This document shows positions 1 to 64,000 of a stretch of DNA of 64,000 nt, in pieces. The stretch lies in NCBI RefSeq assembly GCF_006337125.1, contig NZ_CP040887.1:124001-188000 (forward strand), given 5' to 3'. The translations under genes and the position numbers were made by a program. Each line of letters begins with the position of its first letter. The stretch's first letter is position 1. The notes under the pieces were generated by a model. It was not told the DNA's origin and did not search any database. It worked only from the letters and a program-made list of their open reading frames with translations. This DNA comes from Serinicoccus chungangensis. Lineage in GTDB: Bacteria; Actinomycetota; Actinomycetes; Actinomycetales; Dermatophilaceae.

Positions 1-1299
1 GGCGACGCCCTTGCCGAGCCGGACGCCGGCGATCTCGCCGATCTCCTGGACGACGAAGCGCTGCAGCCGCACGCCGGTGTCCATCGTCGTCGCGGCGAAG
101 AGGATCGCGGTCGTCGCGAGGATGGTCGCCGACAGCGACTGGGGCAGGCCCAGGCCGCTCTCGACGATGGCGCCGCCCCCGGAGACGAAGGCGCCGACGC
201 TGCCCTGCCCGAAGGCCGAGTAGACCTCTTCCCAGGCCGCGAGCGTCTGGAATCCGGCGGTGGCCGCGATGATCGCGCCCAGCGCCAGCAGGCCCTCGCC
301 GACGGCGCCGAAGTACCCGACGAAGCGGGCGTCGCTCTCCTTGTCCAGCTGCTTGGAGCTGGTGCCGGAGCTGACCATGCCGTGGAACCCGGAGACGGCG
401 CCGCAGGCGATGGTGACGAAGAGCAGCGGGACGATCGAGGGGGTGCCCTCCGGCACGTTGCCGTTGACGGCCGGCGCGACGATCTCGGGGCGGGCCAGCA
501 GCACCGAGCCGTAGAGGATGCCCAGCGCGATGAACAGCTGGAGGCCGTTGATGTAGTCGCGCGGCTGCAGCAGCACCCAGACCGGCAGCATGGAGGCGAT
601 GCCGGCGTAGACGAAGAGCAGGATGATCCAGACCGCGTTGGCCGGCAGCCCGGCGACGGTCTCCGGCAGCGCGAGCGGCACCTGGTCGCCGACCCAGATG
701 AGCGCGTAGAGCGCGACGACGCCGACGACCGAGACCAGCGGCAGGCTCCAGCGCAGCCGGTAGATGGCCTGGCCGACGAGGAGCGCGACGAGCAGCGCGC
801 CCCAGGTGGGGATGACGGCCGTGGGGGTGCTGACGAGCAGGCCGGCGATGACCACCGCGAAGGCCGCGTTGACCATGAGGAGCAGCAGGAAGATGACGAC
901 GAGGAAGAGGTTGCGGCCGCGGGCGCCGATGTAGCGGCCCGACAGCGCCCCCATCGACTGGCCCTTGTTGCGGACCGAGGCCCACAGGGCGCCCAGGTCG
1001 TGCATGCCCGCGAAGAAGACGGTGCCGATGGTCACCCACAGGAAGGCCGGCAGCCAGCCCCAGATGACCGCGATGGCCGGGCCGACGATCGGCGCCGCGC
1101 CCGCGACGGAGGTGAAGTGGTGCCCCCACAGGACGTACTTGTTGGTGGGGACGTAGTCGACCCCGTCCTCGAGCTGGTGGGCCGGGGTCGGCCGGGAGTC
1201 GTCGAGGGCGTAGATCTTGGTGGCCAGGAAGCGCGAGTAGAGCGCGTACCCGGCCAGGATCATGGTCACCCCGATGAGGGCGAGGAGGAGCGAGTTCAT
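1..1299 (-). CDS. cstA: Carbon starvation protein CstA family transporter (3' truncated by window edge)
   Basis: CstA-family inner-membrane transporter, known for uptake of peptides (and pyruvate in some members) under carbon limitation. The 433 visible codons start at the ATG complementary to 1297-1299 and run off the left edge, so the C-terminal part is absent. The translation is a chain of hydrophobic helices with the family's N-terminal signature GHHFTSVAGAAPIVGPAIA, a GMHDLGALWASVRNKG loop, and a later CGAVSGFHGMVSSGTSSKQL segment typical of the CstA core. The 135 bp upstream separate it from the DUF4097 gene on the same strand, so it probably has its own promoter. The gene is identified from the family motifs; the substrate cannot be told from sequence. 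Confidence 0.93.
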   Translation of the reverse strand, partial: MNSLLLALIGVTMILAGYALYSRFLATKIYALDDSRPTPAHQLEDGVDYVPTNKYVLWGHHFTSVAGAAPIVGPAIAVIWGWLPAFLWVTIGTVFFAGMHDLGALWASVRNKGQSMGALSGRYIGARGRNLFLVVIFLLLLMVNAAFAVVIAGLLVSTPTAVIPTWGALLVALLVGQAIYRLRWSLPLVSVVGVVALYALIWVGDQVPLALPETVAGLPANAVWIILLFVYAGIASMLPVWVLLQPRDYINGLQLFIALGILYGSVLLARPEIVAPAVNGNVPEGTPSIVPLLFVTIACGAVSGFHGMVSSGTSSKQLDKESDARFVGYFGAVGEGLLALGAIIAATAGFQTLAAWEEVYSAFGQGSVGAFVSGGGAIVESGLGLPQSLSATILATTAILFAATTMDTGVRLQRFVVQEIGEIAGVRLGKGVA

Positions 1300-1434
1300 G
1301 GCGGTCTCCGTTGACGGCGCGGCACCTGGCGGCCTCAATCTACCCGACGCGTGCTCCTCGTGCGTCACTTCCGTCCCGTGCGCCACGAGGTATGCCGCGC
1401 CGCGCGGCACGGTGGGGTGACGCCGGGAGGACGG

Positions 1435-2211
1435 TCAGAGGGTCGGGGCGGGCGCGACCTCGATGTCACCGAGGGTCGTCTCGACGTCGATGACCGACGG
1501 GGCGTCCGGCGCCTCGTCCACGCGCACGTCCCGGTCACCCTGGCTGGTGGCGGTGGTCACGGCATACTCCTGCGACCCGGGCACCTCGACGTCGACGTCG
1601 CCGAGGGTCGTCCGCACCCGCAGCAGCTCCGGCGGCTCCTCACCGGTGTGCTGGACGGTGACGTGACCCGCCGTGCTGCGCACGACGGCGCGCGGGGGTG
1701 CGCCGGACAGGCTGATGTCGCCGGCGGTGACCTCCACCTGCACCTCACCGGTGCTGGTGACGTCGACGTCGCCGAAGGTCCCGTCGATCTCCAGCGCCGT
1801 GCCCGCCGGCACCCGCACGAGCAGGTCCTGGGAGCAGACGCCGAGGTTGCTGCCGGTGCAGGGCGCCTCGACCTGCACCGTCCCCGTGTCCGTCGCGGGG
1901 CTGGTGCTCACCCGCGGCCGGTTGAGCGTCCACCGGGCCGTGGCCGTGACGCTCGGCTCCTCGCCCGCCGCCAGCTCGCGCACCTCCACGTCCCCGCGGG
2001 GCGCCTGGAGCACGAGCCGGGTCATCGACGCGGGCAGCGCCGAGGTCTGCGAGCCCTCCTGCGTCATCATCGCGGGGGCGGTGCTGAGGGCGCCGCCGGC
2101 GACCAGGACCGCCGTCACCGCGCCCCCCACGGCCCGCAGCGCGGGGTAGGGCCGGCGCGCCCGCACGGCGCGTGCCTGCGCCCGGGCCGCGCTGCGGTCG
2201 GCGGCGCTCAC
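1435..2211 (-). CDS. DUF4097-type putative adhesin / surface protein
   Basis: 258-residue protein with a short basic N-terminus, one hydrophobic segment (about residues 22-45, signal anchor) and a repetitive beta-rich remainder of alternating D-V-x-V strands (GDVEVREL, FGDVDVTSTG, LGDVDVEVPG, LGDIEVAP). This pattern is typical of DUF4097/DUF4098 right-handed beta-solenoid proteins. I chose the GTG start at 2211 because it overlaps the stop of the upstream response regulator as GTGA; a longer ATG start at 2235 would overlap by 28 bp. It is the last gene of the kinase/regulator operon, so it is probably a cell-envelope output or modulator of that two-component system. Its biochemical function is unknown. 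Confidence 0.8.
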   Translation of the reverse strand: MSAADRSAARAQARAVRARRPYPALRAVGGAVTAVLVAGGALSTAPAMMTQEGSQTSALPASMTRLVLQAPRGDVEVRELAAGEEPSVTATARWTLNRPRVSTSPATDTGTVQVEAPCTGSNLGVCSQDLLVRVPAGTALEIDGTFGDVDVTSTGEVQVEVTAGDISLSGAPPRAVVRSTAGHVTVQHTGEEPPELLRVRTTLGDVDVEVPGSQEYAVTTATSQGDRDVRVDEAPDAPSVIDVETTLGDIEVAPAPTL

Positions 2212-2912
2212 CCCCCCTCCCCGTGCTCGAGCCACTGCAGGACGGCCAGCACCCGGCGGTGGTCGTCCTCGGTCGGCGGCAGGTCGAGCTTGCCGAAGAT
2301 GGAGGAGACGTTCTTCTCCACCGCGCCCTCGCCGATGAACAGCTCGCGGCTGATCGCGCTGTTGGTGCGCCCCTGCGCCATGAGCCTCATGACGTCGCGC
2401 TCCCGGGGGGTCAGCCGCTCCAGCGGGTCGACGTTGCGGGCCCGCGACATGAGCTGGGAGACGACCTCGGGGTCGAGGGCCGTCCCGCCCGCGGCGACGG
2501 TGCGCAGCGCCTCGACGAATTCCTGGGTGTCGGCCACCCGGTCCTTGAGCAGGTAGCCGACCCCGCGCGGGCGCCCGGCGAGCAGCTCGGTGGCGTAGCG
2601 CTCCTCGACGTACTGGCTCAGCACGACCACGGCGACCTCGGGCAGCTCGGCGCGCACGGCGAGGGCGGCCTGCAGCCCCTCGGCCGTGAAGGTCGGGGGC
2701 ATGCGCACGTCGACGACGACGAGGTCCGGGCGGTGCTCGCGCACCGAGCGGGCGAAGGTCTCGGCGTCCGGGCAGGCGTCGACCACGTCGAAGCCGGTGG
2801 CCCCGAGCAGCCGCACGATGCCGTCCCGCAGCAGCACCGAGTCCTCGGCGAGGATGACCCGCAACGGAGCCGGGGTGCCGGGCGCGGCCGCCGCCGGGGT
2901 GCCGGTGCTCAT
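2208..2912 (-). CDS. NarL/LuxR-family response regulator
   Basis: 234-residue cytoplasmic response regulator. An N-terminal receiver domain (about residues 18-135) contains the acidic pair AEDS, the phospho-acceptor Asp in VVVDVRMP and the conserved Lys in YLLKD. A C-terminal LuxR-type helix-turn-helix (about 165-225) has LTPRERDVMRLMAQGRTNSAI and the recognition helix VEKNVSSIFGKL. Its start ATG overlaps the stop of the histidine kinase (ATGA, 2909-2912), so kinase and regulator are translationally coupled partners. The DUF4097 gene follows with another 4-bp overlap and is a plausible target or accessory. The signal sensed is not evident. Confidence 0.94.
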   Translation of the reverse strand: MSTGTPAAAAPGTPAPLRVILAEDSVLLRDGIVRLLGATGFDVVDACPDAETFARSVREHRPDLVVVDVRMPPTFTAEGLQAALAVRAELPEVAVVVLSQYVEERYATELLAGRPRGVGYLLKDRVADTQEFVEALRTVAAGGTALDPEVVSQLMSRARNVDPLERLTPRERDVMRLMAQGRTNSAISRELFIGEGAVEKNVSSIFGKLDLPPTEDDHRRVLAVLQWLEHGEGG

Positions 2913-4339
2913 CGCGGCTCCCGGGTCCGCAGGGGCAGGGTGATCGCGACGGTGGTGCCGGTGCCGACGGGGGAGTGCACGTGCAGCTCGCCGTCGACGG
3001 CGCCGACCCGCTGGCGCAGCCCGGTGAGGCCGCTGCCGCCGCCCACGACCGCGCCGCCCGACCCGTCGTCGGTGACCGTGATCGCGAGCAGGTCCCCAGT
3101 GAGGCCGCGCGCGGTGCCGAGCTCGACCCCCGCGCGGGTGGCCCGCGCGTGCTTGGCGACGTTGGTGAGGGCCTCGGAGACGGAGAAGTAGGCGATGGCC
3201 TCGGTCGTCGGGTCCAGCCGGCCGGCGGGCAGCCGCGAGGTGACGGTGACCGGGACGGGGCTGCGGGCCGCGAGCGCCGAGACCGCGGCGTCCAGCCCGC
3301 GGTCGGTGAGGATGGGCGGGACGATGCCGCGGGCGACCTGCCGCATCTCGGTGATGGCCTCCTTGCTCGAGGCGTGCGCCTCGTCCAGCAGCTCGCGCAC
3401 CTGCCGGGCGGCCTCCGGGTCGTCGGGGTTGCGGTCCAGGGCGTCCCGCGCCAGGCCCAGCGTCATGGCCACCGAGACGAGGCGCTGCTGCGGCCCGTCG
3501 TGCAGGTCGCGCTCGATCCGTCGGCGCTCGGCCTCGACCGAGTCCAGGGTGTCCTCGCGCGAGGTGGTGAGGGTGTCGACCCGCTCGCTCATCCGGCGCA
3601 GCTGGGCCTGCGGGTCCTCGCCCACGAGCCACCGCGCGAGCACGACGTCGACGCTCGCCAGACCCCGCGCGACCCACGGCATGCCGAGCACGAGGACGAC
3701 GCCGACCAACCAGGCGAGCGTCATCCCCACCACGGAGTCGACCCGCAAGGTCCCGAGGACGGTGACGCCCCCGGCCACCGGCCCCCACAGCGGCAGGGTC
3801 GCGAGCAGGACGCCCTGGACGAGCAGGGCGAGGGTGAGGCCGCCGGCGACGAGCCCCCACAGCCCGTGCAGACCCACCCAGCCCAGAGCCCGCAGCCGTC
3901 GCTCGTCCAGGCCCAGGGCGCGGCGCCACCCCGGGGCGGTCGACGGCGCCCGCTGACCGATGTCCAGGCCGAGGAAGGCGGCGATGCGGTGGCGCTCCAG
4001 GACGGAGAGGCCGTAGGACCCCCAGATGGCCGGGACCAGCACCAGGACGCCGACACCGGCGCCGAGGACCCCGAAGAACCCGCCGATCGCCAGACCCGCC
4101 AGGGCCAGGGCCGCGACGGCGGTGAAGAGGCTCGTCACGAGGTAGCAGACGGTCCACCAGTGGTCGAGGAGGCGGGAGCCGCGCCGCGCCTCGGCGGCCC
4201 GTGCGGGTGGGCGACCGGGCGGGGAGGACAGGGCCGGGGCGTCGTCCTCGACGGTGTCGCCCGGACCGCTGACCAGCCGGGGCATGCGGGCCGGGTCGGC
4301 TCCCGGGGCCCCGGGGGCCTGCATCGACGGACTGCTCAT
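2909..4339 (-). CDS. Membrane sensor histidine kinase (HisKA_3 type)
   Basis: 476-residue kinase of the NarX/DesK class. After a proline-rich N-terminal tail there are four hydrophobic stretches (about residues 60-115 and 155-225) forming a membrane 'putative sensor' region without a large extracellular domain. A HisKA_3 dimerisation helix follows with RIERDLHDGPQQRL; the His at about residue 280 is the expected phosphorylation site. A HATPase_c domain at the C-terminus has EALTNVAKHARA (N box) and DDGSGG / GLTGLRQRV (G boxes). I prefer the ATG at 4339 because TACCGT lies 7 nt upstream, the spacing seen at other leaderless genes here; a GTG at 4348 would add three residues. It phosphorylates the overlapping NarL-type regulator. 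Confidence 0.94.
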   Translation of the reverse strand: MSSPSMQAPGAPGADPARMPRLVSGPGDTVEDDAPALSSPPGRPPARAAEARRGSRLLDHWWTVCYLVTSLFTAVAALALAGLAIGGFFGVLGAGVGVLVLVPAIWGSYGLSVLERHRIAAFLGLDIGQRAPSTAPGWRRALGLDERRLRALGWVGLHGLWGLVAGGLTLALLVQGVLLATLPLWGPVAGGVTVLGTLRVDSVVGMTLAWLVGVVLVLGMPWVARGLASVDVVLARWLVGEDPQAQLRRMSERVDTLTTSREDTLDSVEAERRRIERDLHDGPQQRLVSVAMTLGLARDALDRNPDDPEAARQVRELLDEAHASSKEAITEMRQVARGIVPPILTDRGLDAAVSALAARSPVPVTVTSRLPAGRLDPTTEAIAYFSVSEALTNVAKHARATRAGVELGTARGLTGDLLAITVTDDGSGGAVVGGGSGLTGLRQRVGAVDGELHVHSPVGTGTTVAITLPLRTREPR

Positions 4340-4346
4340 GCCGACC

Positions 4347-4352
4347 ACGGTA
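4347..4352 (-). promoter_or_regulatory. -10 box (TACCGT) of leaderless kinase operon promoter
   Basis: On the minus strand TACCGT is followed by exactly 7 nt and the ATG at 4339. There is no Shine-Dalgarno sequence. TANNNT placed 6-7 nt before a start codon is the known signature of actinobacterial leaderless transcription. Assignment is inference from position. Confidence 0.5.
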
Positions 4353-4431
4353 GCCAGGACCGTGACCCCCGGTCAGCCGGTGCGCCCCCGGGACGACGGG
4401 GGGATAACCCCCGCGTGCCCCGCTCGACCGG

Positions 4432-4460
4432 CCAGGGTGGGCGGTTCCCGCCTACCCTGG
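4432..4460 (+). promoter_or_regulatory. pxpA upstream hairpin containing a TACCCT -10 box
   Basis: CCAGGGTGGGCGG (4432-4444) and CCGCCTACCCTGG (4448-4460) form a 13-bp inverted repeat with one G-T mismatch and a 3-nt centre, ending 4 nt before the pxpA ATG. Within the right arm TACCCT (4453-4458) sits 6 nt before the ATG and no ribosome-binding site is present, so the transcript is probably leaderless. The dyad would then act as DNA, for instance as an operator over the -10 box, and not as an mRNA structure. Confidence 0.5.
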
Positions 4461-4464
4461 CGTC

Positions 4465-5223
4465 ATGCGCATCGACCTCAACGCCGACCTCGGGGAGTCC
4501 TTCGGGACGTGGACCCTCGGCGACGACGACGCGATGCTCGGTGTCGTCACCAGCGCCAACGTCGCCTGCGGCTTCCACGCCGGGGACGCTCGCACGCTGG
4601 AGCGGACGGTCGCGGCGGCGGCCGCGCGCGGGGTGGTCGTCGGTGCCCAGGTGTCCTACCGCGACCTCGCGGGGTTCGGTCGCCGTTTCGTCGACGTCGA
4701 TCCGGCGGACCTCGAGGCGGACGTGCTCTACCAGGTGGGGGCGCTGGAGGCGCTGTGCCGCGTGGCCGGGACCCGCGTGGCCTACGTCAAGCCGCACGGC
4801 GCGCTCTACCACGCCGTCGGGCGCCACGAGGGGCAGGCGCGGGCCCTGGTGAGTGCCCTGACCCGGTACGACGCCACGCTCCCCCTCCTGCACCAGGAGG
4901 GCTCGCTGGTGTCCCGGCTGGCGCAGGAGGCGGGGGTGCGGGTGGTCGCCGAGGCCTTCGCCGACCGGGGCTACCGCCCCGACGGCACCCTCGTGCCGCG
5001 CTCCGAGGACGGCGCGGTGCTGCACGACCCGGACGCCGTGGCCGCGCGGATGCTGCGCCTCGTGCGGGAGGGCGTGGTGGAGGCGGTGGACGGCGGCGAC
5101 GTGCCGGTGCGGGTCGCCTCGATCTGCACCCACGGCGACTCCCCGGGTGCGGTCGGGATGGCCCGGGCGGTGCGCGCGGCGCTGGAGGCGGACGGGGTCG
5201 AGCTGGCGGCGTTCGCCGGATGA
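4465..5223 (+). CDS. pxpA: 5-oxoprolinase subunit PxpA (LamB/YcsF family)
   Basis: 252-residue PxpA/YcsF protein. With PxpB and PxpC it forms the ATP-dependent prokaryotic 5-oxoprolinase, which opens pyroglutamate to glutamate in the cytosol. The family opening MRIDLNADLGESFG, followed by ANVACGFHAGD, GAQVSYRDLAGFGRR, VKPHGALYH and EAFADRGYRPDG, covers the expected motifs, and the length matches the family. Its stop (5221-5223) is only 7 bp from pxpB, and the A-B-C order is the standard operon. Start: ATG with an upstream TACCCT box and no ribosome-binding site, suggesting leaderless translation. Confidence 0.96.
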   Translation: MRIDLNADLGESFGTWTLGDDDAMLGVVTSANVACGFHAGDARTLERTVAAAAARGVVVGAQVSYRDLAGFGRRFVDVDPADLEADVLYQVGALEALCRVAGTRVAYVKPHGALYHAVGRHEGQARALVSALTRYDATLPLLHQEGSLVSRLAQEAGVRVVAEAFADRGYRPDGTLVPRSEDGAVLHDPDAVAARMLRLVREGVVEAVDGGDVPVRVASICTHGDSPGAVGMARAVRAALEADGVELAAFAG

Positions 5224-5230
5224 GGTGCTG

Positions 5231-5887
5231 ATGGAGGTCACGCTGCTGCCGATGGGCCGGGACGCGGTCCTCGTCGAGGTCGGGGGCACCGAGGAGGTCC
5301 TCGTGCTCGCGGACGCCCTGCGGACCGGGCGGCCGGAGGGCCCGCCCTGGGCGCGGACGGTCACCGAGGTCGTGCCGGCGGCCCGCACCCTGCTGCTGCG
5401 GGTGGCCGGCCCCGCCGACCTGCCGGCGGTGCGGGAGGGGCTGGTCGCCCTCGCCGCCGCCCTGGACGCCCCGGCGGACCTCGACGCGGCGACCCGCCAC
5501 GCCTCCGAGGACGCCGTGGTCGTCCCGGTCACCTACGACGGCGCCGACCTGGCGGAGGTGGCGCGGCTGACCGGCCTGGACGAGGACGAGGTGGTGCGGG
5601 CGCACACCGGGTCCACCTGGCGGGTCGGCTTCATCGGCTTCGCGCCCGGTTTCGCCTACCTCGTGGGCGGCGACGAGCGGCTGCACGTGCCGCGCCGCGA
5701 CACCCCGCGCACGGCGGTCCCGGCCGGGTCGGTGGGCCTGGCCGGCGAGTTCGGCGGCATCTACCCGCGGTCCTCGCCGGGCGGGTGGCAGCTCGTCGGC
5801 CGCACCGACGCCCCCCTGTGGGACGTCGACCGCGACCCGCCGGCGCTCCTGCGACCCGGCGCGACCGTCCGCTTCGAGGAGGTCTGA
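5231..5887 (+). CDS. pxpB: 5-oxoprolinase subunit PxpB (carboxyltransferase-like domain 1)
   Basis: 218-residue KipI/PxpB-type subunit (allophanate hydrolase subunit 1 fold). The central VGFIGFAPGFAYLVGGDERLH block and the late PAGSVGLAGEFGGIYP and GGWQLVGRTD motifs are the family hallmarks. Historically KipI homologues were annotated as kinase inhibitors; in a pxpA-B-C operon the oxoprolinase role is the better call. The ATG at 5231 gives the usual family N-terminus (MEVTLLPMGRDAVLVEV); a GTG at 5225 is also possible. The stop shares a base with the pxpC start (TGATG, 5885-5889), indicating translational coupling. Confidence 0.95.
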   Translation: MEVTLLPMGRDAVLVEVGGTEEVLVLADALRTGRPEGPPWARTVTEVVPAARTLLLRVAGPADLPAVREGLVALAAALDAPADLDAATRHASEDAVVVPVTYDGADLAEVARLTGLDEDEVVRAHTGSTWRVGFIGFAPGFAYLVGGDERLHVPRRDTPRTAVPAGSVGLAGEFGGIYPRSSPGGWQLVGRTDAPLWDVDRDPPALLRPGATVRFEEV

Positions 5888-6768
5888 TGCCGGCTCTCGA
5901 GGTGCTCGACGTCGGCCCCCTGGTCCTCGTGCAGGACCTGGGCCGACCCGGTCTGGCCGAGCTCGGCGTCGGGCGCTCCGGTGCCGCCGACCGGGGGGCG
6001 CACCGGCTGGGCGCTCGGATCCTGGCCCAGGACGAGGCGCTCGCCGGTCTGGAGGTGCTGCTCGGCGGGTGCCGGCTGCGCGCGCGCGGCGCGGTGACCG
6101 TCGCCATCACCGGCGCCGAGGCCCCCGCCTCCGTCGACGGACGGGCGGTCGGCTGGGGCGCACCCCTCCGCCTCGAGGACGGCCAGACCCTCCGGCTCGG
6201 GGCACCGACCTCGGGCCTGCGCACCTACCTCGCGGTGCGCGGCGGGCTCGACGTGCCCCCGGTCCTGGGCTCGCGCAGCCGGGACACGCTGGCCGCGCTG
6301 GGCCCGGAGCCCGTGCGCCCCGGCGACGTCCTGCCGGTCGGCCGGCCACCGGCAGAGCCCCCGACGGTCGACCAGGTGGCGCCCCCCGCGGATCCCCCCG
6401 CAGCCCTCCCGCTGCACCTCGCCCCGGGACCGCGCGGCGACTGGCTGGCTGACCTCGAGGCGCTCACCGCCCAGGTGTGGACGGTCAGCGACCGCTCCGA
6501 CCGGGTCGGCACCCGGCTCACCGGGCGGGCGCTGACCCGGGCACCGGCATACCGCGACCGCGAGCTGCCCAGCGAGCCGATGGTGCGGGGGTGCGTGCAG
6601 GTGCCCGCCGACGGGCAGCCCGTGGTCTTCGGGGCCGACCACCCGGTGACCGGCGGCTACCCGGTGGTCGCCGTCGTGGAGCCCGTGGACATGGACCGGC
6701 TCAGCCAGCTGGGCCCGGGGACGCAGGTGCGGCTGACGTGGGCCCAGCCCGGCCTCGCTCGTCCCTGA
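5887..6768 (+). CDS. pxpC: 5-oxoprolinase subunit PxpC (carboxyltransferase-like domain 2)
   Basis: 293-residue PxpC/KipA-type subunit (allophanate hydrolase subunit 2 fold), last gene of the 5-oxoprolinase operon. Diagnostic stretches are VLVQDLGRPGLAELGVGRSG near the N-terminus, TYLAVRGGLDVPPVLGSRSRDT mid-protein (shown here only as landmark words YLAVRGG and LGSRSRDT), SDRSDRVGTRLTG, and PVTGGYPVVAVV near the C-terminus. Length agrees with the family. The start overlaps the pxpB stop by one base. A strong hairpin terminator lies about 175 bp downstream. Confidence 0.95.
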   Translation: MPALEVLDVGPLVLVQDLGRPGLAELGVGRSGAADRGAHRLGARILAQDEALAGLEVLLGGCRLRARGAVTVAITGAEAPASVDGRAVGWGAPLRLEDGQTLRLGAPTSGLRTYLAVRGGLDVPPVLGSRSRDTLAALGPEPVRPGDVLPVGRPPAEPPTVDQVAPPADPPAALPLHLAPGPRGDWLADLEALTAQVWTVSDRSDRVGTRLTGRALTRAPAYRDRELPSEPMVRGCVQVPADGQPVVFGADHPVTGGYPVVAVVEPVDMDRLSQLGPGTQVRLTWAQPGLARP

Positions 6769-6786
6769 CCCCCGACCGGCCCTTCC

Positions 6787-6900
6787 GTGTGCGGTCGTGG
6801 CCCTGAGCGGGCCACCATCGCGCACAGAGGGGCCCTCCCGCCTCTGGCCCGGCCTCGGTCGTGTGCGGTCGTGGCCCTGGGAGGGCCACCATCGCGCACA
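6787..6900. repeat. Two copies of a 40-bp palindromic (REP-like) repeat
   Basis: Nearly identical 40-bp units occupy 6787-6826 and 6861-6900. Each begins GTGTGCGGTCGTGGCCCTG and ends GGGCCACCATCGCGCACA, differing only in the centre. Each unit folds on itself through TGTGCG/CGCACA and GTGGCCC/GGGCCAC with a symmetric internal bulge, like a REP element. They lie in the non-coding stretch after pxpC. Confidence 0.75.
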
Positions 6901-6942
6901 GGGGCGCCTGCCCGTCCCGGGTCAGGCCCCCGGACGCAGAGG

Positions 6943-6979
6943 AAGGGCGCGTCGGTCCCGTGACAGCCGACGCGCCCTT
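6943..6979 (+). terminator. Strong hairpin terminator after pxpABC
   Basis: AAGGGCGCGTCGG (6943-6955) and CCGACGCGCCCTT (6967-6979) are a perfect 13-bp inverted repeat with an 11-nt loop. There is no long U tract, as usual in high-GC actinobacteria. It is the likely end of the pxpABC transcript. Confidence 0.75.
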
Positions 6980-7229
6980 CTCGCCAGGCACACAACCCTC
7001 CCGATGACCTGTGATGGGCGCGCAGGGGGGTGTGCCCACCACCAGTCACATTGCGATCGTGCCTGATCGGCCCGACGTCACCGAGACGTGACGCCTGGTC
7101 GATGTCTCCACGCTAACGGGGTGACGGCAAAGGCCGGGTATGCCGCGGGTAAGGACTTGGTCAAGTCTGGGGCGGATGGGGTCGCCGGTGGCCGCGACGG
7201 GCCCGCCCGGGTGCGCGAGACTGCTGCGT
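6980..7229. other. Non-coding stretch before ligB
   Basis: The gap between pxpC and the ligase (6769-7229) holds the REP-like pair, the terminator and this tail. I see no convincing gene in it. GAGACT (7217-7222) lies 7 nt before the ligase ATG and could be a poor -10 box of a leaderless transcript; a GTATGCC heptamer lies at 7138-7144. Confidence 0.4.
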
Positions 7230-8750
7230 ATGCATCTGGCCGAGGTGACCACGACGTCCGCCGCGGTGGCGGCGACCCGCTCGCGCACCGACAAGACGAC
7301 CCTGCTCGCGCAGGCCCTCGCCCAGGTGGCCGACGGGGAGCCCCGCGAGGTCGAGGTGGTGGCGGACTACCTCGCCGGCACCCTGCCGCAGCGTACCGTC
7401 GGGGTCGGCTGGCGCTCCCTGCGCGACCTCCCGGACCCGGCCGCGGACACGTCGCTGACCGTGCTCGAGGTGGACGCGGCGCTCAGCGACCTCAAGCGGC
7501 TTGCGGGTGCGGGCTCGACGGCCGCGCGCACCGCGGCCCTGCGCGAGCTGCTCGGTCGCGCCACCGCCCAGGAGCAGCAGTGGCTCGTGGGCCTGCTCAC
7601 CGGGGAGCTGCGCCAGGGGGCCGGCGACGGCGTGCTGCTGCCGGCCATCGCCCGGGCCGCGGACGTGCCCGAGCCGCTGGTGCGCCGGGCCGTCATGCTC
7701 GCCGGCTTCCCCGGCCCGGTCGCCCGCGCCGCGCTGACCGGCGGGTCGGCGGCGCTGGAGCAGGTCCGGCTGGAGGTCGGCAGGCCGCTGCGGCCGATGC
7801 TCGCCGGCTCCGAGCCGGACGTGGCGTCGGCGGTCACCGGGGAGCGCGAGCTGGCCCTCGACCTCAAGCTCGACGGCATCCGGGTCCAGGCCCACCTCGA
7901 CCGGGACGCCGAGCAGCCGGTGCGGCTGTTCACCCGCAGCCTGGAGGAGATCACCGACCGGCTCCCCGAGGTGGTCGAGGCGGTCGGCGCGCTCCCGGCA
8001 GGGTCCGCCGTGCTCGACGGCGAGGTCATCGTGCTCGGCCCCGGCGGCCGTCCCGAGCCGTTCCAGGTCACCGGCGCCCGCACCGCCTCGCGGACCGACC
8101 CGGCCGAGCTCGCCCGCACGACCCCGGTGACGACATACCTCTTCGACCTGCTGCACCTCGACGGCCGCGACCTCGTCGACGAGCCCGCGACCGAGCGGTG
8201 GGCGGCGCTCGGCGACCTCGCGCCCGGGCTGGTCGTGGAGCGGGTGAGCACCGACGACCCGGGGGCGGCGCAGGAGTTCTTCGACCGGGTGGTCGAGCAG
8301 GGGCACGAGGGCGTCGTCGTCAAGGACCCGCAGGCGCCCTACGCCGCCGGCCGGCGCGGCGCCGGGTGGGTCAAGGTCAAGCCGCGCCGCACCGCCGACC
8401 TCGTCGTCGTCGCTGTCGAGTGGGGCAGCGGGCGCCGTCAGGGGTGGCTGTCCAACATCCACCTCGCGGCCCGCGGCGCCGACGGCGAGCCGGTCATGGT
8501 CGGCAAGACGTTCAAGGGCATGACCGACGAGCTGCTCGCCTGGCAGACCGAGCGCTTCCTGGGCCTGGAGACCGCTCGCGAGGGGCACGTGGTGCACGTG
8601 CGGCCCGAGCAGGTGGTCGAGGTCGCCTACGACGCGGTGCAAACGTCGAGGAGGTATGCCGGCGGCGTCGCCCTGCGCTTCGCCCGGGTCCTGCGCTACC
8701 GCGACGACAAGCCGGTCGAGGAGGTCGACACGGTGGAGGCGCTGCGCTGA
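7230..8750 (+). CDS. ligB: ATP-dependent DNA ligase (LigB-like)
   Basis: 506-residue ATP-dependent DNA ligase, close in length and layout to mycobacterial LigB. An alpha-helical DNA-binding domain (about 1-190) is followed by the adenylation domain with the nucleophilic Lys at about residue 213 in LKLDGIRVQ (motif I), then LDGEVIVL (motif III region), GHEGVVVKD (motif IV) and GWVKVKPR (motif V). An OB-fold domain follows (about 390-506). It joins nicks using ATP and is an accessory to the essential NAD-dependent LigA. I chose the ATG at 7230 because it gives the family N-terminus (MHLAEVTTTSAAVAATRSR); a longer frame from 7140 adds 30 unlike residues. No LigD polymerase or Ku gene is adjacent. 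Confidence 0.92.
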   Translation: MHLAEVTTTSAAVAATRSRTDKTTLLAQALAQVADGEPREVEVVADYLAGTLPQRTVGVGWRSLRDLPDPAADTSLTVLEVDAALSDLKRLAGAGSTAARTAALRELLGRATAQEQQWLVGLLTGELRQGAGDGVLLPAIARAADVPEPLVRRAVMLAGFPGPVARAALTGGSAALEQVRLEVGRPLRPMLAGSEPDVASAVTGERELALDLKLDGIRVQAHLDRDAEQPVRLFTRSLEEITDRLPEVVEAVGALPAGSAVLDGEVIVLGPGGRPEPFQVTGARTASRTDPAELARTTPVTTYLFDLLHLDGRDLVDEPATERWAALGDLAPGLVVERVSTDDPGAAQEFFDRVVEQGHEGVVVKDPQAPYAAGRRGAGWVKVKPRRTADLVVVAVEWGSGRRQGWLSNIHLAARGADGEPVMVGKTFKGMTDELLAWQTERFLGLETAREGHVVHVRPEQVVEVAYDAVQTSRRYAGGVALRFARVLRYRDDKPVEEVDTVEALR

Positions 8751-8760
8751 CCCCCCACCC

Positions 8761-8896
8761 ACCGAGCGCCGCGCGTGGTTGTCCTGGACCTGACCGAGCG
8801 CCGCGCGTGGTTGCCCTGGACCTGACCGAGCGCCGCGCGTGGTTGCCCTGGACCTGACCGAGCGCCGCGCGTGGTTGCCCTGGACCTGACCGAGCA
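8761..8896. repeat. 32-bp tandem repeat, four copies plus a partial
   Basis: The unit ACCGAGCGCCGCGCGTGG... repeats with an exact 32-bp period at 8761, 8793, 8825 and 8857, and a partial fifth copy begins at 8889. Copies are virtually identical (one T/C change in the first). The array fills most of the 198-bp gap between the converging ligase and lipoprotein genes and may act as a bidirectional transcription stop. Confidence 0.9.
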
Positions 8897-8948
8897 AGGC
8901 GCCGTCCTCGGGGTCCGCGGCGAGGGCCTGGCGCCCGGTCTGGTGGGA

Positions 8949-9491
8949 TCACCTGACGCGCTGTCCCTGTCCGTCGAAGCACGGTGACTCGACGTCGAGG
9001 TTGACGCGGGCGTCGAGCTGCGGTGCGACGGTGACCGTGAACCCCTGGTCGTTGCGGTGGTACGTCACCGGGCTGGAGTCGGGTGCCGGGTTGTCGAGAC
9101 GTTCCCAGCCGTTCGCGTCGAGCCAGTCACGGACGAGCTGCGCCTGCTCGGCCTCCAGCTCGGGGTCCGCCTCCTCCGAGACGCGCAGCTGTGTCCCCTC
9201 GGCCCAGGCCGAGATGTCGGACTTGGCGTCCAGTGTGCACGCCCGGATGGTCCCCTCTCCGGGCTTGTCCTCCAACGGTGGCTTGTCCTCGAGGTCGAAC
9301 TGGTCCCACAGGTCCTGCAGGATCTCCCGGACGCGGGGCTGCTGCTCCCTCGCCGCTGCCTCGTCGGCGCTTCCGCTCACGCTGGCTTCCTCCGTCGTCG
9401 TGGAGCCTTCCGGGGTGGTCGCACCACCCAGGTTCTGACATCCTGCCAGCGTCACCGCGGCCAGCGTGAGCACCGATCCCAGGAACCTCAC
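8949..9491 (-). CDS. Putative secreted lipoprotein
   Basis: 180-residue protein with a lipoprotein signal peptide: short basic start, hydrophobic core, and lipobox LAGC (Cys at about residue 18). A Ser/Thr/Glu-rich linker follows, then a globular domain of about 110 residues that I do not recognise. Start GTG at 9491 overlaps the stop of the large hydrolase gene (GTGA, 9488-9491), so it is the last gene of a three-gene operon. Placement next to a WXG100-like protein and a DUF1023 hydrolase suggests an envelope-anchored partner or protective protein for the hydrolase; that role is inference. Confidence 0.75.
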   Translation of the reverse strand: MRFLGSVLTLAAVTLAGCQNLGGATTPEGSTTTEEASVSGSADEAAAREQQPRVREILQDLWDQFDLEDKPPLEDKPGEGTIRACTLDAKSDISAWAEGTQLRVSEEADPELEAEQAQLVRDWLDANGWERLDNPAPDSSPVTYHRNDQGFTVTVAPQLDARVNLDVESPCFDGQGQRVR

Positions 9492-11740
9492 GCGGGCTCC
9501 CCTCCCTGCCCGAAGCTGCCGTCCAGCGGGCCGGGCGCCATGATCTCGGGCTGCGACTGCTCCCACGGGGACTCCAGATCGTCGACAGGGACGGGGTCGG
9601 TGCCAGGGTAGTCCGGCTCGTCGTAGACGTTGTCCGGGCCGATCCAGTCGCCGTCCTCCCGGTAAGGGATGACCTCACCGCCGGTGATGACGCCGACGAT
9701 GTTGGTCCATGCGTCCGTCCCGGGGGTCACCACGTGGCTGTGCGCGTCGAAGCCCTCCAGGCGTTCTCCGGCGTGCTCCCCTTCTGTCCAACGCCCGGTC
9801 TCCAGCCGGATGAACTGGTCGGAGCTGTTCGGGTTGTCCCCATGCCCCCAGTCCTCGGGAAGGCCGACCCACCAGCGCACGTCCTCCGAGGCCTGGGCCA
9901 CGGCGATGCTGTCGCCCGGGGCGGTCTGGGTGAAGCGCTGGACGTCCCGGTCATGGCCGTCCCAGGTCTGCCGTGGGTATGTGTCCGGGGTGGAGGGCTG
10001 CTCGCCCCACGGGTCGAGCGGCCAGGGGAGCGGTCGGTGCAGCCCCAGACCGGAGCCGGAGGGGGCGACGAGCATCGTGCGGTCCACGTCCATGCCGTAG
10101 ACGTCGGCGAAGCCGACGATCCCGCCTCCCGCGGAGTGGCCGACCGCGGTGACCGTGCGGTCCGCCATGCCCAGGCCCTCGACGAAGCGCAGCAGCGCCT
10201 GCCCGCCGTCCTCGGACCAGCGCGTCTGGGTGGCGTCGGAGGCCACCGAGTTCGGCACGTCGATGCCCATCCAGGTCACGCTGCTCGTGTCGGGGTCCTC
10301 AGCGAGCTGCTGCACCCGGTCGACGTAGCTGCCGATGTTCGACAGGTCCGTCGTCGTCCCCGGCACGAAGATCCCGACGTTCTCGCTGTCCAGCTCCCCG
10401 TGCCACTCGGCATACCGACCGTCCCCACGGGGGTCGAAGAGCAGGACGGCCCGCGCATCAGCGGGCAGCACCGCCCCGACGGCGTCCTCCACGTCGGCGA
10501 AGCGGGGACGCTCCAGGGGCTCCGTCAGCCCCTCGTAGAGCTCCAGCCGGGCGAGGGAGCGCTCGACCTCCTGGTCCCGCAGCCGGAAGTCGTGGAGCAG
10601 CGTCTGGGCGTCCTCGCCCATCAGACCCTCGAGGATCGTCTCGCCCAGCCAGTCGGGATACCACCCGGGCAGCGCGTCGAGCGCCTCCTGGCGGGTCGCG
10701 GCGTTGTCCGGCATCGCCTGCAGGACCGCTAGCCGCTGCTGCTCGACGTCGATCGCGCTCTCGACCAGCAACCGGTTGGCCGCCGCCCGGTGCTCCACCG
10801 GTATGCCGTCCAGACTCCCGATGAGCGCCGGGTGGAGCAGCCGCATCCGCTGCTGCTCCAGCGGGCTCAACCCGGCCCAGTACTCCCGGATGCCCTCGAT
10901 CGCGTGGGGGTCGGCGACCTGGCCGTCCTCGAGCTCACCGATCGCCGCCCACAGGCCGGACAGCACCGGGTCGTCGGCGTCGCGCGGCTCGTGGTCCGTC
11001 GTCAGCGCGGCCATGACGTGCGGGTTGCGCTGCAGGAAGCCGGCCAGCCGTTCCTGGTCGAGCTCGTCGAGCAGGGCGCGCACGGCGTCCGGGTCCCCGG
11101 CCCGGGCGATGCGGGCGAGCAGCGCCTCGTCGGCCGCGGTGTCGACCAGGCCGTGGTCCCGGAAGACCTGCCAGGTCCCCTCCGGCGCCTGGGACCGGGT
11201 GAAGCTCGCGGTGGAGGAGCCGGGCTTCAGGGCGGCCAGGGAGGCGCGGACCTGGGCGAGGGTGTCGCGACAGCCGCGGTCGGCCGTCCGCAGCATCTCC
11301 GTCGGGTGCTCGGCGCGGTCCCGCAGGGTGCCCTCCCGCCGCCGCACCTCCGCCCAGTCGACCGTCTCGATCGTCTCGCCGGTGTAGTGCGTCACCTCGG
11401 TGCGGGGCAGGTCGGCGTGCAGCGCGTCCCAGTCGCGCTGCACCTCGCGCAGGGTCGGCGCGTGCTCGTCGAGGGCCCCGGCCAGCCCGTCGAGGGCGCC
11501 GCCGGCGGCGCGGAGGTCCTCCTGCAGGGTCCGCAGGCCGTCCTGCGCCGGGTCGGCGGCCTCGTCGGCCCGGTCGGTGATCTGGCCCTCCCACCCCAGG
11601 GCGGCGGCCGCCTGCCCGAGGGTGCGTCGCAGACCCACCCGCTCGTCGTCGACGACGTCCGCGGCCGAGCGCAGGCCCCGGGCGGCGGTCCGCAGGGGGT
11701 CGCCCTCACCGACCATCCAGCCGGGGATGTCGAGGCTCAT
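9488..11740 (-). CDS. Large alpha/beta-hydrolase (DUF1023 type) with WXG100-like N-terminus
   Basis: 750-residue protein. The N-terminal about 130 residues are helical and WXG100-like, including a W-x-G in LGWEGQITDRADEA. The middle is helical and acidic. The C-terminal about 330 residues form an alpha/beta-hydrolase of the DUF1023 (PF06259) kind, with the nucleophile elbow VGHSAGGGIVG, a strand DVDRTMLVAPSGSG and a catalytic-type His in FDAHSHVVTPG. The pairing of a type VII-like targeting region with a hydrolase suggests an exported enzyme. It overlaps both neighbours by 4 bp: the small WXG100-like protein upstream and the lipoprotein downstream. No ESX secretion genes are in the window. 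Substrate unknown. Confidence 0.82.
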   Translation of the reverse strand: MSLDIPGWMVGEGDPLRTAARGLRSAADVVDDERVGLRRTLGQAAAALGWEGQITDRADEAADPAQDGLRTLQEDLRAAGGALDGLAGALDEHAPTLREVQRDWDALHADLPRTEVTHYTGETIETVDWAEVRRREGTLRDRAEHPTEMLRTADRGCRDTLAQVRASLAALKPGSSTASFTRSQAPEGTWQVFRDHGLVDTAADEALLARIARAGDPDAVRALLDELDQERLAGFLQRNPHVMAALTTDHEPRDADDPVLSGLWAAIGELEDGQVADPHAIEGIREYWAGLSPLEQQRMRLLHPALIGSLDGIPVEHRAAANRLLVESAIDVEQQRLAVLQAMPDNAATRQEALDALPGWYPDWLGETILEGLMGEDAQTLLHDFRLRDQEVERSLARLELYEGLTEPLERPRFADVEDAVGAVLPADARAVLLFDPRGDGRYAEWHGELDSENVGIFVPGTTTDLSNIGSYVDRVQQLAEDPDTSSVTWMGIDVPNSVASDATQTRWSEDGGQALLRFVEGLGMADRTVTAVGHSAGGGIVGFADVYGMDVDRTMLVAPSGSGLGLHRPLPWPLDPWGEQPSTPDTYPRQTWDGHDRDVQRFTQTAPGDSIAVAQASEDVRWWVGLPEDWGHGDNPNSSDQFIRLETGRWTEGEHAGERLEGFDAHSHVVTPGTDAWTNIVGVITGGEVIPYREDGDWIGPDNVYDEPDYPGTDPVPVDDLESPWEQSQPEIMAPGPLDGSFGQGGEPA

Positions 11741-12000
11741 CGCCCGCCCGTGGCATCCGCGGCGTGGTCGGCCAGCGTCTGCATCCCCTCGCCCAGCGTC
11801 GCGAGCTCGCGGCCGGCGTCCGTCAGGCGCAGCCGCGCCGTGCTCTGCAGCTCGGCGAGCACGGCCGCGGTGGAGGTCCCGCGCAGCGCCCCCGCCAGCT
11901 CGGCGACCGCGACGTCACCCGTGGCGCCCCCCAGCGCCGCGCCGCCGTCGCCCAGCTCGCGCGCGGCCTCCCTCGTGGCGTCGATGTCGACCCGTGGCAT
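11737..12000 (-). CDS. Small WXG100/ESAT-6-like helical protein
   Basis: 87-residue, almost wholly helical protein with the length of WXG100 family members but no clear W-x-G motif; a GGAAL turn near residue 20 is the closest hairpin. It starts at the ATG 12000 with a good ribosome-binding site (GGGAGGGG) 3-4 nt upstream on the minus strand. Its stop overlaps the start of the 750-residue hydrolase (ATGA), so the two are co-translated and likely act together, perhaps as a secretion chaperone or partner. A TATGGT box at 12020-12025 may be its -10 element. Confidence 0.68.
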   Translation of the reverse strand: MPRVDIDATREAARELGDGGAALGGATGDVAVAELAGALRGTSTAAVLAELQSTARLRLTDAGRELATLGEGMQTLADHAADATGGR

Positions 12001-12137
12001 GACCCCTCCCTCGGCGCAGACCATACCGGAGCGAGCGGGCGACGGCTCCTCGTCAGGTGGCGGACGGCGTCGCCGACAGGACACGAGGTCGGGCGTTTGG
12101 GACGATCAGGGTCCCACCCCACCGCAGGAGGTCGACG

Positions 12138-13670
12138 ATGACCAGCGCCAGCGCGAACCTCGCCCACAACCTGGCCGCCACCGCGCAGGCCCAGCCGCAC
12201 GCCCGGGCGGTGATCCTGGACGACCTCGTCCTCACGTACGACGAGGTCGAGCACTCGGCCCGGCAGCTCGCCGGGTGGATGCGGGCCCAGGGGGTCGGCG
12301 AGGGCGACCGGGTGGCGCTCATGCTGCCCAACGTGCCGGCCTTCCCCGTCCTCTACTACGCCGCGCTGCGGCTGGGGGCGGTCGTGGTGCCGATGAACCC
12401 GCTGTTCAAGCGGCGCGAGATCCAGTTCTACCTCGAGGACTCCGGCGCCTCGCTGCTCGCGGCGATGCCGGGGGAGGACGCCGCCGCCGCGGCCGGGGCG
12501 ACGGGCACCCGGCTGCTCACCGTCGGTCCGGAGGGCCTGAGCTCCTACGTCCACGGGGACGACGCGGTGGACCCGGTCGAGGAGGTCGTGCCCCGCGACG
12601 GTGACGACACCGCGGTCATCCTCTACACCTCCGGCACCACCGGCCGCCCCAAGGGGGCGGAGCTGACCTGCGACAACCTGCAGTCCAACCAGCTCGCGAC
12701 GACCGAGACCCTGCTGCACCTCGACTCCTCGGACGTCGTCATGGGCTGCCTGCCGCTCTTCCACGTCTTCGGGATGACCTGCGGCATGAACACCGCCTTC
12801 GCGACCGGGGCGGCCCTGACGATGATCCCGAGGTTCGACCCGGCGAAGGCGCTGGAGGTCATCGAGCGCGACCGGGTCACCGTCTTCGAGGGGGTGCCGA
12901 CGATGTATGGCGCGATGCTCGCCGCCGCGGGTGCCGCGGCCACCCCGCCGGACCTGTCGACCCTGCGCACCGCGATCTCTGGCGGGGCCAGCCTGCCGCT
13001 GGAGGTCATGAAGAGGTTCGAGGAGACCTTCGGCGCGACGATCCTCGAGGGCTACGGGCTCTCCGAGACCTCGCCGGTGGCCTCGTTCAACCACCCGGAC
13101 GCCGAGCGCAAGGCCGGCTCCATCGGCACGCCGATCCGTGGGGTGCAGATGCGGCTCGTCGGCCCGGACGGCGCCGAGGTCGGGGCCAGCAGCGAGGACG
13201 ACCCGCAGGTCGGGGAGATCTGCATCCGCGGGGAGAACATCATGAAGGGCTACTGGAACCGACCCGACGCCACCGCCGAGGCGATCGACGGCGACGGCTG
13301 GTTCCACTCCGGCGACCTGGCCCGCCGTGACGAGGACGGCTACTACGTCATCGTCGACCGCAAGAAGGACATGATCATCCGCGGCGGGCTCAACGTCTAC
13401 CCGCGCGAGATCGAGGAGCTGCTCTACGAGCACCCGGCCGTCGCCGAGGCCGCCGTCGTCGGGGTCCCGCACCCCGAGCTCGGCGAGGAGGTGGCGGCCT
13501 ACGTCGTGCTCGCCCCGGACGCGCAGGCCGACGAGGCCGAGCTCGTGCGGCACGTCAAGGAGCAGGTCGCGCCGTACAAGTACCCCCGCACGGTCACCGT
13601 CATCGACGAGCTGCCCAAGGGGGCCACCGGCAAGATCCTCAAGCGCGAGCTGCGCGGCGACGGGGCCTGA
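12138..13670 (+). CDS. Long-chain fatty-acid--CoA ligase (AMP-binding family)
   Basis: 510-residue ANL-superfamily enzyme that activates a carboxylic acid, probably a fatty acid, through an acyl-AMP to acyl-CoA. The ATP-binding P-loop-like motif ILYTSGTTGRPKGAEL, the GYGLSETSPV motif, the hinge HSGDLARRDEDGYYVIVDRKKDMI and the C-terminal catalytic Lys in KGATGKILKRELR are all present. The ATG at 12138 has AGGAG 8 nt upstream. Divergent from the WXG100-like operon. Chain-length preference cannot be read from sequence. Confidence 0.92.
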   Translation: MTSASANLAHNLAATAQAQPHARAVILDDLVLTYDEVEHSARQLAGWMRAQGVGEGDRVALMLPNVPAFPVLYYAALRLGAVVVPMNPLFKRREIQFYLEDSGASLLAAMPGEDAAAAAGATGTRLLTVGPEGLSSYVHGDDAVDPVEEVVPRDGDDTAVILYTSGTTGRPKGAELTCDNLQSNQLATTETLLHLDSSDVVMGCLPLFHVFGMTCGMNTAFATGAALTMIPRFDPAKALEVIERDRVTVFEGVPTMYGAMLAAAGAAATPPDLSTLRTAISGGASLPLEVMKRFEETFGATILEGYGLSETSPVASFNHPDAERKAGSIGTPIRGVQMRLVGPDGAEVGASSEDDPQVGEICIRGENIMKGYWNRPDATAEAIDGDGWFHSGDLARRDEDGYYVIVDRKKDMIIRGGLNVYPREIEELLYEHPAVAEAAVVGVPHPELGEEVAAYVVLAPDAQADEAELVRHVKEQVAPYKYPRTVTVIDELPKGATGKILKRELRGDGA

Positions 13671-13738
13671 CGGCCTCCCTCGTCCGGCTGGTCCACCGTC
13701 GGCCCCCAGGTCATCCGTCAGCCCCCTCCTCGCGGCCG

Positions 13739-15241
13739 ATGGTGGACCTCGGGGCCGGGAGACGGCGGGCGTGGGGCAGGGTCGTGGGGGTGACGACGGA
13801 CCGGCATACCCCGGGCGAGCCCGCGCGGCGCCCCCACATCCTGCTCATCCTCACCGACGACCACGCGGCGCACGCGGTGGGGGCCTACGGGTCCCGCATC
13901 ACCACCACCCCGCACATCGACGGCATCGCCGAGCGAGGGGTGCGGCTGGACCGCTGCTTCGTCACCAACTCGCTCTGCACGCCCAGCCGGGCCAGCATCC
14001 TCACCGGCACCTACAGCCACGTCAACGGGGTGCGGACGCTCTCGACGCCCATCGACCCGAGCCAGCCGACCTTCGTGTCGCTGCTCCAGGAGGCGGGCTA
14101 CCGCACCGGCCTCGTCGGCAAGTGGCACCTCGGCGAGGGCCCGGCCCACCAGCCGCAGGGCTTCGACCACTGGGAGATCCTCGTCGACCAGGGGGAGTAC
14201 GTCGACCCCACCATCGTCAGCCCGGAGGGCACCCGCACCGAGCCGGGCTACGCCACCGACGTGCTCACCGACCTCGCCCTGGGGTGGCTGGACTCCCTGG
14301 ACGGCGACGAGCCCTGGTGCCTGCTGCTGCGGCACAAGGCCCCGCACCGGCCCTGGGTGCCGGCGCCCCGGCACACCGACCTCTTCACCGACCCCGTCCC
14401 GCTGCCGGAGACCTTCGAGGACGACCACACCGGTCGGTCGCAGGCGGTGCGGGACGTGTGGATGAGCGTCGCGGAGCACCTCACCGCCGAGGACCTCAAG
14501 GTCGACCCGCCGACGGACCTCGCCGGGGCCGAGCTCACCCGGTGGAAGTACCAGCGCTGGATGGAGGACTACCTGCGCTGCGTGCAGGCGGTCGACGAGA
14601 GCGTGGGCCGGGTGGTGGACACCCTCACCGCGCGGGGCGAGCTGGACGACACCGTGCTCGCCTACAGCTCGGACCAGGGCTTCTTCCTGGGCGACCACGG
14701 GTGGTTCGACAAGCGGCTGATGTTCGAGGAGTCGATCCGGATGCCCCTCGTGCTCTCCTGGCCACGGGGTCTCCCGGGCGGTGGCGTCCACGACGGGATC
14801 GTCTCCAACGTCGACCTCGCCCCCACCATCCTCGAGGCGTGCGGGGTCCCCGCGCACCCCCGGATGCAGGGCCGCAGCTTCTGGCGCGACCTGGTCGGCG
14901 GCGACGCCCCGCCCCCGGCCGACGGCCTGTACTACCGCTACTGGGAGCACGCCGACGGCAACCACCACGCACCGGCGCACTACGGCTACCGCACGGAGCG
15001 GCACAAGCTCGTCTACTACTACAACGACCCCCTGGGCCTGCCGGGCACGACCGGCGGACCCGGTGAGCCGGAGTGGGAGCTCTACGACCTGCGCGCCGAC
15101 CCCGCCGAGCTGCGCAACGTCGCCGACGACCCCGGCTACGCGGACGTGCGCGAGGAGCTGGAGGCCCGGATGTGGCGGGCCCAGGCCGAGCTGGGGGACG
15201 AGCCGCACCCGAGCCAGCCGGTGCCCCGGCTGCTGCGCTGA
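13739..15241 (+). CDS. Type I sulfatase (formylglycine-dependent)
   Basis: 500-residue sulfatase of the alkaline-phosphatase superfamily. The metal-binding LLILTDDHA, the maturation motif LCTPSRASILTG (Cys at about residue 80, converted to formylglycine), GKWHLGEG and SSDQGFFLGDHGWFDK are all present. No signal peptide, so it appears cytoplasmic. I report the ATG at 13739; a GTG at 13790 is an alternative that starts closer to the conserved core. It precedes the LacI regulator and sugar ABC operon on the same strand, suggesting it desulfates the imported glycan. An anaerobic or FGE-type maturase would be needed and is not in the window. Confidence 0.9.
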   Translation: MVDLGAGRRRAWGRVVGVTTDRHTPGEPARRPHILLILTDDHAAHAVGAYGSRITTTPHIDGIAERGVRLDRCFVTNSLCTPSRASILTGTYSHVNGVRTLSTPIDPSQPTFVSLLQEAGYRTGLVGKWHLGEGPAHQPQGFDHWEILVDQGEYVDPTIVSPEGTRTEPGYATDVLTDLALGWLDSLDGDEPWCLLLRHKAPHRPWVPAPRHTDLFTDPVPLPETFEDDHTGRSQAVRDVWMSVAEHLTAEDLKVDPPTDLAGAELTRWKYQRWMEDYLRCVQAVDESVGRVVDTLTARGELDDTVLAYSSDQGFFLGDHGWFDKRLMFEESIRMPLVLSWPRGLPGGGVHDGIVSNVDLAPTILEACGVPAHPRMQGRSFWRDLVGGDAPPPADGLYYRYWEHADGNHHAPAHYGYRTERHKLVYYYNDPLGLPGTTGGPGEPEWELYDLRADPAELRNVADDPGYADVREELEARMWRAQAELGDEPHPSQPVPRLLR

Positions 15242-15295
15242 GGTCGGGCGGTAGCCTTCCGGGGAGTCCGGGCAGGCCGGCGGGAGGAAGGGCCG

Positions 15296-16303
15296 ATGGT
15301 GGAGGGCACGGGGCGACGCCCCACGATCTACTCCGTCGCCGAGCGCGCGGGGGTCTCGATCGCGACCGTGTCGAGGGTGCTGCGTCGCCCTGGCGAGGTG
15401 CGTGCCTCGACCCGTGACCGCGTGCTCGCGGTCGTCGAGGAGCTCGGCTACGTCCCGGACGGTGCCGCTCGCTCGCTCGCGGTGAAGTCGCACGAGGCCC
15501 ACGGCCTGGTGCTGCCCGAGCTGCGCGGCCCCTACTACGCCGACCTGCTCACCGGCTACGAGCAGGGCGCGGCCGAGGGCGGTGCCAGCGTCGTCGTCCT
15601 GCTGACCCACGGCAAGCAGGACGTGGACCTGCTCGTGCGTCGGCTGGCCGGCCGGGTCGACGGGATGGTGCTCATGGGCGCGGTCCCGGTGTCCCCCGGC
15701 ACGGTCGCCGCGGTGCGGGCCAAGCTGCCGGTGCTCGTCCTGGCCGACCGGCACCAGGCCTCGGTCGAGAGCTTCAGCACCGAGAACGTCAGCAGCGCCG
15801 AGCAGCTGACCCGGCACCTCATCGACGTGCACGGCCGGCGCTCGCTGCGCTTCGTCGGGTCGCCGGAGTTCGCCGACGACGTCCGGGAGCGGTATGCCGG
15901 CTTCGTCGCCGCGCACGAGGCGGCGGGACTCATCCCGGCCGAGCCGGTCCCGGCGACCTTCCGCGAGGACGACGGTCCCCGGGTGGCCTCCCTCCTGGTC
16001 GACGGCGGGATCGCGTCCGACGGCGTGGTCTGCGCCAACGACGAGCTGGCGCTCGCGGTGATGCAGCGGCTGCTCGCGGCGGGCGTGGACGTGCCGGGGC
16101 GGATCAGCGTCACCGGGTGGGACGACGTCATGGCCGCCCGCTACGTCACCCCCGGGCTGACGACGGTGAGCCAGCCCGTGCGCGAGCTGGGTCGTGAGGT
16201 CGCGGTGCGCATGCGGGCCCTGCTGGAGGACCGTGACTCGGCCCCCGAGCAGCACGTGCTGCCGACCCGGCTGGTGCTCCGCCAGTCCTGCGGCTGCGCC
16301 TGA
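15296..16303 (+). CDS. LacI-family transcriptional regulator
   Basis: 335-residue LacI/GalR repressor. The N-terminal helix-turn-helix PTIYSVAERAGVSIATVSRVLRR with its hinge helix is followed by a periplasmic-binding-protein-like ligand domain (about 65-330) with SVTGWDD and a C-terminal RQSCGC. Start ATG 15296 has GGAGGAAGG upstream. It sits between the sulfatase and the sugar ABC operon, and a perfect 12-bp LacI-type palindrome (16351-16362) lies just downstream of a promoter for the binding-protein gene. It most likely represses the 16.4-22.9 kb operon until a sugar ligand binds. Confidence 0.95.
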   Translation: MVEGTGRRPTIYSVAERAGVSIATVSRVLRRPGEVRASTRDRVLAVVEELGYVPDGAARSLAVKSHEAHGLVLPELRGPYYADLLTGYEQGAAEGGASVVVLLTHGKQDVDLLVRRLAGRVDGMVLMGAVPVSPGTVAAVRAKLPVLVLADRHQASVESFSTENVSSAEQLTRHLIDVHGRRSLRFVGSPEFADDVRERYAGFVAAHEAAGLIPAEPVPATFREDDGPRVASLLVDGGIASDGVVCANDELALAVMQRLLAAGVDVPGRISVTGWDDVMAARYVTPGLTTVSQPVRELGREVAVRMRALLEDRDSAPEQHVLPTRLVLRQSCGCA

Positions 16304-16307
16304 CCCC

Positions 16308-16336
16308 TTGTGCGTCGTGAGAACCCGGTGTATGTT
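16308..16336 (+). promoter_or_regulatory. Promoter of the sugar ABC / glycosidase operon
   Basis: TTGTGC (16308-16313) and TATGTT (16331-16336) are separated by 17 bp, a good housekeeping-sigma promoter. Predicted transcription starts near 16343, so the LacI-type operator at 16351-16362 lies within the first 20 transcribed bases. Confidence 0.65.
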
Positions 16337-16350
16337 CGGCACAACGCTAT

Positions 16351-16362
16351 GTAAGCGCTTAC
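16351..16362. promoter_or_regulatory. LacI-family operator GTAAGCGCTTAC
   Basis: GTAAGCGCTTAC is a perfect 12-bp palindrome with the central CG typical of LacI/GalR operators. It sits 8-19 bp after the predicted start site and 19 bp before the binding-protein ATG, next to the LacI-family gene: a classic roadblock position. Confidence 0.8.
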
Positions 16363-16380
16363 GACGACGAAGGAGTCCTC

Positions 16381-17673
16381 ATGCGACGTACCACCCTGCT
16401 GGTCGCCCTCACCACCACGACCGCGCTGGCCCTCACGGGATGCGGCCGGGACGACGGCGGAGCGGGTGACGCGGGTGCCCCCCAGACCGGCGAGGCGGTC
16501 TCGACCGACGACCTGTCCGGCGAGCTGGAGGTCTGGGCCATGGGTGCCGAGGGGGAGGCGCTGCCCGACCTGGTCGCCGGCTTCGAGGAGCAGTACCCCG
16601 AGGTGAGCATCAACGTCACCCCCGTCCCGTGGGACTCCGCGCACGACAAGTTCGTCAACTCCATCACCGCCGGCACCACGCCGGACGTGGCGATGATCGG
16701 CACCACCTGGATGGGCGAGTTCGCCGGGATGGACGCCCTCGACCCCACCCCGGGCTCCATCGACACCTCGAAGTTCTTCGAGGGGGCGCAGGGCACCATC
16801 GAGGTGGAGGGCACGTCCTACGGGGTCCCGTGGTACGTCGAGACCCGGATGGTCTACTACCGCACCGACATCGCCTCCGAGGCCGGCTACGACGAGGTGC
16901 CCACCGACCAGGAGGGCTTCAAGGAGATGGCCGCCGCCATGCAGGAGCAGGAGGGGGTCGACTGGGGCATCAGCCTGCAGCCGGGGCAGACCGGCTCGTG
17001 GCAGACGGTCGTCCCCTTCGCCTGGTCCCGCGGTGCGCAGATCGCGACCGAGGACGCCTACACCCTCGACACCCCGGAGACCGTCGCGGCCGTCGACTAC
17101 TTCGGCAGCTTCTTCGACGAGGAGATCTCCGACGCCAACCCGCCGGAGGGCCAGACCGAGGCCACCTTCACCGACGGCAGCGTCCCGATGTTCGTCTCCG
17201 GGCCCTGGATGATGAGCCTGGTCGAGGACTTCGCCGCCGAGGGCGGCGAGGAGGACTTCGGGTCGATGTACGACGTCGCCCCCATCCCCACCGCCGACGG
17301 CGGGGAGTCCAGCTCCTTCATCGGCGGCTCCAACCTCGGGGTCTTCGCCGACACCGAGAACCGTGACGCCGCCTGGGCTCTCGTCGACTGGCTCACCCAG
17401 CCGGAGACCCAGGTGGAGTGGTACGACATGACCAGCGCCCTGCCCTCGGTCCAGGCCGCCTGGGACGACGAGGCGCTGACCGAGGACGAGAAGCTCGCGA
17501 AGTTCGGCGAGCAGCTCACCACCGCGCAGGCACCGCCGTCGTTCCCCACGTGGGAGCAGGTCGCCGCCGCCTTCGACGCCGAGATGGAGAAGGTCGCCAA
17601 GCAGGACCTGTCCGGCGAGGAGGCCGTCCAGACCGCCCAGCAGCAGGCGGAGTCCATCGGCACCGGGCAGTAA
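16381..17673 (+). CDS. Sugar ABC transporter substrate-binding lipoprotein
   Basis: 430-residue extracellular solute-binding protein (family 1, carbohydrate type). It has a lipoprotein signal with lipobox LTGC (Cys at about residue 21) and an acidic Gly-rich linker, followed by the two-lobe fold. ITAGTTPDVAMIGTTWMGEF, YGVPWYVETRMVYYRTD and the terminal region GSNLGVFADTENRDAAW are typical landmarks. It captures an oligosaccharide for the two permeases downstream. Start ATG with AAGGAG upstream, preceded by promoter and LacI-type operator. No ATP-binding subunit is encoded in this operon; such systems usually share an MsiK-type ATPase encoded elsewhere. Confidence 0.95.
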   Translation: MRRTTLLVALTTTTALALTGCGRDDGGAGDAGAPQTGEAVSTDDLSGELEVWAMGAEGEALPDLVAGFEEQYPEVSINVTPVPWDSAHDKFVNSITAGTTPDVAMIGTTWMGEFAGMDALDPTPGSIDTSKFFEGAQGTIEVEGTSYGVPWYVETRMVYYRTDIASEAGYDEVPTDQEGFKEMAAAMQEQEGVDWGISLQPGQTGSWQTVVPFAWSRGAQIATEDAYTLDTPETVAAVDYFGSFFDEEISDANPPEGQTEATFTDGSVPMFVSGPWMMSLVEDFAAEGGEEDFGSMYDVAPIPTADGGESSSFIGGSNLGVFADTENRDAAWALVDWLTQPETQVEWYDMTSALPSVQAAWDDEALTEDEKLAKFGEQLTTAQAPPSFPTWEQVAAAFDAEMEKVAKQDLSGEEAVQTAQQQAESIGTGQ

Positions 17674-17677
17674 GCCC

Positions 17678-18637
17678 GTGGCCGCCGTCACCGGGACGCG
17701 CCGCCGCGGCGCGCCACCCACCCGTGAGGCCGGGAAGGCCCGCTCCTCGCGCCCGCCGGGCGCGTCGCGCGAGGAGCGCGCCGGCTGGCTGCTCACGCTG
17801 CCCTTCCTGCTCCTCTTCGGCGTCTTCACCGCCTGGCCGGTGATCCAGTCCGTCTTCTTCTCGGTCACCGACATCACCAACCGCGACCTGCGGACCCCGT
17901 TCCAGGTGAACTTCGTCGCCTTCGAGCAGTACGCCAAGGCGTTCGGCGACCCGGTCTTCCGGAAGGCCGCCCTCAACACGGCCTACTTCGTGCTCGTCGG
18001 GGTGCCGCTGACGATGACCATCGCGCTGGCCGCGGCGATCGCGCTGAACACCGGGATCACCCGCTTCCGGGCGGTCTACCGGCTGGGGTTCTACACCCCC
18101 GTCATCACCTCGATCGTGGCGGTCGCCGTCGTGTGGCGCTTCCTGCTCAACCCGGACAGCGGCCTGGTCAACACCGTCCTGGCCTGGGTCGGCATCGACG
18201 GGCCCAACTGGCTCGGGTCCACCACCTGGGCCATGCCCTCGCTCATCGCCATGGCGACGTGGCGCAACTTCGGCACCGCGATGATCATCTTCCTGGCCGG
18301 GCTGCAGGCCGTGCCCCAGCAGCTGCACGAGGCGGCGGCGATCGACGGGGCCAACGCGTGGCAGCGCTTCCGCAACGTCACCGTCCCGGTGCTGCGGCCG
18401 ACCATCCTCTTCGTCTCGGTCACCACCGCGATCGGCTACCTGCAGTTCTTCGAGGAGCCCTTCGTCATGACCCAGGGCGGTCCGCTCAACAGCACGATCT
18501 CCGCGTCGATGTACACCTACCAGCAGTTCAGCTTCGGCAACTACGGGTATGCCGCGGCGCTGAGCTACCTCATCTTCCTCGTCATCGCGATCGTCACCGC
18601 GCTGCAGTTCCGCTTCCTCTCCGAGAAGGAGGACTGA
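17678..18637 (+). CDS. Sugar ABC transporter permease (MalF/UgpA type)
   Basis: 319-residue membrane permease with a cytoplasmic N-terminal tail of about 35 residues and six hydrophobic segments. The EAA loop reads EAAAIDGANAWQRFRNVTVP, the ATPase-docking motif of carbohydrate permeases. Starts at GTG 17678, 4 bp after the binding-protein stop, and is followed 3 bp later by the second permease. Together they form the membrane channel of the importer. Confidence 0.94.
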   Translation: MAAVTGTRRRGAPPTREAGKARSSRPPGASREERAGWLLTLPFLLLFGVFTAWPVIQSVFFSVTDITNRDLRTPFQVNFVAFEQYAKAFGDPVFRKAALNTAYFVLVGVPLTMTIALAAAIALNTGITRFRAVYRLGFYTPVITSIVAVAVVWRFLLNPDSGLVNTVLAWVGIDGPNWLGSTTWAMPSLIAMATWRNFGTAMIIFLAGLQAVPQQLHEAAAIDGANAWQRFRNVTVPVLRPTILFVSVTTAIGYLQFFEEPFVMTQGGPLNSTISASMYTYQQFSFGNYGYAAALSYLIFLVIAIVTALQFRFLSEKED

Positions 18638-18640
18638 GCG

Positions 18641-19462
18641 ATGATCGGCACCCGTTCGCGCTGGTGGCTCTACGTGCTGCTCACGGTGGCCCTCGTGCTG
18701 GTCATCACCCCGTTCGCCTGGATGGTCCTCGGGTCGTTCAAGACCAACGCCGAGCTGCGGCAGATCCCCCCGACCTGGTGGCCGCAGAACCCGACGCTGG
18801 ACAACTTCAGCCAGCTCTTCAGCCGGCTGTCCTTCGGGACCTACTTCAGCAACTCCACGATCGTCGCGGTCGTGGTCACGGCGGGCAACCTGCTCTTCTG
18901 CTCGATGGTGGGCTACGCCCTGGCGATGCTGCGCTTCCGCGGCCGGAAGATCATCTTCGCCCTCATCCTGGGCACCCTGATGATCCCCGGTGTCGTCACC
19001 TTCGTGCCGTTGTTCGTCCTCGTGGCCAACCTCGGCCTCGTCGACACCCTCCCGGGGCTGTTCCTGCCCTTCCTCGTGGCGCCGTTCGGGGTCTTCCTCA
19101 TGCGCCAGTTCGTCCTCGGGCTGCCCCGGGACCTCGTGGAGGCCGCGCGGATCGACGGGGCCGGTGAGTTCCGGATCTTCTTCCAGGTCATCCTGCCGCT
19201 GCTGACCCCGGCCCTCGCGACGCTCGGGATCCTCACCTTCCTGGGCAGCTGGAACAACTTCCTGTGGCCCCTCGTGGTGGCCCAGAGCAACGACACCTAC
19301 ACCCTCCCGGTGGCGCTCGCGCTCTACTCCACCGGGCAGAACGAGCAGCAGTACGGCCTGCTCATGGCCGGCGCGACGATCGTCGTCCTGCCCGTGCTCG
19401 TCGTCTTCCTCATCTTCCAGCGGCGGTTCATCCAAGGGATCGCCACGACCGGGATCAAGTGA
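18641..19462 (+). CDS. Sugar ABC transporter permease (MalG/UgpE type)
   Basis: 273-residue permease with six predicted transmembrane segments. The N-terminal FAWMVLGSFKTNAEL motif and the EAA loop VEAARIDGAGEFRIFFQVILP are characteristic of MalG-type subunits. Partner of the preceding permease; only 3 bp separate them. The following glycoamylase-like gene begins 38 bp downstream behind a good AAGGAG site, so the operon continues. Confidence 0.94.
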   Translation: MIGTRSRWWLYVLLTVALVLVITPFAWMVLGSFKTNAELRQIPPTWWPQNPTLDNFSQLFSRLSFGTYFSNSTIVAVVVTAGNLLFCSMVGYALAMLRFRGRKIIFALILGTLMIPGVVTFVPLFVLVANLGLVDTLPGLFLPFLVAPFGVFLMRQFVLGLPRDLVEAARIDGAGEFRIFFQVILPLLTPALATLGILTFLGSWNNFLWPLVVAQSNDTYTLPVALALYSTGQNEQQYGLLMAGATIVVLPVLVVFLIFQRRFIQGIATTGIK

Positions 19463-19500
19463 GTCCCGCGCACCCCTCCACCCCCCACGAAGGAGCACCG

Positions 19501-21057
19501 ATGCACCCGCTCGACGCACGTCATACCTCTCTCTCCCGGCGGGCCGTCCTGGCCGGCGGCCTCGCCGGCGGGGTCGCCCTGGGTGCGCCCTCGGCCGCCG
19601 TCGCCGCCCCCGGCGGGCCCCGGCGCCCCGGACCCGCGCCGGAGGGCACCGACGCCGCCACCCTGATGCGGTGGACGAAGGACACCTGGGCCTCGATGGT
19701 GGCGATGACCCCGGAGCAGACGGGTCTGGTGTCCGACAACATCACCGGCGACCTGTCCACCCCGGGCGTCTACACCTCGCCGACCAACATCGGCGGCTAC
19801 CTCTGGTCGGCAGTCGTCGCGCGCGACCTCGGCCTCATCACCCCCGGTGAGGCGACGCGCAGGATCCGGCGCACCCTGCGCACCCTGCAGGGGATGGAGC
19901 ACCACGAGGCCAGCGGGATGTACTTCAACTGGTACGACCCGCGGGACGGCTCGGTCATCTACTCCTGGCCCGAGAGCGGCGACCCGGTCGTGCCGTTCGT
20001 CTCCAGCATCGACGCCTCCTGGCTGGGGGCCGCGCTGCTCGTCGTCCGCAACGCCGACCGGGCGAACGCCCGGCTCGCCGGTCAGCTCTTCGACCGGATG
20101 CGCTTCGACGTCTTCGCCGACCCGACCTTCAGCAAGCCCTACCTCAACTACGGCGGCTTCTACCTCGAGGAGCCGACCCGGCTCGACGCCCCGCCGCGGA
20201 CCGAGGCCCGCGACCTCATCGACGCCGGCACGCCGGTCTGGTACACCGCCGACCACCACTACGACACCATCGTGTCCGAGACCCGGATCACCACCTACCT
20301 GGGCATCATGAAGGGGCAGGTCCCGCCGGAGGCCTACTTCCAGGCGTGGCGGACCTTCCCGCCGGAGTGGACCTGGCCGGAGATGCCGCCGGTCGGCCGG
20401 TGGGAGACCTACCTCGGGGTCGACGTCTTCGAGGGCGCCCACGACTACCTCGGGCACCGCACGGTCCCCGGCTGGGGCGGCTCGATGTTCGAGGAGCTCA
20501 TGCCCAACATCTTCGTGCCCGAGGAGACCTGGGCGCCGGACTCCTGGGGCCGCAACCACCCCAACCACGTCGCGGTGCAGGCCGCGCACGGGCTGGCGGA
20601 GTACGGCTACTGGGGCTTCTCGCCCGCCAGCCACCCGGCGGGCGGCTACGCGGAGTGGGGCGTCGACGCCCTGGGCCTCAACCCGGAGGGCTACTTCTCC
20701 GACGTCGAGCGCACCGACCGCGTGCACGGGCAGCCCGAGCCGGACTACGGCCAGGGCGTCGTCACCCCGCACGCGGCCTTCCTGGCGATGATGCACGCCC
20801 CGGCCGAGTCCTACGACAACCTCGCGGCGATCGAGGCCGACTTCGCCTCCTACGGGCCGGGCGGCTTCTACGACGCGGTCAACACCAGCTCGGGCCAGGT
20901 CGCCACCCGCTACCTCTCGCTGGACCAGGCGATGATCCTCGGGGCGCTCGGCAACGTCCTCGGCGACGGCCTGCTGCAGCGCTACTTCAGCACCGGCGCC
21001 GCCGAGCGCACGCTGCGCCCGGTGCTCGCGATGGAGGAGTTCGGTGCGAGCGCATGA
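19501..21057 (+). CDS. Tat-exported glycoamylase-like (PF10091) glucan hydrolase
   Basis: 518-residue protein with a twin-arginine-type signal (SRRAVLAGGLAGGVALG, residues about 13-40) and an Ala-Pro-rich linker. The mature part matches the glycoamylase-like/GH144-type family: early landmarks YTSPTNIGGYLWSAVVARDLGLI (given as words TSPTNIG and VARDLGL), then MEHHEASGMYFNWYDP, VSSIDASWLG, GGSMFEELMPNIFVPE and GGYAEWGVDALGLNPEGY. Characterised GH144 enzymes cut beta-1,2-glucan; other PF10091 members are uncharacterised. It overlaps the GH3 gene by 4 bp (ATGA), so secreted cleavage and later trimming are coupled in one operon. Confidence 0.82.
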   Translation: MHPLDARHTSLSRRAVLAGGLAGGVALGAPSAAVAAPGGPRRPGPAPEGTDAATLMRWTKDTWASMVAMTPEQTGLVSDNITGDLSTPGVYTSPTNIGGYLWSAVVARDLGLITPGEATRRIRRTLRTLQGMEHHEASGMYFNWYDPRDGSVIYSWPESGDPVVPFVSSIDASWLGAALLVVRNADRANARLAGQLFDRMRFDVFADPTFSKPYLNYGGFYLEEPTRLDAPPRTEARDLIDAGTPVWYTADHHYDTIVSETRITTYLGIMKGQVPPEAYFQAWRTFPPEWTWPEMPPVGRWETYLGVDVFEGAHDYLGHRTVPGWGGSMFEELMPNIFVPEETWAPDSWGRNHPNHVAVQAAHGLAEYGYWGFSPASHPAGGYAEWGVDALGLNPEGYFSDVERTDRVHGQPEPDYGQGVVTPHAAFLAMMHAPAESYDNLAAIEADFASYGPGGFYDAVNTSSGQVATRYLSLDQAMILGALGNVLGDGLLQRYFSTGAAERTLRPVLAMEEFGASA

Positions 21058-22892
21058 GTGACCAGGGCTTCCGCACCGGACCGGAGGGCGTGCGCTACCG
21101 CGACCTCAACCACAACGGCGTCATGGACCCCTTCGAGGACCCGCGCCTCTCGGACGCCGAGCGGGTCGACGACCTGCTCGGGAGGCTGAGCCTGGACGAG
21201 AAGATCGGGCTGCTCTTCCACACGGTCATCGAGACCGGGCCGGGTGGCGCCGTCCTCGACGGGCCGGGGGCGATCAGCAAGACCGGCACCCGGCACGTCG
21301 TCGTCGACAAGGGCGTCAACCACTTCAACGTGCACCAGCTCGGCCCGGCCCACGAGGCGGCCCGCTGGCACAACGCGGTGCAGCGCCTGGCGCAGGAGAC
21401 GCCGCACGGCATACCGGTCACCATCTCGACCGACCCCCGGCACGGCTTCAGCGAGAACGCCGGCGCCAGCTTCTCGGCCGGCGCGTTCTCCCAGTGGCCG
21501 GAGCCCCTGGGCGTCGCCGCGCTGCGGGACGTCGAGGTGTGCCGGGAGTATGCCGAGGCCGTCCGCTCCGAGTACGTCGCGGTCGGCATCCGGGCCGCTC
21601 TCCACCCGACGCTGGACCTCGCCACCGAGCCCCGGTGGGCACGGCAGCTGCACACCTTCGGGCAGGACCCGCAGGTGGTGACCGAGCTGGGCCTCGCGTT
21701 CCTCGAGGGGCTGCAGCGCGGCGAGCTCGGACCGGGCAGCGTCGCCTGCACGGCCAAGCACTTCCCCGGCGGCGGGCCGCAGGCCGACGGGGAGGACGCG
21801 CACTTCCCCTACGGCCGGGAGCAGGTCTACGGCGGCGGGCACTTCGCCGACCACCTGGCGCCCTTCCTGCCGGCGATCGAGGCCGGCGTGGCGGCGATGA
21901 TGCCCTACTACGGCATGCCCGTCGACCTGCAGCTGGACGGCGAGGCCGTGCCGGAGGTGGGCTTCGGCTTCAACCGACGGATCGTCACCGGGCTGCTGCG
22001 GGACGAGCTCGGCTACGACGGCGTCGTGCTGACCGACTGGGAGCTGGTCAACGACAACCACGTCGGCGACCAGGTGCTGCCCGCCCGCGCGTGGGGCGTC
22101 GAGCACCTCGACGCGGCGGGCCGGATGGAGCTGCTCCTGGAGGCCGGCTGCGACCAGTTCGGCGGTGAGGAGTGCGTCGAGGTGCTCGCCGGTCTCGTGG
22201 CCGACGGCCGGGTCGGCGAGGAGCGGATCGACGTCTCGGCCCGGCGGCTGCTGCTCGTCAAGATGCAGCTCGGCCTGTTCGACGACCCCTATGTCGACGA
22301 GGGCCTGGCCGACGAACGGGTCGGCACCCCCGCGGTGGTCGAGGCGGGCCTGGCGGCCCAGGCTGCGTCGGTCACCGTGCTCGCCGACGAGGACGGGCTG
22401 CTGCCGTTGACCGGCACCGACCGTGCCGTCTACGTCGAGGGCATCTCGGCGCAGGACGCCGCCGCGCTGGGGCGCGTCGTCGAGCGTCCCGAGGAGGCCG
22501 ACCTGGCCGTGATCCGGCTGGCCGCCCCGCACGAGCCCCGCTCCGACCTCTTCCTCGAGGCGTGGTTCCACCAGGGCTCGCTGGAGTTCCCGCCGGGGCT
22601 GCCGGTGCGGCTGCGCCGCATCCGCGAGCACTGCCCGGTCGTCGTCGACGTGACCCTGGACCGGCCCGCGGTCCTCGGGCCGGTGATGGACGCGGTGGAC
22701 GCGGTGGTGGGCAGCTACGGGAGCGGCGGACCCGCGCTGGTCCGCGCCCTGCAGGGCGAGGCCCGGGGCCGGCTGCCCTTCGACCTGCCGCGCTCCATGG
22801 AGCAGGTGCGCGCCCACCACCCCGACCAGCCGGGGCTGGGCGACCCGCTGCTGCCCTGCGGGCACGGCATACGCCTCGGTGCGCGGGTGTGA
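21054..22892 (+). CDS. Glycoside hydrolase family 3 beta-glycosidase
   Basis: 612-residue GH3 enzyme. It opens with an unusual short calcium-loop-like stretch (RDLNHNGVMDPFEDPRL, residues 16-32) and continues with the (beta/alpha)8 domain: TDPRHGFSEN, ACTAKHFPGGG (Lys/His at about 235-236) and the nucleophile Asp at about 328 in GVVLTDWEL. A sandwich domain follows. No signal peptide, so it probably removes non-reducing glucose units from imported oligosaccharides. Start ATG overlaps the previous stop. A perfect 18-bp hairpin 74 bp downstream ends the operon. Exact linkage specificity is not readable from sequence. Confidence 0.92.
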   Translation: MSDQGFRTGPEGVRYRDLNHNGVMDPFEDPRLSDAERVDDLLGRLSLDEKIGLLFHTVIETGPGGAVLDGPGAISKTGTRHVVVDKGVNHFNVHQLGPAHEAARWHNAVQRLAQETPHGIPVTISTDPRHGFSENAGASFSAGAFSQWPEPLGVAALRDVEVCREYAEAVRSEYVAVGIRAALHPTLDLATEPRWARQLHTFGQDPQVVTELGLAFLEGLQRGELGPGSVACTAKHFPGGGPQADGEDAHFPYGREQVYGGGHFADHLAPFLPAIEAGVAAMMPYYGMPVDLQLDGEAVPEVGFGFNRRIVTGLLRDELGYDGVVLTDWELVNDNHVGDQVLPARAWGVEHLDAAGRMELLLEAGCDQFGGEECVEVLAGLVADGRVGEERIDVSARRLLLVKMQLGLFDDPYVDEGLADERVGTPAVVEAGLAAQAASVTVLADEDGLLPLTGTDRAVYVEGISAQDAAALGRVVERPEEADLAVIRLAAPHEPRSDLFLEAWFHQGSLEFPPGLPVRLRRIREHCPVVVDVTLDRPAVLGPVMDAVDAVVGSYGSGGPALVRALQGEARGRLPFDLPRSMEQVRAHHPDQPGLGDPLLPCGHGIRLGARV

Positions 22893-22965
22893 GCTCTCTC
22901 CACCCCTGAGGACGCCGGCGCGCCGCCTGCCGCGCGCCGTCCCACGGGCCACCCAGACGGAGGGG

Positions 22966-23007
22966 CGTGGTGGCTGCGGGTCGCGACGACGACCCGCAGC
23001 CACCACG
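22966..23007 (+). terminator. Terminator hairpin after the carbohydrate operon
   Basis: CGTGGTGGCTGCGGGTCG (22966-22983) and its exact reverse complement (22990-23007) form an 18-bp perfect stem with a 6-nt loop. It lies 74 bp after the GH3 stop and probably also stops transcription from the converging flavoprotein gene. Confidence 0.8.
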
Positions 23008-23044
23008 GGTGGCGGGCCGTGCGCCGGCGGTGGCCCCGATGCCC

Positions 23045-23215
23045 GAGGAGCTCGCCCGTCATCGGCAGCACGCCGGCGGGCATGCCGTCATCGGCATCCC
23101 AGGTGGGCATGCCGTCGTCGGCTGCACCTCGGTGGGCGTGCCGTCGTCGGCAGCGCCCCCGGGTGGGCATGCCGTCGTCGGGCAGCACCCTTGGTGGGCA
23201 TCCCGTCGGTCACAG
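23045..23215. repeat. Degenerate 29-31 bp tandem repeats
   Basis: A unit close to GTGGGCATGCCGTCGTCGGC followed by a variable AGCACC-type tail recurs at 23103, 23132, 23163 and 23194 (spacings 29, 31 and 31 bp), with weaker copies from about 23045 and 23074. Copies differ from each other, so the array is old or slipping. It lies in the 480-bp gap between the converging GH3 and flavoprotein genes. Confidence 0.75.
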
Positions 23216-23372
23216 CAGCCACACCGACACCTGCGTGCGGGGATGTCGACACACGCGCGGGATATATCCCGGGGGTGCGTGCACGTCCCCGCACGGTGGG
23301 GCCACGGGGGCGCGGGAGACGCGTGTGGCGACCGCGCCCGGCACCCGACCGCTCCGGTCGGCCGAGCCCTCC
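23216..23372. other. Non-coding tail of the 22893-23372 gap
   Basis: I see no gene here. The segment has an AT island GATATATCCC (23271-23280) unusual for this genome. Several short frames cross it on both strands but none has a start context or protein-like composition. Confidence 0.35.
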
Positions 23373-24617
23373 TCAGGCGGCGCGACGCTGGAGGTAGCCC
23401 TCGGCGGCGCGTCGCCCGGACACCATGGCGCCCTGGATCGATCCGGTGTCCAGGTGGTCACCCGCCATGATGAGCCCCGGCTCGACCTCGAGCGCCTCCC
23501 GCACGTGCAGGGGGGCCGGCTGGGCGGGCAGCGCGTAGCGGATGTCGTCACGGCGCAGCAGCTGCCAACCGTCGGTCGGCACGCCGTAGATGCCGGCGAG
23601 CTGGGCCGCGACCTCCGCATCGGTGACCGGCTCCTGCCCGGGGCGCAGCAGGCTGCTGGCCTCGACCAGGTGCCGCCCGGGCGGGGCGTAGGACGGGGCG
23701 GCGTTGCTGAGCACCGCCGTGTTGATGACCGGGCCGGGCGCGGTCCGCTGGTCGATGACCAGCAGCGCCAGGTCGGTCGGTGCCTCGTCGACGGCGTACC
23801 AGTGCGTGGTGATCCCCTTGCCCGGGGACGTGGTCCGGTCGGTGAGGGCCGCCGCGGCCTCCGCCCCGGTGGCCACCACCACGAGGTCGGCGGTGATCTG
23901 CTCGCCCCCGGCCGTCTCCACCCGTCCGGGACCGACCGAGACCACCTCGGTGCCCAGCTCCACCGGGGTGTACAGCCCGGCCGCCAGCTGCTCGGGCAGT
24001 GCCTGCATGCCGCGCTCGGGCAGCCCCGGCTTCCCCCGGGCGAACATGCGCGTGAGCATGTGGACGAAGGCGGTCGAGGTGCTGCCGTCGTCCTCCAGGA
24101 CGACGCCGGAGAGGAAGGTGTCGACCACCCGGCGCAGCGGCCCCTGCAGGCCCGCCCGGTCCATCGACTCCCGGCGGGTGACGTCCTCCCGGTCGTTGCG
24201 CAGGGCCCAGTCCACGCCGAGAGCGGGCGCGGCCCAGCGGGCGAGGGCACCCAGGGCGGCGGGGTGCAGCTTGCCCGAGCGCATGGTCTGCCCGATGAGC
24301 TGGGGCTCGCGGCGCGGGTCGGCCATGACCAGCAGCGACTCGGACCGCTCGCTGCGGATGGCCAGCCCGGCCCGGAACGGCTGCAGGTCCAGGGCGTCGA
24401 GGTCGACGTGGGGCCGCAGCGCCGGGTAGGCCGGGTTGAGCAGCTGGAACCCCCGGTCGAGCAGGAAGCCGTCGACCTCGTCGGTGCGGATGCGCCCCCC
24501 GACGGCGTCACCCGCCTCGAGCACGCGCACGCCCACCCCCTCGGCCTGCAGCGTGCGGGCACACGTCAGCCCGGCGAGTCCGGCTCCGACGACGACGACT
24601 TCGACAGATGAGGACAT
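23373..24617 (-). CDS. FAD-dependent amine oxidase / phytoene-desaturase-like oxidoreductase
   Basis: 414-residue flavoprotein. The dinucleotide-binding VVVVGAGLAGLTCARTL, the second Gly-rich site EAGDAVGGRIRTDE and the C-terminal FAD-contacting AGDHLDTGSIQGAMVSGRRAAE are typical of the NAD_binding_8/amine oxidase group. No signal peptide. Single gene, converging on the GH3 operon and divergent from the glycosyltransferase operon. TATCGT lies 6 nt before its ATG with no ribosome-binding site, so it is probably leaderless. Substrate unknown; protoporphyrinogen oxidase-like and carotenoid enzymes share this fold, but no related pathway genes flank it. Confidence 0.88.
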   Translation of the reverse strand: MSSSVEVVVVGAGLAGLTCARTLQAEGVGVRVLEAGDAVGGRIRTDEVDGFLLDRGFQLLNPAYPALRPHVDLDALDLQPFRAGLAIRSERSESLLVMADPRREPQLIGQTMRSGKLHPAALGALARWAAPALGVDWALRNDREDVTRRESMDRAGLQGPLRRVVDTFLSGVVLEDDGSTSTAFVHMLTRMFARGKPGLPERGMQALPEQLAAGLYTPVELGTEVVSVGPGRVETAGGEQITADLVVVATGAEAAAALTDRTTSPGKGITTHWYAVDEAPTDLALLVIDQRTAPGPVINTAVLSNAAPSYAPPGRHLVEASSLLRPGQEPVTDAEVAAQLAGIYGVPTDGWQLLRRDDIRYALPAQPAPLHVREALEVEPGLIMAGDHLDTGSIQGAMVSGRRAAEGYLQRRAA

Positions 24618-24623
24618 GCCCTC

Positions 24624-24629
24624 ACGATA
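24624..24629 (-). promoter_or_regulatory. -10 box (TATCGT) of leaderless flavoprotein promoter
   Basis: On the minus strand TATCGT is followed by GAGGGC (6 nt) and the ATG at 24617. Same TANNNT-to-ATG spacing as at other promoter-proximal genes in this window. Confidence 0.5.
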
Positions 24630-24879
24630 GGACCGCGCAGGTCGCACGTCATGTCGTGGTGGGGGCCGGCCCGATGTCGTGGTGGGACCCCGCCCCGGCC
24701 GCCCCCGGCCGCCCCCGCTCCGCCCACGTCGACACCCACCCCCACGGGGGAGGTGCCGGTCCAGACGGCGCGGAGCGATGTCTCGTCCTATTGTCCAGAC
24801 TGACGTTCGATGGTCGAGCATGCCGGCGCAGGCGCATGCCCACGTCACGTCGCCCACACGAAGAACTGGAGGTTCCGCT

Positions 24880-26121
24880 ATGCACGTCGTGGTCGTCGCC
24901 CACGCCCGGCACCCGTTGGCCGAGCCCTTCGCCGGAGGCCTGGAGTCGCTCACGGCACACCTCGTCTCGGGCCTCGTCGGGCGGGGGCACCGGGTCAGCG
25001 TGTTCGCGGCACCCGGCAGCCAGGAGCTCCCCGGGGTGGACTACCTGTGGCCCCAGACCCTGCAGCTCAGCGCCGCGGCCCAGGCGGACGTCTCCATGCC
25101 CGAGCCGGGCTGGATGCAGCAGCACCACGCCTACCTCAGCCTCATGATGGACCTCGCCCAGCGCACGGACGTCGACGTCGTGCACACCCATGCCCTGCAC
25201 CACCTCCCGGTGGCCATGGCGCCGCTCCTGCCCGCCCCCACGGTGCTGTCCCTGCACACCCCGCCGACGCCGTGGCTGGAGTCGGCGCTGCGGGCCGCCC
25301 AGGGCATACCGGGCCGTCAGCCGGTCGTCACCGCCGTCAGTCGGCACACCGCCCGGGCGTGGTCGGACCTCGTCCGCCCCCAGCTCGTGCCGAACGGGAT
25401 CGACACCCGGGAGTGGCGCCCGGGCCCCGGCGGCCCGGCCCTCGTCTGGTCCGGACGGATCACCCCGGAGAAGGCACCGCACCTGGCGGTCGGCATCGCC
25501 CGCCGCGCCGGCCTGCCGCTCGTGCTGGCCGGCCCGCTCTCCGACGAGACCTACGCGCGCGAGGTGCTGTGGCCGCTCCTGGGGGAGGGGATCACGTATG
25601 CCGGGCACCTGTGCACCGCCGACCTCGCCTCGCTCGTGGGGCGCAGCGCGGCCGCGCTGGTCACCCCCGTCTGGGACGAGCCCTTCGGTCTCGTGGCCGC
25701 CGAGGCGCTGGCCTGCGGCACTCCCGTGCTCGCGCTGGACCGGGGCGGGCTCGGCGAGGTCGTGGGCGAGCAGGTCGGCCGGCTGGTCCCGGTGCAGGAC
25801 CGGACGGGGCGACCCCTCACGGAGCAGGAGCTGGTGCGCAGCGGGGCCGCGCTGCTGGGCGAGGTGCTGCAGCTGTCGCGCCCGCTCGCCCGCGCCCACG
25901 CCCTGGAGCACCACTCGGTGGACGTCATGGTCGACCGCTTCGAGCGGGTCTACGAGTCCGCGACGCGGCTGGGCCGCCGCTCCCTGCGCGAGCCGCGGGG
26001 GACGGGCAGGGTCGCCCAGCGCGTGGGGCGGCGCAAGCGCGCCACCATGGAGCGGACCGCGCACCCCCGGACCGTGGGGTCGCTGGCCCTCTCCGAGGCC
26101 GAGGCAGAGCCCGGCCGGTGA
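24880..26121 (+). CDS. Glycosyltransferase family 4 (GT-B), first gene of glycan operon
   Basis: 413-residue GT-B glycosyltransferase. The N-terminal domain opens MHVVVVAHARHPL and contains DVVHTHALHHLP and TVLSLHTPPTPW. The C-terminal donor domain carries WSGRITPEKAPHLAVGIA and the EX7E-like stretch PVWDEPFGLVAAEALACGTPVLA. It would use a nucleotide-activated sugar in the cytosol. The ATG at 24880 has CTGGAGG upstream; a TATTGT at 24789-24794 is a possible -10 box. It heads a run of six genes joined by 4-bp overlaps; the next gene starts inside its stop (GTGA). A basic C-terminal tail may touch the membrane. Confidence 0.92.
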   Translation: MHVVVVAHARHPLAEPFAGGLESLTAHLVSGLVGRGHRVSVFAAPGSQELPGVDYLWPQTLQLSAAAQADVSMPEPGWMQQHHAYLSLMMDLAQRTDVDVVHTHALHHLPVAMAPLLPAPTVLSLHTPPTPWLESALRAAQGIPGRQPVVTAVSRHTARAWSDLVRPQLVPNGIDTREWRPGPGGPALVWSGRITPEKAPHLAVGIARRAGLPLVLAGPLSDETYAREVLWPLLGEGITYAGHLCTADLASLVGRSAAALVTPVWDEPFGLVAAEALACGTPVLALDRGGLGEVVGEQVGRLVPVQDRTGRPLTEQELVRSGAALLGEVLQLSRPLARAHALEHHSVDVMVDRFERVYESATRLGRRSLREPRGTGRVAQRVGRRKRATMERTAHPRTVGSLALSEAEAEPGR

Positions 26122-27271
26122 TCGGCTACTACCTGCACCACCAGGGGTCGGGCCACCGGCGCCGCGCCACCGCCGTGGCCCGCCGCGCCCGGCACCACGT
26201 CACCGGGCTGGGCAGCGGTCCGGCCCCGAAGGGCTGGCCGGGCGACTGGGTCGAGCTGGCCCGGGACGACGACCCGGCCGTGGACCCCGAGGGGGCGGAC
26301 GTCACCGCCCGTGGGGTGCTGCACTGGGTGCCCCTGCACCACCGGGGGCTGCTGCGGCGGCACGCCCAGCTGCTCGCGTGGCTCGAGCAGGACCGCCCCG
26401 AGCTGCTCGTCGTGGACGTGTCCGTCGAGGTCAGCCTGCTGGCGCGGCTGTGCGGCGTGCCCGTGGTGGTGGGGGGTATGCCGGGGCGACGCGCCGACGC
26501 GGTGCACGCGCTGGCCTACGACGTGGCGGAAGCCGTCCTCGCCCCCTGGCCCGCCGGTGCCCACCCGCTGGAGGACTGGCCCGCGCGGTGGCGGGTCAAG
26601 ACCTGGGAGGTCGGCGGCATCAGCGCGATGCCCGACGCGGTGCCCTCCTCCGACGCCGCGCCCTCCGCCGACGCCGCGCCTTCCTCCGACGGCACCCTCG
26701 CGCCCGCAGCGGCGGGGGTGACGACGGGCAGCGGCGGGAGCGGTCGCCAGGTGCTGGTGCTGTGGGGCCACGGGGGCGAGCCGCTGCGCCCCGAGCAGCT
26801 CCAGGAGGCGCGGTCCGCGACCCCCGGGTGGACCTGGGTGGTCCGTGGCGGCGGGCACCCGTCGTCGCCGGACCTCTCGGCCGAGCTGTCCCGGGCCGAC
26901 GTCGTGGTGTGCCACGGCGGTCAGGGCGCGGTCGCCGACGTCGCGCTCGCCCGACGACCGGCCGTCGTGCTCGCCCAGGAGCGGCCCTTCGACGAGCAGG
27001 TCGCGACGGCGGCCGCCGTGTCCCTCCTGGGATCGCCGCGACGGGCCACGGGTGGCCCGAGGGCGCCCGCTGGCCCGGTCTGCTCTCCCGCGCCCTCGAG
27101 CTCGGTGGGCCCGGATGGGCCCGCTGGGGGACGGACGGTGCCGCCGCCACCGCCGCCGGCCACCTCGACGCGCTCGCCGACTCGCTGGCGCGCCGCGCCC
27201 GCGGCGACGGGTCCGGACCCGGCACCACCCCGGGTGCCGTGGTCGGCGAGGGCGTGGGGCGGGGAGCATGA
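26118..27271 (+). pseudogene. MurG-like (GT28-type) glycosyltransferase, frameshifted
   Basis: A GT-B glycosyltransferase starting at GTG 26118 (GTGA overlap). The N-terminus has the MurG-like HHQGSGHRRRATAVARR and the C-terminal domain has VVCHGGQGAVADVALARRP. The frame breaks after AAAVSLLG: the downstream part continues in another frame as IAATGHGWPEGARWPG... and ends at 27271, overlapping the next gene (ATGA). One extra G in the GGG run at 27029-27031 would restore LLGIAATGHG and a complete protein of about 384 residues. The reading frame as given instead runs into the next gene. Either a sequencing error or a real lesion. The Ala/Ser/Pro-rich linker near residues 175-210 is a variable insertion. 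Confidence 0.85.
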
Positions 27272-28179
27272 GCGTCGCGGTCCTCACCCTCGCGCACGGT
27301 CGGCACGACCACCTGCGCGGTCAGGTCGCCGGGCTCGCGACGGGGTCGCGCCGGCCGGACCTGCACGTCGTCGCGGCCATCGGCGACCCGGACGTCGCCC
27401 GGGTGGCGCGCGAGGCCTGGGCCGAGCACGACGGGCCGGACGAGCCCGACCGGCCCGACGTCCGCGGTGACGGCCCGCGCCCCGACGGGTCCACCACCAC
27501 GCGGCTGCTCGTCGTCGAGGTCGAGGCCGACCCGCGGGGGCTGCCGCTCGCGCTGGCCCGCAACACCGCGGCCGCCACGGCGGTGCGGCACGGGGCCCGC
27601 ACCCTCGTCTTCCTGGACGTCGACTGCATACCCGGACCCCGCACGGTCGAGACCTATGCGACGGCGCTGGCGGGTCCGAGGCCCGGCGCGGCGCCGTTGG
27701 TCCTGGGCGGGGACGTGGCCTACCTGCCACCCCGGCCGCAGGGGTGGGACGACCCGGCCGAGCTCGCCCGGCTGGGCGAGCACCGGCCCGACCGGGTCCG
27801 GCTGCCGGCGGGGGAGCAGCGCCGGGAGCCCGACCTCACCCGCTTCTGGTCGTTGAGCTTCGCGACCACGGCGGACGACCTGGAGGCCGTGGGAGGGTTC
27901 TGCACCGACTACGTCGGGTACGGCGGGGAGGACACCGACTTCGGTCAGCTCATCGGCGAGCGGGGCGGGACGCTCGCGTGGATCGGCGGGGCGACCGCCT
28001 ACCACCAGCACCACGCGTCCTCCTCCCCGCCGGTGACCCACCTGGAGTCGGTCGTGCGCAACGCGGGCGTCTTCGCCGACCGCTGGGGGTGGTGGCCGAT
28101 GGAGGGGTGGCTCGAGGCCTTCCGGCGGCTCGGCCTGGCGGAGCAGGACCGGTCCGGGCGCTGGGTGGTGAGCGGGTGA
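27268..28179 (+). CDS. Glycosyltransferase family 2 (GT-A) with galactosyltransferase-type C-terminus
   Basis: 303-residue GT-A enzyme. MSVAVLTLAHGR opens the nucleotide-binding fold; the metal-binding DxD appears as FLDVDCIPGP, and the acceptor-side motif GYGGEDTDFG matches the Glyco_transf_7C / galactosyltransferase C-terminal type, also seen in the large fusion protein downstream. A histidine cluster (YHQHHASS) follows. No membrane segment. It overlaps its neighbours by 4 bp on both sides. It likely adds a hexose to a lipid-linked or surface glycan; donor and linkage are unknown. Confidence 0.9.
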   Translation: MSVAVLTLAHGRHDHLRGQVAGLATGSRRPDLHVVAAIGDPDVARVAREAWAEHDGPDEPDRPDVRGDGPRPDGSTTTRLLVVEVEADPRGLPLALARNTAAATAVRHGARTLVFLDVDCIPGPRTVETYATALAGPRPGAAPLVLGGDVAYLPPRPQGWDDPAELARLGEHRPDRVRLPAGEQRREPDLTRFWSLSFATTADDLEAVGGFCTDYVGYGGEDTDFGQLIGERGGTLAWIGGATAYHQHHASSSPPVTHLESVVRNAGVFADRWGWWPMEGWLEAFRRLGLAEQDRSGRWVVSG

Positions 28180-29294
28180 GCGCCGTGCGGGTGCGGCACG
28201 TCCCCGCCGCCCACCCCTACGTCGAGCACGTCCAGGCGCCGCCGGCCAGCGCGGCGCCGCCCGCCGTGACCGTGCTGCCCGACCCACCGGTGCCCGGCGC
28301 GCCCCCGGGGCAGTGGTGGCCGCACCCGGCGCTGGACGAGGGGTGGGTGCGCGCGCACGCGCGCGAGCAGGACGTCCTGCACGTGCACTTCGGGGTGGAG
28401 GGGCGCAGCCTGCCCGAGCTGCGCTCCTGGCTGGACGCGCTCGGCGACCTGGGGCTGCCGCTCGTCCACACGGTCCACGACGTCGACCACCCCCACCTCC
28501 ACGACCAGACGCACCACCGGGACCAGCTGGCGCTGCTCGTCGAGCGCTCCGACGGCCTGCTCACCCTCAGCGAGGGGGCGGCGCGCCGCGTCGAGCAGGA
28601 GCACGGGCGCCGGCCGCTCGTCCTGCCGCACCCGCACGTGGTCCCGCTGGACCTGCTCGACGGCCCCCGCCCGGTGCACGAGGAGCTGCGCGTCGGGCTG
28701 CACCTCAAGAGCCTGCGCACCAATCTGGCGCCCCTGCGCGTCCTGCCGGCGCTGCTCGAGGCGCTGCCGCACCTGCCGGGACGGACCGGGCGCCCCGCCG
28801 TGCTGGAGATCCGGGCCCACCCGGAGGTCCTGGACCCGGGCTTCCCCCGTCACGACGCGGAGCTCGCCGGGCTGCTGCGCCGGCTGCTCGACGACCCGCC
28901 GCCCGGGGTCGAGGTCCTCGTGGGCCCGCGCCTGGACGACGAGGAACTCTGGACGGCCCTGCAGGCGCTGGACGTCTCGGTGCTCCCCTACGCCTGGGCC
29001 ACGCACTCCGGCTGGGTCGAGGCGTGCCGCGACCTGGGCACCTGGGTGCTCGCCCCGCAGGTCGGGCACCTCGAGGAGCAGGGCGCGGACATGCTCAGGA
29101 CCTGGGGGCCGCCGGACCGGGCACCGTCCGCGTCGCGCCTGGTGGACCTCCTCGCGCGGTGCGCGTCCGGACCACCCGCCCGCCCCGGCCGTGCGTCCCG
29201 GTCCGCGCAGCGGTCCGAGCTGGCGCGGCGGCACGCCCAGGTGTATGCCGGTGTCCTCGAGGGACGACGGATCGACGGAGGGAACCCACCGTGA
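28176..29294 (+). CDS. GT-B glycosyltransferase
   Basis: 372-residue protein with a GT-B layout. The first domain has DVLHVHFGVEGRSLPEL and LVHTVHDVDHPH, both typical acceptor-domain strands. The second has LRVGLHLKSLR and a C-terminal LDVSVLPYAWATHSGWVEACRDLGTWVLAP, where the expected EX7E is replaced by SGWVEACRDLG, found in divergent family-4 enzymes. GTG start at 28176 overlaps the previous stop (GTGA). Part of the six-gene glycan operon; specificity unknown. Confidence 0.82.
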   Translation: MSAVRVRHVPAAHPYVEHVQAPPASAAPPAVTVLPDPPVPGAPPGQWWPHPALDEGWVRAHAREQDVLHVHFGVEGRSLPELRSWLDALGDLGLPLVHTVHDVDHPHLHDQTHHRDQLALLVERSDGLLTLSEGAARRVEQEHGRRPLVLPHPHVVPLDLLDGPRPVHEELRVGLHLKSLRTNLAPLRVLPALLEALPHLPGRTGRPAVLEIRAHPEVLDPGFPRHDAELAGLLRRLLDDPPPGVEVLVGPRLDDEELWTALQALDVSVLPYAWATHSGWVEACRDLGTWVLAPQVGHLEEQGADMLRTWGPPDRAPSASRLVDLLARCASGPPARPGRASRSAQRSELARRHAQVYAGVLEGRRIDGGNPP

Positions 29295-30202
29295 GCGACG
29301 ACGGACGGCGGCGCCACTACGGCGGCTTCTACGGGCTGGAGGAGCTGCCCGCGACAGGGCGACCGAGGCTCGCGGTCTTCGGCAACTGCCAGGCCGAGGC
29401 GTTGCGCGTCGCCCTGGACACCTCCGGCGCCCTGGACACCGTGCGGATGCCACCGGTGCACGAGCTGGAGGAGGCGGACCTGCCCCACCTGGACCGCCTG
29501 CTGACGTGGGTCGACGTGCTCGTCGCCCAGTCGGTGGCCGACGACTACCGGGGTATGCCGCTCGGCACCGCCCAGGTCGCGGCGCGGTTGCGGCCGCCGG
29601 CCCGCGTGGTGGCCGCGCCCAACTACTTCTTCACCGGGCTCTACCCCGAGCAGGTGCTGGTGCGGCACCCGGACGTCGAGGACCCGCCCGTGGTGCCCTA
29701 CCACGACGTGCGGCGGCTGGCCCGCGCCGCCGGGTGGGACGGCCCCTGGGAGGCGCCGCCCGCACTCGTGCGCGAGCTCGCCGCCGACTCGCTGGCCGAG
29801 CTCGAGCGGCGCGAGCACGCGCAGGGGAGCCTGCGCATCAGCGACGTCGTCCGCGCCGCCGGGGCCGAGGCGGGCCGGACCGTCGACCACCCCGGCAACG
29901 CGGTGCTGCTGGCGCTGGCCGGGCGGGTGCTCGAGGAGGTGCGACCCGGTGCGGGGGCGGGCGTCCAGGACCCGGGGCGGGTCCTGCTCGCCTCCGTGGC
30001 CACCCCCCTGTCGCAGGGGGTCCTCGAGGCGCTCGACCTGCGGGGCGAGCCCCGTGCAGGCTGGGTCGTCGACGGCGAGGCGGTCTCCGACGACGAGGTG
30101 GGGGCCGCGCACCGGGAGTTCTACGCCCGCCACCCGCGGGTCGTCGAGGTCGGCATGGCGAAGAAGGAGGACCTGCTGCGGAGGTGGGGATGGCGCGGGT
30201 GA
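29291..30202 (+). CDS. WcbI-like polysaccharide biosynthesis protein
   Basis: 303-residue protein of the WcbI type (named after a Burkholderia capsule gene; the family is considered a putative acetyl/acyltransferase). Diagnostic N-terminal RLAVFGNCQAEALRVAL is present, then DVLVAQSVADDYRGMPLGTAQ and AAPNYFFTGLYPEQ. GTG start at 29291 in a GTGA overlap. Embedded between glycosyltransferases, it most likely decorates the same glycan with a non-sugar group. The reaction remains inference. Confidence 0.82.
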   Translation: MSDDGRRRHYGGFYGLEELPATGRPRLAVFGNCQAEALRVALDTSGALDTVRMPPVHELEEADLPHLDRLLTWVDVLVAQSVADDYRGMPLGTAQVAARLRPPARVVAAPNYFFTGLYPEQVLVRHPDVEDPPVVPYHDVRRLARAAGWDGPWEAPPALVRELAADSLAELERREHAQGSLRISDVVRAAGAEAGRTVDHPGNAVLLALAGRVLEEVRPGAGAGVQDPGRVLLASVATPLSQGVLEALDLRGEPRAGWVVDGEAVSDDEVGAAHREFYARHPRVVEVGMAKKEDLLRRWGWRG

Positions 30203-32486
30203 CGCCGCCGCTGGTCCACCTGGTGCCCGGGCCCGAGGGGCACGGCGTCGTGCGGCACGGGCTCGGCGTCCACCCCCACCTGGGGGAGGCCGAGCTGCTG
30301 CGGTGCGCCCGGCTCGACGAGCTCGCCGACGGTGCCCTCACCGGCCGGGTGGTGGTCGCGCAGGTGACCGACCGGCTGCTGGCCTCCTCGCCGGACCAGG
30401 GGCTGGAGCAGTGGCGCCGGGTGCTGCGGGGGGCGGCCCGGCTGACGCTGGTGCTGCACGACCTGCCGCAGCGCTCGGACGGGCGCCACCGTCGGGCGCG
30501 CAGCGAGCTCTACGCCGGCCTGGCGGCCTCCGCGGACACGGTCGTCGTGGCGAGCACGCACGAGCGGCTGCTGCTGGCGGCGGCGCTGCGCCGGGCCCGG
30601 CCGGACGCGGCCACCGCGGTCCTGGACCGCACCCTCGTCGTGCCGCTGCCGGTCGAGCCCGACGCCGGCGCCGCCCCCCGTCCGCCGGGCACCCCGACGG
30701 GGCCCCTCACCGTCGTCACGCTCGGGTTCGTCTACCCGGGCAAGGGGCTCGAGGAGGTGGTCGACGCCGCGGCGCTCGCGGCCCGGGACCCCCGGCTCGG
30801 GGGAAGAGCGGTCGAGGTGGTCAACCTCGGGGGTGCGTCGCAGGGCCACGAGGACCTGCTGGAGCAGCTGGCCGCGCGGGCCGGGGACGCGGGGGTGCGC
30901 TGGCACACCACCGGCTACGTGCCCGACGACCGGCTGCCGGGTCTGCTCGCCGCGGCGACGGTGCCGGTCGCGGCGCACCGGCACGTGTCCGCGTCCGGCT
31001 CGGTGGCGACCTGGCTCGCCGCGGGACGACGGCCGGTGCTGCTCGACTCCAGGTATGCCCGTGAGCTCGCCGCCCGGCTGCCCGGGACCGTGCAGCCGGT
31101 CACCGAGGACCGGCTCGCCGAGGTGCTCGCCGACGCCCTGGTCGAGGCGTCCTCGCCGGACGGGGCGGACCCGACCTGGCTGTCCCGTGACGTCCGCCTC
31201 GGGCCCGGCTGGGCGGAGGCCGGACGTCGCGTGGCGGGGCCGGCCCGCGAGCCGGCGGTCTCCGTCGTCGTGCCGTACTACCGCGACCAGGAGATGCTCG
31301 ACCTGATCGTCGAGCGCCTGGGCGCCCAGACCGGGGTCCGGGGTGGCCTGGAGCTGGTGGTGGCCGACGACGGCTCGCCCCGACCGCCCACGCTGCCGGT
31401 GGCCCCCCACGGGGCGGTCGGACGGATCCGCGTGCTGCGGCAGCCCGACGAGGGCTTCCGGCTCGCGGCGGCCCGCAACCTCGGCCTGGGGGCGACCACG
31501 GGGCGGGTGGTGGTCCTGCTCGACGGGGACACCGTGCCGGAGGAGGGGTACGTCGCCGCCCTGCAGCGGGCGTGCCTGGACCGGCCGACGCTCGCGGTCG
31601 GACGGCGCCGGCACGCCGACCTGCGCGGGCACGGTCCCTGGCCCCCGTCCGCCGAGCTGCCGGCGCCGCAGTGGCTGGCCGAGGGGTATGCGCAGACCCA
31701 GGACCTGCGGGCCGCCGACGACACCTCGTTCCGCTTCGTCATCGGTGCGGTGCTCGGGGTGTCCCGTGCCGTGCTCGACACCGTCGGCGGGTTCGAGGGC
31801 CGTCTCACCGGCTACGGCGGGGAGGACTGGGAGTTCGCGTGGCGGTGCTGGCTGGCGGGGGCGGCCCTCCGGCACGTTCCGGACGCGGTCGCGTGGCACG
31901 ACGGCCCGGACGTCGCCGGCCGCGCGGCAGGCGCAGGGACCGGGCTGGCGGGGGTCAAGAACGCCGAGACCACCCGCCTGGCCCGCCTGCTGCCGCACCC
32001 CCTGGTGCGCGGTCGTGGCTGGTCCTTCGCGCAGCCGGACGTCGTCGTGAGCCTCGACGCCCGGGGCTGGACCGACGGCCAGGTCGTGCTGGCGGTGGAG
32101 TCGGTGCTGCGACAGGGCGACGTGGGGGTCTGGCTGACCGGGACCGACGTGACGACGGTCCAGGGGGTGACGGATCCGCGCGTGCACCTGGGCCAGCCAC
32201 CTGCATCGGTCCTCTCCCGGGCGCGGGCCGAGGTGCGGCTGCAGCGGCCGGTCTGGGTGCACCGGCTGCCCTGGTCCCCGTGGCCGGCGCAGGTGGACCC
32301 CCCCGGACCGTCCCGCGGGACGGGGGCGGACGACCCGGCGAGCGGCGCTCAGGTGCGGGTCACCCGCGCCGCCGGCCTGGCCCGGCTCCAGGGCGCGGAC
32401 CCGGGGCCCTGCTGGCTGGGCGTCGACGCGGTCGAGCCCCTCCCGCCGGACGTCGTGGTCGAGCACTGGCGCGCCGCCCACCCTGA
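30199..32486 (+). CDS. Bifunctional GT4-GT2 glycosyltransferase (apparent missing stop)
   Basis: About 760 residues with two catalytic modules. Residues 1-340 form a GT-B unit (VVTLGFVYPGKGLEEVVDAA, HRHVSASGSVATWLAAGRRP). Residues about 350-620 form a GT2 unit with SVVVPYYRDQEM, the DxD site LLDGDTVPEEGY and GYGGEDWEFAWRC. A tail of about 140 residues follows. GTG 30199 continues the GTGA overlap pattern; ATG 30190 is also in frame. As given, the frame does not stop before the converging amidase but runs to 33597. One extra C in the CCC at 32481-32483 would end the protein as EHWRAAHP at a TGA (32484-32486). I therefore place the end there and treat the rest as antisense read-through. Confidence 0.8.
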
Positions 32487-32532
32487 CGGCGGGCGCGTCG
32501 ACGCGGGGGCCGGGGTCGCCCCGGGACGCCGG

Positions 32533-33912
32533 TCAGCCCGGGGTGTGCCGGCCGGTCTCCAGCGCGTGCATGACCCGCAGCACGCCGAGGTCGTCGAAGG
32601 GCCGGCCGACGACCTGCACGCCCACCGGCTTCCCCTCGGCGGTCCGGGCGGTGTCGACGGTCCCGGCCGGCTGGCCGGTCATGTTCCACGGCATGGTGAA
32701 GTTGATGTGCCACATGCCACGACCGTCGTCGGGATAGGGCATCGGCTGCTCGGCGGGGAACGCCACCCCGGGCGCGACCGGCGAGAGCAGCACGTCCGGG
32801 TCGCCCGCGGCCGCCCAGGCGGCGACCGTGCGGCTCTGGACCTCGGCGAAGCAGTGGTAGGCGTCCATGACCTCCGTGCCCGTGAGGTCGCTCGCCCGGC
32901 TGACCCAGTCCGCGATGTAGGGCAGCACCCGGCCCTGCGCCTGCGGGTCGAGCCGCGCGAAGTCCGCCCACGAGCGCGCCTGCCAGAACAGGTTGACCCC
33001 GTCGAGCACGTCCTGGGTCAGCCACGGACCGACCGTGCTCACCTCGGCACCCCCGTCGGCGAGCCGCCCCGCCGCCCCCTCCACCGCGGCGACGACCTCG
33101 GGGTCCGGCTCCACTCCGTACCCGGCCCGCGTCCACACCGCGACGCGCAGCCCCCGGACGTCGAGGTCGAGGTCCTCCCAGGGCTCGCGCTGCTCGGGCA
33201 GCGACGTCCAGTCCGCCGGGTCCGGCCCGGCGAGCACGGACAGGAGCAGGGCGCAGTCGCGGGCCGTGCGGGCCATGGGTCCGGCGACCCGGCCGAGGTA
33301 GGGCGAGTGCAGCGGGATCCGGCCGGCGCTCGGCTTGAGCGTGGCCAGGCCCAGCCACGTGCCGGGCAGCCGGATGGAGCCGCCGATGTCGGTCCCGACG
33401 TGCAGGGGGCCGTAGCCGCCCGCCGCCGCGGCGCCCGCGCCGGAGCTGGACCCACCGGTCGTCCAGGACGGGTCGAGGGGCGACCGGGTGATGCCGTGCC
33501 GGCTGGACACGCCGGAGGAGAGCATGCCCCAGTCCGGCATGACGGTGGACCCGAGGACGACCAGCCCCGCCTCGCGGCAGCGGCGGGCGACCGGTGAGTC
33601 GACCTCCGGGGCGACCGGGGTGACGCCGGCGCAGCCCATGGTCATCGGCACGCCCGCGCGGGCGAGGTTCTCCTTGAGCGTCACGGGTATGCCGTCCAGC
33701 GGGCCGAGCGGACGCCCCTGCTCCCAGCGGCGTGCCGACGCCGCCGCCTCCTCGAGCGTGGCGTCCACGGCGTCGCGGACCGCGAACGCGTTGAGCTGCC
33801 CCTCCTTCTCGTCGACCACCTGCTGGACGTGCGCCACGACGTCGGTCGGAGACAGCGAGCCGTCGGCATACGCCGTGGCGAGGGCCGCCGCCGTGCGGGA
33901 GGGGTCGGTCAT
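32533..33912 (-). CDS. Amidase (amidase signature family)
   Basis: 459-residue amidase signature enzyme. The Ser-cisSer-Lys triad is readable: Lys in VTLKENLARAG, cis-Ser in the Gly/Ser-rich TTGGSSSGAGAAAAGG, and nucleophile Ser in DIGGSIRLPG. The end has QPAGTVD...GKPVGVQVVGRPFDD, typical of the family. It hydrolyses an amide bond; the substrate is unknown and a GatA role is unlikely since no gatB/gatC adjoin. Start ATG 33912 has TACCGT 6 nt upstream and no ribosome-binding site (leaderless). It converges on the glycan operon. Confidence 0.93.
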   Translation of the reverse strand: MTDPSRTAAALATAYADGSLSPTDVVAHVQQVVDEKEGQLNAFAVRDAVDATLEEAAASARRWEQGRPLGPLDGIPVTLKENLARAGVPMTMGCAGVTPVAPEVDSPVARRCREAGLVVLGSTVMPDWGMLSSGVSSRHGITRSPLDPSWTTGGSSSGAGAAAAGGYGPLHVGTDIGGSIRLPGTWLGLATLKPSAGRIPLHSPYLGRVAGPMARTARDCALLLSVLAGPDPADWTSLPEQREPWEDLDLDVRGLRVAVWTRAGYGVEPDPEVVAAVEGAAGRLADGGAEVSTVGPWLTQDVLDGVNLFWQARSWADFARLDPQAQGRVLPYIADWVSRASDLTGTEVMDAYHCFAEVQSRTVAAWAAAGDPDVLLSPVAPGVAFPAEQPMPYPDDGRGMWHINFTMPWNMTGQPAGTVDTARTAEGKPVGVQVVGRPFDDLGVLRVMHALETGRHTPG

Positions 33913-33918
33913 GCGCCG

Positions 33919-33924
33919 ACGGTA
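33919..33924 (-). promoter_or_regulatory. -10 box (TACCGT) of leaderless amidase promoter
   Basis: TACCGT, then CGGCGC (6 nt), then the amidase ATG on the minus strand. Same architecture as the kinase and flavoprotein promoters. Confidence 0.5.
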
Positions 33925-34047
33925 GCCGGTCCCCGCGCCTGCCGCCCGGTGCACCGGGCGGGGTGGTGCTCCAGCCCGCGCGCGGCCCGGCGCGGGAGTA
34001 CGGTCGGAGATGCCGTACCACCCACCGCCCTTCTCAGGGGAGCTGAC

Positions 34048-34230
34048 ATGAGCACCGAGAGCACCGAGCCCGGCCGTCCCTCCGACCCCGTCCCGCACGA
34101 GGACGCCCCGACGAGCCCGAAGAGCCCCGGTCCGCCGCCGGCGTCCGACCCGGCCAGGCACGACGACCCGGACCCGCACCGTCCGGACGAGGCGCCGAAG
34201 GGGCCCGGCCCGCACGACCCGCAGGACTGA
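34048..34230 (+). CDS. Small proline/aspartate-rich hypothetical protein
   Basis: 60-residue, disordered, Pro/Asp/His-rich polypeptide (MSTESTEPGRPSDPVPHED...). ATG 34048 has a good AGGGGAG site upstream, and TACGGT at 33999-34004 could be a -10 box, which supports a real gene despite low complexity. No domain recognised. It precedes the CHRD operon by 186 bp. Function unknown; it may be a chance frame. Confidence 0.5.
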   Translation: MSTESTEPGRPSDPVPHEDAPTSPKSPGPPPASDPARHDDPDPHRPDEAPKGPGPHDPQD

Positions 34231-34300
34231 GACCCGGGCGCGCCGGACCGTCCCGACGAGACCTGCGTGCAGCACCGGCGAAAAAAACTTCGAGCCGGTC

Positions 34301-34328
34301 CAATCCGCACCGGCGGTCAGCACCGAAT
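34301..34328 (+). promoter_or_regulatory. SigK-type ECF promoter (CAATCC-N16-CCGAAT) of the CHRD/sortase/CopD operon
   Basis: CAATCC (34301-34306) is followed by exactly 16 nt and CCGAAT (34323-34328). The known mycobacterial SigK consensus is CCATCC-N16/17-CCGAAT, so the -10 is identical and the -35 differs at one base. Predicted start near 34335 gives a leader of about 80 nt with AGAAGGA before the CHRD ATG. A SigK/RskA-like pair is encoded at 49.4 kb. The 12-mer AATCCGCACCGG inside it recurs upstream of the DUF4397 gene. Confidence 0.68.
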
Positions 34329-34416
34329 GCCTCCTGCAGCCCCTGCTATCGGGGGTGACCACCGCCTGTAGGCGCGCACGATGCCGTGCTGCGGGCCGAA
34401 CAGAAGGAATGTCTCG

Positions 34417-35193
34417 ATGAACCTCTCTCGCAAGCTTCTCGCCGTCCCGGCCGCCGGTGCGGCTGTCCTCATGATGACCGCGGCCCCGGCGCTGGCCTCG
34501 TCCGCCGCCGGTGAGGGCATGGCTGACCTGCAGCCGGTCCCCGTCAACGACGCGCCCGGCTCGGGCTCGGCCATGATCACGATGAACGGCACCACGCTGG
34601 ACTTCACCCTCGCCTACCAGGGCCTGCTGGCGGACGCCCCGCACGCCGCGCACATCCACTACGCCGGGGACGCGGCCAACATGTGCCCCACGGCCGAGGA
34701 CGACGCGGACGGCGACGGCTTCCTCACCACGACCGAGGGTGCCCCGTCCTACGGTGGCATCAAGGTCTCGCTGACCACCGAGGGCGACACCAGCCCGGAC
34801 TCGGGCCTGGCGGTCGACCGCTTCGGTGTCGGTGACGACGTCAGCTACTCCCGCGGTGGGGTCGAGGTCGACCAGGAGACCGCGGACGCGCTCGCCGACG
34901 GTGAGGCCGTCGTCGTCGTCCACGGTGTGGACCACGACGGCAGCGGCGCCTACGACGAGGGCGACCGCGGCATGTCCGACCTGGACCCCTCGCTGCCCGG
35001 TGAGGCGACCGACCCCGCGCTGTGCGGCGTCGTCGAGGTCTCCCAGATGGGTGGCGTCCCCGGTGGTGGTGTCGAGACCGGTCAGGCTCCCGTCGACGGT
35101 CAGAACCTCGGTCTGATCGCCGCCGGTGGTGTGGCCCTCGCCGCGGGTGGTGCGCTGCTCGTGTCGCGTCGCCGCAGCGCCGACCAGAGCTGA
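34417..35193 (+). CDS. CHRD-domain cell-surface protein
   Basis: 258-residue exported protein. The signal peptide has a basic start (MNLSRKLL), a hydrophobic core and cleavage near ALA-SSA. The body is a CHRD-type domain with APHAAHIHYAG and an Asp-rich loop (EDDADGDGF) that could bind metal. It ends with GGVETGQAPVDGQ, a hydrophobic helix and SRRRSADQS: a sortase-substrate layout without LPXTG. It is followed 24 bp later by a class F-type sortase and then a CopD-like protein, so it is probably anchored by that sortase. ATG 34417 has AGAAGGA upstream; the ATG at 34381 is upstream leader. Confidence 0.85.
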   Translation: MNLSRKLLAVPAAGAAVLMMTAAPALASSAAGEGMADLQPVPVNDAPGSGSAMITMNGTTLDFTLAYQGLLADAPHAAHIHYAGDAANMCPTAEDDADGDGFLTTTEGAPSYGGIKVSLTTEGDTSPDSGLAVDRFGVGDDVSYSRGGVEVDQETADALADGEAVVVVHGVDHDGSGAYDEGDRGMSDLDPSLPGEATDPALCGVVEVSQMGGVPGGGVETGQAPVDGQNLGLIAAGGVALAAGGALLVSRRRSADQS

Positions 35194-35217
35194 CCCAGAG
35201 CTGCTGAGGACCAGCTG

Positions 35218-36030
35218 ATGACTGACGACGTCGGGCGGCCGGGCGCGCACCGTGCTGCCCGGCGTCGCGGCCCTGTCCTCCCCACGGTGGCCGCCCTCGT
35301 GCTCATGCTCGGGGGCGGCACCGCCGTGGCGGTCGGGGCCGGTCCCGCGCCCTCGCCGGCACCCCCGACCCTGGCCGAGGGTGCCTCGGCCACGCGGTCC
35401 CCGAGCCCGCAGCCGGGCTCCACCGCGCCGACGCCGGCGCCCCCGTCCTCCGAGCCCACCACCGGGTCCGACGACCCGGGTCGGGCCGACCCGGGCCCCG
35501 TGTCGCCGGCGGATCCCCCGGCGCGGGCCGCCGACGGCGACGACTCCGCCTCCTCTGACGACGCCGCCGAGGACGTCGCGCCGGTCGCCGAACCCGCCTC
35601 GGTCTCCCTGCCCACCATCGGCGTGACCTCCCACCTGCTGCACCTCGGTCTCGACCCCGACGGCGCCCTGCAGGTCCCCCAGGGAGACGACTACGACACC
35701 GCCGCCTGGTACGACGGTTCCCCCCGCCCCGGCCAGGACGGCCCCGCCGTCATCCTCGGCCACGTCAGCGGCGCCGCCGGCCCCTCCGTCTTCTTCGACC
35801 TCGCCCGCCTCCAGGTCGGCGACACCGTCGAGGTCTCCCGCGCCGACGGCAGCACCGCGACCTTCGAGATCTACGACCTCCAGCAGTACCCCAAGGACTC
35901 CTTCCCCACCGCCCGCGTCTACGGCAACACCCCCGGACCCGAGCTCCGCCTCATCACCTGCGGCGGCACCTTCTCCGACACCACCGGCCACTACGACGAC
36001 AACATCATCGTCTTCGCCCGCGAGGCGTGA
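35218..36030 (+). CDS. Class F-type sortase
   Basis: 270-residue sortase with an N-terminal membrane anchor (about residues 20-45), a long Pro/Ser/Asp-rich spacer to about residue 125, and a catalytic beta-barrel. The active-site His lies at about 182 (VILGHVSG) and Cys at about 248 (LITCGG), followed by GHYDDNIIVFA. Actinobacterial sortases of this short C-terminal type are placed in class F; their sorting motif is poorly known. Its neighbour, the CHRD protein, has a membrane helix and Arg tail but no LPXTG, making it the natural substrate candidate. Confidence 0.88.
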   Translation: MTDDVGRPGAHRAARRRGPVLPTVAALVLMLGGGTAVAVGAGPAPSPAPPTLAEGASATRSPSPQPGSTAPTPAPPSSEPTTGSDDPGRADPGPVSPADPPARAADGDDSASSDDAAEDVAPVAEPASVSLPTIGVTSHLLHLGLDPDGALQVPQGDDYDTAAWYDGSPRPGQDGPAVILGHVSGAAGPSVFFDLARLQVGDTVEVSRADGSTATFEIYDLQQYPKDSFPTARVYGNTPGPELRLITCGGTFSDTTGHYDDNIIVFAREA

Positions 36031-36033
36031 GCG

Positions 36034-37617
36034 ATGGCCCTGTCCCCCCTGGAACGGCCCTCCACCGACCGCCGGGGCGCCGCGGTCGAGGAGCGTGACC
36101 TCGCCCGCCCGCTCCCGCCGCCGGTCCCTCCGGCAGCACCGGGGCGACCTCGGTCGAGGGCCGCGGTCGCGACCGCCGTCGCGGTGCCGGTGGTCGTCCT
36201 CGTGGCGGCCCTCCTCGTGGGTGGGGGTGCACCGACGCCGCCTCCCGGCGACCTGCCCGACGCCGGGGCCCTGACCGGCTGGGGACTTCCCGTGACCGAC
36301 CTCGTGGTCCGGGTGCTGGCCGTCCTCACCATCGGCCAGCTCCTCTTCTCGGCGGTGCTCGCGCCCCAGGCAGCCGGGCGGCCCTCGCCCGGGTCCCTCC
36401 GGTCGCTGCGCGGGGCCTCCTGGACGGCGGCGGGCTGGCTGGCCGCCGCGACGGTGGCCCTGGTGCTGACGGCGAGCACCGTCTACGGGGTGCCGGTGTG
36501 GCGGCTCTCGGTCCAGTCCGTGGTGGCGGTGCTGACCGCCCTGCCGGTCGGTCGGGCCACGCTCGCCGTCATGGCCCTGCTCCTGCTGGTCGCGGTCGGC
36601 GCCGCGGCGCTGCTGCGGTGGCGATCCCCCGGGATCCGCCCGGCGGCGGGGGTGCTCCTGGCTGCCGCGTGCGGCGCGGTCCTGGTGCCGGTCGTGCTCG
36701 ACGGTCACTCCGCCGCGGCCGACAACCACGTGCCCGCCGTCCTGGCCCTGGCGGTCCACGTGCTCACCGCCAGCCTGTGGGTGGGCGGTCTGGCGGCCCT
36801 GCTGCTGCACGGGCGCGGCCGCGTCGAGAGCGTCCAGGCGGTGCGCCGCTTCAGCGCCCTGGCCCTGGGCTGCGTGCTGCTGCTCCTGCTGTCCGGCGTG
36901 GCATCGGCCCTGCTGGTCGCGGGCGCGCCGTCCTGGGCGTGGGCGGGTGAGGGGTGGGTCCAGCTGCTGGCCGTCAAGAGCCTGCTGCTGGTCGTCCTCG
37001 CCCTGCTCGGAGCGCAGCACCGCCGGGCCACCATCCCGGCGCTGGCGGCAGGGAGGCCCCGGGCGTTCGTGCGCCTGGGGGCCGTGGAGGTCGCCCTGAT
37101 GACGGTGACGGTCGCGGTCTCGGTGGCCCTGGGTTCCTCCCCGGCCCCCGCCTCGTCGCCCACCCCGGAGGAGGGTGCTCAGGCCGCGGCGCCCCAGGAC
37201 CCCGGGGCCCGGGACGAGACGTCGGGCGCGCGCGAGGGGCAGGACGACCCGCAGGGCCCGGCCGAGGACCCGGCGACCGAGGACGGCCCCGTCGAGGAGC
37301 CCCTCGTCGAGGACATGAGCGGCCACGACCACGGCGACCTGTCCGTCACCGTCCTCGTCGACGACGAGCGTTTCCACGTCACCGCGGGCGTCCGACCCGG
37401 CCAGCGGGTGACCGTCTACAACAGCAGCGACGCCGCCGCCACCATCACCGCGGACGGCCCCGACGACGGCGGCGCCTTCGACGTCGACGTCCCGGCCCGG
37501 ACCTTCGTCACCTTCGCCGCGCCCGACCGGGCGGGCGACTACGCCTTCGTCAGCCGACCCGACGGGGCGGAGGCCCCCGGCTTCGCCGACACCCTCCTCG
37601 TCCGCGCGGCCCCCTGA
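36034..37617 (+). CDS. CopD-like copper transport protein with C-terminal cupredoxin-like domain
   Basis: 527-residue membrane protein starting 3 bp after the sortase. About eight to nine transmembrane segments (roughly residues 45-370) include the CopD/YcnJ features: LDGHSAAADNHVPAVLALAVHVLTASLWVGGL region (key His in GHS, DNH and VHV) and a VKSLLLVVLALLGAQHR helix. An acidic linker (about 380-430, ends MSGHDHGDL) leads to an exported beta domain of about 95 residues resembling cupredoxins (TVYNSSDAAATITADG, DRAGDYAFVSRPDG), though no Cys ligand is visible. It likely handles copper at the membrane. The putative SigK-type promoter upstream would co-express it with the CHRD protein and sortase. 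Confidence 0.82.
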   Translation: MALSPLERPSTDRRGAAVEERDLARPLPPPVPPAAPGRPRSRAAVATAVAVPVVVLVAALLVGGGAPTPPPGDLPDAGALTGWGLPVTDLVVRVLAVLTIGQLLFSAVLAPQAAGRPSPGSLRSLRGASWTAAGWLAAATVALVLTASTVYGVPVWRLSVQSVVAVLTALPVGRATLAVMALLLLVAVGAAALLRWRSPGIRPAAGVLLAAACGAVLVPVVLDGHSAAADNHVPAVLALAVHVLTASLWVGGLAALLLHGRGRVESVQAVRRFSALALGCVLLLLLSGVASALLVAGAPSWAWAGEGWVQLLAVKSLLLVVLALLGAQHRRATIPALAAGRPRAFVRLGAVEVALMTVTVAVSVALGSSPAPASSPTPEEGAQAAAPQDPGARDETSGAREGQDDPQGPAEDPATEDGPVEEPLVEDMSGHDHGDLSVTVLVDDERFHVTAGVRPGQRVTVYNSSDAAATITADGPDDGGAFDVDVPARTFVTFAAPDRAGDYAFVSRPDGAEAPGFADTLLVRAAP

Positions 37618-37648
37618 CCCCGGGCGGGATCTGGCGGCAGACCGACCC

Positions 37649-38500
37649 TCAGCCGTGCAGCACCTGGCACCCGGGGCACCAGTAGGCCGTCTGCAGCCCC
37701 ATCCGCTCGGCGCGGACCGTCTCGCCGCAGCGCGGGCAGGGCCGGCCCCGGCGCAGGTAGACGGCGTAGCGCCGGCGCCAGCGGGGCACGGACGCCCCGT
37801 TGGTGAGCAGGTCGCGCGCGTCGCCGAGCTGCCGGGGGTCGGTGATGATCCAGCCCGCCCCGAGCCCGACCGTCATGAGGTCGATCGCGTCCTGCCACAG
37901 CGCCGCCAGCGCCTCGGTCGGGACCGCCCGGCCGGGGGAGTGCGGGTCGATCCGGGCGCGCCACAGGAGCTCGGCCCGATAGACGTTGCCGATCCCGGAG
38001 ACCACGCCCTGGTCGAGCAGCAGCAGTCCGAGCGCCCGTCGTGAGCGGTGCAGGCGCGCGACGGCCGCCTCGGGGTCGGCGTCGTCCCGCAGGGGGTCCG
38101 GGCCGAGCCGGTCGTGCAGCGCCGCCACCCCGTCGTCGTCCAGCACCTCGCAGATGGTCGGTCGGGTCACCTCGAGCAGGAAGGCGGCCGTGACGAACCT
38201 CCAGGCCAGACCCTCCGGCACCGGCGGGTCGGTCCGGGGCAGACCGTCCGCGCCGAGGGCCCGCCGGTGGCGGCGCACCGAGACGCGACCGTGCATACCG
38301 AGGTGGAGGTGCCCCGTCGACGGGGAGCCGGCCACGCGCACGAGCAGGTGCTTGCCGTGCGCCTCGGCGTCCCGGACCGCCAGGCCGTCGAAGACGACCG
38401 GGTCGAAGGCCTCGCTCGGCGGCCCCGAGGAGCGCCCGGGCTGGCCGACCAGCTGGCGCACCCGCGCAGCCATCCCGTGGACGGCGTGACCTTCGGCCAT
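37649..38500 (-). CDS. Fpg/Nei-family DNA glycosylase
   Basis: 283-residue oxidised-base glycosylase/AP lyase of the Nei type. It has the H2TH region (LLLDQGVVSGIGNVYRAELLWRARI, named here by SGIGNVYRAE) and a C-terminal zinc finger CPRC...CPGC. Odd point: the N-terminus reads MAEGH, so the catalytic Pro-2 typical of the family is Ala-2 (codon GCC), while Glu-3 is kept. The Schiff-base chemistry may be altered. TACGCT lies 6 nt before the ATG (leaderless). Single gene, converging on the CopD operon. Confidence 0.9.
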   Translation of the reverse strand: MAEGHAVHGMAARVRQLVGQPGRSSGPPSEAFDPVVFDGLAVRDAEAHGKHLLVRVAGSPSTGHLHLGMHGRVSVRRHRRALGADGLPRTDPPVPEGLAWRFVTAAFLLEVTRPTICEVLDDDGVAALHDRLGPDPLRDDADPEAAVARLHRSRRALGLLLLDQGVVSGIGNVYRAELLWRARIDPHSPGRAVPTEALAALWQDAIDLMTVGLGAGWIITDPRQLGDARDLLTNGASVPRWRRRYAVYLRRGRPCPRCGETVRAERMGLQTAYWCPGCQVLHG

Positions 38501-38506
38501 GGGTCG

Positions 38507-38512
38507 AGCGTA
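38507..38512 (-). promoter_or_regulatory. -10 box (TACGCT) of leaderless glycosylase promoter
   Basis: TACGCT, then CGACCC (6 nt), then the ATG at 38500 on the minus strand; no ribosome-binding site. Confidence 0.48.
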
Positions 38513-38539
38513 GGCGTCAGCCTCCTCGCCCCCCTGCGC

Positions 38540-39334
38540 TCAGGGGGCGAGCGGCGTGACGTAGGCCGAGCTGATGCCTCCGTCGACGAGGAACTCGGAC
38601 GCCGTCATGAACGAGCTGTCGTCGCTGGCGAGGAAGGCCACGGCCGCCGCCATCTCCTCGGGCCGGCCGAAGCGGCCCATGGGCACGTGCACCAGGCGCC
38701 GCTGCGCCCGCTCGGGGTCGGAGGCGAAGAGCTCGGTCAGCAGCGGGGTGTCGACCGGCCCGGGGCACAGCGCGTTGACCCGGATGCCCTCGCGGGCGAA
38801 CTGCACGCCGAGCTCGCGGGTCATCGACAGCACCCCGCCCTTGGACGCGGAGTAGGAGATCTGCGAGGTCGCCGCTCCCATGACCGCCACGAAGGAGGCC
38901 GTGTTGATGATCGACCCGCGCCCCTGCTCGAGCATGTGCGGGAGCACAGCCCGGCAGCACAGGTAGACGCTGGTGAGGTTGACCTCCTGCACCCGCCGCC
39001 AGGCCTCCAGGTCGGTGGTGAGGATCGAGTCGTCCTCCGGCGGCGAGATGCCCGCGTTGTTGAAGGCGATGTCGACGCTGCCGTAGGTCTCCTTGGCGGT
39101 GGCGAACAACCGCTCCACCTGCTCGGCGTCGGTGACGTCGGTGCGGACGAAGAGCCCGCCGAGGTCCTGCGCCAGGGCGTCGCCCACGGACTCCTCGCAG
39201 ATGTCCGCCAGGACGACGTGGGCGCCCTCGGCGGCCAGGCGGCGGGCGGAGGCCAGGCCGATGCCGCTGGCGCCCCCGGTGACGACGGCGACCCGGCCGG
39301 CCAGGCGCTGGGTCAGGTCGATGCTCGTGATCAT
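38540..39334 (-). CDS. Short-chain dehydrogenase/reductase
   Basis: 264-residue classical SDR. Cofactor motif VTGGASGIGLASARRL, NNAGIS, catalytic Ser/Tyr/Lys in YSASKGG with Ser upstream (NTASF), and PGPVDTP are present. The acidic residue after beta2 (ADICEES) favours NAD over NADP. It is the last gene of the permease/glutamine-synthetase-like/amidotransferase/aldehyde dehydrogenase operon, 22 bp after the aldehyde dehydrogenase stop. In that setting it could oxidise the alcohol of gamma-glutamylethanolamide to the aldehyde; this is inference. Confidence 0.92.
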   Translation of the reverse strand: MITSIDLTQRLAGRVAVVTGGASGIGLASARRLAAEGAHVVLADICEESVGDALAQDLGGLFVRTDVTDAEQVERLFATAKETYGSVDIAFNNAGISPPEDDSILTTDLEAWRRVQEVNLTSVYLCCRAVLPHMLEQGRGSIINTASFVAVMGAATSQISYSASKGGVLSMTRELGVQFAREGIRVNALCPGPVDTPLLTELFASDPERAQRRLVHVPMGRFGRPEEMAAAVAFLASDDSSFMTASEFLVDGGISSAYVTPLAP

Positions 39335-39356
39335 GTCGTGCCTGCTTCCTGGTAGG

Positions 39357-40721
39357 TCAGTCGCCGGTGGCGATGAAGACGGTCTTGGTCTCGGTGAAGG
39401 ACTCCAGCGCGTGCGGGCCGAGCTCGCGCCCGAGCCCGGACTGCCCGAAGCCTCCGAAGGGGGTGTTGTAGCGGACCGAGCTGTGGCTGTTGACGGCGAG
39501 GTTGCCCGCCTCGAGCCGGCGCGCGACCCGCAGCGCCCGGCCGACGTCACGCGTCCAGATCGAGCCGGCGAGCCCGTAGGCCGTGTCGTTGGCGATGCGG
39601 AGCGCGTCCTGCTCGTCACGGAACGGCAGCACCGAGATCACCGGTCCGAAGATCTCCTCGGTGAAGGCAGGGTCGTCCTCGGACCGCGTGCGCAGCACGG
39701 TGGGCGGGTGCCAGAAGCCCGGCCCGTCCGGGGCGCTGCCCTGCAGGAGCACCTCGGCGTCCCGCACGTAGCCGGCGACCGTCTCCCGCTGGGTCGCGGA
39801 GATGAGCGGGCCCATGCCGCTCGCGGAGTCGCCCGGAGGGCCGCACACGAAGCCGTGCACCGCCGGCTCGAGCCGCTCGAGGAAGGCGTCCAGCACCTCC
39901 TCCTGCACCAGCAGCCGCGACCGGGCGCAGCAGTCCTGGCCGGCGTTGTCGAAGGCCCCGCCGGGAGCGGCCGCGGCGGCCGCGTCGAGGTCGGCGTCGG
40001 CGAAGACGATGCTGGCGTTCTTGCCGCCGAGCTCGAGGGTCACCCGCTTGACCTGGTCGGCGCACCCGGCCATGACGCGCTTCCCGACGGCCGTCGAACC
40101 GGTGAAGACCACCTTGCGGACGAGCGGGTGGGTGACGAAGCGCTCGCCGACGACCGACCCGGCGCCGGGGAGGACCTGCAGGACGCCCTCGGGGATCCCG
40201 GCCTCGATGGCGAGCTCGGCCAGCCGCAGCGCGGTGAGCGGGGTCAGCTCGGCCGGCTTGAGCACGACCGTGTTGCCCGCGGCCAGCGCCGGACCGATCG
40301 CCCAGCCGGCGATCGGCATGGGGAAGTTCCAGGGCACGATGACCCCCACCACCCCGAGCGGCTCGGCGAAGGTCATCGCGACGCCGCCGTCCACCGGGAT
40401 GGTCTCGCCGCCGGGCCGCTCCGGCGCACCGGCGTAGTAGGCGAGCACGTCGCGGACGTTGCCCGCCTCCCAGCGCGCGTTGCCGATGGTGTGGCCGGCA
40501 TTGGCGACCTCGAGCCGGGCCAGCTCCTCGACGTGGTCGTCGACGACCGCCGAGAAGCGCCGCAGCAGCCGGGCGCGGTCGGCGGGGCTCACCTCGCGCC
40601 AGGTCTGGTAGGCCCGGTGGGCCGCCTCGATGGCGGCGTCGGTCCGCTCCTCGTCGGCGAGCTCGAGGGTGGTGATGACCTCCTCGGTAGCCGGGTCGAC
40701 GACGTCGGTGGTGGTGCTCAT
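39357..40721 (-). CDS. Aldehyde dehydrogenase (gamma-glutamyl-aminoaldehyde type)
   Basis: 454-residue NAD(P)-dependent aldehyde dehydrogenase. Motifs: PWNFPMPIAGW, FTGSTAVGKRV, the general base Glu at about 230 (TLELGGKNA), and catalytic Cys at about 264 (AGQDCCARSR); EEIFGPVISVLPF follows. The start ATG overlaps the stop of the glutamine amidotransferase gene (ATGA), so it acts in the same pathway, most likely on a gamma-glutamylated aldehyde as PuuC does. AGGAGAGGAG precedes the start. Confidence 0.93.
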   Translation of the reverse strand: MSTTTDVVDPATEEVITTLELADEERTDAAIEAAHRAYQTWREVSPADRARLLRRFSAVVDDHVEELARLEVANAGHTIGNARWEAGNVRDVLAYYAGAPERPGGETIPVDGGVAMTFAEPLGVVGVIVPWNFPMPIAGWAIGPALAAGNTVVLKPAELTPLTALRLAELAIEAGIPEGVLQVLPGAGSVVGERFVTHPLVRKVVFTGSTAVGKRVMAGCADQVKRVTLELGGKNASIVFADADLDAAAAAAPGGAFDNAGQDCCARSRLLVQEEVLDAFLERLEPAVHGFVCGPPGDSASGMGPLISATQRETVAGYVRDAEVLLQGSAPDGPGFWHPPTVLRTRSEDDPAFTEEIFGPVISVLPFRDEQDALRIANDTAYGLAGSIWTRDVGRALRVARRLEAGNLAVNSHSSVRYNTPFGGFGQSGLGRELGPHALESFTETKTVFIATGD

Positions 40722-41521
40722 GCGGTCGATCTCTCCTCTCCTGCTGCGGTTCTGGACATCGCTTTCTGGTGCCCGTCCCCCGGGGTGCTCTCTCCACGTC
40801 GGGGGTCCGGGCGGGCGGTGGTGCGAGTGGCGGCCTGGTGGACCAGGGCGTGGAAGAGGCGCCGGTCCGCGGGGTTCTCCTCGGGGTGGAACTGCACGCC
40901 CAGCGCCCAGCCGGGGGAGTCGGTGGGCTCCAGCGCCTGCACCACCCCGTCGGCCGAGCGGGCGGTGACGACCAGACCGTCCGCGACCCGGTCGACCCCC
41001 TGGTGGTGGTAGCACGGTGAGGCCGCCTGCGGCCCGAGGACCTCGGCGATCCGGGAGCCGGGCTCGGTGCGGAAGGTGACCTCCCCGAACACCCCCGGGC
41101 TCGGTTGGTATGCCGTGTGCCCCAGCCGGTCCGGCAGGTGCTGGTCGAGGGTGCCGCCGAGGGCGACGTTGAGCACCTGCACCCCGCGGCAGATCGCGAG
41201 CAGCGGCACCCCCTGCTCCAGCGCCGCGCGCGCCAGCGCGAGCTCGGGGGCGTCGCGCACCGGCTCGGGCGCGGTGCTCGGGTGGGGTGTGCCGGCGTAC
41301 TGCGCGGCGTCGACGTCCGCCCCGCCGATGAGGACCAGTCCGTCGAGCACGTCGAGCACCGAGGGGTCGGACCCCACGGGTGGCAGCAGCAACGGCGTGC
41401 CACCGGCGGCGGCGACCCCCTCCACGTAGACGGCCGGCACGATCGCCGCGGGCCGTCGCCAGACTCCCCAGGCCGCCTCCTTGTAGTAGGTGGTCAGCCC
41501 GATCCGTGGGCGGTCGGTCAC
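40718..41521 (-). CDS. Gamma-glutamyl-gamma-aminobutyrate hydrolase-like class I amidotransferase
   Basis: 267-residue class I glutamine amidotransferase of the PuuD type. Catalytic Cys sits in LLAICRGVQVLN and the His/Glu pair in GVQFHPEENP. Family members split the gamma-glutamyl amide bond, releasing glutamate. GTG start at 41521 overlaps the glutamine-synthetase-like stop (GTGA) and the stop overlaps the aldehyde dehydrogenase start. It would close the cycle that the synthetase opens. A C-terminal extension of about 30 residues is basic and disordered. Confidence 0.92.
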   Translation of the reverse strand: MTDRPRIGLTTYYKEAAWGVWRRPAAIVPAVYVEGVAAAGGTPLLLPPVGSDPSVLDVLDGLVLIGGADVDAAQYAGTPHPSTAPEPVRDAPELALARAALEQGVPLLAICRGVQVLNVALGGTLDQHLPDRLGHTAYQPSPGVFGEVTFRTEPGSRIAEVLGPQAASPCYHHQGVDRVADGLVVTARSADGVVQALEPTDSPGWALGVQFHPEENPADRRLFHALVHQAATRTTARPDPRRGESTPGDGHQKAMSRTAAGEERSTA

Positions 41522-42882
41522 AGGCGCTCGAACCCCCGCCGCAGCTCCCAGTCGGTGACGGCCGCGTCGAAGGCGGTGATCTCGATGTCCGCCATGTTGA
41601 CGTAGTGGTCCACCACCTCCTGCCCGAAGGCCTCCCGGGCCACCTCGGAGGCGGCGAAGAGGTCGCGGGCCTCGCGGAGGGTGTGCGGCACGAGCGGCGC
41701 GTCGGACTCGTAGGCGTTGCCGGTCATCATCGGCTCCAGCTCGAGCTCCTGCTCGATCCCGTGCAGCCCGCCGGCCATCATGGCCGCGACCGCGAGATAG
41801 GGGTTGCAGTCCCCTCCGGGCACGCGGTTCTCCATGCGGGCGCCGGAGCCCTCGCCCACGGTGCGCACCGCGCAGGTGCGGTTGTCCTGCCCCCACGCCA
41901 CGGCGGTCGGGGCGAAGGAGCCCTGGGCGAAGCGCTTGTAGGAGTTGATGTTGGGGGCGTAGAAGAGGGTGAACTCGCGCATGGTCGCGAGCACCCCGGC
42001 GATGAAGTGGTCGTAGAGCGCGGTGCGCCCGCCCTCGTCCCAGAAGACCGTCGAGCCGTCCAGCCCGCGCAGCGAGAGGTGGATGTGGCAGGAGCTGCCC
42101 TCCCGCTCGTTGGGCTTGGCCATGAAGGTCAGGGACTGACCGAGCTGGGCGGCGATCATCTTGGCGCCGGTCTTGTAGACGCTGTGGTTGTCGCACGTGG
42201 TGACGACCTCGTCGAAGAGGAAGCCGATCTCGTGCTGGCCGAAGTTGCACTCGCCCTTGGCCGACTCCACGGTCATGCCGGCCTGGTACATGTCGCTGCG
42301 GATCCGGCGCAGCAGCGGCTCCACCCGGCCCGAGCCGACGATGGAGTAGTCGACGTTGTACTGGTTCGCCGGGGTGAGACCCGTATACCCCTTGGCCCAG
42401 GCCTCCTCGTAGGAGTCGCGGTAGACGACGAACTCCAGCTCGGTGCCGGCGACCGCCGACCACCCGTGCCCCGCCGCCCGCTCGACCTGCGAGGCCAGCA
42501 TCGAGCGCGGCGACATGGGGACCGGGGACCCGTCGGTGAGCGCGAGGTCGCACTGCACCATCACCGTGCGCTCCAACCACGGCACCCGGCGGATGGTGTC
42601 GGTGTCGAGGGTGAACTCCATGTCGCCGTAACCCGCCTCCCAGGAGGAGATGGCGTAGCCGTCGACGGTGTTCATCTCGGGGTCCACGGCCAGCAGGTAG
42701 TTGCAGCCCTCGACCCCGTGCCCCAGCGCGTGCTCGACGAAGTAGGGGGCGTGCAAGTACTTACCCTGGAGCCGGCCCTGCATGTCGGTGAACGCGACGA
42801 TGACCGTCTCGATGCTCTCGTCGGCGACCCCCGCCCGGAGCTGGTCGACGGTGAGCATGCGCTCGCTGCGGGGGTGGGTCAT
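41518..42882 (-). CDS. Glutamine synthetase-like gamma-glutamylamine synthetase (GlnA4/PuuA type)
   Basis: 454-residue GS-family enzyme lacking adenylylation-type neighbours. Landmarks are ELEFVVYRDSYEEAW, VESAKGECNFGQHEIGF, SSCHIHLSLRGLDG and the ENRVPGGDCNPYLAVAA block. GS-like proteins of this group join glutamate to amines: PuuA uses putrescine, Streptomyces GlnA3 polyamines and GlnA4 ethanolamine. The neighbouring ethanolamine-permease-like gene (4-bp overlap) and an SDR in place of an amine oxidase favour ethanolamine. That substrate call is inference. Confidence 0.88.
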   Translation of the reverse strand: MTHPRSERMLTVDQLRAGVADESIETVIVAFTDMQGRLQGKYLHAPYFVEHALGHGVEGCNYLLAVDPEMNTVDGYAISSWEAGYGDMEFTLDTDTIRRVPWLERTVMVQCDLALTDGSPVPMSPRSMLASQVERAAGHGWSAVAGTELEFVVYRDSYEEAWAKGYTGLTPANQYNVDYSIVGSGRVEPLLRRIRSDMYQAGMTVESAKGECNFGQHEIGFLFDEVVTTCDNHSVYKTGAKMIAAQLGQSLTFMAKPNEREGSSCHIHLSLRGLDGSTVFWDEGGRTALYDHFIAGVLATMREFTLFYAPNINSYKRFAQGSFAPTAVAWGQDNRTCAVRTVGEGSGARMENRVPGGDCNPYLAVAAMMAGGLHGIEQELELEPMMTGNAYESDAPLVPHTLREARDLFAASEVAREAFGQEVVDHYVNMADIEITAFDAAVTDWELRRGFERL

Positions 42883-44312
42883 CGCAGGTCTCCTTCGGCT
42901 GAGCTGATCTGGTCGAACTCCTCCTCCGGGGCGGAGGAGACGAGGTGGTGGCGGCTGTAGAACCAGAAGTAGGCGAGGAACCCGGCGAAGACGGCGGCCG
43001 TGATGCCGGCGGCCAGGATGTCGACGACGAAGGTGGCGATGACGGCCACGACGCTGAGGACGAGCGCGATGCCGGTCGTCACCGTACCTCCCGGGGTGCG
43101 GTAGCCGCGCTCGAGGTCGGGCTCGCGGCGGCGCAGCACGATGTGCGAGAGGTTGAGCAGCACGTAGGACACGGTGGCGCCGAAGACGGCGATGTTGATG
43201 AGCAGCGCGCCGTTCTGGGTGATGGCGGCGAGCAGGAAGCCGATGGTGCCGGGGACCAGGAGGCCCACCCACGGCGTCTTGCGGGAACCGGTGAGCGACA
43301 GCACCCGCGGCAGGTAGCCGGCCCGGGAGAGGGCGAACAGCTGCCGGGAGTAGGCGTAGATGATGGAGAAGAAGCTCGCGACGAGGCCGGCGAGCCCGGC
43401 GTAGTTGACGAAGGCGGCGATCGCGGAGTCGTCACCGAGCGCGGTGCGCAGCGCCAGCGGCAGCGGGTTGTCCGAGTCGCGGACGGTCTCCGCGCCCGCC
43501 GACCCCGGCACGAGCAGGAGCATGAAGGCGGCGAAGACGAGCAGGATGCTCATCGCCACGATGATCCCCCGGGGCATGTCCCGCTTGGGGTCGGAGGTCT
43601 CCTCCGCGGCCAGCGGCACCCCCTCGACGGCCAGGAAGAACCAGATGCCGTAGACCAGCGCGGCCAGCGCCCCGGCGAAGCCGTAGGGCAGGAAGGCGCT
43701 GGCGCCGGCGGCGTCGGTCACGGTGATGTCGAAGAGGTTGTCGACCCGGAAGTGCGGCAGCAGGCCGACGACCGTGGCCACCAGGGCGACGACGGCGATG
43801 GCGGTGATGGCGAACATCACCTTGAGGGCCTCGCCCACGCCCCACACGTGCAGGCCGATGAAGACGAGGTAGGCGACGAGGTAGATCGGCCAGCCGTTGG
43901 TCAGCCCGAACAGCCCCAGGGCCTCGACGTAGCCGCCGATGAACACCGCGATCGCGGCGGGAGCGACGGCATACTCGATGAGGACGGCGACGCCGGTCGC
44001 GTAACCGCCGAGCGGGCCCAGCGCGCGCCGGGCGAAGCCGTAGCCGGCGCCCGCGGTGGGCAGGGTCGAGGACATCTCGGCCAGCCCCAGCACCATGCAG
44101 GTGTACATCACGGCCATGAGCACCGTGGCGATGAGCAGACCGCCCCATCCGCCCTCGTCGATGCCGAAGTTCCAGCCCGCGAAGTCACCGGAGATGACGT
44201 AGCTGACCCCCAGGCCGGCCAGCAGGATCCAGCCGGCCGCCCCCTTCTTGAGCTGCCGATGCTGGTGGTAGTCGTCCGCGACGTTCTGGTAGTCGACCCT
44301 GCGCTTGGCCAT
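42879..44312 (-). CDS. Ethanolamine permease-like APC transporter
   Basis: 477-residue APC-superfamily permease with about 12 transmembrane segments. The stretch GVSYVISGDFAGWNFG and the following LPTAGAGYGFARRALGP and IEYAVAPAAIAVF match the ethanolamine permease family. AEETSDPKRDMPRG is the conserved APC loop. ATG 44312 has GGGAGGG upstream. It is the first gene of a five-gene minus-strand operon controlled, probably, by the divergent FadR/GntR regulator through the dyad at 44333-44356. Confidence 0.9.
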   Translation of the reverse strand: MAKRRVDYQNVADDYHQHRQLKKGAAGWILLAGLGVSYVISGDFAGWNFGIDEGGWGGLLIATVLMAVMYTCMVLGLAEMSSTLPTAGAGYGFARRALGPLGGYATGVAVLIEYAVAPAAIAVFIGGYVEALGLFGLTNGWPIYLVAYLVFIGLHVWGVGEALKVMFAITAIAVVALVATVVGLLPHFRVDNLFDITVTDAAGASAFLPYGFAGALAALVYGIWFFLAVEGVPLAAEETSDPKRDMPRGIIVAMSILLVFAAFMLLLVPGSAGAETVRDSDNPLPLALRTALGDDSAIAAFVNYAGLAGLVASFFSIIYAYSRQLFALSRAGYLPRVLSLTGSRKTPWVGLLVPGTIGFLLAAITQNGALLINIAVFGATVSYVLLNLSHIVLRRREPDLERGYRTPGGTVTTGIALVLSVVAVIATFVVDILAAGITAAVFAGFLAYFWFYSRHHLVSSAPEEEFDQISSAEGDLR

Positions 44313-44332
44313 GGGGAAGCCCTCCCTGAGAT

Positions 44333-44356
44333 CAATGGATCAGGTGTGGTCCATTG
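44333..44356. promoter_or_regulatory. Predicted operator for the FadR/GntR regulator
   Basis: CAATGGATC (44333-44341) and GGTCCATTG (44348-44356) form a 9-bp inverted repeat with one mismatch and a 6-bp spacer. It lies between the predicted permease start site and its ATG, where a repressor would block transcription. The core ATGG...CCAT resembles GntR/FadR-type half-sites. Confidence 0.65.
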
Positions 44357-44366
44357 GTGTGGGTCG

Positions 44367-44396
44367 AGTCTGGTGCGGTCCGGGCGACCCCGTCAA
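44367..44396 (-). promoter_or_regulatory. Promoter of the permease operon
   Basis: On the minus strand TTGACG (44396-44391) is followed by 18 nt and CAGACT (44372-44367). Predicted start is near 44360, immediately upstream of the inverted repeat. The -35 is near-consensus; the -10 is weak. Confidence 0.5.
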
Positions 44397-44410
44397 GGGG
44401 TGCGGGAGCC

Positions 44411-44416
44411 TAGATT
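44411..44416 (+). promoter_or_regulatory. -10 box (TAGATT) of leaderless FadR/GntR gene
   Basis: TAGATT is followed by 7 nt and the ATG at 44424 with no ribosome-binding site. Its -35 region lies over the divergent permease promoter, so one regulator could affect both. Confidence 0.5.
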
Positions 44417-44423
44417 TGGTCGT

Positions 44424-45125
44424 ATGTCCTCCTCAGAGCCACCGTGGGTGCGGCCGGTGCGCAGCGGCAACGTCTTCGAGGAGACGACCGAGCACCTGCT
44501 CCGGCTGCTGCACCTGGGCACCTTCCCGCCCGGGGCCAAGCTGCCGGCCGAGCGGGAGCTGGCCGAGTCGCTGCGGGTCTCCCGGACCACCCTGCGGGAG
44601 GTCCTGGGCGAGCTGCAGAAGGCGGGCTACGTCACGGTGAGCCGCGGCAGGTACGGCGGCACCCACGTCGCACCGACGCTGCCGCCACGCCGGGGGGAGG
44701 GGGCGCTGGACCCGGCGGAGGTCGACGACCTGCTCACGCTGCGGGCCATCGTCGAACCCGCGGCGGCCGGCCTGGCCGCCGCCCGGGACCTCTCGGACGA
44801 GGAGCGGCAGCGGCTGCGGGACGTCGCGGCGGACTGTGCCGCGGCCGGGGTGGAGCAGTACCGACCCCTCGACGCCCGGCTGCACCTCACCCTGGCCGAG
44901 CTGAGCGGCTCGCCCAGCCTGGCCGGGGTGGTGGCCGACGTCCGGGATCGCGTCACCGGGATGCTCGATCGCATCCCGCTGCTGCCTCCCAACCTCGCCC
45001 ACTCCACCGACCAGCACGAGACGGTCGTGGCGGCGGTCCTGGCCGGCCGACAGGCGGAGGCGCGGGAGGCGATGGGTGAGCACCTCGAGGGGACGGCGTC
45101 GCTGCTGCGCGGTTTCCTGTCCTGA
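44424..45125 (+). CDS. FadR-type GntR-family transcriptional regulator
   Basis: 233-residue regulator. The winged helix-turn-helix (about 18-80) contains PGAKLPAERELAESLRVSRTTLREVLGELQKAG; this is the GntR signature (key words KLPAERELAE and SRTTLREVL). An all-helical FCD ligand domain follows (about 100-225) with Asp/His metal-ligand positions (DARLHLTLAELSG, DQHETVVAAV). It is divergent from the permease operon and likely represses it, sensing the substrate amine or a gamma-glutamyl intermediate; the ligand is inference. Confidence 0.93.
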   Translation: MSSSEPPWVRPVRSGNVFEETTEHLLRLLHLGTFPPGAKLPAERELAESLRVSRTTLREVLGELQKAGYVTVSRGRYGGTHVAPTLPPRRGEGALDPAEVDDLLTLRAIVEPAAAGLAAARDLSDEERQRLRDVAADCAAAGVEQYRPLDARLHLTLAELSGSPSLAGVVADVRDRVTGMLDRIPLLPPNLAHSTDQHETVVAAVLAGRQAEAREAMGEHLEGTASLLRGFLS

Positions 45126-45152
45126 TCCGGGGGAGGCCCGGACGCCGGCCCG

Positions 45153-46034
45153 TCAGCGCTCGTAGTGCTCGGGGCGCCGCTGCGGCCGCTGGCGGCTGAA
45201 CTCCCCGCCCTCGCGCCCGCCGTAGGGCCGACCGTGGTCGGCGAACTCCTCCCGGACGTAGACGAACCGCTGGTCCCCGCAGGTCACCGTGGCCCCGGTA
45301 CGCAGGACCACGCCCTCGCCGACGACCGCCCCGGCGACCGACACGTCCCCGTCGACGGCGTGCACGAGGTACTCGTCGACGGACGGGTCGCGGCGCACCT
45401 CGGCGTGGTGCGCCGCCAGGCCGGGGACGACGACGTCGCTGCCCGGGTCCGACCCGATCGTGGTCGTGCCCCGTCGCAGGTATGCCGTCTCCCTCGGGCT
45501 GCCCTGCTCCGGACCGGGGGGCAGGTAGTAGACGAGGCGGGGCTCGCCGCGGCCGAGCGGGTCGTGGGTCGTGGTGACCCGGCGCCGTCTCCCGGTGGGC
45601 ACGACCGGGATGGGCGGCCACGGGGTGCCAGGGGGCGTGAGGTCGGCGAGCGACGGACCCGCCTCGCCGGACCGCCGCAGCATGCGCAGGGCCGCCCTGC
45701 GGTCCCGCACCGCGACGTGCCGCGACCCGGTGAAGGCGCGGTCCAGGAGCCGGGAACGCACGTCACCGAACGCCAGGACCGGTCCCTCGGGTCCCGAGAC
45801 GACGACGGTCAGGCCGGCCTGGGCCGCCATGCTGCCGACGTCCGAGGCGAGGTCGGCGGCACGTCGCCGACCCATGCCCAGAGGAAGGCCGACGAGGCGG
45901 TCCAGCGTCACCTCGATCTGCGACCCGGTGCCCCTGATGTGCGCCGTCAGCCCATCCTCCTGCGTGCCGTCGACCGACGACGGCGGCGTCACCGTGAGCG
46001 TGAGGTCGGCCTCGACCCGCAGCTGCTCCACCAC
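45153..46034 (-). CDS. FHA-domain-containing protein
   Basis: 293-residue soluble protein. The C-terminal half carries a forkhead-associated domain (about 190-270): TTIGSDPGSDVVVPGLAAHHAEVRRD contains the phosphothreonine-contacting Gly-Ser and Ser/His positions (words TIGSDPGSD and HHAEV). The N-terminal about 150 residues are unrecognised. The gene starts at GTG 46034, 2 bp after the small 77-residue gene stop, so the pair is one operon. FHA proteins read Thr-phosphorylation; no Ser/Thr kinase is in the window. It converges with the FadR/GntR gene. Confidence 0.8.
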   Translation of the reverse strand: MVEQLRVEADLTLTVTPPSSVDGTQEDGLTAHIRGTGSQIEVTLDRLVGLPLGMGRRRAADLASDVGSMAAQAGLTVVVSGPEGPVLAFGDVRSRLLDRAFTGSRHVAVRDRRAALRMLRRSGEAGPSLADLTPPGTPWPPIPVVPTGRRRRVTTTHDPLGRGEPRLVYYLPPGPEQGSPRETAYLRRGTTTIGSDPGSDVVVPGLAAHHAEVRRDPSVDEYLVHAVDGDVSVAGAVVGEGVVLRTGATVTCGDQRFVYVREEFADHGRPYGGREGGEFSRQRPQRRPEHYER

Positions 46035-46036
46035 GC

Positions 46037-46270
46037 TCAGCCCTGGTGCTCGCGGTCCTCGGTGGTGATGCGCAGCGTGCCGTCCAGCTTCCAGGTGGCG
46101 CGCGGCGCGTCGGCACCGGTGTCCCGGGGCACCTCGACGGACATGTCCTGGAACGTGTAGTTGATGGCCGCACCCTGCCCGGTCAGGTAGTTCCACATCT
46201 CCTTGCCGAGGTCGGTCCACGAGACCGTCTCGCCCGTCGACCCGGTCATCTGACCCTGCTGCTCGCTCAT
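46037..46270 (-). CDS. Small hypothetical protein upstream of the FHA gene
   Basis: 77-residue soluble protein with no recognised domain (MSEQQGQMTGSTGETVSWTD...). ATG 46270 has a strong AAGGAG site 7 nt upstream. It ends 2 bp before the FHA gene and is divergent from the DUF4397 surface protein. Likely a partner of the FHA protein. Confidence 0.68.
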   Translation of the reverse strand: MSEQQGQMTGSTGETVSWTDLGKEMWNYLTGQGAAINYTFQDMSVEVPRDTGADAPRATWKLDGTLRITTEDREHQG

Positions 46271-46406
46271 GCTCAGCTCCTTGCGATCGGAGAACACGTC
46301 CAATGTGTGTTCAATGTTTTTCCACTATGGACCGCGCCGGGGAGCCGCGCAACCGCAGGATCCGGGAGGCCTTCCACAGCTTTCGCACAAACTGTGGACA
46401 AAGGCT

Positions 46407-46435
46407 GAATCCGCACCGGGGTGTCCGGACGTAGT
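46407..46435 (+). promoter_or_regulatory. Putative SigK-type promoter of the DUF4397/sortase pair
   Basis: GAATCC (46407-46412) is followed by 17 nt and CGTAGT (46430-46435). The 12-mer AATCCGCACCGG (46408-46419) is identical to the one in the CHRD operon promoter at 34302-34313. The -10 is a weaker match to CCGAAT than at 34.3 kb. Confidence 0.48.
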
Positions 46436-46488
46436 GGAGGGTGAGGGCAGAACAGGTCTGCCCCAGCTGCGATGAAGGAGCACCCCTC

Positions 46489-47301
46489 ATGCGGAAGATC
46501 ACTGCGACCACCACGGCGGCCTTGCTGGCCGGAGCCGGCACGGCGGCCCTCGCCACCCCGGCCATGGCGGACGAGCACGAGGCCACGGTCTCGGTCCTGC
46601 ACGCCGTACCGGGCCTCACGGTCGACGTCTACGTCAACGGCGAGGAGACCGTCCCCGACTTCGCGCCGGGCACGCTGACCGACCCCCTCATGCTGCCCGA
46701 GGGCACCTACGACGTGGAGGTCTACGCCGACGGCGACGACCCGGAGTCCGCCGAGCCGGCGATCTCCGCCGAGGGTCTGGAGGTGCCGGGCGGTGCGAAC
46801 CTCACCCTGGCCGCCCACCTGGCCGAGGACGGCACCCCGATGCTGTCCGCCTTCGTCAACGACACCTCCACGCTGGACGCCGGGCAGTCCCGGCTCACCG
46901 TCCGGCACGCCGCCGCCGCCCCGGCGGTCGACGTCCGTGCGGGTGGCAGCCCGGTGATCGAGGGCCTGACCAACCCCAACGAGGAGGTGCTGAGCCTCGA
47001 CGCCGGCACCGTGTCGGCCGACGTGGTGCTCGCGGGCACCGAGGACGTCGTCATCGGCCCGGCCGACCTGGACCTCGCCGAGGGCACCAACACGATCGTC
47101 TACGCGTGGGGCTCCGCCGAGGAGGGCACCCTCGACCTGGCGGTGCAGACCATCGACGGCCTGCACGGCGACCCGGGCGGCGTGCCCTCCGGCCAGGGTG
47201 GCATCGCCACCTCGACCGGGGTGCTCACCGTGCTCCTCATGGCCGGCGCTGCGGGCGCGGTGCTCGCCGGCAGCCGCCTGGTCCGTCGCGAGGTCGCCTG
47301 A
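46489..47301 (+). CDS. DUF4397-domain cell-surface protein
   Basis: 270-residue exported protein. Signal peptide MRKITATTTAALLAGAGTAA with cleavage near AMA-DEH. Two tandem DUF4397-type beta-sandwich units follow (TVSVLHAVPGLTVDVYVNG and LTVRHAAAAPAVDVRAGG as their first strands). The C-terminus has GGVPSGQGGIATSTG, a hydrophobic helix and SRLVRREVA, again a sortase-like sorting tail without LPXTG. It is followed 3 bp later by a class F-type sortase. ATG 46489 has GAAGGAG upstream. It is probably sortase-anchored; binding function unknown. Confidence 0.88.
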   Translation: MRKITATTTAALLAGAGTAALATPAMADEHEATVSVLHAVPGLTVDVYVNGEETVPDFAPGTLTDPLMLPEGTYDVEVYADGDDPESAEPAISAEGLEVPGGANLTLAAHLAEDGTPMLSAFVNDTSTLDAGQSRLTVRHAAAAPAVDVRAGGSPVIEGLTNPNEEVLSLDAGTVSADVVLAGTEDVVIGPADLDLAEGTNTIVYAWGSAEEGTLDLAVQTIDGLHGDPGGVPSGQGGIATSTGVLTVLLMAGAAGAVLAGSRLVRREVA

Positions 47302-47304
47302 CCC

Positions 47305-48066
47305 TTGCACCGGACCCAGCCCCGCCGCGGCCGGCTCTCGCCGGCCGCGGCGGCGGCCCTGCTCCTCAGTCTCGCGGTCGTCGTCGGGGCCCTCTGGGGC
47401 CTGCAGCGAGGACCGCTCCCGGCTGCTGCCGACTTCGGGTCGCCCGCCCCGGCGCCCACGACCGGTCCGGCAGCACCGGGCGCCGCGGTGGACCCTGTCC
47501 CCACCGCGGCGCCACCGGGGGGCGGAGGGGACGACGCACCCGCGGGGCAGGCCGCCCCGCGGGTCGTCGTGCCCCCACCCGATGTCCGGGACGCCTCGGT
47601 CGAGGCCGCCGCCGCGCCCCGGCAGCCCGCTCCCACGCGGCTGCTGGCACCCACGCTCGGTCTCGACGTGCCCCTGGACGCGGTCGGGGTCACCGGGGAC
47701 GGGCTCATGGAGATCCCCGAGGACGCCGACCGGGCCGGGTGGTACCGGCACGGTCCGGCCCCGGGGGAGGACGGCTCCGCGGTCATCGCCGGCCACGTCG
47801 ACGACCGGGAGGGGCCGGGGGCGTTCCTCGCCCTCAACAGTGCCGAGCAGGGCACCCCGGTCACCATCGTCCGTGAGGACGGTTCCCGGCTCGACTACGT
47901 CGTCACCGCACGGCGGACGACCGACAAGAAGGAGCTCCCCGTCGATGACCTCTTCGACCGTGAGGGAGAGCAGCGCCTGCAGCTCATCACCTGCACCGGC
48001 GAGTGGTCCGAGCGTGCCGGGAGCTACACCGACAACCTCGTCATCACCGCCACTCCGGCGCCCTGA
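47305..48066 (+). CDS. Class F-type sortase (second copy)
   Basis: 253-residue sortase with an N-terminal membrane anchor (about 10-32), a Pro/Ala-rich spacer, and a catalytic domain with His in VIAGHVDD and Cys at about 230 in LITCTGEW. It resembles the 35.2-kb sortase in layout and is again directly downstream of its probable substrate. The start is a rare TTG (47305), 3 bp after the DUF4397 stop; the frame offers no better start near the membrane segment. Confidence 0.86.
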   Translation: MHRTQPRRGRLSPAAAAALLLSLAVVVGALWGLQRGPLPAAADFGSPAPAPTTGPAAPGAAVDPVPTAAPPGGGGDDAPAGQAAPRVVVPPPDVRDASVEAAAAPRQPAPTRLLAPTLGLDVPLDAVGVTGDGLMEIPEDADRAGWYRHGPAPGEDGSAVIAGHVDDREGPGAFLALNSAEQGTPVTIVREDGSRLDYVVTARRTTDKKELPVDDLFDREGEQRLQLITCTGEWSERAGSYTDNLVITATPAP

Positions 48067-48082
48067 GCCCGGCGGCGGGGCC

Positions 48083-49357
48083 TCAGCCCCCGGGCCGCCG
48101 CAGGACCAGCTGGTCCACGCCCATCCGGCCGGCCGCGAAGGTCCAGGCCGCGCCCGCGAGGTAGAGCTCCCAGACCCGCGTGACCTCCTCCCCGACCAGC
48201 TCGACGACCTCGTCCCGACGTCGCCGCAGCCGCTCCTCCCAGGAGCGGATCGTCCAGACGTAGTGCTCACGCAGCGCCTCGACCCCGCGCAGCTCCAGCC
48301 CGGCCCGCTCCAGCAGCTGCACGGTCGCGCCGACCGGACGCATCGACATGTCCGGGGCGATGAACGACTCGATGAACGGGCCCCCACCGGGGTTGCGGCC
48401 CGGCCGGCTCATCTGCTGCACGAGCACGGGTGCGCCCGGGGCCGCCAGCCGGTGCAGCGTCTCGGCGTACGTCGCGTAGTTGCGGTCGCCCACGTGCTCG
48501 CCCATCTCGATCGAGGCCACGGCGTCGAAGCCGGACTCGGGCACCTCCCGGTAGTCCTGCAGCCGCACGTCGACCAGGTCGCTCACCCCCTGCTCCCCGG
48601 CACGGGCCTGCACGAAGGCCTGCTGCTCCCGGCTGATGGTGACCGCGGTGACCCGCGCGCCGTGCTCGCGGGCGGCGTGCAGGGTGAGCGAGCCCCAGCC
48701 GCACCCGACGTCGGCCAGCCGCTGGTCCGGCCGGGTGTGCAGGCCCAGCTTGCGGCAGACCAGCTCCAGCTTGTCCGACTGCGCCTGCTCGAGGGTGTAT
48801 GCCGCGTCCTCCCGGCCGCGGAGCAGGTCCGCCCCGTCGGCGGTGACGTAGGCGCACGAGTAGGCCATCTGCGCGTCGAGGACGAGCTCGTAGAAGTCGT
48901 TGGACAGGTCGTAGTGGTGGCTGATCGCGGCGCGGTCGCGGGTCAGGCTGTGCAGGCGTCCCCGGACGACCGCCTGGGAGGCCGGGGGCGCCGGCGGTCG
49001 CCCGAGGAGGCCGAGGTCCTTGGCGAGCAGGCCCACGCCGGCGATCGCCCGGGCCCGCTGGGCCGGGGTCGGTCGTGGGGCACGACGCACGAGCTCGTCC
49101 CGGACCTGCGTCAGCGCCGACCCGAGCTCGCCCTCCACGACGACCTCGCCGGTGACGAAAGCCTGGGCGGCTCCGAGCTCGCCGGGCGACCAGAGGAGGC
49201 GTCGCAGGGCCTGCGGGCTGGTGAGCCGCACGGTCGGGTGGGACCGCGGGTCGGCGCCCGCCGTGGAGCCGTCCCAGGCGACGAGGTGGACCGGCAGCGG
49301 CCCGCCGGCCAGCGGTGCGATCAGGTCGTCGAGGCGGGGGGCGACAGGTGCAGGCAT
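48083..49357 (-). CDS. Cyclopropane-fatty-acyl-phospholipid synthase family methyltransferase
   Basis: 424-residue SAM-dependent methyltransferase of the CFA/MMA type, acting on membrane phospholipid acyl chains. The SAM site reads VGCGWGSLTLHAA; SHHYDLSNDFYELVL precedes it, and YVWTIRSWEERLRRRRDEV near the C-terminus is typical. The N-terminal domain (about 1-110) may bind lipid. It is divergent from the SigK-type gene and distinct from the second CFA-like gene at 54.2 kb. A TTAGGT lies 7 nt before its ATG on the minus strand. Confidence 0.9.
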   Translation of the reverse strand: MPAPVAPRLDDLIAPLAGGPLPVHLVAWDGSTAGADPRSHPTVRLTSPQALRRLLWSPGELGAAQAFVTGEVVVEGELGSALTQVRDELVRRAPRPTPAQRARAIAGVGLLAKDLGLLGRPPAPPASQAVVRGRLHSLTRDRAAISHHYDLSNDFYELVLDAQMAYSCAYVTADGADLLRGREDAAYTLEQAQSDKLELVCRKLGLHTRPDQRLADVGCGWGSLTLHAAREHGARVTAVTISREQQAFVQARAGEQGVSDLVDVRLQDYREVPESGFDAVASIEMGEHVGDRNYATYAETLHRLAAPGAPVLVQQMSRPGRNPGGGPFIESFIAPDMSMRPVGATVQLLERAGLELRGVEALREHYVWTIRSWEERLRRRRDEVVELVGEEVTRVWELYLAGAAWTFAAGRMGVDQLVLRRPGG

Positions 49358-49403
49358 ACCCTCGACCTAATCACACCGTGCTCCCGGCGCGCGGCGGGTC
49401 GCC

Positions 49404-49409
49404 TAGGGT
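49404..49409 (+). promoter_or_regulatory. -10 box (TAGGGT) of leaderless sigma-factor gene
   Basis: TAGGGT is followed by 6 nt and the ATG at 49416, with no ribosome-binding site. Confidence 0.48.
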
Positions 49410-49415
49410 TGCGTC

Positions 49416-49955
49416 ATGAGCGTGGAGGACGGCGATGACAACGCGATCGCCGTGGCGTGGGAGAACGCCGACCCGGACGCGCTCGAGCGTGCCTACCGCC
49501 GCTGGGGCGGCCTCGTGCACGGTCTCGCCCTACGCGCCGTGGGCCCGGACGACGCCGACGACGTCACCCAGGCGGTCTTCGTGTCCGCCTGGCGGGGGCG
49601 GGCGACCTACGACCGCGGCTCGGCCCCGCTCGGCGCGTGGCTCGTGGGCATCACCCGGCGCCGCATCGCCGACCAGCTGCGCACCCGCCAGCGGCAGGCG
49701 CCGGTCGCGCAGGAGCAGCCCGACGTCGCGGACCGCAGCGCCTGGACGGCGGCCGACAGCACCGACCTGCTCAGCATCTACGAGGAGCTGGAGCGCATCG
49801 GCGACCCGCAGCGCCGCATCATCCTGCTCGCCTACGTGGAGGACCTCACGCAGCGGGAGATCGCCGAACGGCTCGACCTGCCGCTGGGCACGGTCAAGAC
49901 CCATACGAACCGAACCCTGGCACGGCTCCGAACTCTCCTCGGAGGTGCGCGATGA
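49416..49955 (+). CDS. sigK: ECF RNA polymerase sigma factor, SigK-like
   Basis: 179-residue ECF sigma factor. Region 2 (about 20-90) has DDADDVTQAVFVSAW, the polymerase-binding and -10-recognition segment. Region 4 (about 115-175) has LLAYVEDLTQREIAERLDLPLGTVKTHTNRTLARL, the -35-reading helix-turn-helix (key words LTQREIAERL and GTVKTHT). It overlaps the RskA-like anti-sigma gene by 4 bp and sits upstream of the flavoprotein/DUF1365/UfaA1-like trio, the same company the mycobacterial sigK locus keeps. The symbol rests on that context plus matching promoters and is less certain than the family call. Confidence 0.88.
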   Translation: MSVEDGDDNAIAVAWENADPDALERAYRRWGGLVHGLALRAVGPDDADDVTQAVFVSAWRGRATYDRGSAPLGAWLVGITRRRIADQLRTRQRQAPVAQEQPDVADRSAWTAADSTDLLSIYEELERIGDPQRRIILLAYVEDLTQREIAERLDLPLGTVKTHTNRTLARLRTLLGGAR

Positions 49956-50686
49956 ACCACGATGAGCGGTATGCCGACCGGCCCGCCGACGGCTCCGCCC
50001 CGGAACGCGCCGCGGAGCTGCTGGCGCGCGCCGGGGACCTGGACGAGGCGCCCGGGGACGCGGTGTGGCAGCGCATCCGCGCCGAGATCGAGGGCGACGG
50101 CACGGCCGGCGAGGACCAGCTCGCCCACCGTCGGCGCTCCACGGGCGCCCGAGCGCGCCACCGGCCCGGTCGCTGGTCCCTGCTCGCCGCCGCGGCAGCC
50201 GGCGCCCTGGTGGCGTGGGTGGGCACCGAGGTGGTGGGGGCCGGGCCGCAGGACGAGGAGATCGTGGTCGCCGACGCGACGCTGGAGGACCTGCCCGACG
50301 CCGGCGAGGCCGTCGACGGCACCGCGGAGGTGGTCAGCGTCGACGGGGAGCGGCGCCTGCGCGTGCAGCTGGAGGAGCTGCCGGACACCGGCGACGGCTA
50401 CCTCGAGGTCTGGCTGCTGCGCCCCGACGTGAGCGGCATGGTCACCGTCGGCGTCATCTCCGGCACGACGGCCGAGTTCAGCCTGCCGGCGTCGGTCGAC
50501 CTGGACGAGTACCCCGTCGTCGACATCTCCCGCGAGCAGCTCGACGGCGACCCCGCCCACGGGGGCCGCAGCGTCGTGCGCGGAGAGCTCGGCACGGCCT
50601 CGGCGGCGGTCGACGACCCGCCATCCGTCGCCACCCCCCTCCTGCCCGACCGCCCGACCCGCACCGACCGAGAGGCATCCCCATGA
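49952..50686 (+). CDS. rskA: Anti-sigma-K factor RskA-like membrane protein
   Basis: 244-residue anti-sigma factor. A short cytoplasmic anti-sigma region (about 1-65: ERAAELLARAGDLDEAPGDAVW) is followed by one transmembrane helix (about 72-92) and an exported RskA-type domain (about 100-225) with GYLEVWLLRPDVSGMVTVGVI and SLPASVDL. It would hold the overlapping sigma factor inactive until regulated proteolysis. No zinc HXXXCXXC motif is seen. Its stop overlaps the next gene (ATGA). The start overlaps the sigma-factor stop (ATGA). Confidence 0.88.
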   Translation: MNHDERYADRPADGSAPERAAELLARAGDLDEAPGDAVWQRIRAEIEGDGTAGEDQLAHRRRSTGARARHRPGRWSLLAAAAAGALVAWVGTEVVGAGPQDEEIVVADATLEDLPDAGEAVDGTAEVVSVDGERRLRVQLEELPDTGDGYLEVWLLRPDVSGMVTVGVISGTTAEFSLPASVDLDEYPVVDISREQLDGDPAHGGRSVVRGELGTASAAVDDPPSVATPLLPDRPTRTDREASP

Positions 50687-51219
50687 CCGAGCACCACGAC
50701 TCCAGCCCGTCCGACCCGGTGACCGTCACCTCCGACCCCGAGGCGGTGAAGCAGGCCCACGAGGTCATGTCCACCATGGACGTCGCCATGCTCACCACCG
50801 TCGACTCCAGCTCCGGCGACGGCCGCCTCACCAGCCGGCCGCTGTCGACCCAGGTGCACGAGGAGGACGGCGACGTGCTCTTCCTCGTGCGGGCCAGCAG
50901 CGCCGTGGTGACCGACGTGCGGGCGCACCCCAACGTCAACGTCGCCTACTCCTCGGCGAAGGCGTGGGTGTCCCTCGCCGGGAGCGCCACCGTCATCGAG
51001 GACCGCGACCTGGTGGAGCAGCTGTGGTCCAGGGGGGCCGACGCCTTCATGGAGGGCGGCCCGGACAACCCGGACAACGTCGTGCTCAAGGTCAACGGCG
51101 ACACCGTCATGTACTGGGGCGGGACCTCGCTCGTCGGGACGGCCGTCGACACCCTCAAGATGATCACCGGCAAGGGGGACCAGGAGAACGCCGGACCGAC
51201 CGTCGTCGACCTGCCGTGA
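50683..51219 (+). CDS. Pyridoxamine 5'-phosphate oxidase-family general stress protein
   Basis: 178-residue FMN-binding split-barrel protein of the general stress protein 26 type. TMDVAMLTTVDSSSG, LTSRPLSTQVHEEDGDVLFLVRA (words SRPLSTQ and VLFLVR) and VNVAYSSAKAWVSLAG are typical. It may bind a flavin and act in redox or stress tolerance. ATG 50683 overlaps the rskA stop and its stop overlaps the next gene (GTGA), so it belongs to the sigma-factor operon. Confidence 0.86.
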   Translation: MTEHHDSSPSDPVTVTSDPEAVKQAHEVMSTMDVAMLTTVDSSSGDGRLTSRPLSTQVHEEDGDVLFLVRASSAVVTDVRAHPNVNVAYSSAKAWVSLAGSATVIEDRDLVEQLWSRGADAFMEGGPDNPDNVVLKVNGDTVMYWGGTSLVGTAVDTLKMITGKGDQENAGPTVVDLP

Positions 51220-52022
51220 GCACCCGCGCGCAGCAGGTGCTGGTGACCCTGGCCGCCGTCCTGTGGGTCGGCGGCACGCTCATCGGCACCGGGCTCGTCG
51301 CCGGCGGCGGCATGGAGACGCAGGGTGGCGGCCTCTTCTCCGACAGCGCGACGCTCATCGCCCCGCAGGGCCCGGCCTTCTCCATCTGGTCGGTCATCTA
51401 CCTCGGACTGACGGGGTATGTCGTGTGGCAGTGGCTCCCGGCCGTCGCCGGGTCGCGCTGGGCCCGCTCCACGCGGCTGCCGGCCGCCGCGGCCATCGCC
51501 CTCAACGGGCTCTGGCTGCTCGTCGTCTTCGCCGGGTGGGTCCTCGTCTCGGTGCTCGTCATGCTCGGCATCGTCGTCTCGCTCGGCCTGGTCCTGCGCG
51601 CCACCGCCGGCCTGCCGCGGCAGGGCCTGGGGGCGGACGTCTGGGTGTCGGCGACCTTCGGGCTCTACCTCGGCTGGATCTGCGTGGCCACCTGCGCCAA
51701 CATCGCCTCCTGGCTGGTCGGCCTGGGCGTGGAGGCGGACAGCGCCCTGTCCACCGGGGTCACCGTCGCGGTGCTCGCCGCCGTGGTCGTCATCGCCACC
51801 CTCCTGCTGCGCCGGACCGACCAGCGCCTCTTCCAGCTCGGCCTGGCCGCGGCCGTCGTCTGGGGCACCGCCTGGGTGGCCTCGGGCCGGCTGACCGGCG
51901 AGCTGCGCTCCGAGGTCGTCGGCGTCGCGGCCGCGCTCACGGCCGTGCTCGTCGCGGCGGTCGGGGTGTGGGCGCTGGCCCGCTCCCGGCGGCCCGCCGC
52001 AGGTGGGCCCCGCACCGCCTGA
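51216..52022 (+). CDS. TspO/MBR-like tryptophan-rich membrane protein
   Basis: 268-residue integral membrane protein with about seven hydrophobic segments. PAFSIWSVIYLGLTGYVVWQW and ALNGLWLLVVFAG correspond to TspO/translocator-protein motifs, although the protein is longer than the usual 160 residues. TspO proteins bind tetrapyrroles and respond to oxidative stress. GTG start in a GTGA overlap; last gene of the sigma-factor operon, 55 bp before the next operon's ATG. Confidence 0.78.
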   Translation: MSTRAQQVLVTLAAVLWVGGTLIGTGLVAGGGMETQGGGLFSDSATLIAPQGPAFSIWSVIYLGLTGYVVWQWLPAVAGSRWARSTRLPAAAAIALNGLWLLVVFAGWVLVSVLVMLGIVVSLGLVLRATAGLPRQGLGADVWVSATFGLYLGWICVATCANIASWLVGLGVEADSALSTGVTVAVLAAVVVIATLLLRRTDQRLFQLGLAAAVVWGTAWVASGRLTGELRSEVVGVAAALTAVLVAAVGVWALARSRRPAAGGPRTA

Positions 52023-52043
52023 CCCCCGGTCCGGCCCACGGGG

Positions 52044-52070
52044 CAATCCGTTCGTGCCGACGGCACGAAC
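52044..52070 (+). promoter_or_regulatory. Putative SigK-type promoter of the flavoprotein/DUF1365/methyltransferase operon
   Basis: CAATCC (52044-52049) is followed by 15 nt and ACGAAC (52065-52070), a partial match to CCGAAT. Transcription would start at about 52077-52078, which is the ATG itself (leaderless). The spacer contains the perfect palindrome at 52051-52069. Confidence 0.5.
52051..52069. promoter_or_regulatory. 19-bp perfect palindrome TTCGTGCCG-A-CGGCACGAA
   Basis: TTCGTGCCG and CGGCACGAA are exact complements around a single A. With no loop, it is better read as a DNA operator than a terminator. It fills the spacer of the predicted promoter, so a bound dimer would block polymerase. 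The binding protein is unknown. Confidence 0.6.
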
Positions 52071-52077
52071 ACCCCCC

Positions 52078-53433
52078 ATGACCACCGCCACGACGAGGAC
52101 CCCCGCCCCCGACGCGGCCGACCACCGACCCACCGTCGCCGTGGTCGGTGCCGGCGTCGCGGGGCTGAGCGCGGCATACCACCTGCGCCACACCCACCGG
52201 GTGCTGCTGCTCGAGTCCGACGCCCGCCTGGGCGGCCACGCCGACACCCACGACGTGGTCACCGACCGGGGGGAGCGGCTGGCGGTCGACTCCGGGTTCA
52301 TCGTGCACAACGACCGCACCTACCCGGTCCTGCGGAGGATCTTCGACGAGCTCGACATCCCCACGCAGGAGACGGAGATGTCGATGTCGATCACCTGCGA
52401 CGGGTGCGGGCTGTCCTTCGCCGGCGCCAAGGGCCTCAGCGGGCTGCTGGCGCAGCCGACCCGGGTGCTGGACGGTCGCTACCGTCGGCTGCTGCGCGAG
52501 GTGCCCCGCTTCCACCGCGCGGCGCTCGCCGAGCTCGCGGCCGCCCGCCGCGGCGAGGCCGCGCCGATCACCTGGGGAGGCTTCCTCGAGCGCGGTCGCT
52601 TCGACCCCTACTTCGTGCAGCACTACGCCATCCCGCTCATCTCCTGCGTGTGGTCCTCCGGGCACGAGGACGCCGCGGCCTACCCCGCCCACCACCTCTT
52701 CGAGTTCCTCGACCACCACGGCCTGCTCACCGTGGGCGGGTCGCCGACCTGGCGCACGGTCGTCGGCGGCAGCCGGGTCTACGTCGAGCGCATCCGTGAG
52801 GCGCTGCTGGCGGCGGGCTCGACCGTGCGCACCGGTGCCCCCGTGACGGCGGTGCGCCGGCACGCGGACCGGGTCGAGGTGAGCACCGGTGGTGCCGCGC
52901 CGGCCACCGAGACCGTCGACCGGGTGGTCCTCGCGACGCACGCGGACGTCGCCCTGCGGGTGCTCACCGACGCCACCGACGCCGAGCGCGCCGACCTCGG
53001 GTCCATCCGCTACTCGCTCAACCCGACCGTGCTGCACACCGACCCGGGGGTGCTGCCGACCGCGCGCCGCGCCAGGGCGGCGTGGAACTACCGCCTCACG
53101 GGGTGCGAGGCCCGGGACGACCGGGTGCTCGTGAGCTACTGGATGAACACCCTGCACCGGCTGGGTCCCGAGGTCCGTGACGACTACGTCGTCACCCTCA
53201 ACCACGTCGGGCGGGTCGACCCGCGCCGGGTGCTCGTGGAGCGGGAGTACGCTCATCCGGTGTTCACGCACGAGGCGATCGAGGCCGCGGCGCGACTGCG
53301 CGAGGCGGGAGGGCCGAGGCTGGCCTACGCCGGGGCGCACCTGGGCTGGGGCTTCCACGAGGACGGCGCACGCTCGGGTCTGCAGGCCGTGCGGCGGCTG
53401 GAGGGGGAGCTCGCGATCGGCGGGGTGGCATGA
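52078..53433 (+). CDS. FAD-dependent oxidoreductase (NAD_binding_8; Rv0449c-like)
   Basis: 451-residue flavoprotein. VAVVGAGVAGLSAAYHLR and ESDARLGGHADTHDV are the FAD-binding motifs; AGAHLGWGFHEDGARSGLQA near the C-terminus is the second flavin contact. The GGHADTHDV variant marks the group that accompanies DUF1365 and CFA-like genes in many bacteria, including the mycobacterial sigK locus. It probably oxidises or desaturates a lipid acyl chain prior to or after methylation; the reaction is inference. First gene of a three-gene overlapping operon. Confidence 0.9.
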   Translation: MTTATTRTPAPDAADHRPTVAVVGAGVAGLSAAYHLRHTHRVLLLESDARLGGHADTHDVVTDRGERLAVDSGFIVHNDRTYPVLRRIFDELDIPTQETEMSMSITCDGCGLSFAGAKGLSGLLAQPTRVLDGRYRRLLREVPRFHRAALAELAAARRGEAAPITWGGFLERGRFDPYFVQHYAIPLISCVWSSGHEDAAAYPAHHLFEFLDHHGLLTVGGSPTWRTVVGGSRVYVERIREALLAAGSTVRTGAPVTAVRRHADRVEVSTGGAAPATETVDRVVLATHADVALRVLTDATDAERADLGSIRYSLNPTVLHTDPGVLPTARRARAAWNYRLTGCEARDDRVLVSYWMNTLHRLGPEVRDDYVVTLNHVGRVDPRRVLVEREYAHPVFTHEAIEAAARLREAGGPRLAYAGAHLGWGFHEDGARSGLQAVRRLEGELAIGGVA

Positions 53434-54185
53434 GGAGTGCGGTCCTCGAGCCGCCGCCGGTGCCCGCCCTGGTCGTCGGGACGGTGGCGCACACCCGGCA
53501 CCGACCGGTGCACCACGCCTTCCGCTACCGCGCCTACCAGTGGCTCGTCGACCTCGACGACCTGCCCACGCACCGCGGGTGGCGGCGCCTCGTCAGCGGG
53601 TTCTCCGCGAGCGACCACCTGGACGGGGGCCGGCTCGGCGGCGGGCTGCGCGGTGACCTCGAACGCTTCTGCGCCCGGCGCGGGGTGACGGTGGCGCCGG
53701 ACGACCAGGTGCTCATGCTCGCCAACGCGCGGGTGCTGGGCTACGTCTTCGACCCGCTCACCGTGTTCTGGGTGCTGACCAGCGGCGGAGACCTGCGCAC
53801 GGTCGTCCTCGAGGTGCACAACACCTACGGCGAGCGGCACGGCTACCTGCTCGACCTGGACGGGGCCGGCCGAGGGGGGATGGACAAGGAGTTCTACGTC
53901 TCCCCCTTCAACGACACCCGCGGGCGGTATGCCGTGTCCCTGCGCCTGGCCCCGGACCGGGTCGTCGTGGGCATCGGCCTCGACCGCGACGGCGAGCGGG
54001 TCATCACCGCGGTGACCGACGGCAGACCCCGCCCGGCGACGCGGGCGGCGGTGGCCCGGGTCGTGCGTCGGCACGCCCTCATGCCGCAGGTCGTCACGCT
54101 CCTCATCCGGCTGCACGGGCTGCGCCTGTGGCGCCGGCTGCCGATCCACGACCGACCCACCCACCCGAAGGAGGCCGTCCGATGA
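53430..54185 (+). CDS. DUF1365-domain protein
   Basis: 251-residue DUF1365 protein. Landmarks: VVGTVAHTRHRPVHHAFRYRAY, ARVLGYVFDPLTVFWVL, VEVHNTYGERHGYLLD and DKEFYVSPFNDTRGRY (short words HTRHRP, GYVFDPLTVFW and KEFYVSPFN). Soluble; function unknown but always found with CFA-type methyltransferases and flavoproteins. It overlaps both neighbours by 4 bp, so the three proteins act in one lipid modification pathway. Confidence 0.9.
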   Translation: MRSAVLEPPPVPALVVGTVAHTRHRPVHHAFRYRAYQWLVDLDDLPTHRGWRRLVSGFSASDHLDGGRLGGGLRGDLERFCARRGVTVAPDDQVLMLANARVLGYVFDPLTVFWVLTSGGDLRTVVLEVHNTYGERHGYLLDLDGAGRGGMDKEFYVSPFNDTRGRYAVSLRLAPDRVVVGIGLDRDGERVITAVTDGRPRPATRAAVARVVRRHALMPQVVTLLIRLHGLRLWRRLPIHDRPTHPKEAVR

Positions 54186-55453
54186 CCGGTCCAGCCCCGA
54201 TCCCCGTCCGCTCCGACCCAGTGGCGCGGGCCCGCGCCGCCGCCGCCCGGCAGGTCATGGAGCAGGTGCTGCGCCGGGTCGACGTCGAGATCCGTCGCGA
54301 CGACGACCCGCACCGCGACCCGGCCGGGGGCGCGGGCGCCGACCCGGCCGCCCGGCCCGCCGTCGTCATGCACGAGCCGGATCGCTTCTACGCCCGCCTG
54401 GGCGCCTCGCACAAGGTGGCGGTGGGAGAGGGCTACACCGAGGGGGACTGGAGCCCGGCCCCCGGTCACGACCTCGCCGCCGTGCTGCTCCCCTTCGCCC
54501 AGCGGCTGGGCGACGGCCTGCCACGCCCGCTGCGGGCCCTGCGGCACCTCGCCGACCAGGCGTTGCCCCGCTCGACCCGCAACACCCTGGCCGGGTCGCG
54601 CCGCAACATCGAGGCCCACTACGACCTGTCCAACGAGATGTTCGCGGCCTTCCTGGACGCGTCGATGACCTACTCGTGCGCCCTCTTCGACGAGGACGCC
54701 CCGTGGCACGACCAGACGCTCGAGGACGCGCAGCTGCGCAAGGTCGACACGGCGCTGGACCGGGCCCGGGTCCAGGAGGGGACCCGGCTCCTGGAGATCG
54801 GGACGGGGTGGGGCACGCTGGCCGTCCGGGCCGCGGAGCGCGGGGCGCAGGTGCGCACGATCACCCTCTCGCGCGAGCAGGCGGCGTGGGCCGAGAAGCG
54901 GGTGGCCGAGGCCGGGCTGGCGGACCGGGTCGAGGTGCGGGTCCAGGACTACCGCGAGGTCGAGGGCGAGTTCGACGCCGTGGTGTCGGTCGAGATGGTC
55001 GAGGCGGTCGGCGAGGAGTTCTGGCCGACCTACTTCGGCACCATCGACGCCAGGCTGGCGCCGGGCGGGACGGCGGTGGTGCAGGCGATCACGCTGCCGC
55101 ACGACCGCTACCTCTCGACGCGCAACACCTACGGCTGGATCCAGAAGTACGTCTTCCCCGGAGGGGCGCTTCCCAGCGTCGACGCGATGGAGCGCACGTG
55201 CACGGCGCACACCTCGCTGCGGCTGCGCGAGGTGCACACCTTCGGTCAGCACTACGCCGAGACCTTGCGCCGGTGGCGCACGACCTTCGGCGAGGCCTGG
55301 CCGCGGATCGCCGAGCTGGGCTTCGACGAGCGGTTCCGCCGGATCTGGGAGTTCTACCTCGCCTACTGCCAGGCCGGGTTCACGGCCGGCACGATCGGCG
55401 TGGGTCAGGTGGTCCTCAACCGTCCGGTGCGCGGGCCCGTGGCGGCGGGCTGA
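54182..55453 (+). CDS. CFA-family SAM-dependent lipid methyltransferase (UfaA1-like)
   Basis: 423-residue methyltransferase. EAHYDLSNEMFAAFLDASMTYSCALF leads to the SAM motif LLEIGTGWGTLAVRAAERG, which has GTGWG where typical CFA synthases have GCGWG, as in the UfaA1 branch. QHYAETLRRWRTTF and FYLAYCQAGF close the fold. It transfers a methyl group to an unsaturated acyl chain. ATG 54182 overlaps the DUF1365 stop. Product could be a cyclopropane, a methyl-branched or a furan fatty acid; sequence alone does not say. Confidence 0.9.
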   Translation: MTGPAPIPVRSDPVARARAAAARQVMEQVLRRVDVEIRRDDDPHRDPAGGAGADPAARPAVVMHEPDRFYARLGASHKVAVGEGYTEGDWSPAPGHDLAAVLLPFAQRLGDGLPRPLRALRHLADQALPRSTRNTLAGSRRNIEAHYDLSNEMFAAFLDASMTYSCALFDEDAPWHDQTLEDAQLRKVDTALDRARVQEGTRLLEIGTGWGTLAVRAAERGAQVRTITLSREQAAWAEKRVAEAGLADRVEVRVQDYREVEGEFDAVVSVEMVEAVGEEFWPTYFGTIDARLAPGGTAVVQAITLPHDRYLSTRNTYGWIQKYVFPGGALPSVDAMERTCTAHTSLRLREVHTFGQHYAETLRRWRTTFGEAWPRIAELGFDERFRRIWEFYLAYCQAGFTAGTIGVGQVVLNRPVRGPVAAG

Positions 55454-55466
55454 CGCCTCCGGCACC

Positions 55467-55535
55467 CGCACCGGACGTGCGCTGCCGCCGCACCGGACGT
55501 GCGCTGCCGCCGCACCGGACGTCCGGTGCGGCGGC
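55467..55535. repeat. 22-bp tandem repeats ending in a 30-bp perfect palindrome
   Basis: CGCACCGGACGTGCGCTGCCGC starts at 55467 and 55489; the third copy at 55511 turns into its own reverse complement, giving a loop-less perfect palindrome at 55506-55535 centred on GAC|GTC. It lies between converging genes and may stop transcription from both sides. Confidence 0.82.
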
Positions 55536-55572
55536 GACCTACGAGGGGCGGGCCCCGCGCGGGGCGCTCAGC

Positions 55573-55884
55573 TCACCCGCACCAGGGGTAGACGAAGAGG
55601 CTCTGGTCACCGGCGCGGTGGTCGGCGAGCACGACCGACAGCGGGATCGGGTCCGGGACGCCGGAGATGTCGGCTCCGTCGCGGACGGTGACGCCGACCG
55701 AGACCGCGGTCGCCAACGGGAGGCCGTCCCGGGCGACGGAGCTGAGCAGCCCCGCGTCGCGCAGCACCGACAGGCCTGCGCGCTGGCACTCGACGTCGGG
55801 TCGTGCCGGTGCGGCGGCGGCGGGGCCCGCGGCCAGCGCGGCGAGGGACAGGGCCGCGAGGGCGGCGGCGGCGGGCTTGATCAT
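55573..55884 (-). CDS. Small secreted protein
   Basis: 103-residue protein with a clear signal peptide (MIKPAAAALAALSLAALAAG, cleavage near AAA-APA). The mature part of about 78 residues has two cysteines (ECQRAG and YPWCG end), suggesting a disulfide-closed fold; no known domain recognised. ATG 55884 has AGGAGG upstream. A perfect TTGACA (55967-55962, minus strand) with CATGCT 18 nt on is a plausible promoter. Small monocistronic gene. Confidence 0.78.
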   Translation of the reverse strand: MIKPAAAALAALSLAALAAGPAAAAPARPDVECQRAGLSVLRDAGLLSSVARDGLPLATAVSVGVTVRDGADISGVPDPIPLSVVLADHRAGDQSLFVYPWCG

Positions 55885-56137
55885 GACGGTCTCCTCCTTG
55901 AGTCCGGTTCGCCGGACCGAGCGGTCCGGCTCCGTCGAGCATGGTGCTGACCGCAGCCGTGTGTCAAGGGTTTGTCGAAGGTCGCTCCCTGGGGCATGTC
56001 GCGGCCTGGTGCAGTCTCTCCGGGTCCCGCCACCACCGGTTGCGGTCGGCAGACCGACGGCTGCACAATGTTTGTCACGTGCGGTGCGACAGGCTTCGGG
56101 AGGCGGTCCGGTGGCAGGTGAGGCAGGGTGGGCAAGC
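55885..56137. promoter_or_regulatory. Divergent promoter region
   Basis: Holds TTGACA on the minus strand (55962-55967) for the small secreted protein, a short GTCCGG-TTCG-CCGGAC hairpin in its leader (55902-55917), and on the plus strand a possible promoter TTGCGG-N18-CACAAT (about 56040-56069) for the CPBP protease. No gene seen. Confidence 0.45.
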
Positions 56138-56860
56138 GTGAACCCCGTCACCGAGCTGCGCGCCTTCCTCCGGGCTGCCCTGGTGACCAAGGTGCCCCGT
56201 GACCACCGTGACCCGCCCGCGGTCCGGCTCCGGCGCCAGGTGGTGGCCGGGCTGACCCTTGTCGTGGGGACCGCCCTGCTGTGGTGGTCCCTGCGTCTCG
56301 AGCCGGGCAACCCGCTCTTCTACCTGGGCAGCACCGCCCTCGCCGCCACCTGGGTGCTCGGGGCCTTCGCCTCGGGGCGCCTCTACCTCGGGCGCGGCAA
56401 CACCCGTCGGGGAGAGTCCTACGCACGCCCCGTGGTGCAGTCCCTCGCCCTCGGTGCGCTGCTGCTCGCCGTGTTCACCGCCGGTGCCCTCCTCATCGCG
56501 CAGGTGCCGTTCCTGCTCGGCCCGGTCAACGAGCTGCTGGACCACGTGCGCTTCGCCTCGGTCCCGCTCGTGCTGGTCATCACCGTCATGAACGGCATCG
56601 CGGAGGAGATCTTCTTCCGCGGAGCGCTGTACGCCGCCATCCCGGAGCGTTGGACCGTCATCGCGACGACGGCCATCTACGCCCTGACGACGGTGGTGGC
56701 CGGCGTGCCGTTGCTCGTCTTCGCCGCCGTATGCCTGGGGCTGGTCTGCGGGCTGCAGCGCCGAGTCACCGGTGGGATCCTCGGCCCGGCCATCACCCAC
56801 ATCACCTGGTCCTCCGGGATGCTCCTCATCCTGCCCCCTCTCCTGTCGATCGTGAGCTGA
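56138..56860 (+). CDS. CPBP-family intramembrane metalloprotease
   Basis: 240-residue membrane protein of the CAAX/CPBP (ABI) family with about six to seven hydrophobic segments. Motif 1 is NGIAEEIFFRGALYA (catalytic Glu pair and Arg) and the later THITWSSGML carries the His of motif 4. Substrate and role unknown; members cut membrane-bound peptides or act in bacteriocin immunity. GTG 56138 gives the sensible N-terminus; it has GAGGCAGGG upstream. Followed 4 bp later by the NAD(P)-binding gene. Confidence 0.85.
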   Translation: MNPVTELRAFLRAALVTKVPRDHRDPPAVRLRRQVVAGLTLVVGTALLWWSLRLEPGNPLFYLGSTALAATWVLGAFASGRLYLGRGNTRRGESYARPVVQSLALGALLLAVFTAGALLIAQVPFLLGPVNELLDHVRFASVPLVLVITVMNGIAEEIFFRGALYAAIPERWTVIATTAIYALTTVVAGVPLLVFAAVCLGLVCGLQRRVTGGILGPAITHITWSSGMLLILPPLLSIVS

Positions 56861-56864
56861 CACC

Positions 56865-57803
56865 ATGACCACCTCCCCCTCCACCACCCCCGCCGGCGAC
56901 CCCCGAGTGGCGCTGGTCACCGGCGCCACCGGCTACGTCGGAGGACTCCTCGTCCCCCGCCTGCTGGACGCCGGCTACACCGTCCGGGCCCTCACCCGGT
57001 CGGCCGACAAGCTGCCGCAGGAGTGGGCCGACCGCGTCGAGGCGACCGAGGGTGACGCCAACGACCCCGAGGACCTGGCCCAGGCGCTGGAGGGTGCCGA
57101 CCTCGCCTACTACTTCATCCACTCCATGGACGGCTCGGGCGACTTCGTCGAGCGGGACCGGCGGCTCGCCCGCGAGTTCGGCCGCGCGGCCCGCGAGGCC
57201 GGCGTGCGCAGGATCGTCTACCTCTCCGGGCTGCACCCGCAGGGCAAGCTCTCCAAGCACCTGGCCTCCCGGGTCGAGGTCGGCGAGATCCTCATGGCCT
57301 GCGGGGTGCCGACCGCCGTGCTGCAGGCCGCGACGGTCATCGGCTCGGGCTCGGCCAGCTTCGAGATGCTGCGGCACCTCACCAAGAGGCTGCCGGTGAT
57401 GGTGGCCCCGAAGTGGCTCAAGAACCGGATCCAGCCGGTGGGGATCGACGACGTGCTGCACTACCTCGTCGCGGCGGCGGACCTCCCGCCCGAGGTCAAC
57501 CGGACCTTCGACGTCGGCGGTCCGGACGTGCTGACCTACAAGGCGATGATGCAGGGCTTCGCCGAGGAGACCGGGCTGCGGCACCGGATGATCGTCACGC
57601 TGCCCGTGCTCACCCCGTGGCTCGCCAGCCACTGGGTGGGTCTGGTCACGCCCGTCGACGCCGGGGTGGCCAAGCCGCTCGTCGGCTCGCTGGTCCACGA
57701 GGTCGTCTGCCAGGAGGACGACCTCAAGGAGATGGTGGGGGCCCCGCCCGGGGGAGCCACCCCGTACCGCGACGCGGTGCGGGCCGCCGTCGGCAGCCGC
57801 TAG
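56865..57803 (+). CDS. NAD(P)H-binding atypical SDR (YbjT/NmrA-like)
   Basis: 312-residue NAD(P)-binding protein. VALVTGATGYVGGLLVPRLL is the Gly-rich cofactor site; the later YYFIHSMDGSGDF and IVYLSGLHP are typical of the atypical SDR group related to YbjT. The catalytic YxxxK of classical SDRs is not evident, so it may act as a sensor or reduce a quinone-like substrate. It starts 4 bp after the protease stop and is probably co-transcribed. Confidence 0.88.
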   Translation: MTTSPSTTPAGDPRVALVTGATGYVGGLLVPRLLDAGYTVRALTRSADKLPQEWADRVEATEGDANDPEDLAQALEGADLAYYFIHSMDGSGDFVERDRRLAREFGRAAREAGVRRIVYLSGLHPQGKLSKHLASRVEVGEILMACGVPTAVLQAATVIGSGSASFEMLRHLTKRLPVMVAPKWLKNRIQPVGIDDVLHYLVAAADLPPEVNRTFDVGGPDVLTYKAMMQGFAEETGLRHRMIVTLPVLTPWLASHWVGLVTPVDAGVAKPLVGSLVHEVVCQEDDLKEMVGAPPGGATPYRDAVRAAVGSR

Positions 57804-57915
57804 CCGGTCGGACCGGGTATGAGGCTCTGGCCCTGCTCTCCACCCGGGTCTCCGGGGTGCGCACGACGTCGCCCGCCCGGAGACCGCCTGGGGTGCCGGT
57901 GTCGGTCCCAGCCCG

Positions 57916-57921
57916 TAGGGT
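57916..57921 (+). promoter_or_regulatory. -10 box (TAGGGT) of the osmoprotectant operon
   Basis: TAGGGT is followed by 7 nt (CTGGGGG) and the ATG at 57929. The G run could be a weak ribosome-binding site, so a leaderless call is less certain here. Confidence 0.45.
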
Positions 57922-57928
57922 CTGGGGG

Positions 57929-59008
57929 ATGATCCGCTTCGAGAGCGTGACCAAGAGGTACCCCGACGGCACGACCGCGGTGGACGACCTCAGCCTGGAG
58001 GTGCCGCGAGGCGGCATCACGGTCTTCGTCGGACCCTCCGGGTGCGGCAAGACGACGAGCCTGCGGATGATCAACCGCATGGTCGAGCCCACGGAGGGGC
58101 GGATCCTCATCAACGACGAGGACGTCGCCGACCGGAAGCCGGCCCGGCTGCGCCGCTCCATCGGCTACGTCATCCAGCACGCCGGGCTGTTCCCGCACCG
58201 CACCGTGCTCGCCAACGTCATGACGGTGCCCACCCTCATCGGGTGGGACAAGGGTCGCGCCCGCACCGCCGCGATGGAGGCGATCGAGAAGGTGGGGCTC
58301 ACCGCCGACCAGGCCTCGCGCTACCCGGCCCAGCTCTCCGGGGGGCAGCAGCAGCGCGTCGGCGTGGCGCGGGCGCTCGCCAGCGACCCGGAGGTGGTGC
58401 TCATGGACGAGCCCTTCAGCGCGGTCGACCCGCTGGTGCGCACCGACCTCCAGAACGAGGTGCGCCGCCTGCAGCGCGAGCTGGGGATCACCGTCGTGCT
58501 CGTCACCCACGACATCGACGAGGCCATCAGCCTCGGCGACCACGTCGCCGTCATGCGCCAGGGCGGGCACCTGGCCCAGCTCGCCAGTCCCGGGGAGCTG
58601 CTCACCGAGCCCGCCGACGACTTCGTGGCCAGCTTCGTCGGCAAGGACCGCGGCTACCGCAAGCTGGGGTTCACCACCACGCAGGTCGAGTCCGACCCGG
58701 AGCAGACCGTCGCGCTGGGCGAGGACGTCCCGGCCGGCCGCGGCTGGGTCCTCGTCGTCGACGAGGAGGGTCGGCCGCTCGGCTGGGTGGACCGCCAGGG
58801 CGGCTCCGGCGGGCCGGTGCGGGAGGAGGAGCTGCACCGTATGGGCTCGCTCGCCGAGGTCGGTGACTCGGCCCGGGTCTTCCTCGACGCCGCGCTCTCC
58901 GCGCCCTCCGGCCGCGGGGTCGTGGTCGAGGACGGCCGGGTGGTCGGGACCGTCGTGCCCGAGCGGGTCCTGGAGGCGATCAGGGCCCGGGGCGGGAGCG
59001 CCGCGTGA
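57929..59008 (+). CDS. Glycine betaine/osmoprotectant ABC transporter ATP-binding protein
   Basis: 359-residue ATPase of the OpuCA/ProV type. Walker A GPSGCGKTT, Q-loop VIQHAGLFPHRT, signature LSGGQQQRVGVARAL, Walker B VVLMDEPFSAVD and the switch His in VTHDIDEA are all seen. The C-terminal about 110 residues (LVVDEEGRPLGWVD, VVVEDGRVVGTVV) resemble a single CBS-type regulatory unit instead of the usual tandem pair. It powers the two permeases that overlap it downstream. Confidence 0.93.
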   Translation: MIRFESVTKRYPDGTTAVDDLSLEVPRGGITVFVGPSGCGKTTSLRMINRMVEPTEGRILINDEDVADRKPARLRRSIGYVIQHAGLFPHRTVLANVMTVPTLIGWDKGRARTAAMEAIEKVGLTADQASRYPAQLSGGQQQRVGVARALASDPEVVLMDEPFSAVDPLVRTDLQNEVRRLQRELGITVVLVTHDIDEAISLGDHVAVMRQGGHLAQLASPGELLTEPADDFVASFVGKDRGYRKLGFTTTQVESDPEQTVALGEDVPAGRGWVLVVDEEGRPLGWVDRQGGSGGPVREEELHRMGSLAEVGDSARVFLDAALSAPSGRGVVVEDGRVVGTVVPERVLEAIRARGGSAA

Positions 59009-59646
59009 TCGGGGGAGTCGCCTGGTCCACCGTCGGTGACCTCCTCCTGCGCCACCTTTACCTCGCCGGGGTGCCGCTGCTCGTGGGTCTGCTCATCAGC
59101 CTGCCCCTCGGGTGGCTGGCGACGCGCTACCGCTGGCTCGCCCCACCGATGATCGCGGGCACCGGGCTGCTCTACACCATCCCCTCGCTGGCGCTGTTCA
59201 TCCTGCTTCCGCTGCTGCTCGGGACCCGGGTCCTGGACGACGCCAACGTCCTGGTGGCGATGACCCTGTACTCGATCGCGCTGCTCACCCGCACGGTCGC
59301 CGACGGTCTGGGCTCGGTGCCCGGGGCGACCCGCCAGGCGGCCACGGCCATGGGCTACGGCGAGCTGCGCCGCACCCTCGTCGTGGACCTGCCGCTGGCC
59401 GTGCCGGTCATCACCGCCGGGCTGCGCGTCGCGGCGGTGAGCAACGTCTCCATCGTCTCGGTGGCCGCGCTCATCGGGGTGAGCCAGCTCGGGCAGCTCT
59501 TCACCGAGGGCTTCAACCGCAACGACATGGGCCCGATCGTCGTGGGCATCGTCGCGTGCGTCGCGCTCGCGCTCGTCCTGGACGCGGGCATCGCGCTGCT
59601 CTCCCGGGCGCTGACCCCCTGGCTGCGGGCGGGGGTGGCCCGATGA
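59005..59646 (+). CDS. Osmoprotectant ABC transporter permease (OpuCB-like)
   Basis: 213-residue permease with about five to six transmembrane segments. The docking loop TAMGYGELRRTLVVDLPLAVPVITAGLR is characteristic of OpuCB/OpuCD permeases (short word LAVPVITAGLR). GTG start at 59005 in a GTGA overlap with the ATPase; its stop overlaps the next permease (ATGA). Confidence 0.92.
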   Translation: MIGGVAWSTVGDLLLRHLYLAGVPLLVGLLISLPLGWLATRYRWLAPPMIAGTGLLYTIPSLALFILLPLLLGTRVLDDANVLVAMTLYSIALLTRTVADGLGSVPGATRQAATAMGYGELRRTLVVDLPLAVPVITAGLRVAAVSNVSIVSVAALIGVSQLGQLFTEGFNRNDMGPIVVGIVACVALALVLDAGIALLSRALTPWLRAGVAR

Positions 59647-60333
59647 TCTCCCTGACCTGGCAGTGGCTCACCGATCCCGCCACCTGGACGGGCCCCGGGG
59701 GGATCATCGCCCAGAGCATCACGCACCTGCGGATCTCCCTCGTCGCGCTGGTCCTGGCGGCGCTGGTCGCCGTGCCCGTGGGACTGTTCATCGGCCACAC
59801 CGGACGGGGGCGCTGGCTGGCGATCAACCTGGCCGGCGCGTTCCGTGCGATCCCCTCGCTCGGGGTCCTCTTCGTCGCGACCCTGCTGCTCCTGCCGCGG
59901 TTGAGCGGCGACCTGGCCTTCGAGCTGCCGGTCGTCCTGGTGCTCGTGCTGCTCGCGATCCCGCCCGTCCTGTCCGGCACGTATGCCGGGGTCGAGGCGG
60001 TCGACCCGGCGGCCCGGGACGCGGCGCGCGGGGTCGGGATGACCGAGGCGCAGATCCTGTGGCAGGTGGAGGTGCCGGCGGCCCTCCCCGCTGCTGCTGT
60101 CCGGGCTGCGCTCGGCCATGCTGCAGATCATCGCCACCGCCACCATCGCCGCCATCGTGGGCATCGGTGGCCTGGGCCGCTACCTCATCGACGGCCAGGC
60201 CTCCCGCCAGTACGAGGTCATGGCCGGTGGCGCGATCGTCGTGGCCCTGCTGGCGCTGCTGGTCGACCTGGTGATGGCCGGCATCCAGCGGCTCGTCGTC
60301 TCACCCGGGCTCGTCGTCGCCAAGGAGCACTGA
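59643..60333 (+). pseudogene. Osmoprotectant ABC transporter permease (OpuCD-like), frameshifted
   Basis: Second permease of the importer. The first about 150 residues read normally to WQVEVPAALP, then the frame becomes nonsense. The proper continuation, LLLSGLRSAMLQIIATATI, lies in another frame and ends at 60333 (AKEH). Removing one C from the CCCC run at 60086-60089 restores PAALPLLLSGLR, the conserved docking loop, and a complete protein of about 229 residues. The total length (691 nt) is one more than a multiple of three. Probably a sequencing error; if real, the importer lacks one channel half. Confidence 0.86.
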
Positions 60334-60437
60334 GCACCCACCGATCTCGTGACCACATCGTGACCCACGCCACGGCATACCCCCACCGGACCCGACGTTC
60401 GACCAGACAACCCAACCCCACCGGGAGGACACCCCTC

Positions 60438-61364
60438 ATGCGACGCACCGCAGTCATCACCCTCGCCCTGAGCGCGACCCTCGGCCTGGCCGCCTGCGGC
60501 GGCGGCAGCGACCCCATGGACACCGGCGGCGGCGGCGACGACGCCGGCAGCAGCGGCGACGCCGGAGCCGGCAGCATCACCATCGGGTCGGCCAACTTCC
60601 CGGAGAACGAGCTGCTCGCCGAGATCTACGCCGCGGCGCTCTCCGACGCCGGCGTGGAGGTGGACACCCAGCTCAACATCGGCAGCCGCGAGGCCTACAT
60701 CGCCGGCATCCAGGACGGGTCGATCGACGCGCTGCCGGAGTACACCGGCGGGCTGGCGACCTACCTCAACCCGGAGATCACCGCGACCTCCTCCGAGGAC
60801 GTCCTGCAGGACCTGCAGGAGAACCTGCCTGACGACCTGCAGGTCCTGGAGATCAGCGAGGCCGAGGACAAGGACTCCCTGGTCGTCACCAGCGAGACCG
60901 CCGAGGAGCTGGACCTCACGAGCATCGGCGACCTGGCCGACCACGCCGGCGACCTGACCCTCGGCGGCCCCCCGGAGTTCGAGACCCGACCCAACGGCGT
61001 CGACGGGCTGCAGGAGGTCTACGGGCTGGAGTTCGCCGGTTTCCGCTCGCTCGCGGCCGGCGCCAACCTCACCGTGCAGTCCCTGGCCAACGGCCAGGTC
61101 GACGTGGCCAACATCTTCACCACCAACCCGGCCATCGAGGAGAACGACTTCGTCGTCCTGGAGGACCCGGAGTCCCTCTTCGCCGCGCAGAACGTCGTGC
61201 CGCTCATCCGCGCCGACGCGGTCAACCCGACCATCGAGGAGGCCCTCAACGAGGTCTCGGCGGCGCTGAACACGGAGAACCTCACCTCGATGATGGTGCA
61301 GGTGCAGACCGAGGGTCAGGACCCGGCCGAGGTCGCCCGGGAGTTCGTCGACGAGAACCTCTGA
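60438..61364 (+). CDS. Osmoprotectant-binding lipoprotein (OpuAC/OsmF-like)
   Basis: 308-residue binding protein with a lipoprotein signal (lipobox LAAC, Cys at about residue 19) and a Gly/Asp-rich linker. ITIGSANFPENELLAEIYAAAL, GSREAYIAGIQDGSIDALPEYTGGL (words SREAYIAG and ALPEYTGG) and FTTNPAIEENDFVVLEDP are typical of the quaternary amine binders of the OpuC/OsmX kind. ATG 60438 has GGGAGGA upstream. Completes the betaine/choline-type importer; the exact ligand is unknown. Confidence 0.93.
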   Translation: MRRTAVITLALSATLGLAACGGGSDPMDTGGGGDDAGSSGDAGAGSITIGSANFPENELLAEIYAAALSDAGVEVDTQLNIGSREAYIAGIQDGSIDALPEYTGGLATYLNPEITATSSEDVLQDLQENLPDDLQVLEISEAEDKDSLVVTSETAEELDLTSIGDLADHAGDLTLGGPPEFETRPNGVDGLQEVYGLEFAGFRSLAAGANLTVQSLANGQVDVANIFTTNPAIEENDFVVLEDPESLFAAQNVVPLIRADAVNPTIEEALNEVSAALNTENLTSMMVQVQTEGQDPAEVAREFVDENL

Positions 61365-61372
61365 GCCGCCCC

Positions 61373-62251
61373 TCAGCGCCGTAGGAGGTCGCGCGACACG
61401 GCGCGCGCGGCCTCCACGGCCGAGCGGGGGAGCGTCCGGCCGAGGGCGTGGCTCGAGCTCCCGTGGCCGCCGATCCACACCGGGACGGCGGGGTAGGCCT
61501 CGGTCAGCCGCTCGATGAGCTCGGCGGCTGGCTCCGCGTCGCGCGGCATCGGCACCGAGACCACGACGCCCGCCGGTCCGAGGGTGCGCACCGAGTGGTC
61601 CCAGCTCGCGACCGGGACGTCCGCGCCGAGGAACCGCACGTCGATCCCCTGCCGACGCAGGCACACCGCGAAGGCCAGCGCGCCGAGCTGGTGCAGCGCC
61701 CCGGGCGGCAGCCCGACCAGCGCCACCGGGGCGCCCTCGTTGAGACCGGCCGCGTCGAAGGCGGCCGACAGCCGACGGTGCACCGCGGCCGAGACGAAGT
61801 GCTCGCTGGCGACGTCGACCTCGCCGCGCTCCCAGGCCCGACCCAGCTCGGTGAGGGCGGGCATGAGCCATCCCTCGAGCGCGTGCTCGAAGGAGGTGCG
61901 CGCCAGGGCCCGGTCGAGCACCCCGGTGAGCAGGGTCTGGTCGTAGCGCTGCGCGGCGAGGATGAGGTCCGCGACGGGGGGACCCTCGACGGCGGGGAGG
62001 TCGGCGGTGTCGGCCGGTTCGAGAGCCTCCGCCTGGACCTGCGTCGCGGCGAGCGAGGCCGGGCTGCCCCCGCGCACCAGCTCGGCCATGCGGCTCAGCC
62101 GCCGGATGTCGGTGTCGTCGTAGAGCCGGTAGCGCGAGCTGCTGCGCTGCGGCTCGACGACGGCGTACCGGCGCTCCCAGGCGCGCAGCGTGGCGGGGGC
62201 CACGCCCGTGAGGTCGGCCACCTGCTTGACCGTGTAGCGCGCCTGCCCCAT
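61373..62251 (-). CDS. MerR-family regulator with cobalamin-binding domain (CarH/LitR-like)
   Basis: 292-residue regulator. The N-terminal MerR helix-turn-helix reads YTVKQVADLTGVAPATLRAWERRY. A four-helix cap (about 95-175) has WERGEVDVASEHF, matching the Trp and Glu-His positions that touch the cobalamin upper face in CarH. A Rossmann-like domain has GLPPGALHQLGALA, with the His of the E/DxHxxG lower-ligand motif. CarH/LitR proteins use adenosylcobalamin to sense light and repress carotenoid or photolyase genes. Its targets are not obvious in the window. It converges on the binding-protein gene, with only 8 bp between stops. Confidence 0.88.
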   Translation of the reverse strand: MGQARYTVKQVADLTGVAPATLRAWERRYAVVEPQRSSSRYRLYDDTDIRRLSRMAELVRGGSPASLAATQVQAEALEPADTADLPAVEGPPVADLILAAQRYDQTLLTGVLDRALARTSFEHALEGWLMPALTELGRAWERGEVDVASEHFVSAAVHRRLSAAFDAAGLNEGAPVALVGLPPGALHQLGALAFAVCLRRQGIDVRFLGADVPVASWDHSVRTLGPAGVVVSVPMPRDAEPAAELIERLTEAYPAVPVWIGGHGSSSHALGRTLPRSAVEAARAVSRDLLRR

Positions 62252-62387
62252 GGTCGCGGCCGCCTCTCCATCTAGGACAAAAGTGTGACGATCGTTGAAC
62301 AGCCTAGGGCGACTGTACCGCGTGGCGGGGGCTTCGGTCAGGTGCCGACATCGGAGGCCTGCATCGGTCGGGGGCTCGTGCGGACGC

Positions 62388-62452
62388 ACCGAGGGCCGCC
62401 ACCCGTGCGGGTGGCGGCCCTCGGTCGGCCCCACGGCGCGCCGCGCCGTGGG
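62388..62452 (-). terminator. Double hairpin terminator after the 5'-nucleotidase gene
   Basis: ACCGAGGGCCGCCACCC (62388-62404) pairs perfectly with 62409-62425 around GTGC: a 17-bp stem. A second hairpin, CCCACGGCG (62430-62438) with CGCCGTGGG (62444-62452), lies next to the nucleotidase stop at 62463. Together they isolate the nucleotidase from the MerR gene downstream on the same strand. Confidence 0.78.
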
Positions 62453-62462
62453 ACCGTGCGGC

Positions 62463-64000
62463 TCAGAGACCGTCGACGCGGCTCTCCGGTGCGGTGAGCC
62501 CCGGGTTGGCCCGCAGGTAGTCCACCAGGTTCGCGAGGTCCTCGGGGCCTCCGACGAGGTTGGTGCCCTCGGTGAACGCGGTGAAGCTGTCGCCACCCTG
62601 CTGGAGGAAGTTGAGGGTCGAGACCCGGTAGGTCCCGTCCATCTCCAGCGGGACGCCGTCCAGCGCCATCTCGCTCACCTTGCTGCCCTCGGGCTGGCTG
62701 TCGTCCCAGGTGTAGGTGAAGCCCTCCGACACACCCAGCGCGAGGTACTGCCGACCACGGTCGGGGACGTACTGCTGCTCGAGGACGGCCTTGATCTGGG
62801 CGCCGGTCATGTCGATCGAGACGAGGATGTTGCCGAACGGCATGACGTTGTAGGCCTCCTGGTAGGTGACCTCGCCCGCCTCCTCGTCGTTGCTGATCTG
62901 GTCGACGAGCAGGCTCGCGCGCACCCCGCCGACGTTCATGAAGGAGATCTGCGCCCCGCCCTCGTCGGCGCCGTCGGTGCCGGCGAGGATCGAGTCGGCG
63001 ACGAGGTCGGCCATCGGCGTCTCGACGCCGCGGTCCCCACCGGCGTCACCCGTGATGTCCTCGGCGACGGTGCCGACGACCTCGCCCGCCAGGACCTCCG
63101 CCCGGGCGACCCAGGTGTCGACGACCTCGGCCATCTCCGGGTCGTCCGCGATGGACTGCAGCACCAGGTGGTTGTCGGCGTAGGCCCGGTCGCGGGTCAC
63201 GTCACCGGAGGTGCGGGAGACGGTCAGCGCGGTCTCGGTGACGACCCGGCCGTACTGGTTGGCGCTGGTGACCAGGCGGTCGGCGCCGGCCGGGTCCGGG
63301 ATCGAGCAGACGTAGGGCTGGTGGGTGTGGCCGGTGACGACGGCGTCGATGGCCGGGTCGAGGTTCTCGGCGATCTCGACGACCGGACCGGAGATGCCCT
63401 CGCACTGGTCGTAGGTACCGGTCTGGTAGCCACCCTCGTGCAGCAGCACGACGATCGACTCGACGCCCTGCTCGCGCAGCGCGGCCGCCTGGGCGTTGGC
63501 GGTCTCGACCTCGTCGAGGAAGTCGACGCTGGCGACGCCGCCGGGGCTGACCAGGGTCGGGGTCTCCTCCAGGGTCATCCCGATGAAGCCCACGTCGACG
63601 CCGTCGACGGTGCGCACCTCGGTGGCCGGCAGAATGGGCTCGCCGGACTCCTTGTCCACGACGTTGGCGGCCAGCCACTGGAAGTCCGCGCCGTCGTAGG
63701 GCTCGTCGCCGAAGCAGCCGCGCTCGGGGTGGCAGCCGCCCTCCTGCATGCGCAGGAGCTCGTCCACGCCCTCGTCGAACTCGTGGTTGCCGACCCCGGA
63801 GATGTCCAGGCCGGCGACCTCGAGGGTCTCCACGGACGGCTCGTCCTGGAAGAGGCCGGAGACGAAGGTCGACCCACCGATGAGGTCACCCGCGGCCACC
63901 GTCAGCGTCTGGTCCTCGAAGGACCGGGTCCGCAGGGCGTCCAGTGTCGAGCTGAGGTTGACCGCGCCACCGACGAGGTTCTGGTCGGGGTCCTGCTCCT
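62463..64000 (-). CDS. 5'-nucleotidase / UDP-sugar hydrolase-like metallophosphoesterase (N-terminus outside window)
   Basis: At least 511 residues of a secreted-type UshA/5'-nucleotidase protein; the frame is open to the right edge, so signal peptide and first metal ligands are missing. The metallophosphatase domain shows VGNHEFDEG, VTGHTHQPY and HEGG ligands. The C-terminal nucleotide-binding domain has FMNVGGVRASLLV, YNVMPFGNILVSIDMTG and FLQQGGDSFTAF. It hydrolyses extracellular nucleotides to nucleosides and phosphate. It ends at 62463, followed by two strong hairpins. No LPXTG or membrane tail. Confidence 0.92.
   Translation of the reverse strand, partial: EQDPDQNLVGGAVNLSSTLDALRTRSFEDQTLTVAAGDLIGGSTFVSGLFQDEPSVETLEVAGLDISGVGNHEFDEGVDELLRMQEGGCHPERGCFGDEPYDGADFQWLAANVVDKESGEPILPATEVRTVDGVDVGFIGMTLEETPTLVSPGGVASVDFLDEVETANAQAAALREQGVESIVVLLHEGGYQTGTYDQCEGISGPVVEIAENLDPAIDAVVTGHTHQPYVCSIPDPAGADRLVTSANQYGRVVTETALTVSRTSGDVTRDRAYADNHLVLQSIADDPEMAEVVDTWVARAEVLAGEVVGTVAEDITGDAGGDRGVETPMADLVADSILAGTDGADEGGAQISFMNVGGVRASLLVDQISNDEEAGEVTYQEAYNVMPFGNILVSIDMTGAQIKAVLEQQYVPDRGRQYLALGVSEGFTYTWDDSQPEGSKVSEMALDGVPLEMDGTYRVSTLNFLQQGGDSFTAFTEGTNLVGGPEDLANLVDYLRANPGLTAPESRVDGL

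Follow-up and report, generated by a model that had tools for sequence, protein, structure and literature searches.

Introduction

Upstream of a predicted operon for a CHRD-domain surface protein, a sortase and a CopD-family membrane protein, the chromosome of Serinicoccus chungangensis carries an element that closely resembles a promoter of the mycobacterial sigma factor SigK, and a gene for an ECF sigma factor lies 15 kb away. This locus raises the question of which sigma factor reads the element, and of whether a conserved regulator has exchanged its secreted cargo. The window, by which we mean the whole stretch of 64,000 nucleotides that was analysed, contains the following features.

34301..34328, + strand: SigK-type promoter, −35 CAATCC and −10 CCGAAT (pattern search; conserved before CHRD genes)
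34417..35193, + strand: secreted protein with a CHRD domain and, at its C-terminus, GGVETG, a membrane helix and an Arg-rich tail (PF07452, E 3e-8)
35218..36030, + strand: class F sortase (NCBIfam NF033748, 194.7 bits, cut-off 166)
36034..37617, + strand: CopD-family membrane protein (PF05425, above cut-off)
46406..46435, + strand: TGAATCC-N17-CGTAGT, a promoter of another class, ahead of the DUF4397 gene (conserved in relatives)
46489..47301, + strand: DUF4397 surface protein (PF14344)
47305..48066, + strand: second sortase, class F-like (PF04203; NF033748 137.2 bits against a cut-off of 166)
49416..49955, + strand: ECF sigma factor, not SigK (50.3 bits to M. tuberculosis SigK, separate clade)
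49952..50686, + strand: anti-sigma factor of the window sigma factor, RskA_C only (PF10099 is the sole Pfam match at E 0.01)
52044..52070, + strand: second SigK-type site, CAATCC-N16-CGAAC, with 8 nt from the end of CGAA to the ATG of the amine-oxidase-family gene (pattern search)
52078..53433, + strand: FAD amine oxidoreductase (PF01593)
53430..54185: DUF1365 gene, after the amine oxidoreductase (PF07103)

The promoter element and its conservation

In the element at 34301–34328 (+ strand), CAATCC and CCGAAT are separated by the 16-nt spacer GCACCGGCGGTCAGCA; its first base lies 116 nt 5′ of the ATG at 34417, and transcription would be expected to start at about 34335. The mycobacterial SigK consensus, which we take to be CCATCC-N16/17-CCGAAT, differs from it by one base. 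The element also matches the SigK-type pattern C(C/A)ATCC, 16–17 nt, (C)CGAA(T/C), whose conservation was tested here. The sequence-only reading had taken these bases for a near-perfect SigK promoter and had named a chance-level frequency as a result that would speak against it; a search of the 3,463,442-base genome for CMATCC-N15-17-CCGAAT returned one match and the control none, which bears the motif out. The CHRD, sortase and CopD-family genes that it had placed 3′ of the motif were likewise recovered by PF07452, NF033748 and PF05425, the CopD-family protein reaching 75.3 of 195 bits with the CopD equivalog model NF033808. A literature search for a mycobacterial SigK promoter consensus found no relevant paper; the string CCATCC is absent from the available part of PMC7509140 and CCGAAT from that of PMC4821874, where published sigma factor consensus sequences are described as predicting poorly in M. 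tuberculosis. An Rfam scan of the window gave nothing at gathering scores.

Relaxation of the pattern to CAATCC-N16/17-CGAA yielded five sites in the genome and none in the control. These precede the CHRD–sortase–CopD genes (158301), the amine-oxidase-family gene (176044, which is window 52044), another CHRD–sortase pair (1155901) and a molybdopterin-oxidoreductase/fasciclin gene pair (2004163), or lie inside sigK itself (1154781). The looser AATCC-N15-18-CGWA gave 11 matches against 2. Over 38 genomes CAATCC-N16/17-CGAA occurs at 137 sites versus 23 in the control (table summed by hand), so that single sites, above all those in other families, can be chance.

Analysis of related genomes revealed 33 CHRD matches in 19 of the 38, and 30 loci were used (L002–L031), including three that are weak or truncated at a contig end. 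The pattern C(A/C)ATCC-N15-18-CGAA(T/C/A) was found at most 250 nt upstream of the CHRD gene in 23 of the 30 (24 if CGAAG is counted), as compared with none in reversed sequences, none on the opposite strand and 10 of 9000 shuffles; the sites lie 78–149 nt ahead of the matched start. In other genera, 22 of 29 newly returned CHRD loci carry C(A/C/G)ATCC-N15-18-CGAA (reversed 0, opposite strand 2), and through shared ancestry all of these counts are less than independent. Even with CGAAG, the site is missing from six of the 30 near-relative matches, including the best match of G007 (83% identity) and a paralog in the genome itself (79% identity). Two genomes kept in the counts, G058 and G041, combine CAATCC with CCGTA and CCGGA instead and have no SigK over the cut-off. 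Sites of this type were found before CHRD genes in several families of the order, and this strong phylogenetic footprint indicates that 34301–34328 is very probably a genuine SigK-type promoter.

The paralog (G000:C1:1372199–1372969), a third CHRD gene, adjoins a sortase gene and has no SigK-type site within 250 nt upstream.

The probable SigK ortholog

Comparison with M. tuberculosis SigK revealed a match of 147.7 bits to a sigma factor encoded at genome C1:1154487–1155053, directly followed by a gene with RskA_N (28.3 bits, cut-off 27), zf-HC2 and RskA_C domains. This sigma factor is likely the SigK ortholog, and its gene lies about 1 Mb from the 34301–34328 site; the sigK–rskA pair adjoins another CHRD–sortase pair. 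Among named genomes, the SigK protein recorded for Serinicoccus chungangensis shares 95% identity with it. A sigma factor tree of 45 rows (23 SigK, 18 of the 22 relatives of the window sigma factor, three others and M. tuberculosis SigK) placed the 18 relatives of the window sigma factor on one side of a branch of length 1.89 with support 100/100, and M. tuberculosis SigK on the other, among the group of the 1.154 Mb sigma factor and next to G028, a placement that is to be read with the long branches and the make-up of the M. tuberculosis row in mind. Three rows of another ECF type (G013, G018 and G023) also group with SigK, but at the end of a long branch. Cysteine is missing from the matched stretch of SigK in all 16 rows of the genus, and the Cys133/183 switch of the M. 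tuberculosis protein is absent. Since some SigK proteins elsewhere are described as lacking redox cysteines in the available part of PMC7509140, cysteines do not define membership of SigK.

All 19 CHRD genomes among the 38, our own included, encode a protein that matches the 1.154 Mb sigma factor at 159 bits or more. CHRD genes were found in none of the seven congeners whose best SigK match is 106 bits or less, two of which are 75% and 84% complete; within the genus, 17/17 versus 0/7 gives a Fisher probability of 3e-6, uncorrected for kinship. In five of these seven congeners, here scored as SigK-negative, there are sigma factor genes of 85–106 bits, three of which group with SigK in the tree, and the line between presence and absence is therefore a gap in score. 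Across 297 genomes of the order, SigK at E 1e-38 occurs in 61 of 69 CHRD genomes versus 102 of 228 others (Fisher 2e-11; overlap tallied by hand from listings). Four of the eight CHRD genomes without SigK at this threshold (G067, G097, G139 and G209) belong to family f9 and have CHRD genes that carry the site; for these the cut-off may be too strict.

CHRD genes adjoin sigK–rskA in 15 of 17 genomes fetched (exceptions G011 and G015), and in G004 CHRD, sortase, CopD, sigK and rskA are contiguous. A scan of named genomes with a few peptide patterns gave, among the matches listed, two Serinicoccus loci, and seven other named actinobacterial loci (Agromyces, Frondihabitans and Nocardioides) showed no CHRD match beside sigK. 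G019, which is 75% complete, has SigK-type sites before fasciclin and amine-oxidase genes, yet no SigK match.

Further members of the predicted regulon

The sequence-only reading had proposed a conserved sigma factor with rewired surface cargo. The addition of CHRD–sortase cargo stands, whereas an exchange of cargo does not, as fasciclin and amine-oxidase genes also carry sites. The single fasciclin gene of the genome encodes a protein closest to MPT70 (1nyo, E 2e-58) and lies 3′ of the SigK-type site at 2004163; replacement of the cargo was rejected on these grounds. Among 15 fasciclin loci fetched and read by hand, 11 have such a site before the fasciclin gene or the gene(s) ahead of it (all but G007, G011, G021 and G037), and translation of eight order-wide loci revealed fasciclin-like frames, recognised by eye, between the upstream site and sigK. 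The SigK regulon thus looks to have been extended rather than replaced, as judged from these upstream sites.

Sites before the amine-oxidase gene were also found in G007, G010, G019 and G028, with CCGTCC variants in G009, G015 and G020; none was seen in G008, G011 and G012. The oxidoreductase at 52078–53433 presumably resembles Rv0449c, and we take the amine-oxidase and DUF1365 genes at 52078–54185 to resemble the mycobacterial sigK locus. The sigma factor encoded near this gene pair in the window is not SigK.

A SigK-type site inside sigK

The site at G000:C1:1154781–1154807 lies within the sigK coding sequence, ahead of rskA. Codons 99, 100, 106 and 107 read CAA TCC ... TAC GAA in 18 of 18 sigK genes, 17 from the genus and one from G034, and the same site is present in four of seven sigK genes examined from family f12. 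In genus g37 a different site, at a Trp-Gln-Ser position, reads TGG CAA TCC ... TCT or GCT CCG AA in 12 of 12 genes. In the loci of the genus itself the gene after sigK is RskA-like; in g37 this was checked with Pfam in one genome, G106.

An explanation by protein or codon constraint, in which the site marks no transcription start, deserves some weight, given that the site falls in coding sequence with conserved Gln, Ser, Tyr and Glu residues and that many of the sequences are related. We consider it unlikely on the following evidence. At other conserved positions of the 18 genes, CAA encodes Gln in only 3 of 35 cells and GAA encodes Glu in only 3 of 71. The g37 site is a different one, with CAA TCC throughout although CAA fills 12 of 72 cells at other conserved Gln columns of g37, and among four neighbouring-genus genes at this position three encode Gln-Ser as CAG TCG and one has Gln-Thr. 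Moreover, inside and upstream sites are nearly exclusive: of 83 sigK loci, 34 carry the site inside the gene and 40 carry one in the 1000 nt upstream of it; two carry both and 11 neither, 32 of the 34 inside-site genes thus having no upstream site in that range (in G034 another site lies 1194 nt upstream).

The 83 loci comprise 72 with reversed controls of 0 and 0 and 11 more; by origin they are 25 of 30 near loci (five of 37–41% identity were omitted), 27 order-wide loci and 31 picked from a 163-genome table, and these picks include eight g37 genomes that were added once an inside site had been seen in the first four, so that the proportion with an inside site does not come from random sampling.

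A transcription start at the inside site, the reading that we prefer to codon constraint, suggests that SigK would drive production of its own inhibitor. On balance we favour a scenario in which sigK genes gained SigK-dependent promoters within the coding sequence at two positions, mostly where the upstream site is missing, so that feedback through the inhibitor RskA only would have replaced positive autoregulation of sigK more than once, while the CHRD–sortase genes would have joined a presumably older fasciclin regulon. We found no report of an intragenic SigK-type site in sigK; the 2008 paper on SigK evolution and the ECF re-classification paper fell outside this search.

The sigK gene of G012 (L057) has an internal TAG in its reading frame, and the SigK-type sites inside it and before CHRD are kept.

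The sigma factor of the window

The sequence-only reading had paired the element with the sigma factor gene 15 kb away; a gene is indeed present at 49416–49955, but it is not SigK. Its pairing with the element by nearness was rejected owing to the weak match, the separate clade, the association with DUF4397 and the other promoter class. The best relative of this sigma factor (43–100% identity) is encoded no more than about 2.5 kb from a DUF4397 gene in 22 genomes (coordinates compared by hand). TGAATCC-N14-18-CGTA precedes DUF4397 in 13 of 13 genomes with an ortholog of at least 63% identity, ending in CGTAGT in 12, and a relaxed TG(A/C)ATCC with CGTA, CGGA or CGAA occurs in 18 of the 22 upstream regions (reversed 0), the misses being G009 and G020 (48–49% identity), G030 (57%) and G002, which has DUF4397 but matches the window sigma factor at 45 bits at best. 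The SigK-type site was found in none of the 22.

This module (46.4–50.7 kb) is like the CHRD system in having an ECF sigma factor, an RskA_C anti-sigma factor, a surface protein and a sortase within the window, but differs in sigma factor clade and promoter class. Since the −35 elements share AATCC and the DUF4397 and CHRD sites of this genome share AATCCGCACCGG, the CHRD promoter could be read by both sigma factors in overlapping regulons. Some cross-reading of the two classes, with their common AATCC, is possible, but we regard joint control as improbable, as the −10 elements of near relatives differ (CGAA versus CGTA) and each class tracks one sigma factor. Control by the window sigma factor on its own is less probable still. 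The gene is physically near the CHRD promoter, an RskA_C anti-sigma gene adjoins it and a second SigK-type site lies close by at 52044; against this stand its weak SigK match and separate clade, its DUF4397 association and the distribution of the two systems. CHRD sites are kept in G008, G010, G012, G022 and G034, where the best window-sigma match reaches just 68–74 bits, and G003, G013 and G018 have the window sigma factor, DUF4397 and TGAATCC..CGTA but no CHRD gene and no SigK match above 106 bits. That 34301–34328 is a chance or non-promoter element is scarcely credible: the loose pattern does have its 23 control matches, but CHRD loci within and beyond the near relatives carry sites where reversed controls give none, and each of the five sites of this genome lies ahead of, or within, a gene that would suit control by SigK.

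No LPXTG was seen in the C-termini of either surface protein family; CHRD proteins have GV-x-TG before the membrane helix in 21 of 21 cases and DUF4397 proteins GVP(S/T)G in 20 of 22. These are perhaps the sorting motifs of the neighbouring sortases.

Discussion

We propose, with a probability of about 0.86, that 34301–34328 is read by RNA polymerase with the SigK encoded at 1.154 Mb, restrained by RskA, and drives CHRD–sortase–CopD as part of a wider regulon. Membrane-bound RskA would release SigK, and free SigK would transcribe CHRD–sortase–CopD from this site and, from like sites, the CHRD–sortase pair next to sigK, the amine-oxidase-family gene and a predicted molybdopterin-oxidoreductase/fasciclin (MPT70-like) operon. 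From the site inside sigK it would transcribe rskA. After export, the CHRD protein would be attached to the wall by the neighbouring class F sortase.

The proposed circuit resembles the mycobacterial SigK–RskA regulon (mpt70, mpt83 and the Rv0449c promoter) in its SigK and RskA orthologs, its promoter type, and its MPT70-like fasciclin and amine-oxidase-family targets. It differs in its CHRD and class F sortase cargo, in the distance of sigK from the amine-oxidase gene and in the SigK-type site inside sigK; the M. tuberculosis system is described as autoregulated via the Rv0449c promoter in the available part of PMC7509140. The nearest precedent for an intragenic anti-sigma promoter is SigH/RshA of Corynebacterium glutamicum, where, according to the accessible part of PMC3489674, rshA alone is transcribed from a promoter that SigH controls and that lies within the coding region of sigH. 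Both systems would have a sigma-dependent promoter within the sigma factor gene that serves the anti-sigma gene only, but sigma factor and motif are different, the promoter was mapped experimentally in C. glutamicum and is predicted here, and sigK uses two positions in the gene in different lineages. A search for literature on CHRD with a sigma factor and a sortase found nothing relevant.

These results describe a predicted SigK regulon outside the mycobacteria in which sortase-linked CHRD proteins form an additional class of cargo, and illustrate that the nearest sigma factor gene can be the wrong partner. The putative promoter inside sigK poses a testable question, namely how a sigma factor circuit would pass from self-amplifying to self-limiting, for which the separate lineages would offer natural replicates.
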